DNA of 52,850 nucleotides from positions 1 to 52,850 of the forward strand of contig CACEAZ010000012.1 in the NCBI GenBank assembly GCA_902557655.1, given 5' to 3'. This DNA comes from an uncultured Bacteroidota bacterium. GTDB lineage: Bacteria; Bacteroidota; Bacteroidia; Flavobacteriales; Flavobacteriaceae. Shown here piece after piece: positions 1 to 52,850 of this stretch. Every line of letters starts with the position of its first letter. Position 1 is the first letter of the stretch. Made by a program: the position numbers and the translations under genes. Below the pieces are notes generated by a model. It was given only the letters and a program-made list of their open reading frames with translations. It ran no database searches and was not told the DNA's origin.

Positions 1-1442
1 ATGGATATGGATTATCAACACCTGTCAATGAGCAATACAATTGTAAAAATTTATCTGATCGAGGTGTTGGTTATGGAATTGAGTCATTAACCGTTGACGG
101 AAACAATGTAATTGAAGTTTATTCAAAGATTCAAGAAATTAGAAAAAAAATAATTAAAAAACCACAACCTTTTTTGATCGAATTTAAAACATTCAGAATT
201 AGAGGTCATGAAGAGGCAAGCGGTGTAAAGTATGTACCGAAAGAACTTTTAGAAAAATGGAGTAAAAAAGATCCTGTTTTAAATTTTGAAGCTTTTTTAA
301 TTGATTCGTCAATCTTAACCGTTGAAGATGTTACTAAAATAAAAAAAGGTATCACTAAAGAAATTGATACAAATCTTGAAAAAACATTTAACGAAAAAAA
401 AATAATCTCGTCTGCTGAAAACGAGTTGTCAGACGTATATGCTGATTTTAACTTTAAAAAAGTTGAAAAGTCAAATGAAGTTCAAAACATGCGACTTGTT
501 GATTCAATTTCTGATGGACTAAAAGAGGCAATGTATAAAAATGACAGCCTTATCATAATGGGGCAGGATATTGCCGAATATGGCGGTGTTTTTAAAATTA
601 CAGAGGGATTTGTTGATCTTTTTGGAAAAGATAGAGTAAGAAATACTCCAATTTGCGAATCTTCAATAATTGAAATTGCAATGGGTTTATCTATATGCAA
701 CAGAAAAAGTATAGTTGAATTACAATTTTCAGATTTTATAACTTCTGGATTTAATCCTGTGGTTAACTATTTGGCAAAATCTCACTATAGATGGGGGCAA
801 AATGCAGATATAGTTCTAAGAATGCCTTGTGGTGCTGGAGTAGGAGCAGGACCTTTTCATTCTCAAACAAATGAAGCATGGTTTACAAAAACTCCTGGGT
901 TGATTGTTGTTTATCCATCAACCCCCATAGATGCTAAAGGCTTATTGATTTCTTCAATTGAAAATCCAAACCCAGTTTTGTTTTTTGAACACAAAGCTTT
1001 GTATAGAAGTATTAGAGATGATGTGCCAAATGGTTATTATAATATAGAGATTGGAAAAGCTAAGTTATTAAACGTCGGTACAGATATAACAATTATTACA
1101 TATGGTTCAGGAGTTCATGAGTCTATTAAAACTATAAAAAAACACTCTTTAAGCGCTGATTTAATTGATTTAAGAACTTTGTCTCCGTTGGATAATGATT
1201 CTATCATTCAGTCTGTTAGAAAGACCGGAAAAGCAATAATTTTACAGGAAGATAGTTTGTTTGGAGGTTTAGCCTCTGAAATTTCTTCAATAATTATGGA
1301 AAATTGTTTTGAAAATTTAGATGCCCCTGTAATAAGAGTTGGAAGTTTAGACACACCCATTCCATTTGAAGAAACACTTGAGAAACAATACCTTCCTTTT
1401 GAGAGATTTGAATCTGAAATTTTAAAACTTATTGATTACTAA
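1..1442 (+). CDS. Branched-chain/2-oxo acid dehydrogenase E1, fused alpha-beta subunits (5' partial)
   Basis: Thiamine-diphosphate E1 component of a 2-oxoacid dehydrogenase complex, probably the branched-chain one; it decarboxylates 2-oxoacids and passes the acyl group to E2 lipoate. The gene enters from the left edge; its reading frame is open from base 3 with no start, so the TTG at 174 is internal. About 480 residues remain. The first part is the end of the alpha region (GYGIESLTVDGN, then RGHEEASG). The beta region begins near MRLVDSISDGLKEAM and contains MGQDIAEYGGVFK, the GVGAGPFHSQ loop and the C-terminal transketolase domain with LRTLSPLD. Alpha and beta in one chain is the usual Bacteroidetes arrangement. 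A promoter-bearing gap separates it from the helicase gene. The family is certain; substrate preference is not shown by sequence alone. Confidence 0.93.
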   Translation, partial: GYGLSTPVNEQYNCKNLSDRGVGYGIESLTVDGNNVIEVYSKIQEIRKKIIKKPQPFLIEFKTFRIRGHEEASGVKYVPKELLEKWSKKDPVLNFEAFLIDSSILTVEDVTKIKKGITKEIDTNLEKTFNEKKIISSAENELSDVYADFNFKKVEKSNEVQNMRLVDSISDGLKEAMYKNDSLIIMGQDIAEYGGVFKITEGFVDLFGKDRVRNTPICESSIIEIAMGLSICNRKSIVELQFSDFITSGFNPVVNYLAKSHYRWGQNADIVLRMPCGAGVGAGPFHSQTNEAWFTKTPGLIVVYPSTPIDAKGLLISSIENPNPVLFFEHKALYRSIRDDVPNGYYNIEIGKAKLLNVGTDITIITYGSGVHESIKTIKKHSLSADLIDLRTLSPLDNDSIIQSVRKTGKAIILQEDSLFGGLASEISSIIMENCFENLDAPVIRVGSLDTPIPFEETLEKQYLPFERFESEILKLIDY

Positions 1443-1473
1443 TTTTTTTTATCTATATATTTTAAAAAAAATA

Positions 1474-1503
1474 TTGATAAACTTATAATTCTTCCTATTT
1501 TTG
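1474..1503 (+). promoter_or_regulatory. Bacteroidetes-type promoter for the helicase gene
   Basis: TTG at 1474-1476 is followed after 19 bases by TATTTTTG at 1496-1503, which fits the Bacteroidetes primary sigma consensus (TTG, 19-21 bases, TAnnTTTG). Transcription would start around 1508-1511, giving a leader of roughly a dozen bases before the ATG at 1522. Confidence 0.6.
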
Positions 1504-1521
1504 CGAATCTCATTTATTTAA

Positions 1522-3039
1522 ATGTCATTAAAAACTGAAATAGATTTATATAACTATCAAAGGGGTGCAATTGATAAAATCTTTGAGAGATTTGAAGATT
1601 GCCCAAATGACTATCACCTTTTGTACCAGCTACCAACGGGTGGAGGCAAAACAATAATTTTTTCTGAAATTGTAAGGCAATACTTAAGGTTAAAGAAGAA
1701 AAAAGTTGTTGTTTTAACCCACAGAATAGAATTATGTAATCAAACATCTAAAGTCTTAAGTGATTTTGGAGTTCTTAATAAGGTTATAAACAGTAAAGCT
1801 TCACTAGACGATCAAGAAAATTATAGTTGTTTTGTGGCTATGGTTGAAACACTTAATAACAGATTAATTGATGACAAAATTGATATCTCTGATGTTGGGC
1901 TAGTTATCATAGATGAAGCGCATTACAATTCATTTACTAAGCTTTTTAAATTTTTTAGTTCAGCATTCATGCTAGGTGTTACTGCTACACCCTTAAGTTC
2001 TAATATCAACCTACCAATGACAGATAATTATGATGAATTAATTGTAGGAGAATCAATAAGTGAACTAATTAAGAATAACTTTCTTGCTAAAGCCAATCTT
2101 TACACGTATAATGTGGGACTTACTTCTTTAATTGTGGGGGCTAACGGAGATTATACAGTGAAATCATCTGAAGAGCTTTACACAAACAATGATATGCTTT
2201 CAAAATTATTAATTGCTTATGAGGAGAGGTGTTTAAACAAAAAGACATTGATTTTTAATAATGGAATTAATACTTCTTTGATAGTATATGATACTTTTAA
2301 AAAAGCTGGGTTAAATATAAAACATTTAGACAATACGGCTACTAAAAAACAAAGAGCTGAAATCCTAAAATGGTTTAAAGAAACAGATAATGCAATATTA
2401 ACTTCTGTAAGTATTTTGACTACTGGTTTTGACGAACCTACTGTCAAGTGTATAATGATAAACAGAGCAACAAAATCATTAACTCTTTACTATCAAATGA
2501 TAGGTAGAGGTTCAAGATTGTTAAAGGAAAAAAACACTTTTGAAGTTATTGATTTAGGAAACAACTTCTATAGATTTGGGGAATGGGGTTCTGATATTGA
2601 TTGGCACAAAATATTTAGAAATCCATTGAATTATCTAGACAGTATTCAATCTGATGAAGAAATTGAAGGGAGATTTAGATATGAAATGCCAGATGAAATA
2701 AAAGAATTATTTTCAAATTCAAATGATCTTTTCTTTGATGTGGATAAAACATACGTAGCCTCAATTCAAAGCGGAAAATCATCTAAAACAGTGCTAGAAA
2801 AAGCAATAGACCATCATTCTCTCATATGTATTGAAAACAGTGAAGACGAGTTTGATGCACTTATTTTAGTTAAAGAACTAGGAGATGATATAGATTATGT
2901 AATTAAAAGATATTCTAAATGTATTAGTAAGAGTACAACTAATTTCTTGGAATGGTTAACAGAGGATTATAAGAAAAGGTTAAGGACAAATATTAGAAAT
3001 AATTTTGATGAAATTAAAAAGAAAAAAATAATTTATTAA
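1522..3039 (+). CDS. Superfamily 2 DEAD/DEAH-box helicase
   Basis: ATP-dependent SF2 helicase of the SSL2-like group. All core motifs are visible: motif I TGGGKT (residues 39-44), motif II DEAH (131-134), motif III TATP (154-157), motif V around TSVSILTTGFDEP (294-306) and motif VI QMIGRGSR (325-332). The last 150 or so residues match no domain I recognise. Length is 505 aa. It starts at ATG 1522 behind a clear promoter and is followed after 9 bases by the HMA gene, so the two are probably co-transcribed. The substrate (DNA or RNA) is not evident. Proteins of this architecture are common, single-domain and poorly characterised in Flavobacteria. Confidence 0.9.
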   Translation: MSLKTEIDLYNYQRGAIDKIFERFEDCPNDYHLLYQLPTGGGKTIIFSEIVRQYLRLKKKKVVVLTHRIELCNQTSKVLSDFGVLNKVINSKASLDDQENYSCFVAMVETLNNRLIDDKIDISDVGLVIIDEAHYNSFTKLFKFFSSAFMLGVTATPLSSNINLPMTDNYDELIVGESISELIKNNFLAKANLYTYNVGLTSLIVGANGDYTVKSSEELYTNNDMLSKLLIAYEERCLNKKTLIFNNGINTSLIVYDTFKKAGLNIKHLDNTATKKQRAEILKWFKETDNAILTSVSILTTGFDEPTVKCIMINRATKSLTLYYQMIGRGSRLLKEKNTFEVIDLGNNFYRFGEWGSDIDWHKIFRNPLNYLDSIQSDEEIEGRFRYEMPDEIKELFSNSNDLFFDVDKTYVASIQSGKSSKTVLEKAIDHHSLICIENSEDEFDALILVKELGDDIDYVIKRYSKCISKSTTNFLEWLTEDYKKRLRTNIRNNFDEIKKKKIIY

Positions 3040-3048
3040 TTTTAATTT

Positions 3049-3549
3049 ATGGGTTTTTTTAAATGGCATAAAGATTACGCCGAAAAAAGTTTAAATATGT
3101 TTGGTTTATCTACTTATCAGGGATTTTGGATTTCCTTTATTAAAGGTTTAATCCTGGGAGCTATTATTATGTGGTTTGTTGGATGTAATGAGCAAGTTGT
3201 TATTAAAAAAGCTCCAACATCACAAATTTCTGATGACAATAAAAATTCATTAGTTGCTGATTATAGTATTGGTGTAAAGGGTAACTGTGGCATGTGTAAA
3301 TCCACAATTGAAAAAGCAGTTTTAGAATTAGAATTTATTGATGAAGCAGAGTGGGGGATTAAAACTAAAATTCTGGATCTTAAATTTAATGATTCCTCAA
3401 ATTTTGATTTAGATGCATTAAATATAGCCATAACAGAATCAGGCTATGAAACAATGAATTCTACTGCAAATCAATCTTCATATGACGCACTTCCAGGATG
3501 TTGTAAATATGATCGTAATATGCAGGTATATAGTCCTAAATCAGATTAA
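3049..3549 (+). CDS. Membrane-anchored heavy-metal-associated (HMA) domain protein
   Basis: 166-residue protein with an amphipathic N-terminus, one hydrophobic segment (about residues 27-45, ending FVGC), a short linker, and an HMA-like domain from about residue 72. The metal site motif is GNCGMCKSTIEKAV, equivalent to MxCxxC of CopZ/Atx1. Near the C-terminus there is a second cysteine cluster, GCCKYD, which I recall as typical of periplasmic Bacteroidetes HMA proteins that otherwise carry a cleaved signal peptide. FVGC resembles a lipobox only loosely, so a membrane anchor or a lipoprotein are both possible. It probably binds a soft metal such as copper in the periplasm. It sits between helicase and GT9 genes; no metal exporter is nearby. 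Confidence 0.72.
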   Translation: MGFFKWHKDYAEKSLNMFGLSTYQGFWISFIKGLILGAIIMWFVGCNEQVVIKKAPTSQISDDNKNSLVADYSIGVKGNCGMCKSTIEKAVLELEFIDEAEWGIKTKILDLKFNDSSNFDLDALNIAITESGYETMNSTANQSSYDALPGCCKYDRNMQVYSPKSD

Positions 3550-3551
3550 AC

Positions 3552-4589
3552 TTGAATCCTAAAGGGAATATAAACTATCTCAGAAGAAAAATCACTAGAT
3601 TTTTTTCAAGAATAATTGTTAGTAATAAGTTTTCCGAAAATCAATTCAATCAAGACCTAACTCAAGTAAAAAAAGTCTTAATAATTAGACCTAATCATAG
3701 GTTGGGTAATTCTTTACTTTTAACTCCATTAGTAAAAGAAGTAGTAAAAATTTTCCCAAATTGTGAAATCCACTTATTTCTTAAAGGTAATTTAGGAAAT
3801 GTAGTTTTTGAGAATTATAAGGATGTGACTAAAATTATAAAATTACCGAGAAAGCCTTTTAAAAATATATTGAATTATTTTGAATGCTGGTTTTCAATTT
3901 TAGGTCAAAATTATGATGTTTCAATAAATGCTAACAGAGTGTCATCATCTGGGAAACTAGCCGCTAGACTCTCAAGATCAAAATATAAGTTTTACAATGT
4001 TTTAAACAGAGAATTATCCAATTTTGAAGATTATAACCACAACGCAAAAAATCCTGTATATAACCTAAGACATCTTATAAAAAACAAATTAAATAGATTT
4101 AATAAAGATATTTCTAAGTTAGATTTAAAATTAAGAGATTATGAAATTGATAATGGATACAAATTATTAAACTCAATGTTTAGAGAAAATAAACCTGTAA
4201 TTTCAATTTTTACATTTGCTACTGGTGATAAATGTTACGATGAAATATGGTGGGATAAATTGTATTCTAAACTTAAAGAATTTGAAAGAGATTTTAATAT
4301 TTTAGAAATACTTCCAATGGAGAATGTTTCTAAGATAAATTTTGCCTCAAAATCTTATTATAGTAGAGACATAAGAGAGATTGCTAGTGTTATGTATCAA
4401 TGTGAAGTTTTTATAGGTGCAGATAGCGGTATGATGCATTTAGCTCATTCTAGTAACACTAAAACAATTGGATTGTTTAGTATTACAGAGCCAGAATTTT
4501 ATGGTGTGTATGGTGATCAAAACATTTCAATTAACACCAATATATATGATCATGATTATATACTTAATAAAGTAAGGGAGATAATTTAA
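3552..4589 (+). CDS. Glycosyltransferase family 9 (heptosyltransferase-like)
   Basis: 345-residue GT-B enzyme resembling LPS heptosyltransferases. The N-terminal Rossmann domain begins at KVLIIRPNHRLGNSLLLTPLV (visible as IRPNHRLGNSLL), and the C-terminal domain has the GADSGMMHLAHS loop that binds the nucleotide sugar in GT9 enzymes. It likely adds a sugar to lipopolysaccharide or a related glycan at the inner membrane. The start is TTG at 3552, two bases after the preceding stop. No ATG precedes the conserved domain, so a TTG start with translational coupling is the best reading. The sugar transferred cannot be told from sequence. Confidence 0.85.
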   Translation: MNPKGNINYLRRKITRFFSRIIVSNKFSENQFNQDLTQVKKVLIIRPNHRLGNSLLLTPLVKEVVKIFPNCEIHLFLKGNLGNVVFENYKDVTKIIKLPRKPFKNILNYFECWFSILGQNYDVSINANRVSSSGKLAARLSRSKYKFYNVLNRELSNFEDYNHNAKNPVYNLRHLIKNKLNRFNKDISKLDLKLRDYEIDNGYKLLNSMFRENKPVISIFTFATGDKCYDEIWWDKLYSKLKEFERDFNILEILPMENVSKINFASKSYYSRDIREIASVMYQCEVFIGADSGMMHLAHSSNTKTIGLFSITEPEFYGVYGDQNISINTNIYDHDYILNKVREII

Positions 4590-4662
4590 CCTGGTTTGTC
4601 TTATAATTTATATTATGTAAAATAGGATTTGTTTATACCTAACCTATTAAAATAATTTTTAA

Positions 4663-5760
4663 TTAATTTTTTTCTATGTATACTGAAGTTGATGGAAATG
4701 CAAATTCACAATTGTATTTATTTACAATGTCAATAATATCGTAATTAATTTTTTGTTGTGCGTCAATAAGATCTTCCCAATCAGGGCTATTTACATAATA
4801 CAATACCATAATATCTAATGAGCTAGCACCAAAATTTAAAAATCTTACTCTACCATCCTGGTTAGTTAAAGGATGATCATCAATCAATGTTTGAATATCG
4901 TTTACAATATTTTTAATATTTTCAACGGAAGTATCATATGTAAGACCAATATTAAACTTAACTCTCCTAACTGGTCTAGCGCCCAAATTGTCTAATTCTG
5001 TACTAATAATATTCTTATTGGGTACTGTAACTATACTTTTATCAAAGGTTCTAATTCTTGTACTTCTAAATCCAACTTTTTCAACTACTCCAGTAACACC
5101 CCCTAGAGTAACTATATCACCGACAGTGAAGGGTTTATCGAAAAAGATAGTAAATGAACCTAATAAATTTTCCAAACTTTCCTTAGAGGCCAATGCAAAT
5201 GCAACCCCACCTATTCCTAGTCCTGTGACCAATGCTGTAATATTAACTTCAAAAACATCACCTAAAATCATTACAAGCCCCAAAACAATAGAAATAACCT
5301 TAGCTATATCAATTGCGAAAGGAATTAATTGATCGTCAACCTTACTTTCAGTTTCAAGGGCTTTATTTTTTAATTTATAACCGACAAAATCAATAGATCT
5401 TAATACAACCCAAAAAACAGTTACTAATAATAATAAATTAAATCCTTTTGAAATCAAATTGCTAAAACCAAAACTACCATTATCAGAAATTAAAAAATTA
5501 GGAATATTAATAAGTTTAACAGAAAAAAATAAAAGAATTAGTAAAAGAAAATATTTTAGTGGATTATTTAGTAAATTTTTAAATGTTTTAGTATCTATAT
5601 CGTTCTGATTTTTACCAAATATATTAAACAACAATTTTATAATAAGTGACTTTACAGGAATAATAATAAAATAGCCAATAATTATAGCAAGTAAAAAAAA
5701 TAGATAATCTTTTAATGAATTTTCAAGAAATTCAATATTTAAAAATTCGATCGTTTCCAT
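4663..5760 (-). CDS. MscS-family mechanosensitive channel
   Basis: Small-conductance mechanosensitive channel of the inner membrane that opens during hypo-osmotic shock. Several hydrophobic segments fill the first 170 residues. The pore helix TM3 is recognisable in the Gly/Ala-rich stretch TGLGIGGVAFALASKESLEN, followed by the cytoplasmic beta domain (FTVGDIVTLGGVTGVVEKVGFRSTRIRTFD, with NKNI) and a C-terminal alpha/beta domain. I chose ATG at 5760 (365 aa). The upstream TTG at 5775 is better explained as part of the -7 promoter element. It converges on the GT9 gene across 73 AT-rich bases. Confidence 0.92.
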   Translation of the reverse strand: METIEFLNIEFLENSLKDYLFFLLAIIIGYFIIIPVKSLIIKLLFNIFGKNQNDIDTKTFKNLLNNPLKYFLLLILLFFSVKLINIPNFLISDNGSFGFSNLISKGFNLLLLVTVFWVVLRSIDFVGYKLKNKALETESKVDDQLIPFAIDIAKVISIVLGLVMILGDVFEVNITALVTGLGIGGVAFALASKESLENLLGSFTIFFDKPFTVGDIVTLGGVTGVVEKVGFRSTRIRTFDKSIVTVPNKNIISTELDNLGARPVRRVKFNIGLTYDTSVENIKNIVNDIQTLIDDHPLTNQDGRVRFLNFGASSLDIMVLYYVNSPDWEDLIDAQQKINYDIIDIVNKYNCEFAFPSTSVYIEKN

Positions 5761-5772
5761 AAAATATTTTTT

Positions 5773-5780
5773 CAAAAATA
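5773..5780 (-). promoter_or_regulatory. -7 promoter element of the MscS-like gene
   Basis: On the minus strand the bases read TATTTTTG, an exact TAnnTTTG match, 12 bases upstream of the ATG at 5760. No good -33 TTG is seen. The element contains the TTG that would otherwise be taken as an upstream start, and implies a very short leader. Confidence 0.45.
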
Positions 5781-5875
5781 TTAAAAATAAATCTATAGAA
5801 GTATTTAATTAATCTAATTTATTATTAAATTCAAGCAATTAAATTATAACTAACCCTACTAATACCTAATTATTT

Positions 5876-6394
5876 ATGAAAAAATTTATTTTAATCGCTT
5901 GTTTATCGATGTTCATTTTAAACAATTCGTGTGAATCACCAGTATCATCTGTCGGAATGACTTCATGGGAAGGAGTTAAAGATATGAAATGGCATATAGG
6001 AACTGAAGCACCTATTAAAACTGTTGCAGAATTTGAGGATGCTTGGAAATCAAGAGATTATGACAAAATGAAATCAATGTGTACTGATACAACAACATTT
6101 GTTTCTGGTGATGGTGTTCCAGAAAGCATAGACGAACTAATTGCTAATGTTAAAAGGCAAAATTCAGTACGTGATTCAATTGGGGCAACACTCATTTGGG
6201 AAACTAAACAGGTTTTCTCTGTTGACCTAAAGCCTGGTGAAGGTGGAGAACACGTACACAGTTATATCGATGCTAAATACACTGAAGGTGAAGCTACCAA
6301 TAGATTCAGAGCAATTCAAAGATGGTTTGTTTCAGATGGAAAGATTGTACAACAAAGCTCCTACTGGCAAGACATTGTTGACGAAGAAAATTAA
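5876..6394 (+). CDS. SnoaL/NTF2-like lipoprotein, first of a tandem pair
   Basis: 172 residues. A type II signal peptide ends in a lipobox-like LNNSC with the lipidated Cys at residue 19. The mature part looks like an NTF2/SnoaL-like cone fold: an opening helix EFEDAWKSRDYDKMKSMCTDTTTF (visible as AWKSRDYDKM), then beta strands with GEGGEHVHSY and a final GKIVQQSSYW. Such domains bind small ligands or act as minor enzymes, but no function can be assigned here. The next gene is a clear paralogue. The pair is likely co-transcribed and ends at a strong terminator. Location is probably the outer-membrane periplasmic face. Confidence 0.7.
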   Translation: MKKFILIACLSMFILNNSCESPVSSVGMTSWEGVKDMKWHIGTEAPIKTVAEFEDAWKSRDYDKMKSMCTDTTTFVSGDGVPESIDELIANVKRQNSVRDSIGATLIWETKQVFSVDLKPGEGGEHVHSYIDAKYTEGEATNRFRAIQRWFVSDGKIVQQSSYWQDIVDEEN

Positions 6395-6415
6395 TACTAA
6401 CTAAATTAAATTACT

Positions 6416-6913
6416 ATGAAATTATTTAAAATTACACTTTTTGCTTTAGCCACATTAATGATGACTAATTGCTCGAACTCGGAAAGATCGATGGGTTTTA
6501 CTAATTGGTCTGACGATGGTAAAGAATACAAGTTCTTTTTAGGAACTGATCAAGCAGTTCAAGTTGTAAGAGATCTTGATAAAGCATGGGCAGAAAGAGA
6601 TTATGAAGGAATGAGAGCGTTTTTATCAGATACTGCAAAGTTTTATTGGCCTAATGGAGTGATACACAATGGAACTGATGATTTTATTGACGCTATATCA
6701 GCAAACGAAGTTCCAGAAAATGCATGGACATTAAATGGTGCATTTTCAATTGATCTTGACCCTTCAATCGGAGGAGAACATGTTCATGCTTCTATAAGTG
6801 GAAATATTGCAGATTCACTAGGTGTTAAAAAAGACTATCACGAAAAATATTATGTGATTGATGGCAAGGTTGTTACTTGGCACCAATGGAGAATGGATGT
6901 TAAACCTGAATAA
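6416..6913 (+). CDS. SnoaL/NTF2-like lipoprotein, second of a tandem pair
   Basis: 165 residues with a lipoprotein signal (lipobox MMTNC, Cys 19). It shares the preceding gene's plan: MGFTNW after the lipid Cys, KAWAERDYEGMRAFLSDT aligned with the AWKSRDYDKM helix, the identical GGEHVH motif, and a GKVVTWHQW ending. The shared features point to a local duplication with substantial divergence. It begins 21 bases after the first copy's stop and is followed by the terminator at 6931-6964. Function is unknown; the conserved GGEHVH histidines could line a ligand pocket. Confidence 0.7.
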   Translation: MKLFKITLFALATLMMTNCSNSERSMGFTNWSDDGKEYKFFLGTDQAVQVVRDLDKAWAERDYEGMRAFLSDTAKFYWPNGVIHNGTDDFIDAISANEVPENAWTLNGAFSIDLDPSIGGEHVHASISGNIADSLGVKKDYHEKYYVIDGKVVTWHQWRMDVKPE

Positions 6914-6930
6914 TATAAGATAAATACATA

Positions 6931-6964
6931 AAAAAAGCACCGATTAAATCGGTGCTTTTTTTTT
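6931..6964. terminator. Bidirectional intrinsic terminator
   Basis: GCACCGATT (6937-6945) pairs with AATCGGTGC (6947-6955). The stem extends into an A run (6931-6936) on the left and a T run (6956-6964) on the right, so it has a U tract when read from either side. It lies between the converging lipoprotein pair and the prohibitin-like gene that ends the lpx operon. Confidence 0.9.
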
Positions 6965-6980
6965 AAATTAAATTGGGTAT

Positions 6981-7796
6981 TTAGTTGTTACCTAAAATCA
7001 GGGGCAAACCATCCTCACCACTTCCGATAATAACTACTTTTGAATTTCCTGACTCAGCTAGCTTAATTGTAGCTTCTATCCCTTTATCTTTAAGCACATT
7101 AGTTGTTAAAGAAGCTGCCAGAATTCTGTTTGCATCTGCTTTACCTTTGGCTTCAATTCTTACTTTTTCAGCCTCTTTTGATGCAGTAACTAATCTAAAC
7201 TCATATTCTAATGATTCTTGTTCTTGTTTTAACTTTCTTTCAATAGCTTGTTTAATCGAAGGAGGAAGAGTAACATCTCTTACTAAGATCTCATTTAATT
7301 GAATATATTGATCATTAACAATTTTCTTAGTTTCTTCAAAGATTTCTAATTGTATAGCATCTCTTTTAGATGAATATAACTGCTCAGGTGTATATCTTCC
7401 TACAACACTTCTTGCAGCGGATCTGATAGCTGGTAATAGAATTCTTTGCTTATATGCCTCACTTTTTTCCTTGTGTAGTTTACCTAAGTCTTCATATTTA
7501 GGTTGAAACCAAGCTGAAGCCTCTAACTGAATATCAAGCCCATTAGAGGATAAAACATTCATTTTTTCAAAAACTTCTTGTTGTCTAACTTCATAAACAT
7601 ACACTGTATTCCATGGTAATACTATATGAAATCCTTCGTCTAAAGGTGGCTCATCAGTTACAACCCCTCCGTCAAAAAGTTTATATAATACGCCTGCTTC
7701 ACCACTTCCGATAGTGACAAATGATTTTGCTATTACTAATAATCCAAATGTTAAGATTATTAATAGCGGTACTCCAATTTTTGGTAAATTATTCAT
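6981..7796 (-). CDS. Prohibitin-family SPFH/Band 7 protein
   Basis: 271 residues. One N-terminal membrane helix (about residues 8-26), then an SPFH/Band 7 domain (GSGEAGVLYKLFDGGV, VLPWNTVYVYEVRQQE), then a charged coiled-coil region rich in KEAEK and AKGKADANR, as in eukaryotic prohibitins and bacterial HflK/C-like proteins. It probably forms large ring or scaffold assemblies at the inner membrane and may modulate proteolysis or membrane organisation. It is the last gene of the lpx-efp-sucD-fabG run, 26 bases after fabG, and stops just before the terminator. Confidence 0.88.
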   Translation of the reverse strand: MNNLPKIGVPLLIILTFGLLVIAKSFVTIGSGEAGVLYKLFDGGVVTDEPPLDEGFHIVLPWNTVYVYEVRQQEVFEKMNVLSSNGLDIQLEASAWFQPKYEDLGKLHKEKSEAYKQRILLPAIRSAARSVVGRYTPEQLYSSKRDAIQLEIFEETKKIVNDQYIQLNEILVRDVTLPPSIKQAIERKLKQEQESLEYEFRLVTASKEAEKVRIEAKGKADANRILAASLTTNVLKDKGIEATIKLAESGNSKVVIIGSGEDGLPLILGNN

Positions 7797-7822
7797 ATTT
7801 ATATTTATTTAAATTAAAATTA

Positions 7823-8569
7823 TTAAGTTAATAAACCACCGTTAACGTGAATGGTTTGTCCTGTTACGTATGATGACATGTCACTTGCAAGCCATACACA
7901 CGTGTCTGCTATATCTGAGGGCTTCCCTCCTCTTTTCAACGGAATAGAATCTCTCCACTCCTGTACTACTTTTTCGTCTAAAACTTCTGTCATTTCTGTT
8001 TCAATAAATCCGGGTGCAATAACATTGCATCTAATATTTCTAGAACCCAACTCAAGTGCGATGGATTTAGAAAACCCAATAATTCCTGCCTTTGAAGCAG
8101 CATAATTAGATTGACCTGCATTTCCCTTGACACCAACAACAGAACTCATATTTATAATCGATCCAAATCTTTGCTTTAGCATAGTCCTCTGGATGGCTTT
8201 GGTCATGTTAAATACCGATTTAAGATTAATCTCAATTACCTTGTCAAAGTCTTCTTCCTGCATTCTCATCAACAAATTGTCTCTTGTAATTCCCGCATTA
8301 TTTATTAAAATATCGATTACAGGAAATTCTTTAGTAATCTGATCAACTAAGTTTTGGCAATCTTGATAGTTTGAAGCATCTGATTTAAATCCTTTAACAA
8401 CAACATCATTATTTGATAATTCATTTTCGATTTCTTTGGCTAAATCGGAGGAGCTGGAAAAAGTAAATAGAACGTTTGCGCCATGATCCGCAAAAGTCTT
8501 AGCTATACCACGACCAATTCCTCTAGTTGCTCCTGTAATAATAGCTGTTTTTCCTTTTAAAATTTTCAT
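7823..8569 (-). CDS. fabG: 3-oxoacyl-[acyl-carrier-protein] reductase
   Basis: Short-chain dehydrogenase of 248 residues that reduces 3-oxoacyl-ACP to 3-hydroxyacyl-ACP with NADPH in fatty acid elongation. The nucleotide motif is GATRGIGRGIA (residues 13-23), NNAG follows, and the catalytic set is Ser in NMSSVVG and Tyr/Lys in YAASK. The C-terminus (SSYVTGQTIHVNGG) is typical. It follows sucD by 3 bases in an operon that also carries fabZ and lpxA, which use its product class. Another SDR role is possible, but the sequence is close to canonical FabG. Confidence 0.9.
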   Translation of the reverse strand: MKILKGKTAIITGATRGIGRGIAKTFADHGANVLFTFSSSSDLAKEIENELSNNDVVVKGFKSDASNYQDCQNLVDQITKEFPVIDILINNAGITRDNLLMRMQEEDFDKVIEINLKSVFNMTKAIQRTMLKQRFGSIINMSSVVGVKGNAGQSNYAASKAGIIGFSKSIALELGSRNIRCNVIAPGFIETEMTEVLDEKVVQEWRDSIPLKRGGKPSDIADTCVWLASDMSSYVTGQTIHVNGGLLT

Positions 8570-8572
8570 AAA

Positions 8573-9448
8573 TTATTTGTTAAATATTTCTATAACTTTT
8601 TTTCCAATTTCTGCAGGTGAATCTACAACGTGAATTCCAGATTCCGTTAAAATTCTCTTTTTTGCAATAGCAGTATCATCCGATCCTCCAACAATAGCAC
8701 CAGCATGTCCCATTGTTCTTCCAGATGGAGCAGTCTCTCCAGCAATAAATCCAATCACAGGTTTATTAGATTTTGAATTTAGGTACCATTTTGCTGCATC
8801 CGCCTCTAACTGACCACCAATTTCACCGATCAATACAATAATATCCGTTTCATCATCATTAACAAAAAGTTTAAGGGCATCTTTTACGGTTGTTCCTATA
8901 ATTGGGTCACCCCCTATTCCAATCGCAGTGGAAATACCTAAACCTTGTTTAACAACTTGATCTGCGGCTTCATATGTTAAGGTTCCTGACTTAGAAACTA
9001 TTCCTACATTACCTCTCTTAAAAATAAATCCAGGCATGATTCCAACCTTAGCTTCATCTGGTGTGATTACACCAGGACAGTTTGGACCAACAAGAGTAGT
9101 CTCTAATCCTTTTATGTGATTATTGACTTTAATCATGTCTTTCACAGGAATACCTTCTGTAATCGTAATAATCACTGAAATACCAGCATCAGCAGCTTCA
9201 ATTATTGCACTCCCTGCATACGCTGGCGGAACAAATATAATACTTGTATTTGCACCCGTCTCATTTATAGCATCTAATACTGAATTAAATACAGGCAATC
9301 CTAAATGTTTTTGACCACCTTTTTTAGGAGTTACTCCTCCGACTATATTTGTACCATATTCAATCATCTGTGAGGAATGAAATGTACCTTCTTTTCCTGT
9401 AAATCCTTGCACTATTATTTTTGAATTTTTATCTACTAAAACGCTCAT
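8573..9448 (-). CDS. sucD: Succinyl-CoA synthetase alpha subunit
   Basis: 291 residues, the usual length. With the beta subunit it interconverts succinyl-CoA and succinate with substrate-level phosphorylation in the TCA cycle. The CoA-binding Rossmann domain starts QGFTGKEGTFHS; the phosphohistidine is H248 in GRTMGHAGAIVGG; GPNCPGVI and SKSGTLTYEA are conserved. The partner sucC is not in the window. The gene lies 2 bases after efp, inside a lipid A/fatty acid operon, an arrangement I recall from other Flavobacteria. Confidence 0.97.
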   Translation of the reverse strand: MSVLVDKNSKIIVQGFTGKEGTFHSSQMIEYGTNIVGGVTPKKGGQKHLGLPVFNSVLDAINETGANTSIIFVPPAYAGSAIIEAADAGISVIITITEGIPVKDMIKVNNHIKGLETTLVGPNCPGVITPDEAKVGIMPGFIFKRGNVGIVSKSGTLTYEAADQVVKQGLGISTAIGIGGDPIIGTTVKDALKLFVNDDETDIIVLIGEIGGQLEADAAKWYLNSKSNKPVIGFIAGETAPSGRTMGHAGAIVGGSDDTAIAKKRILTESGIHVVDSPAEIGKKVIEIFNK

Positions 9449-9450
9449 CT

Positions 9451-10017
9451 CTAATCTTTAAATCTTTCTTTATAGTTTCCTTTAATAGTATCTATTTTTA
9501 TTTTATCTCCTTCATTAATAAATAATGGAACATTAACCACAGCACCGGTTTCTAACGTTGCAGGCTTTGTAGCATTAGTAGCAGTATTACCTTTCACACC
9601 AGGCTCTGTTGAAACGACTTCAAGTATCACACTTGGTGGCATCTCAACTGAGAGAGGCATACTTGTTTCTGAATTTGTAATAACAGTCACAACTTCTCCT
9701 TCTTTCATCAGTTTAGGATTATCTAAAAACTTTTCCTCAATGGTAATCTGATTATAATCATCAGTGTTCATAAAATGATAAGTAGTAGAGTCGTTATATA
9801 AAAACTGAAACTTATTTGTTTCAACCCTGACCACATCTATTTTATGTCCTGCAGAAAAAGTATTGTCTAACACCTTTCCAGAAGTGAGACTTTTTAATTT
9901 AGTTCTTACAAAAGCAGGGCCTTTTCCAGGTTTCACATGTAAAAATTCAATAATCTTGTAAATATCATGATTGTGTTTTATACACAATCCGTTTCTAATA
10001 TCTGATGTTGTACTCAT
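9451..10017 (-). CDS. efp: Elongation factor P
   Basis: 188 residues with the three beta-barrel domains of EF-P, which rescues ribosomes stalled at polyproline. The tip loop reads KPGKGPAF with Lys 32 at the position that is beta-lysylated in E. coli (Lys 34). The C-terminal signature is visible around KGNTATNATKPATLETGA. No modifying enzyme (EpmA/EpmB, EarP) is encoded nearby. It is 1 base from lpxA and 2 bases from sucD, so co-translation is likely. Confidence 0.97.
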   Translation of the reverse strand: MSTTSDIRNGLCIKHNHDIYKIIEFLHVKPGKGPAFVRTKLKSLTSGKVLDNTFSAGHKIDVVRVETNKFQFLYNDSTTYHFMNTDDYNQITIEEKFLDNPKLMKEGEVVTVITNSETSMPLSVEMPPSVILEVVSTEPGVKGNTATNATKPATLETGAVVNVPLFINEGDKIKIDTIKGNYKERFKD

Positions 10018-10018
10018 A

Positions 10019-10804
10019 TTAATTTGATTTTGTATACCCTTTCATTATTCCTCTATGTGAGTTTTTAATAAACATTAAAATCTCATCTCTTTCGTCTGAA
10101 GCTTCCATTTCTGCCTCAATAATTGCATATGCCTGAGTATTATTATAATTTCTTTGATATAATAATCTATATATATTTTGTATTTCTCTGATCTTTTTTG
10201 ATTCAAAACCTCTTCTTCTTAAACCAACTGAATTAATCCCCACGTAAGATAATGGTTCTCTAGCTGCTTTAACGTATGGGGGAACATCTTTTCTTACCAA
10301 TGAACCACCAGTTACAAATGCATGGTTTCCTATAGAGCAAAACTGATGAACAGCAGTTAATCCAGAAATTATAACAAAGTCTCCAACAGTTACATGACCT
10401 GCTAATGTTGTATTGTTTGAAAATATGCAATTTTTACCAACAAAACAATCATGAGCAAGGTGAGAATAAGCCATTATTAAACAATTATCCCCAATTACAG
10501 TTTTCCCTCTATCAGAGGTGCCTTTATTTATTGTAGCACATTCTCTAATGGTAACATTATCACCAATAATAGCATAAGTTACCTCATTGTTATATTTCAG
10601 ATCTTGTGGATTAGCAGAAATAACTGCTCCAGGATAAATATTACAATTCTTTCCTATCCTAGCTCCGTCCATTATGGATACATTTGAGCCTATCCAAGTC
10701 CCCTCACCTATTTCAACATCTCCATCTATTGATGTAAAAGGATCAATAACAACATTTTTAGCAACTTTTGCACTAGGGTGCACATACGACAATGGTTGTT
10801 TCAT
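10019..10804 (-). CDS. lpxA: UDP-N-acetylglucosamine O-acyltransferase
   Basis: First enzyme of lipid A synthesis; transfers 3-hydroxyacyl from ACP to UDP-GlcNAc. 261 residues, the family's usual length. The left-handed beta-helix hexapeptide repeats run through the first two thirds (for example IGEGTWIGSNVSI, AHDCFVGKNC with the catalytic His, HVTVGDFVIISG), followed by the helical C-terminal domain with the VGLRRRGF segment. It lies 2 bases downstream of the lpxC/fabZ fusion and works in sequence with it and with lpxD. Confidence 0.97.
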   Translation of the reverse strand: MKQPLSYVHPSAKVAKNVVIDPFTSIDGDVEIGEGTWIGSNVSIMDGARIGKNCNIYPGAVISANPQDLKYNNEVTYAIIGDNVTIRECATINKGTSDRGKTVIGDNCLIMAYSHLAHDCFVGKNCIFSNNTTLAGHVTVGDFVIISGLTAVHQFCSIGNHAFVTGGSLVRKDVPPYVKAAREPLSYVGINSVGLRRRGFESKKIREIQNIYRLLYQRNYNNTQAYAIIEAEMEASDERDEILMFIKNSHRGIMKGYTKSN

Positions 10805-10806
10805 AA

Positions 10807-12210
10807 TTATTTTACTTTAGTTATTTGAGCAGTTAATTCTGCTTCTGCACATAATTTTCCGTTAGCATATGCTAAACCCTGCATATGACATATACCTCTT
10901 CTAAACGGTCCTAATAAAGAACATTTAAATATTAAAGTGTCCCCAGGCAATACCTTGTTTCTGAACCTAACTTTATCAATTTTAGCAAAAAAGGTTAAAT
11001 AATTTTGAGGATCATCAAGTTTAGACATAACCAAAATACCACCCATTTGAGCCATTGCCTCAATAATTATAACACCCGGCATGACTGGATATTCAGGAAA
11101 ATGCCCTTTAAAAAAATCTTCATCAATAGTAACATTTTTCACTCCAATCACTAAATCATCATTTAATTCATAAATTTTATCGATAAACAAAAATGGTGGT
11201 CTGTGTGGTAAAATATCCATTATTTTTGTTGTATCCATCAAGGGTTTTGACGAAAAATCTATTTGAGGAATGTCATTTTTCTTAGAATCTTTAATAATGT
11301 TTTTCATTTTTTTTGAAAATTTAGTGTTGATATAATGACCTGGTTTAGTAGCTATTACTTTTCCTCTAATTTTAGTACCTATTAATGCTAAATCACCTAT
11401 AACATCAAGTAATTTATGTCTTGCTGCTTCATTTGGATAATGAAGATTTAAATTATCTAATATACCGTTAGATTTCACAGCAATTTTATCTTTATTAAAG
11501 GCTTTCTTTAATTTTGTCATTGTTTCTTCAGATAAAGGCTTATCTACATATACAATGGCATTATTTAAATCACCACCCTTGATTAAACCTTTATTCAAAA
11601 GCATTTCAATCTCATGTAAAAAACTAAATGTTCTACAACTGGATATGTTGTCTTTAAACTCAGAGATTGATTCAATTGTAGCATTTTGAGTTCCTAAAAT
11701 TTTTGTTCCAAAATCAACCATAGTGGTTACTTGGTATTCGTTTGATGGTAAAACGGTTATTTCGCTACCTGAATCCTCATCTCTGTAAGAAATAACATTT
11801 TTTACAACAAACTCCTTTCTTTTTTTTGAAAGTTCTTTAATACCAGCTTTTTCTAAAGCTTCAACAAAAAATTTGGATGAACCATCCATAATTGGAGGTT
11901 CTGAAGCATTTAATTCTATTAAAACATTATCAATTTGTAAACCAACAAGAGAAGCTAAAACATGTTCGCAGGTTTGAATTGTAATGTTATTTTTATTTAA
12001 ACAAGTTCCTCTTTCAGTGCTAGTAACATAATTTGCATCAGCTTCAATGATAGGGTTACCTTCCAAATCTATCCTTTTAAAAGAATACCCTTGATCAGCA
12101 TCTGCTGGACAAAACGTTATACTAACATCTTTTCCAGTATGCAAACCAACTCCACTGAGAGAAACCTTTTTTGAAATCGTAGTTTGATTATATTTAGTGG
12201 TTACCAGCAT
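10807..12210 (-). CDS. lpxC/fabZ: Bifunctional UDP-3-O-acyl-GlcNAc deacetylase / 3-hydroxyacyl-ACP dehydratase
   Basis: 467 residues, a fusion typical of Bacteroidetes. Residues 1 to about 310 are LpxC, the zinc deacetylase that commits lipid A synthesis; zinc ligands are H83 (CEHVLAS), H265 and D269 (HKLLDVIGD). Residues from about 325 are FabZ, the hotdog-fold dehydratase of fatty acid synthesis, with H370 ([12 protein letters not shown]) and E384 (IIEAMAQ) as catalytic residues. The two parts compete for 3-hydroxyacyl chains in other bacteria, so the fusion ties their amounts together. The gene overlaps the end of lpxD by 17 bases. Confidence 0.98.
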
Positions 12211-13222
12211 CGTTCTTTTTTAGTTGATTGACATCCTTAACAATTTTTTCTAAATTTCTAAAATAAACATAAGACCTATTAAAAGTTCTTTCATCAATTG
12301 CAGGTGTGCCTTTTAATATTGCGTTATCTTTTATATTGCTAAATACTCCAGCTTGACCATTAATCTTCACATTATTTCCGATTGTAAGATGACCAATTAT
12401 TCCAACCTGCCCACCAATTTGGCAATTTTCTCCAATTTTGGTTGAGCCTGCAATACCACATTGACCGGCAATAACAGTATTCTTTCCAACTGTTACATTG
12501 TGAGCAATTTGTACCAAGTTATCAATCTTTACACCTTCAGAAATAATGGTAGAACCCAATGTAGCTCTATCTATAGAGGTATTAGAACCAATTTCAACAT
12601 TGTCGCCAATTGTAACATTTCCAATTTGAGGAGTTTTAATATATTCACCTTCTTTATTAGGAGCATAACCAAACCCATCAGAACCAATAACTGAATTAGA
12701 ATGAATGGTACAATTATCACCAATAATTGTATCAGAATAAATACGAACACCTGAGTGAATTAAACAATTGTCACCCATAGTTACATTCTTTGCAATCGAG
12801 ACGTTATCCATAATAATTACATTATCTCCTATTTTACAATTTTCTGCTATTACAGAAAAATGACCGATTGAAATACTCTCACCTAATTTTGAAGTGCTGT
12901 CAATAATAGCATTGTCCACAATCCCAAAATGACTAGCTTGTTCAGACGAAAATGTCTTTAATAAAGAATTAAAAGCAGAATAAGAATTGTCTACTTCAAT
13001 TAAATTACATTTTACATTACCATTGTAAGCAGTTCCTTTGTCTATAATAACCGCAGTCGCATTTGTTTTGTAAATCCAAGGAAGATATTTAGGATTTGAA
13101 ATAAAAGTAACATCACCAGATGATGCGTCCTCTATTTTTGAGAGATTATTTACTTTAGCGTTACTATCTCCAACAACAGAACCTTCTAATATATCTGCTA
13201 ATTCGGCTAGGGTTAATTTCAT
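12194..13222 (-). CDS. lpxD: UDP-3-O-(3-hydroxyacyl)glucosamine N-acyltransferase
   Basis: Third step of lipid A synthesis. 342 residues: an N-terminal uridine-binding domain (to about residue 100), then a long left-handed beta-helix of hexapeptide repeats ([35 protein letters not shown]), with the catalytic His in [12 protein letters not shown]. The C-terminal helix follows [14 protein letters not shown]. It is the first gene of the operon and starts at ATG 13222, with a promoter element a few bases upstream. Its end overlaps lpxC/fabZ. Confidence 0.97.
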
Positions 13223-13227
13223 TGAGG

Positions 13228-13255
13228 CAAAATTAGGGAATTTCTACAAATTCAA
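13228..13255 (-). promoter_or_regulatory. Promoter of the lpxD operon
   Basis: On the minus strand TTG (13255-13253) is followed after 17 bases by TAATTTTG (13235-13228), an exact TAnnTTTG. The -7 element ends only 5 bases before the lpxD ATG, so the transcript would be leaderless or nearly so. Confidence 0.5.
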
Positions 13256-13337
13256 GGTTTAAAGCTTTGTTAAATTATTTAATTATTACATAAAACTTTA
13301 CTTTATATAAATTAACTTTAAACTTTATTTAAATAAA

Positions 13338-14888
13338 ATGTCAAAATATAAGATTTTATGGATTGATGATGAGATTGATTTTCTTAAATCTCACATAATT
13401 TTTTTAACGGACAAAGGTTATGAAGTTGATACATCCACCAACGGAAACGATGCCCTTGAGTTAATTAAAAAATTCCAATATGATATAATTCTTCTTGACG
13501 AAAATATGCCCGGCATAAATGGGATTCAAACTTTAAAGTTAATTAAGAAAATTAATCAAAACTTAAAAGTTATTATGATAACCAAAAGCGAGGAAGAAAA
13601 CATCATGGAAGAAGCAATTGGAAAAGAAATTTCTGATTATTTAATCAAACCTGTTAATCCTAATCAAATTTTACTCAGTCTCAAGAAAAATCTTAAAGAA
13701 AAAGAATTAATCAAAGATAATAGTGTTCTGGAGTATCAACAGGAGTTTAGAAATCTATCATTGAAAATGATGGATATTAACAATTTTGAAGAATGGACCG
13801 ATTTATATAAAGAAATAGTTAATTGGGAAATTAAACTCTCAGATATTAATGATTCAACAATGATTGAAATCTTAATGACTCAAAAAAGTGAAGCAAACTC
13901 GTTATTTGCAAAGTTTATATCAAATAATTATTCCAGATGGATAAATTCACTAGACGGCCCCACTCTTTCTCATCATCTCATAAAAAATCATCTCATAAAA
14001 GAGTTAGACACAGAATCAGCAACCATGTTCATTGTTATTGATAATTTAAGATATGATCAATGGATGGTAATAGAACCATTAATCTTAGATTTTTACAAGA
14101 AAGAAAAAGAACTTTCTTATTACAGTATCTTACCTACTACTACTCAGTATGCCAGAAACTCTTTATTTTCAGGTCTTATGCCGATTGACATAAAAAAAGA
14201 TTATCCTCAGTATTGGAAAGATGATCACGAAAATGGAGGGAAAAATCTATTTGAGTATGAGTTATTGGATAATAATCTTAAAAAATTATCCAATTATAAA
14301 ATTGTGCACGAATATTTTAAAATAACAAATCTTAAAAATGGTTTAAAATTAGCTGGTAATCTTAAAGAAAAATTAAAAAATAATTTAACAACCATTGTTT
14401 ATAATTTTGTAGATATGTTATCTCATTCTAAAACTGAGATGGAAATGATTAAAGAATTAGCTTCTAATGACAAAGCATATAGGTCATTAACCAAAAGCTG
14501 GTTTGAAAATTCTCCTTTATATGATATTATTAAGAATGCTAAAGATTTAGGTTTTAAACTTGTAATAACCACAGATCATGGCACTATTAATGTAAAAAAC
14601 CCAGCAAAAATAATTGGAGATAAAAATACAAGTCAAAACCTAAGATATAAAACGGGAAAAAGTCTCACATACAACCCAAAAGAAAATATTTCCTTCAAAA
14701 ACCCAGAGGAAATACATTTGCCTAAAACTTCAATTAATTCCTCATTTGTATTTTCTAAAGAAGATTATTATTTGGTTTACCCCAATAATTACAATCACTA
14801 CAGCAACTATTTTAAGAATACTTATCAGCACGGTGGAGTTTCAATGGAAGAAATGATTATACCATTCGTTATTTTAAATCCTAAATAG
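13338..14888 (+). CDS. porX: PorX-type response regulator with PglZ domain
   Basis: 516 residues. Residues 1-120 are a CheY-like receiver: acidic pocket D10/D11, phosphoacceptor D54 (LLDENMPG), T82 and K104 (LIKPVNP). The remainder is an alkaline-phosphatase-superfamily PglZ domain, with metal-site segments VIDNLRYDQW, the nucleophile region TTTQYARNSLFSG, TTDHGT and the final QHGGVSMEEMI. This is the PorX architecture, which in Porphyromonas and Flavobacterium controls the type IX secretion system and has nucleotide phosphodiesterase activity. No sensor kinase (PorY) or secretion gene is in the window. It starts an operon with tsaE one base later. Confidence 0.9.
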   Translation: MSKYKILWIDDEIDFLKSHIIFLTDKGYEVDTSTNGNDALELIKKFQYDIILLDENMPGINGIQTLKLIKKINQNLKVIMITKSEEENIMEEAIGKEISDYLIKPVNPNQILLSLKKNLKEKELIKDNSVLEYQQEFRNLSLKMMDINNFEEWTDLYKEIVNWEIKLSDINDSTMIEILMTQKSEANSLFAKFISNNYSRWINSLDGPTLSHHLIKNHLIKELDTESATMFIVIDNLRYDQWMVIEPLILDFYKKEKELSYYSILPTTTQYARNSLFSGLMPIDIKKDYPQYWKDDHENGGKNLFEYELLDNNLKKLSNYKIVHEYFKITNLKNGLKLAGNLKEKLKNNLTTIVYNFVDMLSHSKTEMEMIKELASNDKAYRSLTKSWFENSPLYDIIKNAKDLGFKLVITTDHGTINVKNPAKIIGDKNTSQNLRYKTGKSLTYNPKENISFKNPEEIHLPKTSINSSFVFSKEDYYLVYPNNYNHYSNYFKNTYQHGGVSMEEMIIPFVILNPK

Positions 14889-14889
14889 T

Positions 14890-15309
14890 ATGGGAAATAA
14901 ATTAAAGTATACATTAGATACAATTCATGTTGTTTCCGATTACATAAAAGATCTTATAAATAATTATACAATTTTTTTGTTTGAGGGTGACATGGGTTCT
15001 GGAAAAACAACTTTGATAAAGCAGGTAGTAAAAGATATTGGAATTTCAGAAAATGTGAAAAGCCCTACTTTCTCATTGGTTAATGAATATATTGAAAATG
15101 ACTTAATTATCTTTCATTTTGACCTATACAGAATTAATAAAGAAAATGAGCTTGATAGTATTGGGTTTTACGAATATTTAGATAGCGGAAAATTATGTTT
15201 TATTGAATGGCCTGATATTGCAATACAAAATATATACAAGGATTATGTTCTCCTCAAAATTAGTATAATAAGTGATTCAGAAAGAGAAATTGAAATTTTA
15301 AAAAGTTAA
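14890..15309 (+). CDS. tsaE: tRNA threonylcarbamoyladenosine biosynthesis ATPase TsaE
   Basis: P-loop ATPase of 139 residues that with TsaB and TsaD makes the t6A37 modification of ANN-decoding tRNAs. Walker A is GDMGSGKTTL (residues 34-43). Conserved segments SPTFSLVNEY and FHFDLYRI follow, and FIEWPD is the family signature near residue 109. It begins one base after porX stops. Linkage of tsaE to porX is common in Flavobacteria as I recall. Confidence 0.95.
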   Translation: MGNKLKYTLDTIHVVSDYIKDLINNYTIFLFEGDMGSGKTTLIKQVVKDIGISENVKSPTFSLVNEYIENDLIIFHFDLYRINKENELDSIGFYEYLDSGKLCFIEWPDIAIQNIYKDYVLLKISIISDSEREIEILKS

Positions 15310-15311
15310 CG

Positions 15312-15671
15312 ATGAATTTTATTAATAGGTTAAGTTATTTTTCTGGTGGATTTTTAATCGGTCTTGTTTTTCTGATGTTTTTTTTAAGTGGTAAAAGAAC
15401 CTCATGTAGTTACTTACCCAGTTCAAGAGTAAAAAAAGATATTTCTAGAAAAAACATAAAATTTCAAAATTTACTAAAAAAAGAAGATTCTTTAATTTTA
15501 TTAAATGCAATCAAGAAAGGAAACATTAATTTCTCAAAAAGTAATACTAGTTTAAAAAAATGTAAAGAGTATTATTTTGAACAAAATGGTATAGATAATA
15601 AGATTTGGCTTATAGTTAAAAATTGTAACGATAGTGCAGTTATAATTTCATATGATATTTCTGAAAATTAG
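15312..15671 (+). CDS. Small single-pass membrane protein (resembles DUF4258 group)
   Basis: 119 residues: one N-terminal transmembrane helix (about residues 9-26, YFSGGFLIGLVFLMFF), then the motif SGKRTSCSYLPSSRVKKDI and a soluble part with two further cysteines (KKCKEYY, VKNCND). I recall similar flavobacterial proteins annotated as DUF4258 and placed next to proline dehydrogenase; the match is from memory. It starts 2 bases after tsaE. Its TAG stop shares four bases with the stop of the opposing proline dehydrogenase gene. Function unknown. Confidence 0.7.
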   Translation: MNFINRLSYFSGGFLIGLVFLMFFLSGKRTSCSYLPSSRVKKDISRKNIKFQNLLKKEDSLILLNAIKKGNINFSKSNTSLKKCKEYYFEQNGIDNKIWLIVKNCNDSAVIISYDISEN

Positions 15672-16828
15672 GAATTTCTTCTCATTATTTCCGTTGAAAT
15701 AAGCTGTAGTTCTCTATTTGTTTGTGTCGAAACAGAAGAGTTTTCGTCTAGTCTTCGGATTAAATATGGAATTACTTCTTTAATAGGTCCAAAAGGTAAA
15801 TATTTTGCAACATTATATCCGCTTTTTGCTAAAGCAAAGCTAATGTTATCACTCATTCCATAGAGTTGGCTAAACCAAACTTTTTCATCATTCTTTTCTA
15901 TTTTATTTATTTTCATTAAATCAACAGCCAATCTGTTACTAAATTCGTTATGTGATCCTATAAAAAGACTAAAATCTTTAATGTTTTCCAGAATATATTT
16001 CATTGATTTATTAAAGAGCTCATCCGTTTTTTCTTTATTATCACATATTGGACAATCATACTTTTTTTTCAATGCTCTAGCCCTTTCTTTTTCCATGTAT
16101 GCACCACGAACCAATTTTATACCACAATAAATATTTTGTTGTTTTAATTTTTTATGGGTTTTAACAAGGAAATCAAATCTGTCTTTTCTGTAAGCTTGTA
16201 AAGTATTAAAAACGATAACTTTTTTCTTATTGAAAATTTTTATCATTTTTAATACTATGTCATCAATTGCCGGTTGAATCCAGCTTTCTTCAGCATCAAC
16301 CAAGACCATAATATTTTTCTCCTCAGCAAGGGAGCAAATTCTGTGAAATCTTCCTTCAACCCTATCCCATTCGCTCTTCTCTTGATCAGAAATAAAAGTT
16401 TTGGAACTTATTTTTTTATATAATGAAAATCTGCCTACTGCTGAAGGTTTAAACACCAAAAATTTTGAAAGATTTCGATCGCTACATTTTAACAATATAT
16501 TTAAACATTTTTTAAGAGAATTATCAAAATCATTTTCGGTGGTAGATCCCTCGATAGAATAATCTAAAATAGCATAGACATTATTTTCTTTTAAGTTACT
16601 AATGACAGAACTACATTCGTCTATATCCAATCCCCCGCAAAACTGAGCATAAACTGTATTTTTAAATAGACTTTCAAGCGGGAAATTGATTTTTAAGAGC
16701 ATTTTAAGGAGTTTTCTGCCCAAAACTGACAAATACCCAAGTGAAAGTAGTTTGAATAAATAGTATGCCTTATTCAGCTCAAAATTGGTTTTGTGGTTAA
16801 ATGCTATTTTAGTGTCTCTAAAGTCCAA
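15668..16828 (-). CDS. Proline dehydrogenase
   Basis: FAD enzyme oxidising proline to pyrroline-5-carboxylate, passing electrons to the quinone pool. 386 residues as a monofunctional ProDH (TIM barrel). Conserved: FCGGLDIDEC, ILDYSIEG, KPSAVGRF, DAEESW, the VRGAYMEKER segment and the C-terminal YLIRRLDENSS that contacts substrate. No in-frame ATG exists before the conserved start and an in-frame TGA lies five codons upstream, so TTG at 16828 is the likely start. It is preceded by a 13-base homopolymer. The partner P5C dehydrogenase is not in the window. Confidence 0.92.
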   Translation of the reverse strand: MDFRDTKIAFNHKTNFELNKAYYLFKLLSLGYLSVLGRKLLKMLLKINFPLESLFKNTVYAQFCGGLDIDECSSVISNLKENNVYAILDYSIEGSTTENDFDNSLKKCLNILLKCSDRNLSKFLVFKPSAVGRFSLYKKISSKTFISDQEKSEWDRVEGRFHRICSLAEEKNIMVLVDAEESWIQPAIDDIVLKMIKIFNKKKVIVFNTLQAYRKDRFDFLVKTHKKLKQQNIYCGIKLVRGAYMEKERARALKKKYDCPICDNKEKTDELFNKSMKYILENIKDFSLFIGSHNEFSNRLAVDLMKINKIEKNDEKVWFSQLYGMSDNISFALAKSGYNVAKYLPFGPIKEVIPYLIRRLDENSSVSTQTNRELQLISTEIMRRNS

Positions 16829-16849
16829 TTTTTTTTTTTTTCAAATATA
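16829..16849 (-). promoter_or_regulatory. Proline dehydrogenase promoter with 13-base homopolymer leader
   Basis: On the minus strand TATATTTG (16849-16842) is an exact -7 element. It is followed directly by 13 consecutive A (16841-16829 on the coding strand) and then the TTG start codon. The homopolymer therefore fills the whole space between promoter and start, and its length sets leader length. Confidence 0.55.
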
Positions 16850-16912
16850 ATTTAGTTGAATTATAACTTTATTAAATTTATTGGATTATTTTAAGTAAAA
16901 TTTAAAAATCTC

Positions 16913-17998
16913 ATGGAATCAATAATTAAACCCAACTACTCTATTTTCTTCGGAAATAACGGATATGTAAAATTGTTGGAATTAATAAACAAAAATAATT
17001 ATGATAAAATATTAATTTTATCTGATTCCAATACATCGAAATATTGCTTACCCATTTTAAAGGATCAGTTATTTTCTTCCGATTCTAAATCCAACAATGA
17101 TATTGAAAATAAAACCTTTTCATACACAGTAAATTCTGGTGAACAAACAAAGAACTTAAATGAATTAAAAAAAATATGTGAATTTTTAATTTCAAATGGT
17201 TTTAAAAGAAACAGTCTGATTATAAATTTGGGAGGTGGAATGGTCTCTGATTTAGGAGGTTTTGTTTCTTCAATTTACATGAGAGGAATTGATTTTGTTA
17301 ATATTCCTACATCGTTGTTGGGTATGGTTGACGCTTCAATTGGAGGAAAGACTGGGATTGACTTAAACGATTTAAAGAACATTATAGGTTCTTTTGAGTT
17401 TGCAAAAATTATTATTATTGATCTAAACTTTCTGTCGACTCTCCCTATCAGACAACTAAATTCTGGATTTGCTGAGATGATAAAACATTCCCTAATTGAT
17501 TCCGAAAAACATTGGAATAAGATAAGTAGTGTGAATTTTTCTAAAGATGTTGATAGTAGTCTAATTTATAATTCAATTATTACAAAAATTAAAATCATTG
17601 AAAATGACCCAAAAGAGTCTTCTTCAAGAAAATTTTTAAATTTTGGCCATACAATTGGCCATGCAATTGAATCCTTCTTATTGAATTCAGACAGAGAGAT
17701 TTTGCATGGAGAAGCTATTTTGATAGGAATAATTTTAGAATCTTATTTGTCTCAAAAATTATTGAATTTTGATACTCAATTAACCTTAAATATTAAAAAT
17801 TACATTCTAAAATTTTCAAAACAAATTGATTTTTCAGAAGAAGATATTAAACATGTTACAGAATTCTTAAAATATGATAAGAAGAATACAAGTGACGAAC
17901 CTTTATTTGTATTATTAAACGAAATAGGAAAACCATGTTATGATAATAAAGTAAGTAATAAGGAAATTATTGAGGCATTTAAATTCTACGCTGTGTAG
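16913..17998 (+). CDS. aroB: 3-dehydroquinate synthase
   Basis: Second shikimate-pathway enzyme; converts DAHP to 3-dehydroquinate with NAD and a divalent metal. 361 residues. NAD-binding GGGMVSDLGGFVSSIYMRG and NIPTSLLGMVDASIGGKTGID are diagnostic; metal ligands are in FNFGHTIGHA-type sequence (here LNFGHTIGHAIE) and LHGEAILIGI. The gene is divergent from proline dehydrogenase and ends 5 bases before the converging Lrp-type gene. Confidence 0.97.
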   Translation: MESIIKPNYSIFFGNNGYVKLLELINKNNYDKILILSDSNTSKYCLPILKDQLFSSDSKSNNDIENKTFSYTVNSGEQTKNLNELKKICEFLISNGFKRNSLIINLGGGMVSDLGGFVSSIYMRGIDFVNIPTSLLGMVDASIGGKTGIDLNDLKNIIGSFEFAKIIIIDLNFLSTLPIRQLNSGFAEMIKHSLIDSEKHWNKISSVNFSKDVDSSLIYNSIITKIKIIENDPKESSSRKFLNFGHTIGHAIESFLLNSDREILHGEAILIGIILESYLSQKLLNFDTQLTLNIKNYILKFSKQIDFSEEDIKHVTEFLKYDKKNTSDEPLFVLLNEIGKPCYDNKVSNKEIIEAFKFYAV

Positions 17999-18003
17999 GC
18001 ATT

Positions 18004-18486
18004 TTAACTCATGTCTTTAAAAATAGAATGCATTAATCTTTTCTTGTCATTTACACTTTCTTCCAGAGATATCATAGATTCTGTTCTGTAAACACCTTCA
18101 ATTTCGTCTAGTTTAAAAATAATATTCTTAGCATTGGTGGTTCCCTTAGCTCTGATCTTACAGAAAATATTAAATTTCCCTGTAGTTATATGGGCAACAG
18201 TAACATTTGGTATTTCATTTATTCTCTGTATAATAAACTTAATTTTTGATGTATCTCTAATATAAAGCCCAACATATGCAATAAAAGTGTAACCTAATTT
18301 GTCATAATCAAGAATCAAGGACGAACCTTTGATAAGACCATAATCTTCCATTTTTTTTACTCTTACATGAACAGTTCCCGCTGAAATAAGTAATTTTTTA
18401 GCTATATCAGTAAATGGGGTACGGGTATTTTGAATCAACATATCTAAAATCTGGTGGTCAATTTCGTCTAACTTAAATTTTGACAT
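18004..18486 (-). CDS. Lrp/AsnC-family transcriptional regulator
   Basis: 160 residues. Residues 1-60 form the AsnC-type helix-turn-helix (DEIDHQILDMLIQNTRTPFTDIAKKL, SAGTVHVRVKKMEDYGLI). Residues 65-150 form the RAM effector-binding domain with YVGLYIRD and VAHITTGKFNIF. Members sense amino acids and regulate their metabolism. The nearest candidates are proline dehydrogenase and aroB, but no target is shown. It starts at ATG 18486 and faces a 280-base regulatory gap. Confidence 0.93.
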   Translation of the reverse strand: MSKFKLDEIDHQILDMLIQNTRTPFTDIAKKLLISAGTVHVRVKKMEDYGLIKGSSLILDYDKLGYTFIAYVGLYIRDTSKIKFIIQRINEIPNVTVAHITTGKFNIFCKIRAKGTTNAKNIIFKLDEIEGVYRTESMISLEESVNDKKRLMHSIFKDMS

Positions 18487-18514
18487 AATAATATTAATTT
18501 GTTAAAGAGGGTTA

Positions 18515-18522
18515 CAAATATA
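18515..18522 (-). promoter_or_regulatory. -7 promoter element of the Lrp/AsnC-type gene
   Basis: Minus-strand TATATTTG, an exact TAnnTTTG, 28 bases upstream of the ATG at 18486. No clear -33 TTG. The AT-rich stretch 18545-18690 beyond it shows no gene or strong structure. Confidence 0.45.
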
Positions 18523-18696
18523 GTACCATCTTTGTGAAATTCATAAAATATTAAATAAATATTTAAAGATTTGATATGAAAATATGTGTAAAAATACAGA
18601 ATATTCAATTTTTTTATCCATTCATAGCATTGTTATTATATATTTTAATATAAAATTATGTATTATGTTGATAATCAGTATTATATACATATTTAA

Positions 18697-18770
18697 GTAA
18701 ACAATAGGTTTAATTATTTTTAAACCTTTTAACTAAGTTTTATAAATATATTTGTTTACATTTGTAAACA
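18697..18770. promoter_or_regulatory. Operator cluster and promoter of the XRE regulator
   Basis: TATATTTG at 18747-18754 is an exact -7 element. Overlapping its end, TGTTTACA (18753-18760) and TGTAAACA (18763-18770) form a perfect palindrome with a 2-base centre that reaches the first base of the ATG. Upstream, GTAAACA (18697-18703) repeats a half-site, and AGGTTTAA/TTAAACCT (18706-18713 and 18720-18727) forms a related inverted repeat with the same GTTTA/TAAAC core. This looks like an autoregulatory operator blocking RNA polymerase; binding by the XRE protein is inference. Confidence 0.6.
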
Positions 18771-19063
18771 TGAATATGGTTAAAAGATTAGAGCAGTTTA
18801 TCAAATCAAAAAAAATCAGCAAATCTGCATTTGCTAATGAAATTGGAGTACAAAGATCCAGTATTGCACATTTTTTTAGCGGAAGAAATAAACCTAGTTT
18901 AGATTTTTATTTAAAAATCAAAGAAAAATACCCAGAAGTAGATTTAAATTGGATAATTTCGGGTGTAAAATCAAAAAAAGGAAAAACCAATACAAAAGAA
19001 AAAAATGATGAAATTGAATCCATTATCATATTATTCAAAGACGGATCATATCAAAAACGTTAA
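18770..19063 (+). CDS. Small XRE-family helix-turn-helix regulator
   Basis: 97 residues from ATG 18770 (ATG 18776 is an alternative; the TTG at 18752 lies in the promoter). An XRE/Cro-type DNA-binding domain spans about residues 4-60: LEQFIKSKKISKSAFANEIGV, SSIAHFFSGRNKPSLDFYLKI, and DLNWIISG. The tail is lysine-rich and ends DGSYQKR. There is no ligand domain, so it may act as a simple repressor. It overlaps the start of the next reading frame by 59 bases, suggesting co-transcription with the lipoprotein gene. No phage or toxin partner is adjacent. Confidence 0.85.
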   Translation: MNMVKRLEQFIKSKKISKSAFANEIGVQRSSIAHFFSGRNKPSLDFYLKIKEKYPEVDLNWIISGVKSKKGKTNTKEKNDEIESIIILFKDGSYQKR

Positions 19064-19433
19064 AAAAATCATACTACTCCCCTTTTTCACACTGTTCATT
19101 AACTGTGAAGAGCAGCAAAGAAATTGTAAAGATTTTTATACTGGAACCTTTTACTCTGAAACAATCGTTGATGGTAAAAAATACAAATCAAATTTTAAAA
19201 GAAATAATACAAATATTCAAATTGAACAATTTGAAGGAGTTGTTGACTCAAGCACTGTAAGATGGGTAAATGATTGCGAGATGGTACTCTCTTCAATAAA
19301 TCCTAAGAATAGAAATGAGAAAAAAAACATTCTGATTAAAATATTATCAACCACCGACTCATCATACACTTATGAATATTCTTACGTAGGGGAAAATATA
19401 AAGCTAAAAGCTAAAGCTTTTAAAATAAAGTAA
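19005..19433 (+). CDS. Small putative lipoprotein overlapping the XRE gene
   Basis: The frame encodes 142 residues from ATG 19005 or 141 from ATG 19008. A hydrophobic segment KIILLPFFTLFINC begins only at about residue 21 and ends in a lipobox-like Cys (34); the mature part starts EEQQRNCKDFYTGTF. The N-terminal 18 residues before the signal are atypical, and no ATG, GTG or TTG lies nearer, so the true start is uncertain. I recall small flavobacterial lipoproteins with a similar C-x-F-x-TGTF opening beside parC that databases mislabel as topoisomerase IV. The end overlaps parC by 14 bases on the opposite strand. Function unknown. Confidence 0.6.
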   Translation: MMKLNPLSYYSKTDHIKNVKKIILLPFFTLFINCEEQQRNCKDFYTGTFYSETIVDGKKYKSNFKRNNTNIQIEQFEGVVDSSTVRWVNDCEMVLSSINPKNRNEKKNILIKILSTTDSSYTYEYSYVGENIKLKAKAFKIK

Positions 19434-22050
19434 CCTGATTTGAAGTAGAATCGTCTAATTTATCATTATTATCTACATTATTAACGATATTCTCATCAAC
19501 GACATGCTCATCAATAACTTCTATTTCATTAGCGGGTGTTTCGATTGGAGGCACATATTCTATTGGTTCTAAAGGATTTACTTGTTTTATTTTAAAAGAA
19601 CTTAATTGATTTCCCTGCGCTTTAATCCCCTTTATTGCAATAAATTCATCAAAGATAATTTTCAAACTTTCTCTTTGTTCTTTATTTCTAACCTTATTAA
19701 ACACTACCTCAATAACCGGTTTCCAATCAGTTGAAATTAACTCTAAAAAAGACCCTTTGTTAGCGGAAATAAACAACTCCTCCTTGTTTTCGTTTTCCAC
19801 AAGAAATCTTTTTGTAAAATACTTTTCTTTTTTACCGTCAAAATAAACAACTGACAAGGGTTTTTTGGGTATCCATTTCTCCAAAACAATCATGTCATCA
19901 TTAAAATGTGTGGTTAGCTCTGGTGCAATTGTTTTTAAGAAACCATTTTGAGAAACTACTAGTATTCTATCTTCACCTCTAAATTCACCCAGCAACTCCC
20001 CCCTTCCATCAACATTTAGTTTTTGAACAGTTTCATCAAACCAAATTTTTCTAGGCTTTAAAGTGGATACACCTTTTTCTTTTAACTCAACATTCTTCAA
20101 TGAGTTTTTTGTAAGAATATTTCCTTTAGTTCCCCTACCTTTTATTAAAATTTCAGAAAAATCAACATCCCATTTTAATTTTTTTAATTTCGCATTGTAC
20201 CTTAAACTTACAGCAACTTTCTCAGCCTCACCATTTGGATTTGCTGAAAAATATTTTACTAAACTATCCTTCTTAGACGAAGAAAGCTTGTAAACTTTAT
20301 CTCTGGTTACACCAGAAACTGCAAATCTTTTTATAAAACTAAATCCTTTATCACCATCCTTATAAATCATATTATAGATAGTTCTGGTGTCTTTCTTTTT
20401 GAAAACAGCAGCATGAATTATATTTTTTCCGACAAAAGTTTTTGACCCCACTTTAGTAACTATCATATTGCAGTTTTCAGTGAAGACTATAATATCATCA
20501 ATATCACTACAATCACATACATATTCATTTCTTCTAAGAGACGTTCCAATAAAACCTTCTTCCCTGTTGACATACAACTTCATGTTTCTTATGACAACCT
20601 TTCTAACATCTACATCATCAAAAATCTTTATTTCAGTCTTCCTTTGTTTATTTTCGGAATAATCTTTCTTTAATCTTGTGAAATATGCAATTGCGAATTC
20701 AGTCAAATTTGAAAGGTTTGTTTTCACCTCCTTTATCTGATTTTCTAGATTATCAATCTTTTCCTTGGCTTTATCAATGTCAAATTTTGATATTCTTTTA
20801 ATTTTGATTTCAGTTAATCTAGAAATATCATCATCAGAAACATCTCTCTTAAGATTCTTAATGAAAGGCTTTATTCCGTCTCTTATAGATCGTAAAACCC
20901 CTTCCCAGGTTTCTTCCTTTTCAATATCACGATAAATCTTATTTTCAATAAAAATTCTTTCCAAAGAAAAATTATGCCATTGATCTTCTAATTCTCCTAA
21001 GCGAATCTGCAATTCATCTTTTAACAACTTAACTGTATGATCAGTTGATTTAGACAGGATTTCTGAAACTCCTAAAAAACAAGGCTTGTTATCTTCAATA
21101 ACACAAGAAAGCGGAGATATAGACACCTCGCAGTTTGTAAATGCATATAAAGCATCGATTGTCTTATCTGGTGATATTCCAGAAGGTAGGTAAATTAAAA
21201 TTTCAACTTTTGAAGATGTATTATCATCAATTTTCTTAATTTTTATCTTCCCTTTATCATTAGCCTTTATTATGGAGTCAATTAATGATGATGTAGTTGT
21301 GGAATATGGTAATTCAGAAATCAATAAGGTTGATTTATCAACTATATTAATTTTAGCTCTAACCCTGATCCTTCCACCTCTTTTACCATCATTATAATTT
21401 GTGAAATCTGCAATTCCGCCTGTGACAAAATCAGGTAACAGTGTAAACCTTTTATTTTTAAGATATTTTATAGAAGCATCGATAAGCTCAATAAAATTGT
21501 GAGACAAAATTTTTGTAGATAAACCCACTGCAATCCCTTCAGCACCCTGAGCCAGTAACAATGGAAATTTAACAGGTAAATTAATGGGTTCCTTTCTTCT
21601 TCCATCATAAGAGGACTGCCAATTAGTAATCTTTGGATTAAAAATAACATCAGATGCGAATTTTGATAATCTAGCTTCAATATACCTTGACGCCGCTGCT
21701 CTATCGCCTGTTAATGTATTTCCCCAGTTTCCCTGGGTATCAATTAACAAATCCTTTTGTCCAATTTGAACCATGGCATCGGCAATACTAGCATCTCCGT
21801 GAGGATGATATTGCATGGTATGACCAACAATATTAGCAACTTTATTGTATCTACCGTCGTCTAAGTCTTTCATTGACTGCATAATTCTTCTCTGCACTGG
21901 CTTAAATCCGTCTTCTACAGAAGGAACTGCTCTTTCTAAAATCACATAGGAGGCATAATCTAAAAACCAATCCTTATACATTCCTGTAACCCTAGTAATT
22001 GATTCAGCTTGATCAAAGTTTTCTTCGATATTTAAATTCTCATCATTCAT
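19420..22050 (-). CDS. parC: DNA topoisomerase IV subunit A
   Basis: 876-residue type IIA topoisomerase A subunit; with ParE it decatenates chromosomes. The winged-helix domain carries catalytic Tyr 123 in AAASRYIEARL, and the HPHGDASIADAM segment (82-92) corresponds to the quinolone region. The residue aligned with E. coli GyrA Ser83 is Ala 87. The C-terminal half has beta-pinwheel-type repeats, and the tail (about 820-876) is acidic and low-complexity. It begins directly after the parE stop, with no intervening base. Assignment as ParC and not GyrA rests on pairing with parE and the AxxRYIEARLS style, so GyrA is the alternative. Confidence 0.9.
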   Translation of the reverse strand: MNDENLNIEENFDQAESITRVTGMYKDWFLDYASYVILERAVPSVEDGFKPVQRRIMQSMKDLDDGRYNKVANIVGHTMQYHPHGDASIADAMVQIGQKDLLIDTQGNWGNTLTGDRAAASRYIEARLSKFASDVIFNPKITNWQSSYDGRRKEPINLPVKFPLLLAQGAEGIAVGLSTKILSHNFIELIDASIKYLKNKRFTLLPDFVTGGIADFTNYNDGKRGGRIRVRAKINIVDKSTLLISELPYSTTTSSLIDSIIKANDKGKIKIKKIDDNTSSKVEILIYLPSGISPDKTIDALYAFTNCEVSISPLSCVIEDNKPCFLGVSEILSKSTDHTVKLLKDELQIRLGELEDQWHNFSLERIFIENKIYRDIEKEETWEGVLRSIRDGIKPFIKNLKRDVSDDDISRLTEIKIKRISKFDIDKAKEKIDNLENQIKEVKTNLSNLTEFAIAYFTRLKKDYSENKQRKTEIKIFDDVDVRKVVIRNMKLYVNREEGFIGTSLRRNEYVCDCSDIDDIIVFTENCNMIVTKVGSKTFVGKNIIHAAVFKKKDTRTIYNMIYKDGDKGFSFIKRFAVSGVTRDKVYKLSSSKKDSLVKYFSANPNGEAEKVAVSLRYNAKLKKLKWDVDFSEILIKGRGTKGNILTKNSLKNVELKEKGVSTLKPRKIWFDETVQKLNVDGRGELLGEFRGEDRILVVSQNGFLKTIAPELTTHFNDDMIVLEKWIPKKPLSVVYFDGKKEKYFTKRFLVENENKEELFISANKGSFLELISTDWKPVIEVVFNKVRNKEQRESLKIIFDEFIAIKGIKAQGNQLSSFKIKQVNPLEPIEYVPPIETPANEIEVIDEHVVDENIVNNVDNNDKLDDSTSNQVTLF

Positions 22051-23901
22051 TTAATCAACAATATCTAATTCAACTTTAAGATTATCTATAATAAAAGACT
22101 GTCTATTAGGTGTATTTTTACCCATATAAAAACTTAATAGCTCTTCAATACTTTTATCTTCATCTAACATTACTGGATCTAACCTAATATCATCTCCGAT
22201 AAAATGACCAAATTCATCAGGCGAAATTTCACCTAAACCTTTAAATCTTGTAATCTCAGGTTTTGGTTGTAGTTTTTCTATCGCACTTACCCTCTCAACT
22301 TCTGAATAACAATAAATTGTTTCTTTTTTATTCCTAACCCTAAAAAGTGGAGTTTGAAGAATATATAAATGACCAGCTCTGATTAGTTCAGGAAAAAATT
22401 GAAGAAAGAATGTAATTAGAAGCAATCTAATGTGCATACCATCAACATCTGCATCTGTTGCAATAACTATGTTATTATATCTAAGATCTTCAATAGAATC
22501 CTCAATATTTAGTGCAGCCTGAAGTAAATTAAACTCTTCATTTTCGTAAACGATTTTTTTTGACATACCGTATGAGTTTAAAGGTTTCCCTCTTAAACTG
22601 AAAACTGCTTGGGTATTGACATCTCTAGACTTTGTAATACTTCCTGAAGCAGAATCTCCTTCAGTTATAAACAATGTGGTGTCTAGTCTCTTATCGTTCT
22701 TTAAATCACCTAAATGAACTCTGCAATCACGAAGTTTTTTATTATGTAAACTAGCCTTTTTAGCTCTTTCTCTTGCTAATTTTCTTATACCAGAAAGTTC
22801 TTTTCTTTCTTTCTCTGCCTGTAAAATTTTTCTCTGAATTGCATCGGCAACCTCACCGTTTCTGTGAAGGAAATTATCCAGCTTATTCTTTAAAAAATCA
22901 TTAATATAAACTCTTACTGATGGAAGGTCTCCTCCCATATCTGTAGAACCTAACTTGGTTTTCGTTTGACTTTCAAATACAGGTTCCATGACCTTTATTG
23001 AAACGGCAGAAACAATAGATTTTCTAATATCTGAAGCATCAAAATTTTTACCATAAAACTCTCTTATTGTTTTTACAAATGCCTCCCTAAAAGAACTTAA
23101 ATGAGTACCGCCCTGAGTTGTGTTTTGACCATTTACAAATGAATGATACTCTTCGCTATATTGGGTTTTACTATGAGTAATTGCGACTTCAATATCATCA
23201 CCTCTAAGATGAATAATAGGATATGCTATAGCGGAATCTTTTATTCTTTCTTCTAAAAGATCCTTCAAACCGTTTTTACTATGAAACTTTTCGTTATTAA
23301 AAATAATGGTTAAACCTGGATTCAAATACACATAGTTTTTTAACATCCTAGCTATGTATTCATTTCTAAACTTAAAATTTTTAAAAATTGAAAGATCAGG
23401 TATGAATGTAACTTTTGTACCTCTTCTTCTACTACTATCTTCGGGTTCAATTTGAGTATCTAACTCGCCTCTTTTAAACTCAGCATATGCAGTTTTACCA
23501 TCTCTGTTCGATTCAACCTTAAAAAAATCAGATAAAGCATTTACTGCCTTTGTCCCAACACCATTTAAACCTACTGCCTTTTTAAAAGCCCTGGTATCAT
23601 ACTTTCCACCTGTATTCATTTTAGAGACTACATCTATCAACTTTCCTAAGGGGATTCCCCTGCCATAATCTCTTACTGTAACTTTTGATGCTTGAACTGA
23701 AACTTCTATGGTTTTTCCAGCACCCATTACAAACTCATCAATCGAGTTGTCTAGAACCTCTTTTAGCAATATATAAATACCGTCATCTGGAGAAGAACCG
23801 TCACCTAACTTTCCAATATACATCCCTGGCCGCATACGTATATGCTCTTTCCAGTCTAAGGATCTGATATTATCTTCTGTATATTGATTATTCACTGACA
23901 T
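22051..23901 (-). CDS. parE: DNA topoisomerase IV subunit B
   Basis: 616-residue ATPase subunit of topoisomerase IV. GHKL ATPase motifs: NSIDEF near residue 52, DYGRGIP, and [14 protein letters not shown]. The transducer domain contains [13 protein letters not shown]. The TOPRIM domain has ITEGDSASG and the metal-binding [10 protein letters not shown]. Length fits ParE more than GyrB (about 645 or longer with insertions in this phylum). It is transcribed ahead of parC with abutting ends, guaranteeing joint expression. Confidence 0.92.
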
Positions 23902-23994
23902 ACTAATGGTATGCTAATATAGCGTATCAGAAGAAAAAAATTTATGTAGTTATAACAAAGTAATTAACAAAATATCAAGAAGTAAAACATGCAA

Positions 23995-25089
23995 TTACAC
24001 ATTGAATAAAAAATGAATGATATCTCCATTTTTAACAACATAAGACTTGCCTTCAACTCTCATTTTACCAGCCTCTTTAACCTTAGACTCCGTTCTGTAC
24101 TCTACATAATCTGAATAAGAGATGACTTCTGCCTTTATGAATCCTTTTTCAAAATCAGTATGAATTACACCAGCTGCTTCAGGCGCAGTTGCCATTTTTG
24201 GTATTGTCCATGCCCTTACCTCCTTTACTCCCGCGGTAAAATAGGTGTGCAGGTTTAACAGATCATAAGTTGCATTAATTAATTTTGATGATCCTGGCTC
24301 ATCTAAACCTAAATCATCTAAAAACATACGTCTTTCGTCATAACTTTCAAGTTCATTGATTTCTGACTCAATTCCTGCAGCTAAAATGATAAGTTCAGCG
24401 CCTTCATTAGCAATATGACTTTTAACCGATTCCACGTGGTTATTAGTAGATGCAACACTTGATTCATCTACGTTACAAACATAAAGAACTGGTTTAGCCG
24501 TGATAAGCTGTAATGGTTTTAAAAATTTATTTATGTCATCCTTATCTAAATCTATCGCTCTTATGTTAGTAGATGATTCAATAAGGTCTTTTGCTTTTTC
24601 TAAAACATTTTTTTCAGCTATAGACTCTTTATCCCCAGATTTGGCAGATCTTGAAACCTTTTCCAACCTGTTATTAATAGTTTCTAAATCTTTTAGCTGA
24701 AGCTCTATATCGATTATTTCTTTATCTCTAACAGGGTCTACTGATCCGTCTACATGAGTAATGTTATCGTTGTCAAAACAACGAAGAACATGTATAATAG
24801 CGTCAGTCTCTCTAATATTCGCCAAAAACTTGTTTCCCAATCCCTCACCTTTACTAGCTCCTTTTACCAAACCAGCTATATCAACAATTTCTACAGTAGC
24901 AGGGATGACCTTTTCAGGACCAACTAACTCTTCTAATGTATTAAGTCTCTTATCTGGAACATTAATTATACTATGATTTGGCTCTATTGTACAAAAAGGG
25001 AAATTTGCACTTTGTGCTTTAGTGTTTGACAAACAATTAAATAGGGTTGATTTACCAACATTGGGAAGACCTACTATTCCTGCTTTCAT
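23995..25089 (-). CDS. ychF: Redox-regulated ATPase YchF
   Basis: 364 residues, the standard length. An Obg-related P-loop NTPase that prefers ATP and binds ribosomes. G1 is GLPNVGKSTLF (7-17); G3 is DIAGLVKGASKGEGLGNKFL (visible as DIAGLVKG); a coiled-coil insert follows; the C-terminal TGS-like domain ends GDIIHFLFNV. It starts at ATG 25089, 3 bases after the ferredoxin gene, and the two are probably one transcript. Confidence 0.96.
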   Translation of the reverse strand: MKAGIVGLPNVGKSTLFNCLSNTKAQSANFPFCTIEPNHSIINVPDKRLNTLEELVGPEKVIPATVEIVDIAGLVKGASKGEGLGNKFLANIRETDAIIHVLRCFDNDNITHVDGSVDPVRDKEIIDIELQLKDLETINNRLEKVSRSAKSGDKESIAEKNVLEKAKDLIESSTNIRAIDLDKDDINKFLKPLQLITAKPVLYVCNVDESSVASTNNHVESVKSHIANEGAELIILAAGIESEINELESYDERRMFLDDLGLDEPGSSKLINATYDLLNLHTYFTAGVKEVRAWTIPKMATAPEAAGVIHTDFEKGFIKAEVISYSDYVEYRTESKVKEAGKMRVEGKSYVVKNGDIIHFLFNV

Positions 25090-25092
25090 ATT

Positions 25093-25440
25093 TTAATTAT
25101 GCATTAGTTTTTGCTTTTCCAAAAGCTGAGATGAAGATTCGATGTTATTTAAATCAGGAATACAACAATCAACAGGGCAAACGGCAGCGCATTGAGGTTC
25201 TTCATGAAAACCTTGACATTCCGTGCATTTGTCTGGAACTATGTAATAAACCTCATCATTTACAGCTCTTTGAGGTAGTTCAGCATTAACAATTTTTCCA
25301 TCGAGCAAATTAACATCGCCTGATAAACTTGTACCGTCTGAATATTTCCAATTCACAGCAGCTTCATAAATTGCTGTATTGGGACATTCTGGCTCACAAG
25401 CACCACAATTAATACACTCATCAGTAATTATTATAGCCAT
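25093..25440 (-). CDS. 4Fe-4S dicluster ferredoxin
   Basis: 115 residues with two cluster motifs: C9-x2-C12-x2-C15-x3-C19-P ([12 protein letters not shown]) and a spaced C-x2-C-x8-C-x3-CP ([20 protein letters not shown]). The lengthened second motif is that of Allochromatium-type 2[4Fe-4S] ferredoxins, which often have low potentials. It carries electrons in the cytoplasm; the partner is not shown. It is divergent from the acyl-CoA reductase gene by only 5 bases between annotated starts; a likely minus-strand -7 element (TAATTTTG at 25479-25472) lies inside that neighbour. Confidence 0.93.
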
Positions 25441-25445
25441 TAGAT

Positions 25446-26540
25446 TTGATTATATTACTTAAATTTGTTTGCAAAATTAAAGCCAAAATCATTAAAAACA
25501 AAAGCATACCTGAAGATTTAAATACGCGCATAGGCTATTTAACAGAAATTAGTGAATTAATTAATAACTATTTCTGCGAAAACAAAAGTAATTGGATTAG
25601 TAAATTAGAGACAGCAGTTAATGAGGCAGAAAACTATAATCCTTGGTTTACAAAAAAAAATATTCATAACGTATTAAGATATTGGGCAAATAAACTAAAT
25701 GATAAAAGTTTAATCGAATGGACCAACAAGTACAATTTTCACAAAACAGATACTTCAGTAGCAATCATAATGGCTGGAAATTTCCCTCTTGCAGGATTTC
25801 ATGATTTTATTTGTGTATTATTATCTGGAAATAAGATAATTGTTAAGCCTTCAAGCGATGATAAAATATTGATTTGTTTTTTTATTGATTTTTTAAAAGA
25901 TAGCTTTTCAGAATTAAAAGATTGTATTTATATATCTGATGAAAAGCTTTCTGATTTTGAAATGGTTATAGCCACAGGCTCAAACAATACATTTAATTAT
26001 TTTGAGTATTATTTCAGAGATAAAAAATCAATTCTTAGAAAAAATAGGAATTCCATTGCTATTTTAGATGGGAAAGAAACAAAAGTTCAATTAACCTCCT
26101 TAGCTAGAGATATTTTTCAATATTTTGGACTTGGATGCCGTAATGTATCAAAAATCTTTATTCCTGTTGGATATGATTTATTGAAATTGAAAAACTATTT
26201 CAAAGGGTTTGAAGATATTATTTTTCATAACAAATACTCAAATAATTATAATTATCATAAAACAATTAAAATTATGAACAATGAAAAGTTTATTGATAAC
26301 GATTATTTTATACTTACAGAATCAGATGAATTTTCACCTCCCATTTCAGTTGTAAACTATCAATATTATAAAGATATTAAAGAAGTTCAAGAAATTATAG
26401 AAGAAAATCAAAACAGACTACAGTGTGTAGTGTCCCATTGTAAAATCAAAAATAGCGTGGAATTTGGGGAGACACAAAATCCAAAACTATATGACTATGC
26501 TGATAATATTGATACATTTGATTTTCTGTTAACAAAATAG
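25446..26540 (+). CDS. Acyl-CoA reductase, LuxC-like
   Basis: Aldehyde-dehydrogenase-fold reductase of the LuxC group, up to 364 residues. The nucleotide-binding part includes [14 protein letters not shown] and [10 protein letters not shown], and the active-site Cys is C231 in [11 protein letters not shown]. It would reduce fatty acyl-CoA/thioester to aldehyde. No luxA/B/D/E genes are present, so this is not a bioluminescence locus. The start is unclear: TTG at 25446 is the only canonical-class codon before residue 110, but a -7 element (TAAATTTG, 25460-25467) lies after it, so translation may begin at a non-ATG codon near residue 20. Family certain, start uncertain. Confidence 0.85.
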
Positions 26541-26565
26541 TTAAAAACATTTAGCACTTTCATTA

Positions 26566-26595
26566 TTGCATAACAGTATTAATTATCGAGCTTTG
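26566..26595 (+). promoter_or_regulatory. Promoter of serC-serA
   Basis: TTG at 26566-26568, 19 bases, then GAGCTTTG at 26588-26595 (one mismatch to TAnnTTTG). Position is right for the ATG at 26612, with a leader of about 10 bases. Confidence 0.45.
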
Positions 26596-26611
26596 CATTT
26601 TTAATGTAAAT

Positions 26612-27673
26612 ATGAAAATACACAACTTTTGCGCAGGTCCATCAATTTTGCCATCAGAAGTTTTTGAACAAGCATCAAACGCTGTCAAAAATCTTGATAA
26701 TTCTGGTTTGTCATTATTGGAAATTTCTCATAGAAGTCATGCTTTTGTGGACATTATGGACGAAGCCAGAGATTTAGCTTTAGAATTATTAAATCTTAAA
26801 AGATCAAATTACACACCTCTTTTTTTGCAAGGTGGTGCTAGTACACAATTTTTAATGACAGCATATAATTTTTTAAAAAAAGAGGCTGCATTTTTAAATA
26901 CAGGGACTTGGAGTAAAAAAGCGATTAAAGAAGCAAAACTTTTTGGTAAAGTAGATGTTTTGGGCTCTTCAGAAAAAGAGAATTTTAACCATATCCCTGA
27001 CTTTACTATTTCTAAAGAATATGACTATTTTCATTGTACATCAAACAATACAATATTTGGGACACAAATGAATAATTTTCCCAAAACAAATATTCCTGTT
27101 TTTTGTGATATGAGTAGTGATATCTTTTCAAGGGAATTAGATTTTTCGACATTTGATCTGATTTACGCAGGAGCGCAAAAAAATATGGGCCCAGCTGGGG
27201 CTACCCTAGTTATTATAAGTAATGATCTTCTTGAAAATATAAATGAAAATATTCCTTCAATGATGAATTATAAAATTCACGCTGATAAAAGCAGCATGTT
27301 TAATACCCCTCCTGTTTTTTCGGTATATGTATCATTGTTAAACATGAGATGGCTAAAAAAAATGGGGGGAGTTTCAGAGATTGAAAAAAATAATAGAAAA
27401 AAAGCTCAATTGCTATATTCAGAAATCGATTTAAATCCGCTTTTTAAGGGGCATTCAAAAATAAAAGATAGATCTATAATGAATGCTACTTTTAATCTTT
27501 CTGACGATAATTTTAAAGATGCATTTGAATCAATGCTTTCTGATGCAAATATAACTGCGCTAGCAGGTCATCGAAGTGTTGGTGGTTACAGAGCGTCTAT
27601 GTATAACGCAATGAGCTTAGACAGTGTTAAAGTACTTGTCGAGGTGATGAGTGAACTTGAATCAAAAATATAA
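26612..27673 (+). CDS. serC: Phosphoserine aminotransferase
   Basis: PLP class V aminotransferase, 353 residues; converts 3-phosphohydroxypyruvate and glutamate to phosphoserine. Opening HNFCAGPSILPSEV is diagnostic. The Schiff-base Lys is in YAGAQKNMGPAG. HRSVGGYRASMYNAM near the C-terminus is conserved. It is followed after 2 bases by serA, so two steps of serine synthesis are coupled. Its product, phosphoserine, is also the reported substrate of the cysteate synthase in capnine synthesis (see 48835-49878). Confidence 0.97.
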   Translation: MKIHNFCAGPSILPSEVFEQASNAVKNLDNSGLSLLEISHRSHAFVDIMDEARDLALELLNLKRSNYTPLFLQGGASTQFLMTAYNFLKKEAAFLNTGTWSKKAIKEAKLFGKVDVLGSSEKENFNHIPDFTISKEYDYFHCTSNNTIFGTQMNNFPKTNIPVFCDMSSDIFSRELDFSTFDLIYAGAQKNMGPAGATLVIISNDLLENINENIPSMMNYKIHADKSSMFNTPPVFSVYVSLLNMRWLKKMGGVSEIEKNNRKKAQLLYSEIDLNPLFKGHSKIKDRSIMNATFNLSDDNFKDAFESMLSDANITALAGHRSVGGYRASMYNAMSLDSVKVLVEVMSELESKI

Positions 27674-27675
27674 TT

Positions 27676-28629
27676 ATGAATGTATTAGCAAACGATGGGA
27701 TTTCTGTCGAAGGAGTAGAAAAATTAAATGAAGCAGGATTTAATGTTACAACAGAGTCAATTTCTCAAGAAGAAATTGTTGATTATATAAATACCAACAA
27801 TATTGAAGTATTACTTGTTAGAAGTGCAACTAAAGCTAGAAAAGACTTAATTGATGAATGTCCTGGATTAAAAATTATAGGAAGAGGCGGAGTTGGTATG
27901 GATAATATTGATGTAGAATACGCAAAAAATAAAAATATACATGTTATTAATACACCTGCAGCATCCTCAATTTCTGTAGCTGAATTGGTTTTTGCACATC
28001 TTTTCTCATGTGTCAGAAAATTATATCAATCCAACAGGTCTATGCCATTAGAAGGTGACAGTAATTTTAAAAAATTAAAAAAGAGTTACGCTGGAGGAAT
28101 CGAATTAAAAGGAAAAACACTTGGGATTATTGGTTTTGGGAGAATTGGTCAAGAAGTAGCTAAAATTGCTATTGGCTCTGGGATGAATGTTAAATTTTCC
28201 GATTTACACACAAAATCTGCATCATTAAAATTAGAGTTTTTTGATGGAAGCAATAAAGATTTTAAATTAAATTCTTCTTCAATGGATGATTTATTAAAGG
28301 AATCAGATTTTATTACTTTACATGTTCCTGCCCAAAAAGAATATATAATTTCACAAAATGAATTTTCAAAAATGAGAGACGGAGTCGGTATTGTAAATGC
28401 GGCAAGGGGTGGCGTTATTGACGAAATGGCCTTACTAAACAACATTTCAAAAAATAAGGTTTCATTTGCTGCTCTTGACACATTTGAGAATGAACCTAAT
28501 CCAAGTATTAAGATTTTAATGAACCAAAATATTTCATTAACTCCTCACATAGGAGCTGCTACAAACGAAGCTCAGAAAAGAATTGGTATAGAATTGGCAG
28601 ATCAAATTATTAATATTTATAATTCTTAA
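27676..28629 (+). CDS. serA: D-3-phosphoglycerate dehydrogenase, short form
   Basis: 317 residues, NAD-dependent first step of serine synthesis. The Rossmann motif is GIIGFGRIGQEVA; the catalytic Arg, Glu and His lie in VNAARGGVIDE, TFENEPN and LTPHIGAATNEAQ. No ACT domain follows, so serine feedback through ACT is absent. It comes 2 bases after serC and 2 bases before a small membrane protein gene. Confidence 0.94.
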   Translation: MNVLANDGISVEGVEKLNEAGFNVTTESISQEEIVDYINTNNIEVLLVRSATKARKDLIDECPGLKIIGRGGVGMDNIDVEYAKNKNIHVINTPAASSISVAELVFAHLFSCVRKLYQSNRSMPLEGDSNFKKLKKSYAGGIELKGKTLGIIGFGRIGQEVAKIAIGSGMNVKFSDLHTKSASLKLEFFDGSNKDFKLNSSSMDDLLKESDFITLHVPAQKEYIISQNEFSKMRDGVGIVNAARGGVIDEMALLNNISKNKVSFAALDTFENEPNPSIKILMNQNISLTPHIGAATNEAQKRIGIELADQIINIYNS

Positions 28630-28631
28630 AA

Positions 28632-28928
28632 ATGTTAGAAAAATTAAAAAATAGATGGGGAATAACTTCTAATTTTCAAATTTTAAAAATATTTGTTGTA
28701 TTTGGGATTACCGGCTCAACTGCCGCGTGGATTTCTGAACCGATCTGTATGTTTTTTGGAATCAACTCTGAAACAATGAATGGTTTAATTTATTGGACTC
28801 TTAGAATTATTTTAATAACCATAGTATATCAATTCATACTTCTATTTGTTGCTTATCTATTTGGAGAATATAAGTTTTTTTGGAACTTTGTTAGAAAATT
28901 TCTCAATCGGTTAGGATTCAATATTTAA
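28632..28928 (+). CDS. Small two-helix membrane protein (DUF6787-like)
   Basis: 98 residues with two hydrophobic segments (about 19-43 and 53-80) and the conserved opening KLKNRWGITSNFQILKIF, then FGITGSTAAWISEP and GEYKFFWNF near the end. I recall this pattern as the flavobacterial family DUF6787, of unknown function and usually placed after serA. It is probably an inner-membrane protein. Its TAA stop overlaps the stop of the opposing msrA gene in a shared four-base TTAA. Confidence 0.75.
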   Translation: MLEKLKNRWGITSNFQILKIFVVFGITGSTAAWISEPICMFFGINSETMNGLIYWTLRIILITIVYQFILLFVAYLFGEYKFFWNFVRKFLNRLGFNI

Positions 28929-29467
28929 TCTTTTTTTAACCTCTCTTTATATATTTTTTTAAACTTTTCAACTTTAGGTGAAATAACTATATGACAATAG
29001 GGCTGAACTTTGTTAAGCTCAAAATAATTCTTATGATAATCTTCAGCTTCGTAAAAAATTTCAAACTCTTTTAACTCGGTAACTATTTTAGCAGACTTAT
29101 ATGTTTCGTTTTCTAATTTTTGGATATAAGCTTTGACAATATTTTTTTCGTTCAAATCATTAAAAAATATAGCTGACCTATAATGAGTTCCCACGTCATT
29201 ACCTTGTCTGTTAAGGGTTGTAGGGTCGTGGGTTGAAAAAAAAATTTCTACTAATAATTCAAAAGAAATTAGTTCCGGATCATAATCGATTTTAATTGAT
29301 TCCGCATGCCCTGTATTTCCTGTGCAAACCTCTTTATAAGTTGGATTTCTCAAAGATCCGCCACTATACCCAGGGGTAACATTAATTACACCACGTAATT
29401 TTTTATAAATTGCTTCTGTGCACCAAAAACATCCTCCTGCAAAATATGCTTGTTTATTTCCGTTCAT
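28925..29467 (-). CDS. msrA: Peptide-methionine (S)-S-oxide reductase
   Basis: 180 residues; repairs methionine-S-sulfoxide. The catalytic Cys is in AGGCFWCTEAIY (residues 10-21). GVINVTPGYSGG, HAESIKIDYDP and YHKNYFELN are family hallmarks. No fused MsrB. No obvious signal peptide, so it is cytosolic. Convergent with the preceding gene and divergent from the ABC ATPase gene, whose promoter lies in the 30-base gap. Confidence 0.97.
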   Translation of the reverse strand: MNGNKQAYFAGGCFWCTEAIYKKLRGVINVTPGYSGGSLRNPTYKEVCTGNTGHAESIKIDYDPELISFELLVEIFFSTHDPTTLNRQGNDVGTHYRSAIFFNDLNEKNIVKAYIQKLENETYKSAKIVTELKEFEIFYEAEDYHKNYFELNKVQPYCHIVISPKVEKFKKIYKERLKKD

Positions 29468-29484
29468 TAATTAAATTAATATAG

Positions 29485-29492
29485 TATTTTTG
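29485..29492 (+). promoter_or_regulatory. -7 promoter element of the LolD-like gene
   Basis: TATTTTTG exact TAnnTTTG, ending 5 bases before ATG 29498. The transcript would be leaderless or nearly so. No -33 TTG at the expected place. Confidence 0.45.
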
Positions 29493-29497
29493 AATTG

Positions 29498-30157
29498 ATG
29501 ATTATAGCTGAAAATATACATAAATTCTACGAAAGGAATCATATTTTAAAAGGAATTAATTTAAAAATTAACGAGGGAGAAATTGTTAGTTTAGTTGGAG
29601 CATCCGGTGCTGGAAAAACCACACTACTTCAAATATTAGGAACAATAGACTCGTTTGAAAAAAATAAAAATTCAAGATTAATATTAAAAAACCAAAACGT
29701 AAGTGATTTCAATGAAGATCAATTGTCTTCTTTTAGAAATCAAGAAATTGGTTTTGTTTTTCAATTTCATCAACTACTTCCAGAATTTTCAGTAATCGAG
29801 AACATTTGTATTCCTGCCTTTATAAAAAAAACGTCTAAAAAGGATGCAGAATTAAAAGCTACTGAACTAATTGATTATTTAGGACTTTCTAAAAGAATAA
29901 ATAATAAACCAAGCGAGCTTTCAGGTGGTGAGAAGCAAAGAGTTGCGGTTGCAAGAGCTCTAATTAATAGTCCTAGCCTCATATTAGCAGACGAACCCTC
30001 TGGAAATCTTGATAGCTCTACATCAAATAATTTGCATGATCTTTTTAATGAATTAAGGAAGGATTTTAAATATACATTTGTTATTGCAACTCACGATATT
30101 ACATTGGCAAAAAAATCAGATCGAATTTTAAAAATTTCAGACGGTATAATCAAATAA
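29498..30157 (+). CDS. ABC transporter ATP-binding protein, LolD-like
   Basis: 219 residues from ATG 29498 (the preceding TTG at 29495 is unlikely). Walker A GASGAGKTTL, Q-loop FVFQFHQLLPEFSVIENI, signature LSGGEKQRVAVARAL, Walker B LILADEPSGNLD and H-loop ATHD are all present. It belongs to the LolD/MacB-type class that pairs with FtsX-fold permeases in lipoprotein export or efflux. No permease gene is adjacent, so its partner is elsewhere. The next gene begins 7 bases on. Confidence 0.93.
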   Translation: MIIAENIHKFYERNHILKGINLKINEGEIVSLVGASGAGKTTLLQILGTIDSFEKNKNSRLILKNQNVSDFNEDQLSSFRNQEIGFVFQFHQLLPEFSVIENICIPAFIKKTSKKDAELKATELIDYLGLSKRINNKPSELSGGEKQRVAVARALINSPSLILADEPSGNLDSSTSNNLHDLFNELRKDFKYTFVIATHDITLAKKSDRILKISDGIIK

Positions 30158-30164
30158 CTTACTA

Positions 30165-30920
30165 TTGAATCTCAAAGAATTTTTGGATATTAAATCTGAA
30201 GAGTATAATAATACATCCTTCATTGAAAATGATCCTATTCAAATTCCACATAAATTCAAAGCAAAGGAAGATATTGAAATTTCAGGGTTCCTTACTGCAA
30301 CTATTGCATGGGGAAATCGAAAATCAATAATCAATAGTTCCAAAAAAATGATGGAATTATTGGAAAATGATCCTCATAATTTTATCATAAACCATTCAGA
30401 TAAGGATTTAAAAAGTCTTTTAGGTTTTGTTCACAGAACATTTAATGGATATGATTTTATACAATTTGTTAAAAGTTTAAAAAATATTTATTGTAACCAC
30501 GGAGGACTGGAAACGGTTTTTTTCAACAATATGAAAGATAATTCACTTCATAATTCTATTCACCAACTAAAAAATATATTTTTTGAAAAAGAACATTTAA
30601 AAAGAACAAGAAAACACGTTTCAGATCCGTTCAAGGGCTCTGCTGCAAAAAGAATAAATATGTTTTTAAGATGGATGGTTAGAAAAGATGACAAGGGGGT
30701 TGATTTTGGAATATGGAATTCAATAAATCAAAAAAACCTTTCGTGTCCGCTGGATGTTCACTCAGGAAATATTGCAAGGAAATTAGGGATATTGAATAGG
30801 AAACAAAATGATCACAAAGCTGTTTTAGAATTAGATAATTCTCTTAGAAAATACGACGAAAGTGACCCAGTAAAATATGATTTTGCGTTATTTGGAATAG
30901 GGGTCAACGAGAAACTATGA
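30165..30920 (+). CDS. TIGR02757 family protein (DUF2400)
   Basis: 251 residues. The pattern SGFLTATIAWGNRKSIINSSKKMM, RTFNGYDF, SDPFKGSAAKRINMFLRWMVRKDD, GVDFGIWN and CPLDVHSGNIARKLG is that of TIGR02757. The LDVHSG plus helical context recalls the helix-hairpin-helix DNA glycosylase fold, but no activity has been shown that I know of. The start is TTG 30165; no ATG is available before the conserved region. It is linked to a LolD-like ATPase, as in other Flavobacteria from memory. Confidence 0.85.
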   Translation: MNLKEFLDIKSEEYNNTSFIENDPIQIPHKFKAKEDIEISGFLTATIAWGNRKSIINSSKKMMELLENDPHNFIINHSDKDLKSLLGFVHRTFNGYDFIQFVKSLKNIYCNHGGLETVFFNNMKDNSLHNSIHQLKNIFFEKEHLKRTRKHVSDPFKGSAAKRINMFLRWMVRKDDKGVDFGIWNSINQKNLSCPLDVHSGNIARKLGILNRKQNDHKAVLELDNSLRKYDESDPVKYDFALFGIGVNEKL

Positions 30921-30959
30921 TTTTAAATTCATATTTTTAAATCAAATATTTAGATAAAA

Positions 30960-32456
30960 ATGAAAAAAATTCTATTAATAATATTAGTAATTCCTCTTAT
31001 TGCTAATTCTCAAAACATAAAACTACCTACTGATACTGTCATTACAACTCATCATGAGTCCATAATTATGGGAAAACCTATTAAATATGTTGCTGAAGCA
31101 GGTACTCAACCTGTCTGGGATGAAGACGGTAAACCAATAGCCAGTTTATTTTACACATATTATAGAAAAAAAAACAAAAAAGATTCAAAAGAAAATCCAA
31201 ATCATAGACCTATCATAATCTCGTTTAACGGAGGGCCAGGATCTGGATCGTTATGGATGCATGTTGGATATACTGGGCCAAAGGTTTTAAAGATTGATAA
31301 AGAAGGATTTCCTACTCAACCCTACGGAGTTAAGGACAATCCATATTCTATTTTAGATACTGCTGATATTGTTTTTGTTTGCCCCGTCAACACCGGATAT
31401 TCAAGAATGATTGCAGATGAAAAGGGTAAATTACCTAAAAGGAAGGAATTCTTTGGAATAAATGCTGATATAAAGTATTTAGCCGAATGGATTAACACAT
31501 TTATTTCCAGAAAAAATAGATGGGAATCACCAAAATACATTATTGGAGAAAGTTATGGTGGAACTAGAGTTATGGGTTTATCATATGAACTTCAAAGTAG
31601 ACATTGGATGTATTTAAACGGAGTAATAATGGTTTCACCTGCTGATTATAAATTATTTGAAGATGGAGATTCGGTAAACTCATCGTTACACCTACCCTAT
31701 TATGCTGCGACTGCATGGTATCACAAAATGTTAAATGAAGATTTACAAAATAAAGATTTAGATGAGATATTACCTGAAATAGAAGATTTTACTATTAATA
31801 AATTAATACCTGCTATATCTAAAGGGGGATTTATATCAAATAAAGAAAAAAATCAAATTGCTGAAAAATACGCCTACTATTCTGGGTTAAGCAAGAAATT
31901 TGTTTTAAACAATAATCTCAATGTTTCAAATAATTATTTCTGGAAAGAATTATTAAGGGATAAGCATGGATTAACTATTGGAAGATTAGACTCCAGATAC
32001 AGAGGTTTAGATAAGAAAAATGCAGGCTCATCACCTGACAGTAATATTGAACTTAATTCTTGGAATCATTCGTTTACTCCTGCAATTAATTATTATTTAA
32101 GAAATGAATTAGGCTTTATTACTGATATAAAATACAATGTTTTTGGGCCTGTTCACCCATGGGATAATGAAAATGATAACACGAGAGAAAACCTTAGAAA
32201 AGCGATGGCTCAAAATCCATTTTTAAAGATATTTATTCAATCCGGATACTATGATGGCGCCACTAATTATTTTCAGGCAAAATATACAATGTGGCAAATA
32301 GACCCTAGTGGTAAAATGAAGGATAGACTTTATTTTGAAGGATATAGAAGTGGACATATGATGTACTTGAGAGAAGAAGATTTAGAGAAATCAAATGATG
32401 ATTTACGCCAATTTCTAAAAAATTCTTCTACCAATGGGAAACCAGCAAAATATTAA
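30960..32456 (+). CDS. Secreted S10-family serine carboxypeptidase-like protein
   Basis: 498 residues with a cleavable signal peptide (first 17 or so, MKKILLIILVIPLIANS). Alpha/beta hydrolase fold of peptidase family S10: oxyanion segment FNGGPGSGSLWMH, nucleophile S198 in IIGESYGGTR, Asp 432 in SGYYDGATNY and His 466 in RSGHMMY, so the triad is complete. It would remove C-terminal residues from peptides in the periplasm or outside. S10 enzymes are mainly eukaryotic but recur in some bacterial phyla including Bacteroidetes. No secretion C-terminal domain of type IX style is seen. It stands alone between TIGR02757 and the dihydroorotase-like gene. Confidence 0.88.
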   Translation: MKKILLIILVIPLIANSQNIKLPTDTVITTHHESIIMGKPIKYVAEAGTQPVWDEDGKPIASLFYTYYRKKNKKDSKENPNHRPIIISFNGGPGSGSLWMHVGYTGPKVLKIDKEGFPTQPYGVKDNPYSILDTADIVFVCPVNTGYSRMIADEKGKLPKRKEFFGINADIKYLAEWINTFISRKNRWESPKYIIGESYGGTRVMGLSYELQSRHWMYLNGVIMVSPADYKLFEDGDSVNSSLHLPYYAATAWYHKMLNEDLQNKDLDEILPEIEDFTINKLIPAISKGGFISNKEKNQIAEKYAYYSGLSKKFVLNNNLNVSNNYFWKELLRDKHGLTIGRLDSRYRGLDKKNAGSSPDSNIELNSWNHSFTPAINYYLRNELGFITDIKYNVFGPVHPWDNENDNTRENLRKAMAQNPFLKIFIQSGYYDGATNYFQAKYTMWQIDPSGKMKDRLYFEGYRSGHMMYLREEDLEKSNDDLRQFLKNSSTNGKPAKY

Positions 32457-32478
32457 AATTTTATACTTTAATTTTTAT

Positions 32479-32486
32479 TATTTTTG
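32479..32486 (+). promoter_or_regulatory. -7 promoter element before the dihydroorotase-like gene
   Basis: TATTTTTG, an exact TAnnTTTG, 14 bases upstream of ATG 32501. No -33 TTG at usual spacing, so strength is doubtful. Confidence 0.4.
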
Positions 32487-32500
32487 TTGAAATTTTATAA

Positions 32501-33760
32501 ATGAATTTACTAATCCGTTCAGCTAATGTAATTGATAAAAAAAGTGAATTTCATAATAAAACCGTAGATATTTTAATCAAAAATGGAATCATTTCCAATA
32601 TTGACACTAATATCAAAAACTCCAAAAACTACAAAGAATTAAAATTTAATAACTTATCAATCTCACCTGGATGGTTTGATTACAGTATATGCACAGGTGA
32701 ACCTGGGTATGAGGAAAGAGATAATGTTCTAAATACCTTAGTAGTTGCAGCAAAATCAGGATATACATCTGTTGGGGTTCAACCAAATACAAATCCAATT
32801 ATTGACAAACGTACGGAAATTGAATATTTAAAATCCCTTGCTTCAAATTCAAATATTGATATTTTCCCAATTGGTGCATTGACAAAAGAATCAAAAGGTA
32901 TTGAACTTGCTGAAATATTAGAAATGGGTGAATCCGGTGCAATTGGTTTTGGAGATTTTAAAAAACCTATAAAAAACCCAAATTTACTAAAGCTGGCACT
33001 TCTTTATTCTAAGGAACGCAAATATCCTATTTTTTCATTTCCGTTTGAAAAAAGAATTAACGGAGATGGGGTAATGAACGAAGGAGTTACAAGTACTCTA
33101 ATGGGCCTTAAAGGCATTCCAAACATTTCTGAAGAATTAAACATAAGAAGAGATTTAGCTATTTTAGAATATACAGGTGGTCACTTACACATTCCAACAA
33201 TTTCAACTACTGGATCTGTTGATTTAATTAGAAACGCAAAAAATAAAAAGTTAAATGTCACTTGTAGTACCTCAATTCATAATATTTTTTTTAACGATTC
33301 AAAAATTTTAAACTTTGACACAAATTTTAAAGTTATACCCCCACTCAGATCTGAAAATGACATTGATTCTTTGATCAAAGGGATTAAAGATGGAACAATC
33401 GACATGGTTACATCTGATCACACACCCCTAAATATTGAATTGAAAAATTTAGAATTTGATAATGCTGATTTCGGATCAATTGGTCTTGAGAGCTCTTTTG
33501 GTGCTCTAAATAAAATATTTTCTACAAAATTGACCGTTGATATTTTAACGAGAGGTAAGAAAATATTTAATATAGAAAATCAAATAATAAAGATTGGAGA
33601 ACTTGCAAATTTGACGCTGTTCAATCCCTTATATGATTATATTTTTGAAGAAAAAAACATACATTCAATTTCAAAGAATTCCATCTTTGACGGAACAAAA
33701 TTGAAGGGATTGGTTTATGGAACAATTTCCAACGGAAAAATAAGCCTTAATGAATACTGA
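32501..33760 (+). CDS. Dihydroorotase-like amidohydrolase lacking the HxH motif
   Basis: 419 residues of the dihydroorotase/allantoinase superfamily. The TIM-barrel order is clear: LLIRSANVIDKKSEF, GEPGYEERDNV, PNTNPIID, GGHLHIPTIST, TSDHTPLN and a C-terminal beta domain. At strand 1, where active enzymes have HxH before REPG, this protein has FDYSICTGEPG, so two zinc ligands are missing. Asp in TSDHTP and the HLH segment remain. I recall the same loss in many flavobacterial proteins called dihydroorotase. It may be a non-catalytic partner like Aquifex-type/pseudo-DHO proteins of carbamoyltransferase, or have another role. Overlaps the esterase gene by 11 bases. Confidence 0.82.
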   Translation: MNLLIRSANVIDKKSEFHNKTVDILIKNGIISNIDTNIKNSKNYKELKFNNLSISPGWFDYSICTGEPGYEERDNVLNTLVVAAKSGYTSVGVQPNTNPIIDKRTEIEYLKSLASNSNIDIFPIGALTKESKGIELAEILEMGESGAIGFGDFKKPIKNPNLLKLALLYSKERKYPIFSFPFEKRINGDGVMNEGVTSTLMGLKGIPNISEELNIRRDLAILEYTGGHLHIPTISTTGSVDLIRNAKNKKLNVTCSTSIHNIFFNDSKILNFDTNFKVIPPLRSENDIDSLIKGIKDGTIDMVTSDHTPLNIELKNLEFDNADFGSIGLESSFGALNKIFSTKLTVDILTRGKKIFNIENQIIKIGELANLTLFNPLYDYIFEEKNIHSISKNSIFDGTKLKGLVYGTISNGKISLNEY

Positions 33761-34397
33761 TTTAGATTATAATATTAAAAAACCTACTGATATCACCTCA
33801 GAGTCCAAAGTTATTATAATGCTTCATGGCTACGGAAGTAATAAGGAAGATTTGTTTTCATTTTCTGATTACATGGATCCTAAAGCTTTAATAATTTCAG
33901 TTCAAGCTCCGCACAAAATGGATTATGGTTCATATTGTTGGTGGGCTTTAAACTTTGACGATTCAATGAATTTATCAATTGAAGTTTCTCAAGCTCGGGA
34001 ATCCATCAATCAATTACATAAATTTATCTCAGAATATTTAGTTAACAATTATAATTTTTCATTAAATAATATTTTTCTTTTAGGTTTTAGTCAGGGTGCA
34101 ATGGCTGTATATACATTATCAATAAATTTTCCTGATTTCTATAAAAAAGTTATTGGATTAAGTGGTAAGATTCCTCATGAAATTATCAATTACAACAAGG
34201 AAAATGATTATTCATTGCATAATTACTTTTGTTCTCATGGGGTTTTTGATCAGGTTATTCCTATTGATATTGGAAGAGATTCCTCAAACTGGTTTACAAA
34301 TAAAAAAATTAAACATGTCTTTTTAGAATTTCAATCACAACATGGAGTTTCACCTGAAAACTTTGAAGAAATGAAGTCTTGGATCGCCAAAAACTAG
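33750..34397 (+). CDS. Carboxylesterase/phospholipase-type alpha/beta hydrolase
   Basis: 215 residues of the phospholipase/carboxylesterase family (Abhydrolase_2). The oxyanion motif is MLHGYGSN; the triad is S114 in LGFSQGAMA, D167 in GVFDQVIP and H198 in SQHGVSPEN. It hydrolyses short esters, probably in the cytosol since no signal peptide is present. It overlaps the dihydroorotase-like gene by 11 bases, so they are coupled. The substrate is unknown. Confidence 0.9.
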   Translation: MNTDLDYNIKKPTDITSESKVIIMLHGYGSNKEDLFSFSDYMDPKALIISVQAPHKMDYGSYCWWALNFDDSMNLSIEVSQARESINQLHKFISEYLVNNYNFSLNNIFLLGFSQGAMAVYTLSINFPDFYKKVIGLSGKIPHEIINYNKENDYSLHNYFCSHGVFDQVIPIDIGRDSSNWFTNKKIKHVFLEFQSQHGVSPENFEEMKSWIAKN

Positions 34398-35155
34398 TTT
34401 GAATTAACAACCAAACCATCGTAGGCTAAATAAACATTTTTAGGTAATTTTTTTTGAACATCTTGATGAAAACCTAGTTTGTGGCTTATATGAGTAATGT
34501 ATGCTTTTTTAGGTTTCACCTTGTTTATTATTTTTAAAGCGTCACTTAAACTTAAATGTGAATAATGGGCTTCTATTCTAAGTGCGTTAATAACTAATAC
34601 ATCTAAATTTTTAAGTTTATCAAATTCCTCATCTGGAATTGTCTTTACATCTGTAAAATATGCAATATTATCTATTCTGAATCCAAATATTGGTAATTTA
34701 CCATGAAACGCGTTGAGAACAATTATTTCTTTATTATGAAATTTAAAATTTCTTTCTATTTCATTTACAGAAACATTTGGTGTACCCGGAATATTACCAT
34801 CAGATTTAAAAATATATTCGAACCTTTTTCTAAGTGCATTAATTACCCTATTGTTAGCATAAATAGGAACATCTCCTTGTTTAAAATAAAATGGCCTTAT
34901 ATCGTCTAGCCCAGAAACGTGATCATTATGTTCGTGAGTAAAAAAAATAGCATCTAATTTGTCGCATTCAGAATTTATCATTTGCATTCTAAAATCAGGA
35001 CCACAGTCAATAGCAACACTTTTATCATCCCACTGAAATAAAGCTGAAGTCCTCAATCTTTTATCTTTAGGATCTTTACTCAAACATACTGGATGATTAC
35101 TTCCGATGACCGGAATACCCTGAGAAGTACCTGTTCCTAAAAATGTTATTTTCAT
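34394..35155 (-). CDS. MBL-fold metal-dependent hydrolase (PhnP-like)
   Basis: 253 residues. Metallo-beta-lactamase fold with metal motif H74-x-H76-x-D78-H79 (FTHEHNDHVSG), an opening FLGTGTSQGIPVIG, AIDCGPDFRMQM, a later AYFTDVKTIP and the THISHKLG histidine segment near residue 225. It resembles PhnP-type cyclic phosphodiesterases; the zinc knuckle Cys pattern of PhnP is not evident. Likely a phosphodiesterase of small cyclic phosphates. Its stop shares a four-base CTAG with the esterase stop on the other strand. Confidence 0.88.
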   Translation of the reverse strand: MKITFLGTGTSQGIPVIGSNHPVCLSKDPKDKRLRTSALFQWDDKSVAIDCGPDFRMQMINSECDKLDAIFFTHEHNDHVSGLDDIRPFYFKQGDVPIYANNRVINALRKRFEYIFKSDGNIPGTPNVSVNEIERNFKFHNKEIIVLNAFHGKLPIFGFRIDNIAYFTDVKTIPDEEFDKLKNLDVLVINALRIEAHYSHLSLSDALKIINKVKPKKAYITHISHKLGFHQDVQKKLPKNVYLAYDGLVVNSN

Positions 35156-35210
35156 AGTCTGTTAATTCCAAAAATACATTAATTTTTTTCATCTAGTTAT
35201 AGTAATTTAA

Positions 35211-35218
35211 TACATTTG
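35211..35218 (+). promoter_or_regulatory. -7 promoter element of the 476-residue conserved gene
   Basis: TACATTTG, exact TAnnTTTG. It contains the TTG at 35216 that opens the reading frame seven codons early, so ATG 35237 is the preferred start with a leader of about 12-15 bases. Confidence 0.45.
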
Positions 35219-35236
35219 TCATGTAAATTAAACCTA

Positions 35237-36667
35237 ATGAAAAAGGTACCAAGTAGAGAAGAATCGTTTTTAGAAGCCGTTCCTACTATCAAACAAAAAG
35301 CCTTACGTATAAATCTTAACGAAAACATTTATGGAACCTTTGCCGAAATTGGTGCTGGTCAAGAGACTGTAAGACAATTTTTTAGGGTTGGAGGTGCCTC
35401 AGGAACTATTGCAAAAGCCATCTCAGCATACGATAAAAGTTTCAGTGACGACATTTATGGAATTGAGGATAATAAAAGATATGTTACAGAGACTCGTCTG
35501 AGAAAGATGCTTAAACATGAGACGTCCCTCATTGAAAAAAGAATCAAGAGAAAAAACAACGAAAACAAAATGTTCTTTTGTTATGCAAATACAGTCGCAA
35601 CTATTGATTTTGCAAAAAAATACAACGGACATGGTTGGGTTGGCATGAGATTTCAAATTGATCCCACACAAGATTATAATGATATAATATTGCATGTTAG
35701 ATTTAAAGAAAATACAGCCAGTCAACAACAAGAAACTCTTGGAGTCTTGGGGACAAACTTAATTTACAGCGCATTTTACCATTTCAACACGCCAAAGAAA
35801 ATTATTAAGTATTTGTATGATCATTTAAATAATGATCAACTTGAGATTGATACAGTAAACTTTTCAGGCCCAATTTTTAAAGACGTTGATAACAGAATTT
35901 TAAGTTTAGAACTTGTAAAAAATGGCATGACAGAGGCTGTTATGTTTGGTCCTGACGGTAATAATTTACTGCCTGCAGCTGCATTATACAAAAAAAATAT
36001 TCTTGCTTTAAGAGGAAGATTTAGGCCAGTTACCAAAGTTAATGAGGAAATGTATGAAAATTCTTTAGAAATGTTTCTAAATGAACGCCACGTAGATAAA
36101 AAAGATGCAATTGTCATATTTGAAATTACATTGGCAGATTTAACTTCTGATGGAGAAATCGATGAAAAAGATTTTATGGACAGGGCAAAACTTTTAGGAT
36201 CATTAGGTGAAACAGTCCTAATTTCGAATTATAAAGAATATTATAGATTAGTTGAATATTTCTCATTATACACAAAGAAAAAAATAGGTCTTTGCATGGG
36301 GGTTAATAATCTTGTTCAAATTTTTGATCCCAAATATTATACCCATTTAAGTGGCGGAATTCTAGAAGCTTTTGGTAAATTATTTTTTAAAAGTTTAAAA
36401 GTATACCTATACCCTGTTCTAAATGAAAAAAATGAAATTATTAATAGCGATAATTTAAAGGTACATCCTAGGATGAAAGAATTATACAAATTTTTCAAAT
36501 TTAACGGCAAGGTGGTCGACGTGGTAAATTTTAAAAAGGAATCTTTAAGTATATATTCTCATGAAGTACTTGAAAAAATAAAGAAAAATCAAACCGGATG
36601 GGAAAAATTATTACCTAAAGCAGTAGCCTCAAAAATTAAAAAGTTTAAACTTTTTGGATATAAGTAA
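35237..36667 (+). CDS. Conserved protein of unknown function (476 aa)
   Basis: I do not recognise an established function. From ATG 35237 it is 476 residues, soluble, with no signal or membrane segment. Notable segments: ALRINLNENIYGTFAEIGAGQE, FRVGGASGTIAKAISAYD, FCYANTVATIDF, the GHGWVGMRFQ stretch, LGVLGTNLIYSAFY, MFGPDGNNLLPAAALY and LSGGILEAFGKLF. Relatives occur widely in Bacteroidetes and other phyla and I recall them carrying a nicotinate-nucleotide adenylyltransferase label, which nothing in this sequence supports (no HxGH nucleotidyltransferase motif). The high conservation and Gly-rich N-terminus suggest an enzyme. It ends exactly where the converging bcp gene ends. Confidence 0.7.
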   Translation: MKKVPSREESFLEAVPTIKQKALRINLNENIYGTFAEIGAGQETVRQFFRVGGASGTIAKAISAYDKSFSDDIYGIEDNKRYVTETRLRKMLKHETSLIEKRIKRKNNENKMFFCYANTVATIDFAKKYNGHGWVGMRFQIDPTQDYNDIILHVRFKENTASQQQETLGVLGTNLIYSAFYHFNTPKKIIKYLYDHLNNDQLEIDTVNFSGPIFKDVDNRILSLELVKNGMTEAVMFGPDGNNLLPAAALYKKNILALRGRFRPVTKVNEEMYENSLEMFLNERHVDKKDAIVIFEITLADLTSDGEIDEKDFMDRAKLLGSLGETVLISNYKEYYRLVEYFSLYTKKKIGLCMGVNNLVQIFDPKYYTHLSGGILEAFGKLFFKSLKVYLYPVLNEKNEIINSDNLKVHPRMKELYKFFKFNGKVVDVVNFKKESLSIYSHEVLEKIKKNQTGWEKLLPKAVASKIKKFKLFGYK

Positions 36668-37120
36668 TTATCCTATGATTTGATTGGTATGATCCTTTGT
36701 TTTTACCTTATCAATAATGTTTAAAACCTTACCTTTTTCATCTATTATAAATGTGGTCCTGTTAATACCCATATATTCTTTACCCATAAACTTTTTTAGA
36801 CCCCATACCCCAAAAGCATTGATTACATCTTTATTCTCATCGCATAAAAGACTGTATGGAAAGTTGAATTTATCACTAAATTTCTTTTGTAATTTTTCAC
36901 TGTCGGCCGATACGCCAATAATTTCATAACCAAGAGATTTAAATTTTAAATAATTATCACTTAGATTACAAGCTTCAGCTGTACAACCAGGTGTATTTGC
37001 TTTAGGATAGAAAAAAACGACAACTCTTTTCCCATTAAAATCAGATAAAGAAATGAGATTTCCGTTTTGATCCTTACACTGAAAGTTTGGAGCAAAATCT
37101 CCTATTTTTAAAACACTCAT
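36668..37120 (-). CDS. bcp: Thioredoxin-dependent thiol peroxidase (Bcp/PrxQ)
   Basis: 150 residues of the PrxQ peroxiredoxin class that reduces hydroperoxides. Peroxidatic C46 in PKANTPGCTAEA and resolving C51 five residues on (ACNLSDNY) are both present, the atypical two-Cys pattern. GVSADSEKLQKKF and MGINRTTFIIDEKG are conserved. Divergent from nth with a 35-base gap; its stop abuts that of the 476-residue gene. Confidence 0.95.
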   Translation of the reverse strand: MSVLKIGDFAPNFQCKDQNGNLISLSDFNGKRVVVFFYPKANTPGCTAEACNLSDNYLKFKSLGYEIIGVSADSEKLQKKFSDKFNFPYSLLCDENKDVINAFGVWGLKKFMGKEYMGINRTTFIIDEKGKVLNIIDKVKTKDHTNQIIG

Positions 37121-37126
37121 AATTAT

Positions 37127-37134
37127 TATATTTG
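37127..37134 (+). promoter_or_regulatory. -7 promoter element of nth
   Basis: TATATTTG, exact TAnnTTTG, 21 bases before the TTG start at 37156. No -33 TTG is visible because the bcp coding region begins here. Confidence 0.45.
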
Positions 37135-37155
37135 ATTTATTAAAAGTAATATAAT

Positions 37156-37800
37156 TTGAATAAAAAAAATAAAGTAATTTTTATTATTGAAGAACTTGAA
37201 AATTTATTTCCTGAAGTTCCAATCCCTCTAAACCACAAAGATCCTTATACATTATTGATCGCTGTTCTTCTTTCTGCTCAATGTACCGATGAAAGGGTTA
37301 ATCTGATAACCCCAAAATTATTTAAAATAGCTGATAACCCGTCGGATATGAGTAAACTTTCGATAAATGAAATCAAAGAAATTATTAGACCTTGTGGACT
37401 ATCCCCCATGAAAAGTAAAGGGATATACGGTTTGACCAGAATAATATTAGAAAAACACAACGGTAAAGTACCTCAAACTTTTGAAGAATTGGAAGAACTT
37501 CCTGCTGTTGGTCATAAAACTGCAAGTGTTGTAATGTCTCAAGCTTTTGGATACCCTGCTTTTCCAGTTGATACGCATATTCACAGGTTAATGTTTAGAT
37601 GGGGGCTTAGTAATGGAACTAATGTTAAACAAACTGAAAAAGATGCTAAAAGATTATTTCCCAAAGACAAATGGAATAAATTGCATTTACAAATTATATA
37701 CTATGCAAGGAAATATTCCCCTGCAAGAGGCTGGAACATACAAAATGATAGCATCACAAAAAAAATTGGAAGAAAATCTATTTTAAATAAGTTAATTTAA
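37156..37800 (+). CDS. nth: Endonuclease III family DNA glycosylase lacking the Fe-S cluster
   Basis: 214 residues. Base-excision glycosylase/AP lyase for oxidised pyrimidines. The helix-hairpin-helix is ELPAVGHKTASVV with catalytic K121, and catalytic D139 is in FPVDTHIHRL. The C-terminal C-x6-C-x2-C-x5-C cluster of E. coli Nth is absent; the region reads YSPARGWNIQNDSITKKIG with no Cys. I recall the same SPARGW replacement in other Flavobacteria, so this is a clade feature and not a local truncation. Start is TTG 37156. Confidence 0.92.
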   Translation: MNKKNKVIFIIEELENLFPEVPIPLNHKDPYTLLIAVLLSAQCTDERVNLITPKLFKIADNPSDMSKLSINEIKEIIRPCGLSPMKSKGIYGLTRIILEKHNGKVPQTFEELEELPAVGHKTASVVMSQAFGYPAFPVDTHIHRLMFRWGLSNGTNVKQTEKDAKRLFPKDKWNKLHLQIIYYARKYSPARGWNIQNDSITKKIGRKSILNKLI

Positions 37801-37888
37801 ATCAAGTAATACAGAACTTGTTTTCGTCTTAATTGCTACAATTGACTTTGAATAATTTAAAATAAAATTAATAGTTTTTCTTTTTGGC

Positions 37889-37909
37889 TCAAGAGTGACT
37901 CCCTCTTGA
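37889..37909. repeat. Inverted repeat in the nth/sigma-factor gap
   Basis: TCAAGAG (37889-37895) and CTCTTGA (37903-37909) form a 7-bp stem with a 7-base loop. It is flanked by a T run on the left and an A run on the right, so neither strand shows a proper U tract after the stem. The 177-base convergent gap 37801-37977 also holds a weak TTAGTTTTT/AAAAACTAA repeat (37933-37968) and otherwise nothing. A poor terminator or a protein site. Confidence 0.35.
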
Positions 37910-37977
37910 AAAAAGTAGTTTTTTTCCATTCATTAGTTTTTCTAATTTGATAACGAAAAAAAAACTAAAATATTATC

Positions 37978-38562
37978 TTAATTTGTCAGAATAATATTTT
38001 TATCCTTAATAATATTTCTAAGATTTATTAAAGCATATCTCATTCTTCCAAGTGAAGTGTTTATACTAACACCTGTTTTTTCTGAGATTTCTTTAAAACT
38101 TAGATCGTTATAATAACGATACTTCAACACTTCTTTTTGATCATTCGGTAAAAATTCAATTATTTTTTTTACCTCACTGTGAATTTGATCTTTAATCATT
38201 TTATTTTCAATGTCAATATCCGTATTCTTAAGAACAGAAAAAATATCAAAATCATGTGAGTTTTCAAATTTTGGGATTCTTTTATTTTTTCTGAAATGAT
38301 CAATAACCAAGTTGTGCGCAATCCTCATTACCCATGAAATAAATTTTCCTTCCTCATTATAATTTCCAAGCTTCAAGGTTCTGATGACTTTAATAAAAGT
38401 ATCTTGAAAGATATCTTCAGTTAAATCTCTGTCATAAACCTTGGAATAAATAAAACTATATATCCTTTGTTTATGACGCTTAATTAGAATCTCTAATGAC
38501 TTTTCATCACCAGAAATATATTTAGATACCAAAATAGAATCAGCAATAATAGATTTTTTCAT
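37978..38562 (-). CDS. Sigma-70 family RNA polymerase sigma factor (ECF-type)
   Basis: 194 residues with only regions 2 and 4. Region 2: RHKQRIYSFIYSKVYDRDLTEDIFQDTFIKVIRTL and WVMRIAHNLVIDHFRKNKR (visible as DIFQDTF and HNLVIDHFR). Region 4: LPNDQKEVLKYRYYNDLSFKEIS with the HTH SINTSLGRMRYAL. No anti-sigma gene adjoins, so control may be transcriptional or through its leader, which contains nested inverted repeats. I recall close relatives next to uvrA across Flavobacteria. Whether it is the PorX-linked SigP is unknown. Confidence 0.93.
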   Translation of the reverse strand: MKKSIIADSILVSKYISGDEKSLEILIKRHKQRIYSFIYSKVYDRDLTEDIFQDTFIKVIRTLKLGNYNEEGKFISWVMRIAHNLVIDHFRKNKRIPKFENSHDFDIFSVLKNTDIDIENKMIKDQIHSEVKKIIEFLPNDQKEVLKYRYYNDLSFKEISEKTGVSINTSLGRMRYALINLRNIIKDKNIILTN

Positions 38563-38617
38563 AACATTACATTTAGATTAAAACTGTGTTTTAATTTGAT
38601 TTTTTTAGTAATGTTAT
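38561..38617 (-). repeat. Nested inverted repeats in the sigma-factor leader
   Basis: Outer arms ATAACATTAC (38561-38570) and GTAATGTTAT (38608-38617) are perfect 10-bp complements. Inside them ATTAAAAC (38577-38584) and GTTTTAAT (38588-38595) form a second perfect stem with a 3-base loop. In the transcript the outer stem pairs the first two bases of the ATG (38562-38561). Confidence 0.6.
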
Positions 38618-38644
38618 TCTATAGGCAGTAGATTTGTTATTTAC

Positions 38645-38675
38645 CAAATATACAGTTTAATTTAATATTATTCAA
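38645..38675 (-). promoter_or_regulatory. Promoter of the sigma-factor gene
   Basis: On the minus strand TTG (38675-38673), 20 bases, then TATATTTG (38652-38645). The leader would be about 75 bases, unusually long for this window, and includes the nested hairpins. Confidence 0.5.
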
Positions 38676-38742
38676 AAATTGATCTATATCAGTGAATTAT
38701 TAGTAGTTATTTTTAGCATCATATTTGATAATACAATAATCA

Positions 38743-41502
38743 ATGACTACAAAATCTAAGAGAAATAAATTTATTGAAATTAAGGGTGCTAGCATGCATA
38801 ACCTAAAAAATATTGATCTATCTATTCCAAAAAAACAATTAATTGTGATCACTGGAGTTTCAGGAAGCGGAAAGTCATCTCTCGCCTTTGATACAATTTA
38901 TGCCGAAGGTCAAAGGAGATATGTAGAAAGTTTATCCAGTTATGCAAGACAATTTCTAGAGAGAATTGAAAAACCAAAGGTTGAAAAAATAACGGGACTA
39001 TCTCCTGCCATTGCACTTGAGCAAAAGATTTCATCTTCTAATCCTAGATCAACAGTTGGAACCAAAACAGAGATTTACGATTATCTAAAATTATTGTTCT
39101 CTCGATATGGACAGATTTACTCCCCTATTTCCGGAAAAGTCGTCAAAAGAAATACCGTTTCTGAAATTATCGATATTTTAAAAAAACAAAAAAAGGGAGA
39201 CAAAATTTTAGTTTTATCCAAATTGGAGGATTTTGGAAAAGATAATTTTGAAAAAAAAATCAAGTCTTTAATAAAACAAAATTATAATCGGATATTATCA
39301 AATAATATAATTTATAAGCTTAATGAGATAAAATTAGATAATGTTAAAGATTTTGAAAACTTTTTCCTTGTTATAGACAGAGTTATATGTAATGATTCGT
39401 TGGATTATATTAGTAGAATAACTGATTCTGTAGAAAATGCAATTTTTGAATCAAAAGGTAAATGCATTTTAAAAAATATATCTACAAATAAGACCTTTAT
39501 ATTTAACACTAAACTTGAGATGGACGGAATTACTTTTAGTAAGCCAGACACCAATTTTTTTAGTTTTAATAATCCATATGGAGCATGCCAAAAATGTAAT
39601 GGATATGGAGACATTATAGGAATTGACGAAAAACTTGTTATCCCTAACACATCCCTTTCTGTATTTGATGATGCTGTTTTTCCTTGGAGAGGAAAAAAAC
39701 TAAAAAAATATAAAAACTTATTTATCAAGAATTCTTTAGAAAACAATTTCCCTATACACAAACCATATTTTAAGTTGACAACGAATCAAAAAAAGCTTTT
39801 GTGGGATGGTGATAAAAATATTATAGGAATAAATAAGTTTTTCAGTAAGCTAGAGGCTAAAATGTATAAGATTCAAAATAGAGTTCTTCTTTCGAGATAC
39901 AGGGGTAAAACAACATGTGATAATTGTAATGGTAACAGGCTTAAAAAAGAAGCAGGATATGTTAAAATAAATAACAAAAATATATTTGAAATTATCAACA
40001 TGCAATTAAATGAATTAGATAAATTCATTAAAAAAATTGATATTGAAAATTCTAGAATTTTAAATGAAATTATAGATAGGGTTGAATGTCTTAATAATTT
40101 AGGTTTAGGGTATTTAACTTTAAATAGAAAATCAAGTACACTCTCCGGAGGAGAAAGTCAAAGAATTAATTTAGCAACATGTATAGGTAGTAATTTAACC
40201 GGTTCTCTTTATGTATTAGATGAGCCTAGTATAGGGCTTCATTCACACGACACCAAAAAATTGATAAAAATTTTAAAAAAATTAAATAATTTGGGAAATA
40301 CGGTTATTGTTGTGGAACATGACGAAGAAATTATTAAATCGGCAGATTACATTTTTGATATTGGACCAAATGCAGGATCTTTTGGTGGAAATTTAGTTGC
40401 TCATGGGAAATTTAAAGATTTATTAAAAAGCAATACTTTAACGGCTAAATATCTTAATAAAGAATTAAATATCTCAATTCCGTTTAAAAAAAGAAATTCT
40501 AAAAACTTTATTAAAATTGAAGGAATTAGAGAAAATAATCTTAAAAATATTAGTGTTACTATTCCGTTGAACAAATTTGTTACGGTTACAGGTGTTTCTG
40601 GTTCAGGAAAAAGTACTTTAATAAATAAAATATTATACCCTGCTATTTTAAATAACTTGAAAGATTTTTCTAAAAAACCAGGGGATTTTGATAAAATATC
40701 AGGTGATCTTGACAAAATTAAATTTGTTGAATACATAAGTCAAAAACCAATAGGAAAATCTTCAAGATCAAATCCCGTGACCTATATTAAAGCTTATGAT
40801 GAAATAAGAAAGCTATTTGCTTTCAGCAGAGAAAGCAAATTAAGGAATTATAAGCCAAAACATTTTTCGTTTAATGTTGAGGGTGGAAGATGCAATCAGT
40901 GTAAGGGAGAAGGAACCAATACTATAGAAATGCAATTTATGCCAGATATAACTTTACCTTGTGAAAATTGCAACGGTAAAAGATTTAAAAATGAAATACT
41001 TGAAATCCGATTGCATAACAAAAATATTGCCGATATTCTTGAACTAACTGTAGATAATGCTGTAGCATTCTTTGACGAAATCAATGAGGTAAAAATAAGT
41101 GAAAAACTTAAAGTATTACAAAAGGTAGGTTTGGGATATATAAAACTAGGACAGAGCTCTTCTACCCTTTCAGGTGGTGAAGCGCAAAGAGTAAAACTTG
41201 CATTTTTTTTAAGTATGAAAAATAAAGCTAAAAATGGTTTATTCTTATTCGATGAGCCTACAACTGGATTGCACTACGACGATATAAAAAAATTAATTAA
41301 TTCTCTTAACGAAATCATAGAATTGGGTAACACTGTAATAGTTATTGAACATAATTTAGAATTAATTAAGGTTTCAGATTATAATATAGACTTAGGTCCT
41401 TTTGGTGGAGACAAAGGAGGTAATTTGGTATTTAATGGCAATACTAAAGAACTTTCTAAATCAGAAAGTTTAACTGGAAAGTATTTAAAAAATATAATTT
41501 AA
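38743..41502 (+). CDS. uvrA: Excinuclease ABC subunit A
   Basis: 919 residues; damage-sensing ATPase of nucleotide excision repair. Two ABC modules: Walker A GVSGSGKSS (38-46) and GVSGSGKST (617-625); signatures TLSGGESQRINLAT and TLSGGEAQRVKLA; Walker B YVLDEPSIGLH and FLFDEPTTGLH. Zinc modules: ACQKCNGYG with TTCDNCNGNR in the first half and RCNQCKGEG with PCENCNGKR in the second. All key residues are intact. It is divergent from the sigma-factor gene. A near-miss -7 element (CATATTTG, 38720-38727) lies upstream. Confidence 0.96.
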   Translation: MTTKSKRNKFIEIKGASMHNLKNIDLSIPKKQLIVITGVSGSGKSSLAFDTIYAEGQRRYVESLSSYARQFLERIEKPKVEKITGLSPAIALEQKISSSNPRSTVGTKTEIYDYLKLLFSRYGQIYSPISGKVVKRNTVSEIIDILKKQKKGDKILVLSKLEDFGKDNFEKKIKSLIKQNYNRILSNNIIYKLNEIKLDNVKDFENFFLVIDRVICNDSLDYISRITDSVENAIFESKGKCILKNISTNKTFIFNTKLEMDGITFSKPDTNFFSFNNPYGACQKCNGYGDIIGIDEKLVIPNTSLSVFDDAVFPWRGKKLKKYKNLFIKNSLENNFPIHKPYFKLTTNQKKLLWDGDKNIIGINKFFSKLEAKMYKIQNRVLLSRYRGKTTCDNCNGNRLKKEAGYVKINNKNIFEIINMQLNELDKFIKKIDIENSRILNEIIDRVECLNNLGLGYLTLNRKSSTLSGGESQRINLATCIGSNLTGSLYVLDEPSIGLHSHDTKKLIKILKKLNNLGNTVIVVEHDEEIIKSADYIFDIGPNAGSFGGNLVAHGKFKDLLKSNTLTAKYLNKELNISIPFKKRNSKNFIKIEGIRENNLKNISVTIPLNKFVTVTGVSGSGKSTLINKILYPAILNNLKDFSKKPGDFDKISGDLDKIKFVEYISQKPIGKSSRSNPVTYIKAYDEIRKLFAFSRESKLRNYKPKHFSFNVEGGRCNQCKGEGTNTIEMQFMPDITLPCENCNGKRFKNEILEIRLHNKNIADILELTVDNAVAFFDEINEVKISEKLKVLQKVGLGYIKLGQSSSTLSGGEAQRVKLAFFLSMKNKAKNGLFLFDEPTTGLHYDDIKKLINSLNEIIELGNTVIVIEHNLELIKVSDYNIDLGPFGGDKGGNLVFNGNTKELSKSESLTGKYLKNII

Positions 41503-41508
41503 AAAAAC

Positions 41509-41527
41509 TTTGGCACGCCGTTTGAAT
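41509..41527 (+). promoter_or_regulatory. Sigma54-like promoter
   Basis: TGGCACG (41511-41517), 4 bases, then TTGAAT (41522-41527). This matches the -24/-12 sigma54 consensus (TGGCACG-N4-TTGC) except for A in place of the -12 C. It begins 6 bases after the uvrA stop, where no plus-strand gene follows. Confidence 0.4.
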
Positions 41528-41536
41528 ATTTTTTAT

Positions 41537-41606
41537 CGGTTAGTTTAATTTATTGAATAGTTAGTTTAAGCCCTGTATCTTTCCTTTACTTACAGGGCTT
41601 TTTCTT
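41537..41606 (+). ncRNA. Candidate small RNA after uvrA
   Basis: If the sigma54-like element fires, transcription would start near 41537 and end at the terminator about 70 bases later. The stretch holds no open frame but has two copies of GTTAGTTTAA (41539-41548 and 41560-41569). Existence is inference from promoter-plus-terminator spacing alone. Confidence 0.3.
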
Positions 41607-41610
41607 TTGC
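41568..41610 (+). terminator. Intrinsic terminator after uvrA
   Basis: AAGCCCTGTA (41568-41577) pairs perfectly with TACAGGGCTT (41591-41600) around a 13-base loop, followed by a T-rich tract on the plus strand. It ends uvrA read-through and any small RNA from 41537. Confidence 0.85.
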
Positions 41611-41615
41611 TTAAA

Positions 41616-42890
41616 TTAAATATTATTTATAATATCAGTGTATTTTTTAGCCAGCAGCTTTCTACTGTATTTATCAATTTTATTTGATAGTATATAATTT
41701 GATTGTTTTTTAAATTTATTATATCTATCCAAGATATAATTATAGAGAGATTCAAATTCATTGTGGTCGCAGAAAAGACCTGTATTTGAATCTTTTAAAA
41801 TTTTATCTATTTCTGATCCTTGTGGTCCAATCGCTAAAATAGGTCGATGAGAATTCAAATAATCAAAGAATTTTCCAGGGATAGCATATGAAGATCCCTC
41901 ATCATTGGCTTCAATCATTAATAATAATTGACTTTTACATGCAAAATCAATTGTTTTATCATACTCAATATATCCGTGATACTTAGCAGACTCACTAAAT
42001 GATTTAGATTTTAGACCTTTTTTAAAATCTATGTTTACATTACCAACAAAGTTTAAAATTAAATCATCTTTAAACCCTTTGATATCGATACATAACTTTT
42101 CCAGAACTGTCCATAACTGTTGGGGGTCTCTTTCCGGATATACCGAGCCGATATGAGAAATTGAAAATTTGTTATCTAATTCAATATCCTTGTATTCATA
42201 ATCATATCCGTTGGTAATTTTATAACAATTTTTAGTAATGGAATCAAACAAAATTTTTAATTTTTCAGAGGTGACAACCACAGCATCTGCATTAATTAAA
42301 ACCGAATCTCTTAGTTTTTTATGAATTTTTTTACTCAAAGGCATTAATTGAAAATTATTTAGATAATTTAAATTAACCCATGGGTCTCTAAAATCAGCAA
42401 TCCACTTTATATTTAGTTTCTCTTTTAAATCAAGACCAATTAAATGGACGCTATGGGGAGGTCCTGTGGTAACAATAGTTTGGATTTGGTTCTTTAATAA
42501 ATATTTTTCCAGAAAATTAACCGATGTTTTTCTCCAGAACAATTTCATGTCGGGAAATATCAAGTTACCTCTCAAAAAAAATAATATTCTTTCAAAAAAA
42601 GATTGTTTTTTTCCAGTTGAAATATTTCCACTTCTCAAAAGATTTAATCTTTTATTATTTCTAAAAAGAGATGAAAATTCAAATATTGGATGTCTAATTA
42701 TTTTAATATTTTTGTCAACTTCCTGCAACAAAGAATAATCAAGAATTGGATAATTAACGTTTTTCGGAATAAATAATATAGGTTCAATGTTATTTTCAGG
42801 AAAGTATTTTACAAATTTCAACCATCGTTGTACCCCTGGACCCCCAGCCGGCGGCCAATAGTATGAAATAATTAAAACTTTTTTCCCCAC
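41616..42890 (-). CDS. Glycosyltransferase family 4-type
   Basis: 424 residues, GT-B fold. N-terminal domain opens VLIISYYWPPAGGPGVQRWLKF; C-terminal nucleotide-sugar domain includes ISHIGSVYPERDPQQL and the acidic GKFFDYLNSHRPILAIG segment. It probably builds a surface polysaccharide or glycolipid. GTG at 42890 is the start, 19 bases inside the end of the YfhO-type gene, so the two are translationally coupled. Donor and acceptor are unknown. Confidence 0.88.
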   Translation of the reverse strand: MGKKVLIISYYWPPAGGPGVQRWLKFVKYFPENNIEPILFIPKNVNYPILDYSLLQEVDKNIKIIRHPIFEFSSLFRNNKRLNLLRSGNISTGKKQSFFERILFFLRGNLIFPDMKLFWRKTSVNFLEKYLLKNQIQTIVTTGPPHSVHLIGLDLKEKLNIKWIADFRDPWVNLNYLNNFQLMPLSKKIHKKLRDSVLINADAVVVTSEKLKILFDSITKNCYKITNGYDYEYKDIELDNKFSISHIGSVYPERDPQQLWTVLEKLCIDIKGFKDDLILNFVGNVNIDFKKGLKSKSFSESAKYHGYIEYDKTIDFACKSQLLLMIEANDEGSSYAIPGKFFDYLNSHRPILAIGPQGSEIDKILKDSNTGLFCDHNEFESLYNYILDRYNKFKKQSNYILSNKIDKYSRKLLAKKYTDIINNI

Positions 42891-45274
42891 TCTTTTCTTT
42901 TTATAAATAAACCAGTGATCAATATTAAAATAAATGAAATTGAACTGAATAAGCTAATTTTACTACTTAATTCTACGACTTCTGGCTCAAATTTAAACTC
43001 TATATCATATTTACCATTAGGGACTTCTAAACCTCTTAAAATATAGTTGAATCTAAAATGTGAAACCTTTTCACCATTAACATAAGAATTCCATCCATGC
43101 GGATAATATATTTCAGAAAATATAATTAAACCAACTTCATCAGATTCAACTTCGTACTTTAAGTAATTTGATTTTTTTTCAATTAAATCTACTCTATAAT
43201 CAGTATTTTTATATTTTTTGGATTCTAAATCTTGAGAAACTGAAATATTTTTGAAATTTAAGGAATCAAGACTTATAATCTCATCATTATCATTTGCAAC
43301 ATTAATATTTTCTTTCACAAACCACGCACTTCCAGGAATATCATCGTTTACATAAACATTTTTCTTATTTTCATCGTTGTATATGATGTATTTGGTGTTT
43401 AGCATATCTAAGGAATTCATCTGAGTCTTGTTAATATAAAATTCCATGACATCATTGTATCTTCCCAATTTGGCAGCATGATAGCCGTTAATAGAGTTTA
43501 AATAAAAATTTGGTAGTGTTGAAGATTCTGTTAAATCAAGAACTCTAAAATCAGAATCATCAGACATAATATTTTTGTAAGTTTCATCCAGGCTAAAAGG
43601 ATTTTCAACAAAATATGAATCTGTAAAATTACTCTCGTTCACATATGCTTTTGAAAAACTAATTAAGTCAAAAGAAGAGATCAAAATTAACGACAGTAAG
43701 GTTATATTTAATTTTATTTTACTTTTTATGTAGAGTAAAATAATTATAAAAGTTATAATTACATAAATAAGTGTCCTTGTTAATTGATCTAAAAAAATAC
43801 TTTTTCTATCATCAATTAACACATCTTTTATTACTGGATCCAATCCCAAATCTGACTGTCCGCTAAAACTTAAATAATCCAACGAAAAATATAGGATAAT
43901 CAAAATTAACAGGAAGAAAAAAAGAGTTGAGTATAAGGCTTTACTTTTTATTAAATTATTGTTTTTACTATTTATTAAACTTGATAAACCAAAAACTGCT
44001 AAAACAGGAATGCACAACTCTAATATCACTTGAATTGAAGAAACAGCCCTAAACTTATTATATAAAGGAAAATAGGAAATAAATAGGTCGGTTAAACTGT
44101 CAAAATTTTTACCAAATGAAAGCAATAATGAAGTAATTATTGCTGCCAAAAGCCAACCTTTATGTTTTCCTCTATAAAGAAAGACAGAAAATACAAATAA
44201 AAAGAAAACTACTATCCCAAGATAAGCTGGCGCTTCAACAAAAGGTTGATCCCCCCAATACGTTGGGCTATTTTTTACTATATTTTTGGCCTCAATTGTA
44301 CTGTAACCATTTGATTTTAAAAAATTAAAAAAATAAGAATTCATTTCCAATTCCTCTGAAGATCCTCCTCCCATTATTTTTGGAATGAATAAATTTAAAC
44401 TCTCAAAAATCCCATAACTCCACTGTGTTATGTACTCTCTTTTTAAACCACTTTCAATTTCTTTATCGCTACCATCAGTGTTGATAGAAAGTGAAGAATA
44501 ATCTCCTCTGGTTGATTCATTGGAATATTCGATTGTCGTCATCAAATTAGAAGCATTCAATAATATTGCAAACAGCAATGAAATAAGCAGTGTAGAAGCA
44601 GTCTTTAATAAATGATCAATATTTTTACTTTTTATACTTTGGTAAACAAACCATACGGCTAATGATATAACGATAAAACCTAAATAATAAGTCATTTGAA
44701 AATGGTTCGCAGTGAATTGAAGAGCAAGTGAAATAGTTGTAAATAAAAAACCTAGAAAATACTTTCCTCTAGTTACGTATATGATAGATGCTAATACAAA
44801 TGGCATATAAGAGATGGCATGTGCCTTAGCATTATGACCAGCTCCAATTATTATTATAAGATAGGTTGAGAATCCAAATGACAAAGCTCCAAATACTGCA
44901 AGGCGATAATCAACTTTTAGGCTCATCATTAAAAAATAAAAACCTAAAAAATATAAAAATAGATAATCTGCTGGCCTAGGTAAAAATCGTAGGGATAAAT
45001 CAAGTTTTTTAATATAGTTATGTGGGAACTTTGCGCCCAACTGATATGTTGGCATTCCTGAAAAAGAATTATTGGTCCAATATGCGTCATAACCATTTTC
45101 AGATCTAAAATCTTTAAGTTCCTTGGACATACCTGTGTATTGAATTATGTCATTTTGAAGGATTTTTTTACCACTAAGAACAGGATGAAAAAAAATTAGT
45201 GATGTTATTATAAATATGGTAATAACTAAAAAATGCTTAAGAATATTGGTTTTAAAAAAATGCTTGATCTTCAT
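42872..45274 (-). CDS. YfhO-family multi-spanning membrane protein
   Basis: 800 residues with about a dozen hydrophobic segments in a GT-C-like layout. The first helix is near residue 14-32, followed by KKILQNDIIQYTGMSKEL, FSGMPTYQ and DYLFLYFLGFYFL, and later APAYLGIVVFFLF and FRAVSSIQVILELCIPVLAVFG. The C-terminal soluble domain has YYPHGWNSYVNGE. This matches bacterial YfhO proteins, thought to move sugars from a polyprenyl carrier in the periplasm. It starts 3 bases after the small membrane gene and overlaps the GT4 gene. The product is likely a glycosylated envelope component. Confidence 0.88.
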   Translation of the reverse strand: MKIKHFFKTNILKHFLVITIFIITSLIFFHPVLSGKKILQNDIIQYTGMSKELKDFRSENGYDAYWTNNSFSGMPTYQLGAKFPHNYIKKLDLSLRFLPRPADYLFLYFLGFYFLMMSLKVDYRLAVFGALSFGFSTYLIIIIGAGHNAKAHAISYMPFVLASIIYVTRGKYFLGFLFTTISLALQFTANHFQMTYYLGFIVISLAVWFVYQSIKSKNIDHLLKTASTLLISLLFAILLNASNLMTTIEYSNESTRGDYSSLSINTDGSDKEIESGLKREYITQWSYGIFESLNLFIPKIMGGGSSEELEMNSYFFNFLKSNGYSTIEAKNIVKNSPTYWGDQPFVEAPAYLGIVVFFLFVFSVFLYRGKHKGWLLAAIITSLLLSFGKNFDSLTDLFISYFPLYNKFRAVSSIQVILELCIPVLAVFGLSSLINSKNNNLIKSKALYSTLFFFLLILIILYFSLDYLSFSGQSDLGLDPVIKDVLIDDRKSIFLDQLTRTLIYVIITFIIILLYIKSKIKLNITLLSLILISSFDLISFSKAYVNESNFTDSYFVENPFSLDETYKNIMSDDSDFRVLDLTESSTLPNFYLNSINGYHAAKLGRYNDVMEFYINKTQMNSLDMLNTKYIIYNDENKKNVYVNDDIPGSAWFVKENINVANDNDEIISLDSLNFKNISVSQDLESKKYKNTDYRVDLIEKKSNYLKYEVESDEVGLIIFSEIYYPHGWNSYVNGEKVSHFRFNYILRGLEVPNGKYDIEFKFEPEVVELSSKISLFSSISFILILITGLFIKRKEWGKKF

Positions 45275-45277
45275 ATA

Positions 45278-45508
45278 TTAATCAATTTCTTCATAATCCA
45301 CATAATCTCCCATATTGTTATTTTTTTTAGATTTATTTTTCGGGATTTTATCAATCGAAACCTCTCCTTCTTTCTTTTTTTGAAAATCTTTTGATCTGTG
45401 GTGATTCGATTGGCTTTCCTTTGCCTTTCTAATTAAATATACATAAAGAAACCTAGACAAAAATCTGAAAGCAAAATAAAATAGAATTAAAAACAAAAAA
45501 AACTTCAT
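45278..45508 (-). CDS. Small membrane protein (DUF4834-like)
   Basis: 76 residues from ATG 45508; an upstream in-frame TTG (45550) would add 14 unlikely residues. One N-terminal helix (FFLFLILFYFAFRFLSRFLYVYLI), then a lysine-rich tail and an acidic end, DYVDYEEID. The shape recalls flavobacterial DUF4834 proteins, which I remember next to YfhO genes. Function unknown; heads the YfhO-GT4 operon. A minus-strand -7 element TAAATTTG lies at 45533-45526. Confidence 0.7.
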   Translation of the reverse strand: MKFFLFLILFYFAFRFLSRFLYVYLIRKAKESQSNHHRSKDFQKKKEGEVSIDKIPKNKSKKNNNMGDYVDYEEID

Positions 45509-45582
45509 ATTGATTTTATTTAATACAAATTTACAATTATCACAATTCAAAAAAAGTTAATATCTTATTAAATTATAAGATT

Positions 45583-45590
45583 TATCTTTG
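45583..45590 (+). promoter_or_regulatory. -7 promoter element of the outer-membrane transporter gene
   Basis: TATCTTTG, exact TAnnTTTG, 22 bases before ATG 45613. No convincing -33 element. Confidence 0.4.
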
Positions 45591-45612
45591 TTTAGAATTC
45601 TTGTAAATAATT

Positions 45613-46479
45613 ATGTATAGGACCACACTTTTAATTATATCACTTTTAATTTATCAAAATTCTTTTTCACAATACACTGACATAATAAATTCGAACAGAC
45701 CTGGGAATTCATCTGGTGCTTTCTCGGTTGGAAAAAATATATTGCAAATTGAAAGTGGCTTCTTTAATGTAAAAGAAAAACATGATTTGCTAAACTATGA
45801 AACCAAAGGATTCGGTATAGATTTTAAAATAAGATATGGTTTTCTTTATGAAAAATTAGAATTGGTAATAAATGGAGTATATCAATCCGATGAATTTAGT
45901 GACTTAAGATATAATCCTGTTAATTCTTATGATAGAAAGAATTTTAAAAAATTTCAAGTAGGTGCTAAATACTTAATTTTCGATCCAAAAAAAGGTCAAG
46001 AAGATGAGCCCAATGTATACAGTTATTGGGCTGACAGAAGATTTAATTTAAAAAATTTAATACCTGCTGTTTCGGCATATGTTGGTGTTAATATTGATTC
46101 TAAAGACAACCCATTTACAAGTTCGGGCGTTAATGGAATTAGTCCCTCAGCAGCTATTTTCACTCAAAGTAATATTACAAATAGATCTGTACTAATTAGC
46201 AACTTAATTCTAGATAGAATTGGCTCTTCTCAAAATGATTTTCAATACATAATCTCCTTAACATATGCATTTAACCAAGGTTTTATAGGTTTTATAGAAA
46301 AACATGGAATTAAAAGCAATTTTTATGCTGAAAATAAGCTTAGTCTTGGATTAGCCCATCTTTTTAACGATGATCTTCAGATTGATGTGGGATCAACCTT
46401 AAATTTTAAAAATACGCCAAAAATTAACTATATTAATCTAGGCTTAAGTTACAGACTCAATTTATATCCAAGCAGATGA
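45613..46479 (+). CDS. Outer-membrane beta-barrel, transporter family
   Basis: 288 residues with a signal peptide (first 19 residues or so, ending NSFSQ). The mature part opens INSNRPGNSSGAFSVGKNILQIESGFF and alternates short polar and aromatic strands (DFKIRYGFLYEKLELVINGVYQ), ending INLGLSYRLNLYPSR. This fits the phenol-degradation MetA-like/transporter barrel family common in Flavobacteria. It likely forms an outer-membrane barrel; transport is not proved. The GNAT gene starts inside its stop codon (ATGA), so they are coupled. Confidence 0.75.
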   Translation: MYRTTLLIISLLIYQNSFSQYTDIINSNRPGNSSGAFSVGKNILQIESGFFNVKEKHDLLNYETKGFGIDFKIRYGFLYEKLELVINGVYQSDEFSDLRYNPVNSYDRKNFKKFQVGAKYLIFDPKKGQEDEPNVYSYWADRRFNLKNLIPAVSAYVGVNIDSKDNPFTSSGVNGISPSAAIFTQSNITNRSVLISNLILDRIGSSQNDFQYIISLTYAFNQGFIGFIEKHGIKSNFYAENKLSLGLAHLFNDDLQIDVGSTLNFKNTPKINYINLGLSYRLNLYPSR

Positions 46480-47597
46480 TTTTTTTAAAAAAAGTTTCAA
46501 ACAAAAAAGACTTAAGAAATTTTGTAATGTTCCCATTTGAATTATACAAAGGATCGAAATGTTGGATTCCTCCCATTATAAATCAAGAGATGAATAACTT
46601 TAATAAAGATTTAAATCCAAATCTACAGGATTCTAAAGTTGAATTATTTTTAGCCTATCAAGATAAAAATGTTGTGGGCAGAATTGCTATTATTATAAAC
46701 TGGTTTGAGGTAAAAGAGCAAAAAACTAGTAAAATAAGATTTGGTTGGTTTGATTTTATCGACAATTATGAGGTTAGCGATATTCTGTTCAAAAAAGTAA
46801 TAGAAATTGGAAAAGCCAATCATCTTGATTACATGGAAGGACCTATGGGTTTTAGCAATCTTGATAAAGTTGGTGTATTAACAAGTGGTTTTGATGTGAT
46901 TGGAACAATGATTACAAATTACAATTATGATTATTACAAAAATCACTACGAGAAATATGGGTTAAAAATTGAAAAAACTTTTCACGAAAAGACATTTATG
47001 TTTAACGACATAGATACTGGTTATTATGAAAAAATGAGTAGAATAGTAAAAACAAGAAACAATCTTAAAGAAGTAAATTTCTACTCAACAAGTAAACTCA
47101 TGGAAAGAGCAAATGAAATGTTTGATTTGTTTAACGAATCTTATGCAAAACTTTCCTCTTTTGTAAAAATTTCTGAAAAGCAAAAAGAATATATGAAGGA
47201 AAAGTTTCTGAGTTTTATAAATCCAGAATACATAAAATTTGTAGAAAATAATGAAAACAAGATTGTTGCTTTTGCTATTATTATGCCCTCATTTGCAAAA
47301 GCTTTACAAAGAATGAATGGAAAATTATTTCCTTTCGGGTTTTTACATTTATTACATGCAAAAAAATTTAACAAAGATGTAACTCTATATCTGATTGGAA
47401 TTCATCCTGATTATCAAAAACTTGGGGTTACTGCCATTATTTTTAATTCGTTTATCCAAACGTTAAAAAACAAAGGAATTCAAATATGCAGAAGAACACC
47501 AGAGCTTGTTGATAATGAATCTATCGACAAAATATGGAAAAACTTTAACCCCAAACTGATAAAGACAAGATCTACCTACAGAGCTGATTTACATTAA
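46476..47597 (+). CDS. GNAT-fold acyltransferase-like protein
   Basis: 373 residues. The N-terminus (FPFELYKGSKCWIPP, then VVGRIAIIINWFEVKEQ) and the C-terminal YLIGIHPDYQKLGVTAIIF, which resembles the acyl-CoA-binding motif A (Q/RxxGxG/A with modification), mark a GNAT superfamily fold of the long, two-lobed type. No catalytic group is certain. It overlaps the upstream barrel gene by 4 bases and converges on the alpha-oxoamine synthase with a 9-base overlap. Given that neighbour and the GNAT-type bacterial ceramide synthases reported in Caulobacter, N-acylation of a sphingoid-like amine is a reasonable but unproved role. Confidence 0.72.
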   Translation: MIFLKKVSNKKDLRNFVMFPFELYKGSKCWIPPIINQEMNNFNKDLNPNLQDSKVELFLAYQDKNVVGRIAIIINWFEVKEQKTSKIRFGWFDFIDNYEVSDILFKKVIEIGKANHLDYMEGPMGFSNLDKVGVLTSGFDVIGTMITNYNYDYYKNHYEKYGLKIEKTFHEKTFMFNDIDTGYYEKMSRIVKTRNNLKEVNFYSTSKLMERANEMFDLFNESYAKLSSFVKISEKQKEYMKEKFLSFINPEYIKFVENNENKIVAFAIIMPSFAKALQRMNGKLFPFGFLHLLHAKKFNKDVTLYLIGIHPDYQKLGVTAIIFNSFIQTLKNKGIQICRRTPELVDNESIDKIWKNFNPKLIKTRSTYRADLH

Positions 47598-48833
47598 TTT
47601 TTCTGAAATCTTTTTATAAACTCCTGAAACTAGTCTATCCCTAATGGAAGAAAATGCTTCCAAAGTTTCCTCAATGTCTTTAAAATTATGAGAAGCTGTA
47701 GGAATTAACCTGAGTAAGATTAATCCTTTAGGGATCACAGGGTAGACAACAATTGAACAGAAAATTTTATAATTTTCCCTAAGATCTTTAACCAAAGCAA
47801 AAGCTTCTGGAATTGAACCTTTTAAATAAACAGGGGTAACACAACTTTGAGTAGAACCTATATCAAATCCTCTATCTTTCAAACCGGATTGTAATTTATT
47901 TACATTATCCCATAGTTTTTGTTTAATTTCTGGTTTTGATCTCAAAATTTCTAATCTTTTTAATATACCTTCAACCAACTGCATTTGAAGAGATTTTGCA
48001 AAAACTTGAGATCTCATATTGTATTTAAGAAAATCAATAATTTCTTTATCTGAAGCTATAAAGGCACCCGTACTAGCCATTGATTTTGCAAATGTTGCAA
48101 AATACACATCTATTTCGTCTTGAACTCCTTGCTCCTCACCTGCCCCAGCTCCTGTTTTTCCAAGAGTACCAAATCCGTGAGCATCATCAACCAATAGCCT
48201 AAAATTAAATTTTGATTTCAAAGCCACAATTTCCTTAAGCTTGCCTTGCTCACCTCTCATTCCAAAAACACCCTCAGAAATAACCAAAATACCACCGTTG
48301 GTTTCATTTGCAATCTTTGTTGCCCTTACAAGGTTTTTTTCAAGACTTTCCATATCATTGTGTTGATAAGTAAATCTTTTACCAAGATGCAGTCTCACAC
48401 CGTCAATGATACATGCGTGTGAATCAATATCATAAACGATTACATCATTTTTACTTACCAATGAATCAATTGTAGATAATATTCCTTGATAGCCAAAGTT
48501 TAATACATAAGCGGATTCTTTGTTAACAAATTCTGCAAGCTCTTTTTGAAGTTGATCATGTAGGTCGGTATGCCCGGACATTAATCTTGCACCCATTGGA
48601 TAGGCAGATCCGTATTTAGCAGCTGCTTCAGCATCAATTTTTCTAACCTCTGGGTCGTTTGCAAGCCCTAAATAATCATTTACACTCCATGTGATAACTT
48701 CATGACCATTAAATTTCATTCTACTTGAAATTTCACCCTCAAGTTTTGGAAATGCAAAATAACCTTCCGCTATATCAGCCCATTTTCCAAGAGGCCCCTT
48801 ATCTTGACGCATTCTATCAAATAAATCTCTCAT
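47589..48833 (-). CDS. Alpha-oxoamine synthase, putative cysteate/serine C-acyltransferase of sulfonolipid or sphingolipid synthesis
   Basis: 414 residues, fold-type I PLP enzyme of the AONS/KBL/SPT family. PLP Lys is K250 in TFAKSMAS; ring-stacking H139 in DSHACIIDG; LVDDAHGFGTLG (D216/D217, H219). The N-terminal extension MRDLFDRMRQDKGPLGKWAD and FPKLEG is the Bacteroidetes subtype. Biotin and threonine-degradation genes are absent nearby, making AONS or KBL unlikely. Being one base after a cysteate-synthase-like gene, it probably condenses cysteate (or serine) with fatty acyl-CoA/ACP to a 3-keto sulfonolipid base, the CapB step of capnine synthesis. Family certain, substrate inferred. Confidence 0.85.
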   Translation of the reverse strand: MRDLFDRMRQDKGPLGKWADIAEGYFAFPKLEGEISSRMKFNGHEVITWSVNDYLGLANDPEVRKIDAEAAAKYGSAYPMGARLMSGHTDLHDQLQKELAEFVNKESAYVLNFGYQGILSTIDSLVSKNDVIVYDIDSHACIIDGVRLHLGKRFTYQHNDMESLEKNLVRATKIANETNGGILVISEGVFGMRGEQGKLKEIVALKSKFNFRLLVDDAHGFGTLGKTGAGAGEEQGVQDEIDVYFATFAKSMASTGAFIASDKEIIDFLKYNMRSQVFAKSLQMQLVEGILKRLEILRSKPEIKQKLWDNVNKLQSGLKDRGFDIGSTQSCVTPVYLKGSIPEAFALVKDLRENYKIFCSIVVYPVIPKGLILLRLIPTASHNFKDIEETLEAFSSIRDRLVSGVYKKISEKLM

Positions 48834-48834
48834 A

Positions 48835-49878
48835 TTATTTTCTTATGTATTGTATGTCATTATTATTTATCTCATGAACTGAATCAGAAAAACCTTGATT
48901 TTCCATCCATTTATCACTATATATCTTGCTTAAATATCTTGATCCATGGTCAGGAAAAATAACAACTATGTAATCTGATTTTTTAAATTCATTTAACATA
49001 TTTAATTGCTTTACTGCCTGAAAAGCAGCACCACTTGTGTACCCTACAAAAATACCTTCTGTTTTAACAATTTCCCTGGCTGTATGAGCACTATCTTCAT
49101 CAGAAACTTTTATAAACTTATCGATTATATCAAAATTGGTTACAGTTGGAATTAAATTTTTACCAAGTCCCTCTATTCTGTATGGATAAATTTCTTTTTC
49201 ATCAAATTCACCAGTTTCATGATATTTCTTTAAAACAGAACCGTATGCATCAACTCCAATAATTTTTATATTGGAATTCTTTTCTTTTAAAAATTTAGCT
49301 GTTCCTGAAATTGTTCCGCCTGTTCCGCTGCAAACTATCAAATGCGTTATTTTACCATCGGTCTGATTCCATATCTCAGGGCCAGTTGTCAAATAATGTG
49401 CTTCAGCGTTCAGATCGTTAAAATATTGATTTATATATATTGAACCCTTAATTTCATTATGTAGTCTTTTTGCTACTTGATAATATGATCTTGGGTCATC
49501 AGCGGCAACATTAGCTGGACAAACATAAACCTTAGCCCCCATTGCCTTTAACATATCAATTTTATCGTTAGAGGATTTTGAAGAGACAGCTAAAATACAA
49601 TCATAACCCTTAGTTAAAGAAACCATAGCTAAGCTAAATCCCGTATTTCCAGATGTAGTTTCAATAATTGTGTCTCCTGGTTTTAAAATGCCTTTTTTTT
49701 CAGCAGTTTCAACTATGTGAAGGGCAATTCTGTCCTTAGATGAGTGGCCAGGATTGGATGCTTCTAATTTTGCCAAATAAGTTCCAAGAAAACTATTGGT
49801 GAGTTTATCTATTTTTACCATGGGTGTATTACCCACAAGCTCCAATAAATTATTAAATACATTTTTACTTTTTTTCAT
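48835..49878 (-). CDS. CBS/cysteine-synthase-like PLP enzyme, putative cysteate synthase
   Basis: 347 residues, fold-type II PLP enzyme. PLP Lys is K48 in [10 protein letters not shown]; phosphate loop TSGNTG (75-80); GTGGT (185-189). Its body resembles cystathionine beta-synthase ([51 protein letters not shown]) and lacks the CBS regulatory domains and a heme site. A normal cysteine synthase is the main alternative. Placement one base upstream of the alpha-oxoamine synthase, with its own promoter, matches capnine synthesis, where CapA makes cysteate from phosphoserine and sulfite. Product assignment is inference. Confidence 0.82.
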
Positions 49879-49906
49879 CCAGATTGAAAAAACATTTAGA
49901 GCACTA

Positions 49907-49914
49907 CAAAAATA
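49907..49914 (-). promoter_or_regulatory. -7 promoter element of the putative sulfonolipid pair
   Basis: Minus-strand TATTTTTG, an exact TAnnTTTG, in the 67-base gap after the threonine aldolase gene, 28 bases before ATG 49878. It suggests the two lipid genes are transcribed independently of the aldolase. Confidence 0.45.
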
Positions 49915-49945
49915 AGTGATTTTAAGCTGATTTTTAAATTATCTA

Positions 49946-50968
49946 TTATAATTTATCGACAATTTTAAGAAGATACTTATGATCCGTTTCAGAATAATCT
50001 AAATGAGTTACAATTCTAATTTTTTTAGGCCCCATAGAATACCAATCAAAAACTACATCATTTTTAGAAAAATAATCTATAATTGTTTTTTTACTGAAAC
50101 CTTCATTTAGTTCCATTATAATGATGTTTGTTTCAACATCATTAATTTTTTTTACAAAACTTTTATCTAAAAACTTTGATGCTATTTCTTTTGCTCTAAA
50201 GTGATCTTCTGACAACCTGGGAATATTGTTTTCTAAGGCAAATAACCCAGCAGCTGCAAGATATCCGACTTGCCTCATACCTCCACCCAAAATCTTTCTT
50301 ATCCTAAGAGCTTTATCCATAAACTTTTTTTTACCCAAAAGAACAGATCCAATTGGACAACCTAATCCTTTACTTAAACATACAGACATGGTGTCAAAAT
50401 AAATTCCATATAACTCTGGATTGTCTTTTTTTGCTACAATTGAATTCCAAATTCTAGCCCCATCCATATGAATTCCTAAATTATTTTTTTTACAAACGCT
50501 ATTAATCTCATCAAAATCACTAACATTCCAACACGCTCCACCACCTTTATTTGTTGTGTTCTCTAAACAAACTAATTTTGATAAAGGTGCATGATAAAAT
50601 GCTTTGGGATTTATTGCATCAGATAAATGATCTGACGAAAAAAAACCTTTTTCACCTTTCAATAATTTAAAAGAAACTCCACTATTAAATGACGCCCCAC
50701 CCCCTTCATAATTATATACGTGTGAATATTCATGAGCAATGACCTGATCTCCTGGGTTTGTGTGAAGTTTAATAGCAGTTTGATTAGCCATCGTTCCAGA
50801 GGGAAAAAACATTGCTTGTTCCATTCCAAAATAATTTGCAATAAAACTTTCTAGTTTCTTAACTGTTGGGTCTTCACCGTAAACATCGTCGCCTACCTTT
50901 GCATTAAGCATTAGATCAAGCATTTTAGCACTTGGTTTTGTTATCGTATCACTTCTTAAATCAATCAT
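49946..50968 (-). CDS. Low-specificity threonine aldolase-type PLP enzyme
   Basis: 340 residues, fold-type I. Opening MIDLRSDTITKPS and GDDVYGEDPTVKKLE are diagnostic; the PLP Lys is in VCLSKGLGCPIGSVLLGKK; HMDGARIWN and GGGMRQVGYLAAAG are conserved. It splits threonine or allo-threonine to glycine and acetaldehyde. It overlaps the metalloprotease gene end by 4 bases (ATGA). Confidence 0.94.
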   Translation of the reverse strand: MIDLRSDTITKPSAKMLDLMLNAKVGDDVYGEDPTVKKLESFIANYFGMEQAMFFPSGTMANQTAIKLHTNPGDQVIAHEYSHVYNYEGGGASFNSGVSFKLLKGEKGFFSSDHLSDAINPKAFYHAPLSKLVCLENTTNKGGGACWNVSDFDEINSVCKKNNLGIHMDGARIWNSIVAKKDNPELYGIYFDTMSVCLSKGLGCPIGSVLLGKKKFMDKALRIRKILGGGMRQVGYLAAAGLFALENNIPRLSEDHFRAKEIASKFLDKSFVKKINDVETNIIIMELNEGFSKKTIIDYFSKNDVVFDWYSMGPKKIRIVTHLDYSETDHKYLLKIVDKL

Positions 50969-52850
50969 CTACTATGAATATAACTACAATTATCTGTCCC
51001 TATAGGAGATCCATCAGGAATCTTTAAAGAATCTTTTATTTCATATTCTTCTGGGTCCTCATAAAAATCATTAATCATTTTAATATAATGACTTGAATAT
51101 TTTAAAAATTTATAATCCTTTCTTTTTTTTGATAATAGCTCTAGTATAATTTTTGACAAGTAATCATTGCTAATGTTTTGAACCTGTGAAAAAGTACTTG
51201 AATCATTAATAACCTTGAAAATATTTTTTAATAGGGTCACATTAACAATATGCTGAACTTCTTCATGATAAGAATCATTAATCGATGAGATATTATTTGT
51301 TTTTAAAAGAATTGTTCTTTTGAATATATAATCATATAAATCATTTAAACTAAGGTTAGAATTATCTAAGGAATATTGTAACACTAATCTATTAAGTCGT
51401 TTTGGCCTTAAAATTAAGCTTAGAGTCATATCAGCAGATGTTTCACTAACCGAAAAAGGGTCAAAAGCTACTCCTAAATTTGACTTAAAAGATTCTCTTG
51501 TTCGAGGGTATCCAAATGCTCTTGGGGGAAATAACTTTAATTTATCCTTTGGAATCGCTAAAAAATTCGGAGATAGAGTTTTAACCAGTGAATTTAAAGC
51601 TTCTAGTTGGGTGTCTTTATCGAGGTAATGAAATTCATTTTGATTATCCCCTACCAAAGAATAATTATAATCCATACCACCAATTATCTTCGCAGTAGCC
51701 TCGGTTTGATATCTATGAAAAAAATATAACGGAACAAAAACATCCTCAAGTACAGAATTTGGAGTTCCTTTAGGTACATTATACTCAGAAAAATTTTGAA
51801 TTGCTTTCTGTCTTATTTCAATTACTTTATCAAGTCCAGAATATGCAGTAACACCATTATCCCAAAGATGAGCATAAGCATGAGAGCCATCAAGTGAACG
51901 AGCATCATAGTCACTAATAAATCTTAAACCATTGTCTGTAGCATCCTCCAAAATTTTATTTAGCTCATCATTTTCATTTTGATGGGATTTAAAATGACTA
52001 TAGCTATAGGCTACCGTAACTTTATCCCAATCTCCAATTCCCGTGTCATAAACATCATCAAAAACAATTTCATCATCTTTAATATCCACCAATGGATGTG
52101 GATAGTCCATCACAGATGCTCTATTATTAGCGCTCGCTGCAAAATTATGTGCAAATCCAATTGTATGACCTATTTCGTGAGCACTAAGCTGTCTTATTCT
52201 GGCAATAGCTAACTCTAGCATTTGATTGTTTTGATTATTTGAAATAAAAGGGTCTTTGGATAATGCTTGAGCAATCATGTAATCTTGTCTTATTCTAAGA
52301 CTTCCTAAACTAACATGACCTTTGATAATTTCACCTGTTCTTGGGTCAATAACACTAGCTCCATAACTCCAACCTCTTGTAGATCTGTGAACCCATTGAA
52401 TTACATTATATCTGCAATCTAAAGGGTCGATACCTTCTGGAAGCATTTTAACCTGGAAAGCATCTTTAAAACCAATTGATTCATAAGCCTGATTCCACCA
52501 CCTTCCACCATCTAACAAAGCACTTTTAACGGGCTCTGGTGTTCCGGGGTCTAAATAGTATATTATAGGTTCTACTGCTTCAGAAATTTCTAATTCTGGA
52601 TTTTTCTTTTCTAGCCTATGTCTAATTACATATTTTTTTGTGATGGGCTCATCGATTGGGCTGGAATAATCCATATAGGAAATTGATATCGCTCCACTTC
52701 TTGTATCAAATTTTCTAGGATTATAATTGTTGTCGGGAAGTTTAACAAAAGAATGATGTTGAAATACAGTAACATTATCTGGGTCAGGAGTAACACTTCT
52801 AATCAGACTCCCTTTTGCTTCACCAGAAAAAGTTAATAGTGCTTCGAATT
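50965..52850 (-). CDS. Secreted zinc-dependent metalloprotease (metzincin), 5' partial
   Basis: The reading frame is open to the right edge, so the gene begins outside; 628 residues are visible and the ATG at 52674 is internal. A metzincin site HEIGHTIGFAHN is followed 16 residues on by a Met-turn SVMDYPHP. Flanking sequence (PIIYYLDPGTPEPVKSALLDGG, WVHRSTRGWSYGASVIDPRTGEI) is that of the large Bacteroidetes zinc metalloproteases with DUF5117 and DUF4953 parts. These are exported and degrade proteins outside the cell; the signal peptide is out of view. It ends with 4 bases of overlap with the aldolase gene. Confidence 0.9.
   Translation of the reverse strand, partial: FEALLTFSGEAKGSLIRSVTPDPDNVTVFQHHSFVKLPDNNYNPRKFDTRSGAISISYMDYSSPIDEPITKKYVIRHRLEKKNPELEISEAVEPIIYYLDPGTPEPVKSALLDGGRWWNQAYESIGFKDAFQVKMLPEGIDPLDCRYNVIQWVHRSTRGWSYGASVIDPRTGEIIKGHVSLGSLRIRQDYMIAQALSKDPFISNNQNNQMLELAIARIRQLSAHEIGHTIGFAHNFAASANNRASVMDYPHPLVDIKDDEIVFDDVYDTGIGDWDKVTVAYSYSHFKSHQNENDELNKILEDATDNGLRFISDYDARSLDGSHAYAHLWDNGVTAYSGLDKVIEIRQKAIQNFSEYNVPKGTPNSVLEDVFVPLYFFHRYQTEATAKIIGGMDYNYSLVGDNQNEFHYLDKDTQLEALNSLVKTLSPNFLAIPKDKLKLFPPRAFGYPRTRESFKSNLGVAFDPFSVSETSADMTLSLILRPKRLNRLVLQYSLDNSNLSLNDLYDYIFKRTILLKTNNISSINDSYHEEVQHIVNVTLLKNIFKVINDSSTFSQVQNISNDYLSKIILELLSKKRKDYKFLKYSSHYIKMINDFYEDPEEYEIKDSLKIPDGSPIGTDNCSYIHSR

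Follow-up and report, generated by a model that had tools for sequence, protein, structure and literature searches.

Two adjacent genes in the genome of an uncultured bacterium, capA and capB, very probably constitute an ordinary transcription unit whose products would make cysteate and 3-ketocapnine, from which capnine and finally a sulfonolipid would follow. Judging by how its nearest loci are titled, we place the organism in the Flavobacteriaceae (hereafter the family) and the Bacteroidia (the class). According to passages of a review (PMC10191378), CapA and CapB are followed in the pathway by a reductase, CapC, and the last step is an N-acylation. In the window, CapA would form L-cysteate from O-phospho-L-serine and sulfite, and CapB would condense cysteate with a fatty acyl thioester (acyl-CoA or, as in the Alistipes enzyme, acyl-ACP) to give 3-ketocapnine with loss of CO2. 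An SDR encoded elsewhere in the genome would then reduce 3-ketocapnine to capnine, and an N-acyltransferase would yield the sulfonolipid for the outer membrane. The activity of both enzymes, the two later steps and the lipid itself are predictions from sequence.

Layout of the capA-capB unit and its neighbours

The window, that is, the whole 52,850-nucleotide stretch of DNA analysed, corresponds to contig C12 in a genome of 1.39 Mb, the completeness of which is rated at 81.7%. Among the matches listed, its CapB shares 99% identity with the CapB of AG-313-I08 and 94% with that of AG-313-F11, both uncultured Bacteroidetes isolates; for Bacteroidetes bacterium MED-G13 the figure is 88%. The lineage is presumably marine. 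The features discussed here are:

48835..49878, minus strand: capA, intact open reading frame of 347 aa, fold-type II PLP enzyme, predicted cysteate synthase
47589..48833, minus strand: capB (sulA), intact open reading frame of 414 aa, alpha-oxoamine synthase, predicted cysteate C-acyltransferase
48834..48834, minus strand: intergenic gap of a single base between the capA stop codon and the capB ATG
49907..49914, minus strand: TATTTTTG, match to TAnnTTTG (-7) upstream of capA, at a conserved position
46476-47597, plus strand: GNAT-fold gene, convergent with capB, weak GNAT domain match

The initial annotation had described genes for a CBS-like fold-type II PLP enzyme and for an alpha-oxoamine synthase, with one base between them and a -7 element of their own, and each part of this description holds. 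Both reading frames are uninterrupted, base 48834 is all that separates them, and the products match the Pfam families PALP (256.9 bits, capA) and Aminotran_1_2 (122.7 bits, capB). Such tight spacing is found in a minority of relatives: across 117 capA-capB pairs from related loci, which are interrelated and include several genomes twice, the gap ranges from -4 to 1603 bp with a median of 143, and 19 pairs have a gap below 30 bp, compared with 1 bp in the window.

TAnnTTTG is the -7 promoter element of Bacteroidota, and the match at 49907-49914 lies 28 bp before the capA ATG. Over the whole window the motif is about as frequent as chance would have it (95 copies found, 94.2 expected from shuffling, and 46 of 100 shuffles giving at least 95), so a single copy proves nothing and the support for this element comes from its conserved place, not its frequency. 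Upstream sequence extends to 150 bp or more in 116 loci, which are likewise interrelated and in part from genomes present twice. In 111 of them the motif lies no further than 150 bp from where capA begins, whereas 200 first-order Markov control sets average 18.3 such loci and never exceed 32. The gene that precedes capA also varies. It is threonine-aldolase-like in the window, and an open reading frame of 686-690 aa stands directly before capA in four other loci (L027, L039, L054 and L058). In L027 this frame encodes an S9 prolyl oligopeptidase, relatives of which occur in 86 of the 100 related loci L023-L122; the 14 loci that lack one include the nearest kin of the window (L023, L024, L043, L044 and L045). 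Such variation is consistent with the pair having its own promoter.

Immediately downstream, the GNAT-fold gene overlaps capB by 9 bp, and it lies near capB in 52 of the 100 related loci. Its product matches the GNAT domain weakly (23.9 bits, Pfam cut-off 20.7), and the literature passages on the pathway name no enzyme for N-acylation in sulfonolipid makers, all of which would suit a protein that is the missing N-acyltransferase and completes the sulfonolipid. We nevertheless consider this improbable, as the profile across the class argues otherwise. Close relatives of the GNAT protein (E<1e-80) were found in 38 of 295 class genomes, and 30 of these 38 have a CapB-level match (best E <1e-100) versus 258 of the 295 overall (a tally counted by eye), which is no positive association. 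Moreover, in a genome of 100% completeness (G311) CapB is present while the GNAT search gives nothing at 1e-5, in another (G421) the GNAT gene is present while the CapB alignment finds nothing at 1e-30, and other, apparently unrelated neighbours are conserved in the same loci. We therefore rejected the gene as the general N-acyltransferase of the pathway, a rejection that does not strictly extend to a role within the family alone, and, given the lack of association with CapB, we read the conserved GNAT-capB block as family synteny.

Identity of CapA and CapB

The identity of both genes is established by a curated model, phylogenetic trees, active-site residues and conserved pairing. The capA product scores 623.8 bits against NF053679 (CysteaSynCapA, the NCBIfam equivalog "cysteate synthase CapA"), passing the cut-off of 600, and falls below the NCBIfam models for cystathionine beta-synthase (cysta_beta, 383.9 bits versus a cut-off of 510.25) and for cysK (266.9 bits versus 350.95). 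The motif GHSSKDR surrounds the presumed PLP lysine. In the nearest PDB chain, 9k2p, 63.6% of residues are identical over 330 aa; that entry is described merely as "PLP-dependent protein beta subunit". The tree groups the window CapA with 9k2p and with CapA proteins from relatives (100/99), apart from the CBS and CysK-like rows. Of these CysK-like rows, L150 scores above the cysK cut-off and sits on a long branch that the program marks as unsure, and L151, L152, L153 and L155 score below the cut-off; the tree that includes them leaves out the CapA rows L010, L020, L028 and L078.

The same genome encodes a CapA paralogue on contig C7 (L022:7360-8337) that is 59% identical to CapA and reaches 470.5 bits against NF053679, below the cut-off of 600. 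It groups with the paralogues of other family members in a clade (99/98) adjoining that of CapA. If CapA instead had a housekeeping role, as cysteine synthase or cystathionine beta-synthase, and adjoined the acyltransferase by chance, its membership of the PALP family, shared with both enzymes, would be expected, and so would the lack of any protein above the cysK cut-off in the 81.7%-complete genome. This explanation is very improbable in light of the equivalog cut-off that CapA passes and the conservation of the CapA-CapB pairing in related loci, and the separate paralogue on contig C7 could serve cysteine or CBS chemistry. As a cysteate synthase, CapA resembles the CapA of Capnocytophaga ochracea (C7M8J5) and Cys of Chryseobacterium gleum, a likeness drawn via the NF053679 model and not by direct alignment. 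The predicted reaction and the location beside a condensing enzyme are the same in known CapA and in the window, and no difference was found in this model-based comparison.

CapB is closest to characterised enzymes of the same step. Its phmmer scores are 687 bits to PDB chain 28eh, named "Cysteate-C-fatty acyltransferase", 562 to 7u7h, 256 to serine palmitoyltransferase (SPT) and 192 to KBL, and the corresponding identities are 70.5%, 60.5%, 35.4% (SPT 3a2b) and 29.3% (KBL 7v58). According to passages of PMC9304779, 7u7h is Alistipes finegoldii SulA, and the same source gives the roles of the SulA active-site residues. All ten of the SulA active-site positions checked are kept in CapB (N52, G114, Y115, H139, D216, H219, T247, K250, K280 and R375). 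Among them are the PLP lysine, K250, and the diagnostic K280, equivalent to SulA Lys281, where SPT has Ala and KBL has Asn. A FAKS motif is present in 128 of 129 CapB translations from related loci, the remaining one (L135) being an out-of-frame translation. In the tree the window CapB falls within the CapB/SulA clade (100/100), and KBL, SPT (3a2b) and a BioF-like row (L144) lie outside it, the last two on long branches flagged as unsure by the program. CapB is also the single oxoamine synthase found in this incomplete genome (81.7%).

The closest known counterparts of the window CapB are the CapB/CFAT/SulA enzymes (F. johnsoniae Fjoh_2419, A. finegoldii Alfi_1224, which is 7u7h, and 28eh), and no functional difference from them is visible at the level of sequence. 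SPT 3a2b shares the fold family and chemistry of CapB, and 8 of the 10 checked positions are identical. The two that differ are the diagnostic site, where SPT has Ala and CapB has Lys, and SulA position 116, where SPT has Phe and CapB has Tyr; overall identity is low as well. NCBIfam models for SPT score CapB at 306.3 bits versus a cut-off of 640 (NF047600), 275.8 versus 500 (NF047599) and 198.3 versus 670 (NF047603). That CapB is an SPT (or KBL or BioF) of an organism making sphingolipid or biotin and not sulfonolipid is highly improbable, for although the fold is the same and the best NCBIfam match is an SPT model, with no CapB model among the matches there, that match lies far under its cut-off, identity to SPT is well below that to 28eh and 7u7h, Lys280 stands where SPT has Ala, the tree puts CapB with CapB/SulA, and the partner gene is a cysteate synthase by curated model.

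The earlier assignment of the pair to capnine synthesis is thus borne out by the NF053679 score, the identities to CapB/SulA, both trees and the substrate-pocket residues, including the diagnostic lysine. The groupings that would have spoken against it, of the upstream enzyme with housekeeping CysK or of the synthase with KBL or BioF, were not what the trees returned.

Occurrence of the pair and a candidate reductase

CapA above the NF053679 cut-off was found in 135 of 149 family genomes. The other 14 genomes divide into 11 with a CapB-level match and three with none (G002, G016 and G081); the CapB search in the family covered 17 of the 149 genomes, namely these 14 together with G003, G064 and G083. 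Across the class sample, the genomes outside the 258 with a CapB-level match comprise 31 with weaker matches and 6 with none at 1e-30. At the level of loci, capA and capB occur together in 96 of 100 (L023-L122), a sample that consists of 20 chosen stretches, mostly from small family genomes, plus the best 80 of at least 587 confirmed relatives and is biased to close relatives. One of the 96 (L082) has a CapA that is a 60-residue end fragment. The four unpaired loci are L029, in which CapA lies at the contig end, and L047, L075 and L108, in which 4.6 kb or more of sequence ahead of CapB contains no CapA, and the pairing is therefore not strict. Together these counts show a pair that is widespread in both family and class and not peculiar to this organism. 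The genes are ordinary representatives of a pathway that is already characterised and annotated, so that the finding, while right, adds little that is new.

Several SDRs have 3-ketocapnine reductase activity, and their genes are not beside the first two, according to passages of PMC11211663. Five SDRs in the genome are above the Pfam cut-off. One of these, on contig C3 (L125, G000:C3:26386-27183, minus strand), has as its best NCBIfam match the 3-ketodihydrosphingosine reductase model NF049977, at 250.9 bits and below the cut-off of 400. Matches to this SDR (E<1e-60) occur in 141 of 149 family genomes, none of them above the NF049977 cut-off. The eight family genomes without a match at E<1e-60 are G002, G016 and G081, which lack both CapA and CapB, and G030, G048, G079, G116 and G122, which have CapA and/or CapB. 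The SDR is thus missing in 3 of 3 genomes without the pair versus 5 of 146 others (Fisher one-sided p ~1e-4, or 2e-3 without G081, worked by hand), and as the family genomes are related we treat this co-absence only as a lead. The completeness of G081 is just 66%.

Within the class sample, matches to the SDR at E<1e-100 are confined to nine genomes of the same family, including that of the window, and weaker matches are inseparable from other SDRs, so this profile test works within the family only. The SDR on contig C3 is the best candidate for the C-3 reductase, a good candidate and not proof, and its location fits the initial expectation that this enzyme is encoded outside the window. Its likeness to CapC and the 3-ketocapnine reductases (O. 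rhinotracheale CapC and the KCRs of C. gleum and A. finegoldii) is drawn via the NF049977 match and not from a CapC sequence; it differs from the curated reductase model in scoring below the cut-off.

Gliding and a possible role of sulfonolipid in the family

Among the papers cited by others, Vences-Guzman 2021 is reportedly that on F. johnsoniae and Liu 2022 that on Capnocytophaga. Passages of the literature link sulfonolipids to gliding (PMC9304779, PMC10191378) and name the F. johnsoniae gene fjoh_2419 in this link (PMC9304779, PMC12045153). GldJ, the sole gliding gene searched, is present in the genome of the window (724.8 bits, cut-off 458.2) and above cut-off in 143 of 149 family genomes. 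The six others include G064 (99% complete), which has CapA, CapB and the SDR and no GldJ above cut-off; the remaining five (G003, G067, G081, G083 and G089) are 66-88% complete and, being incomplete, say little on the loss of GldJ. Conversely, G002 (99% complete) and G016 (91% complete) have GldJ and neither CapA nor CapB. CapAB and GldJ therefore come apart both ways in relatives.

Because they do so, we tentatively suggest, as a reading that we hold to be possible but somewhat less likely than its opposite, that sulfonolipid synthesis belongs to the core envelope of the family, is kept even in small genomes of 1.4-2 Mb for reasons other than gliding, and uses as its reductase a mostly single-copy, KdsR-like SDR.

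A small-genome, uncultured lineage of the Flavobacteriaceae thus carries the first two enzymes of sulfonolipid synthesis, which represent no new kind of system. Sulfonolipids are tied in the literature to gliding, to the composition of the outer membrane and to signalling to choanoflagellates and animals, and the leads that emerge here are a reductase candidate for the family and a set of genomes in which sulfonolipid and gliding genes part.

A candidate 3-ketocapnine reductase

Our best candidate for the 3-ketocapnine reductase, the third sulfonolipid enzyme after CapA and CapB, lies on another contig (C3) of the genome that carries the window (G000).

L125:1252-2052 (G000:C3:26386-27183), minus strand: KdsR-like short-chain dehydrogenase

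Of the 149 family genomes, 141 contain a match to this protein at E<1e-60; the three that lack both CapA and CapB are all among those without one (0/3). As for gliding, CapAB is present in genome G064, where no GldJ exceeds its cut-off, and GldJ is present in genomes G002 and G016, from which CapA and CapB are both absent.

Genes around capAB

Three further features of the window have counterparts among the 100 related loci, a set biased towards close relatives.

Window 45278-45550, minus strand: small ORF of 90 aa that begins with TTG and contains a hydrophobic segment
Window 46476-47597, plus strand: GNAT protein of 373 aa, whose gene converges on capB with a 9-bp overlap
Window 50965-52850, minus strand: Met-zincin (DUF4953) gene truncated by the contig end, up to which its frame stays open

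The 90-aa ORF has no Pfam match, and ORFs of 93-99 aa occupy the equivalent position in L039, L054 and L058. The GNAT gene lies close to capB in 52 of the 100 loci, and across the class genomes it shows no association with CapB. The homologue of the Met-zincin in L043 is 811 aa long. Immediately preceding capA in L027 is an S9 prolyl-oligopeptidase gene (L027:6805-8877), a relative of which occurs in 86/100 of these loci and is missing in those closest to the window; ORFs of similar size immediately precede capA in L039, L054 and L058. A Flavobacteriaceae-like capAB neighbourhood is also found on a contig labelled Candidatus Rokubacteria (L049), which is probably mis-binned.

The CapA paralogue and CapB without CapA

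G000 encodes a second CapA-like protein, 59% identical to CapA, on contig C7.

L022:7360-8337 (G000:C7), minus strand: CapA paralogue

It scores under the cut-offs of every NCBIfam model listed for it and falls, in the tree, in a family-wide clade beside CapA. Because a search of G000, which is 81.7% complete, turned up no protein above the cysK cut-off, this paralogue may act as the cysteine or cystathionine synthase.

Three family genomes, G014, G093 and G146 (100%, 99% and 90% complete, respectively), have CapB, at L130, L131 and L137, and no CapA over the cut-off (NF053679, 600 bits), and three public contigs (L047, L075 and L108) carry CapB with no CapA in the vicinity. In these cases the source of cysteate would have to be a different enzyme, a different locus or an external supply.
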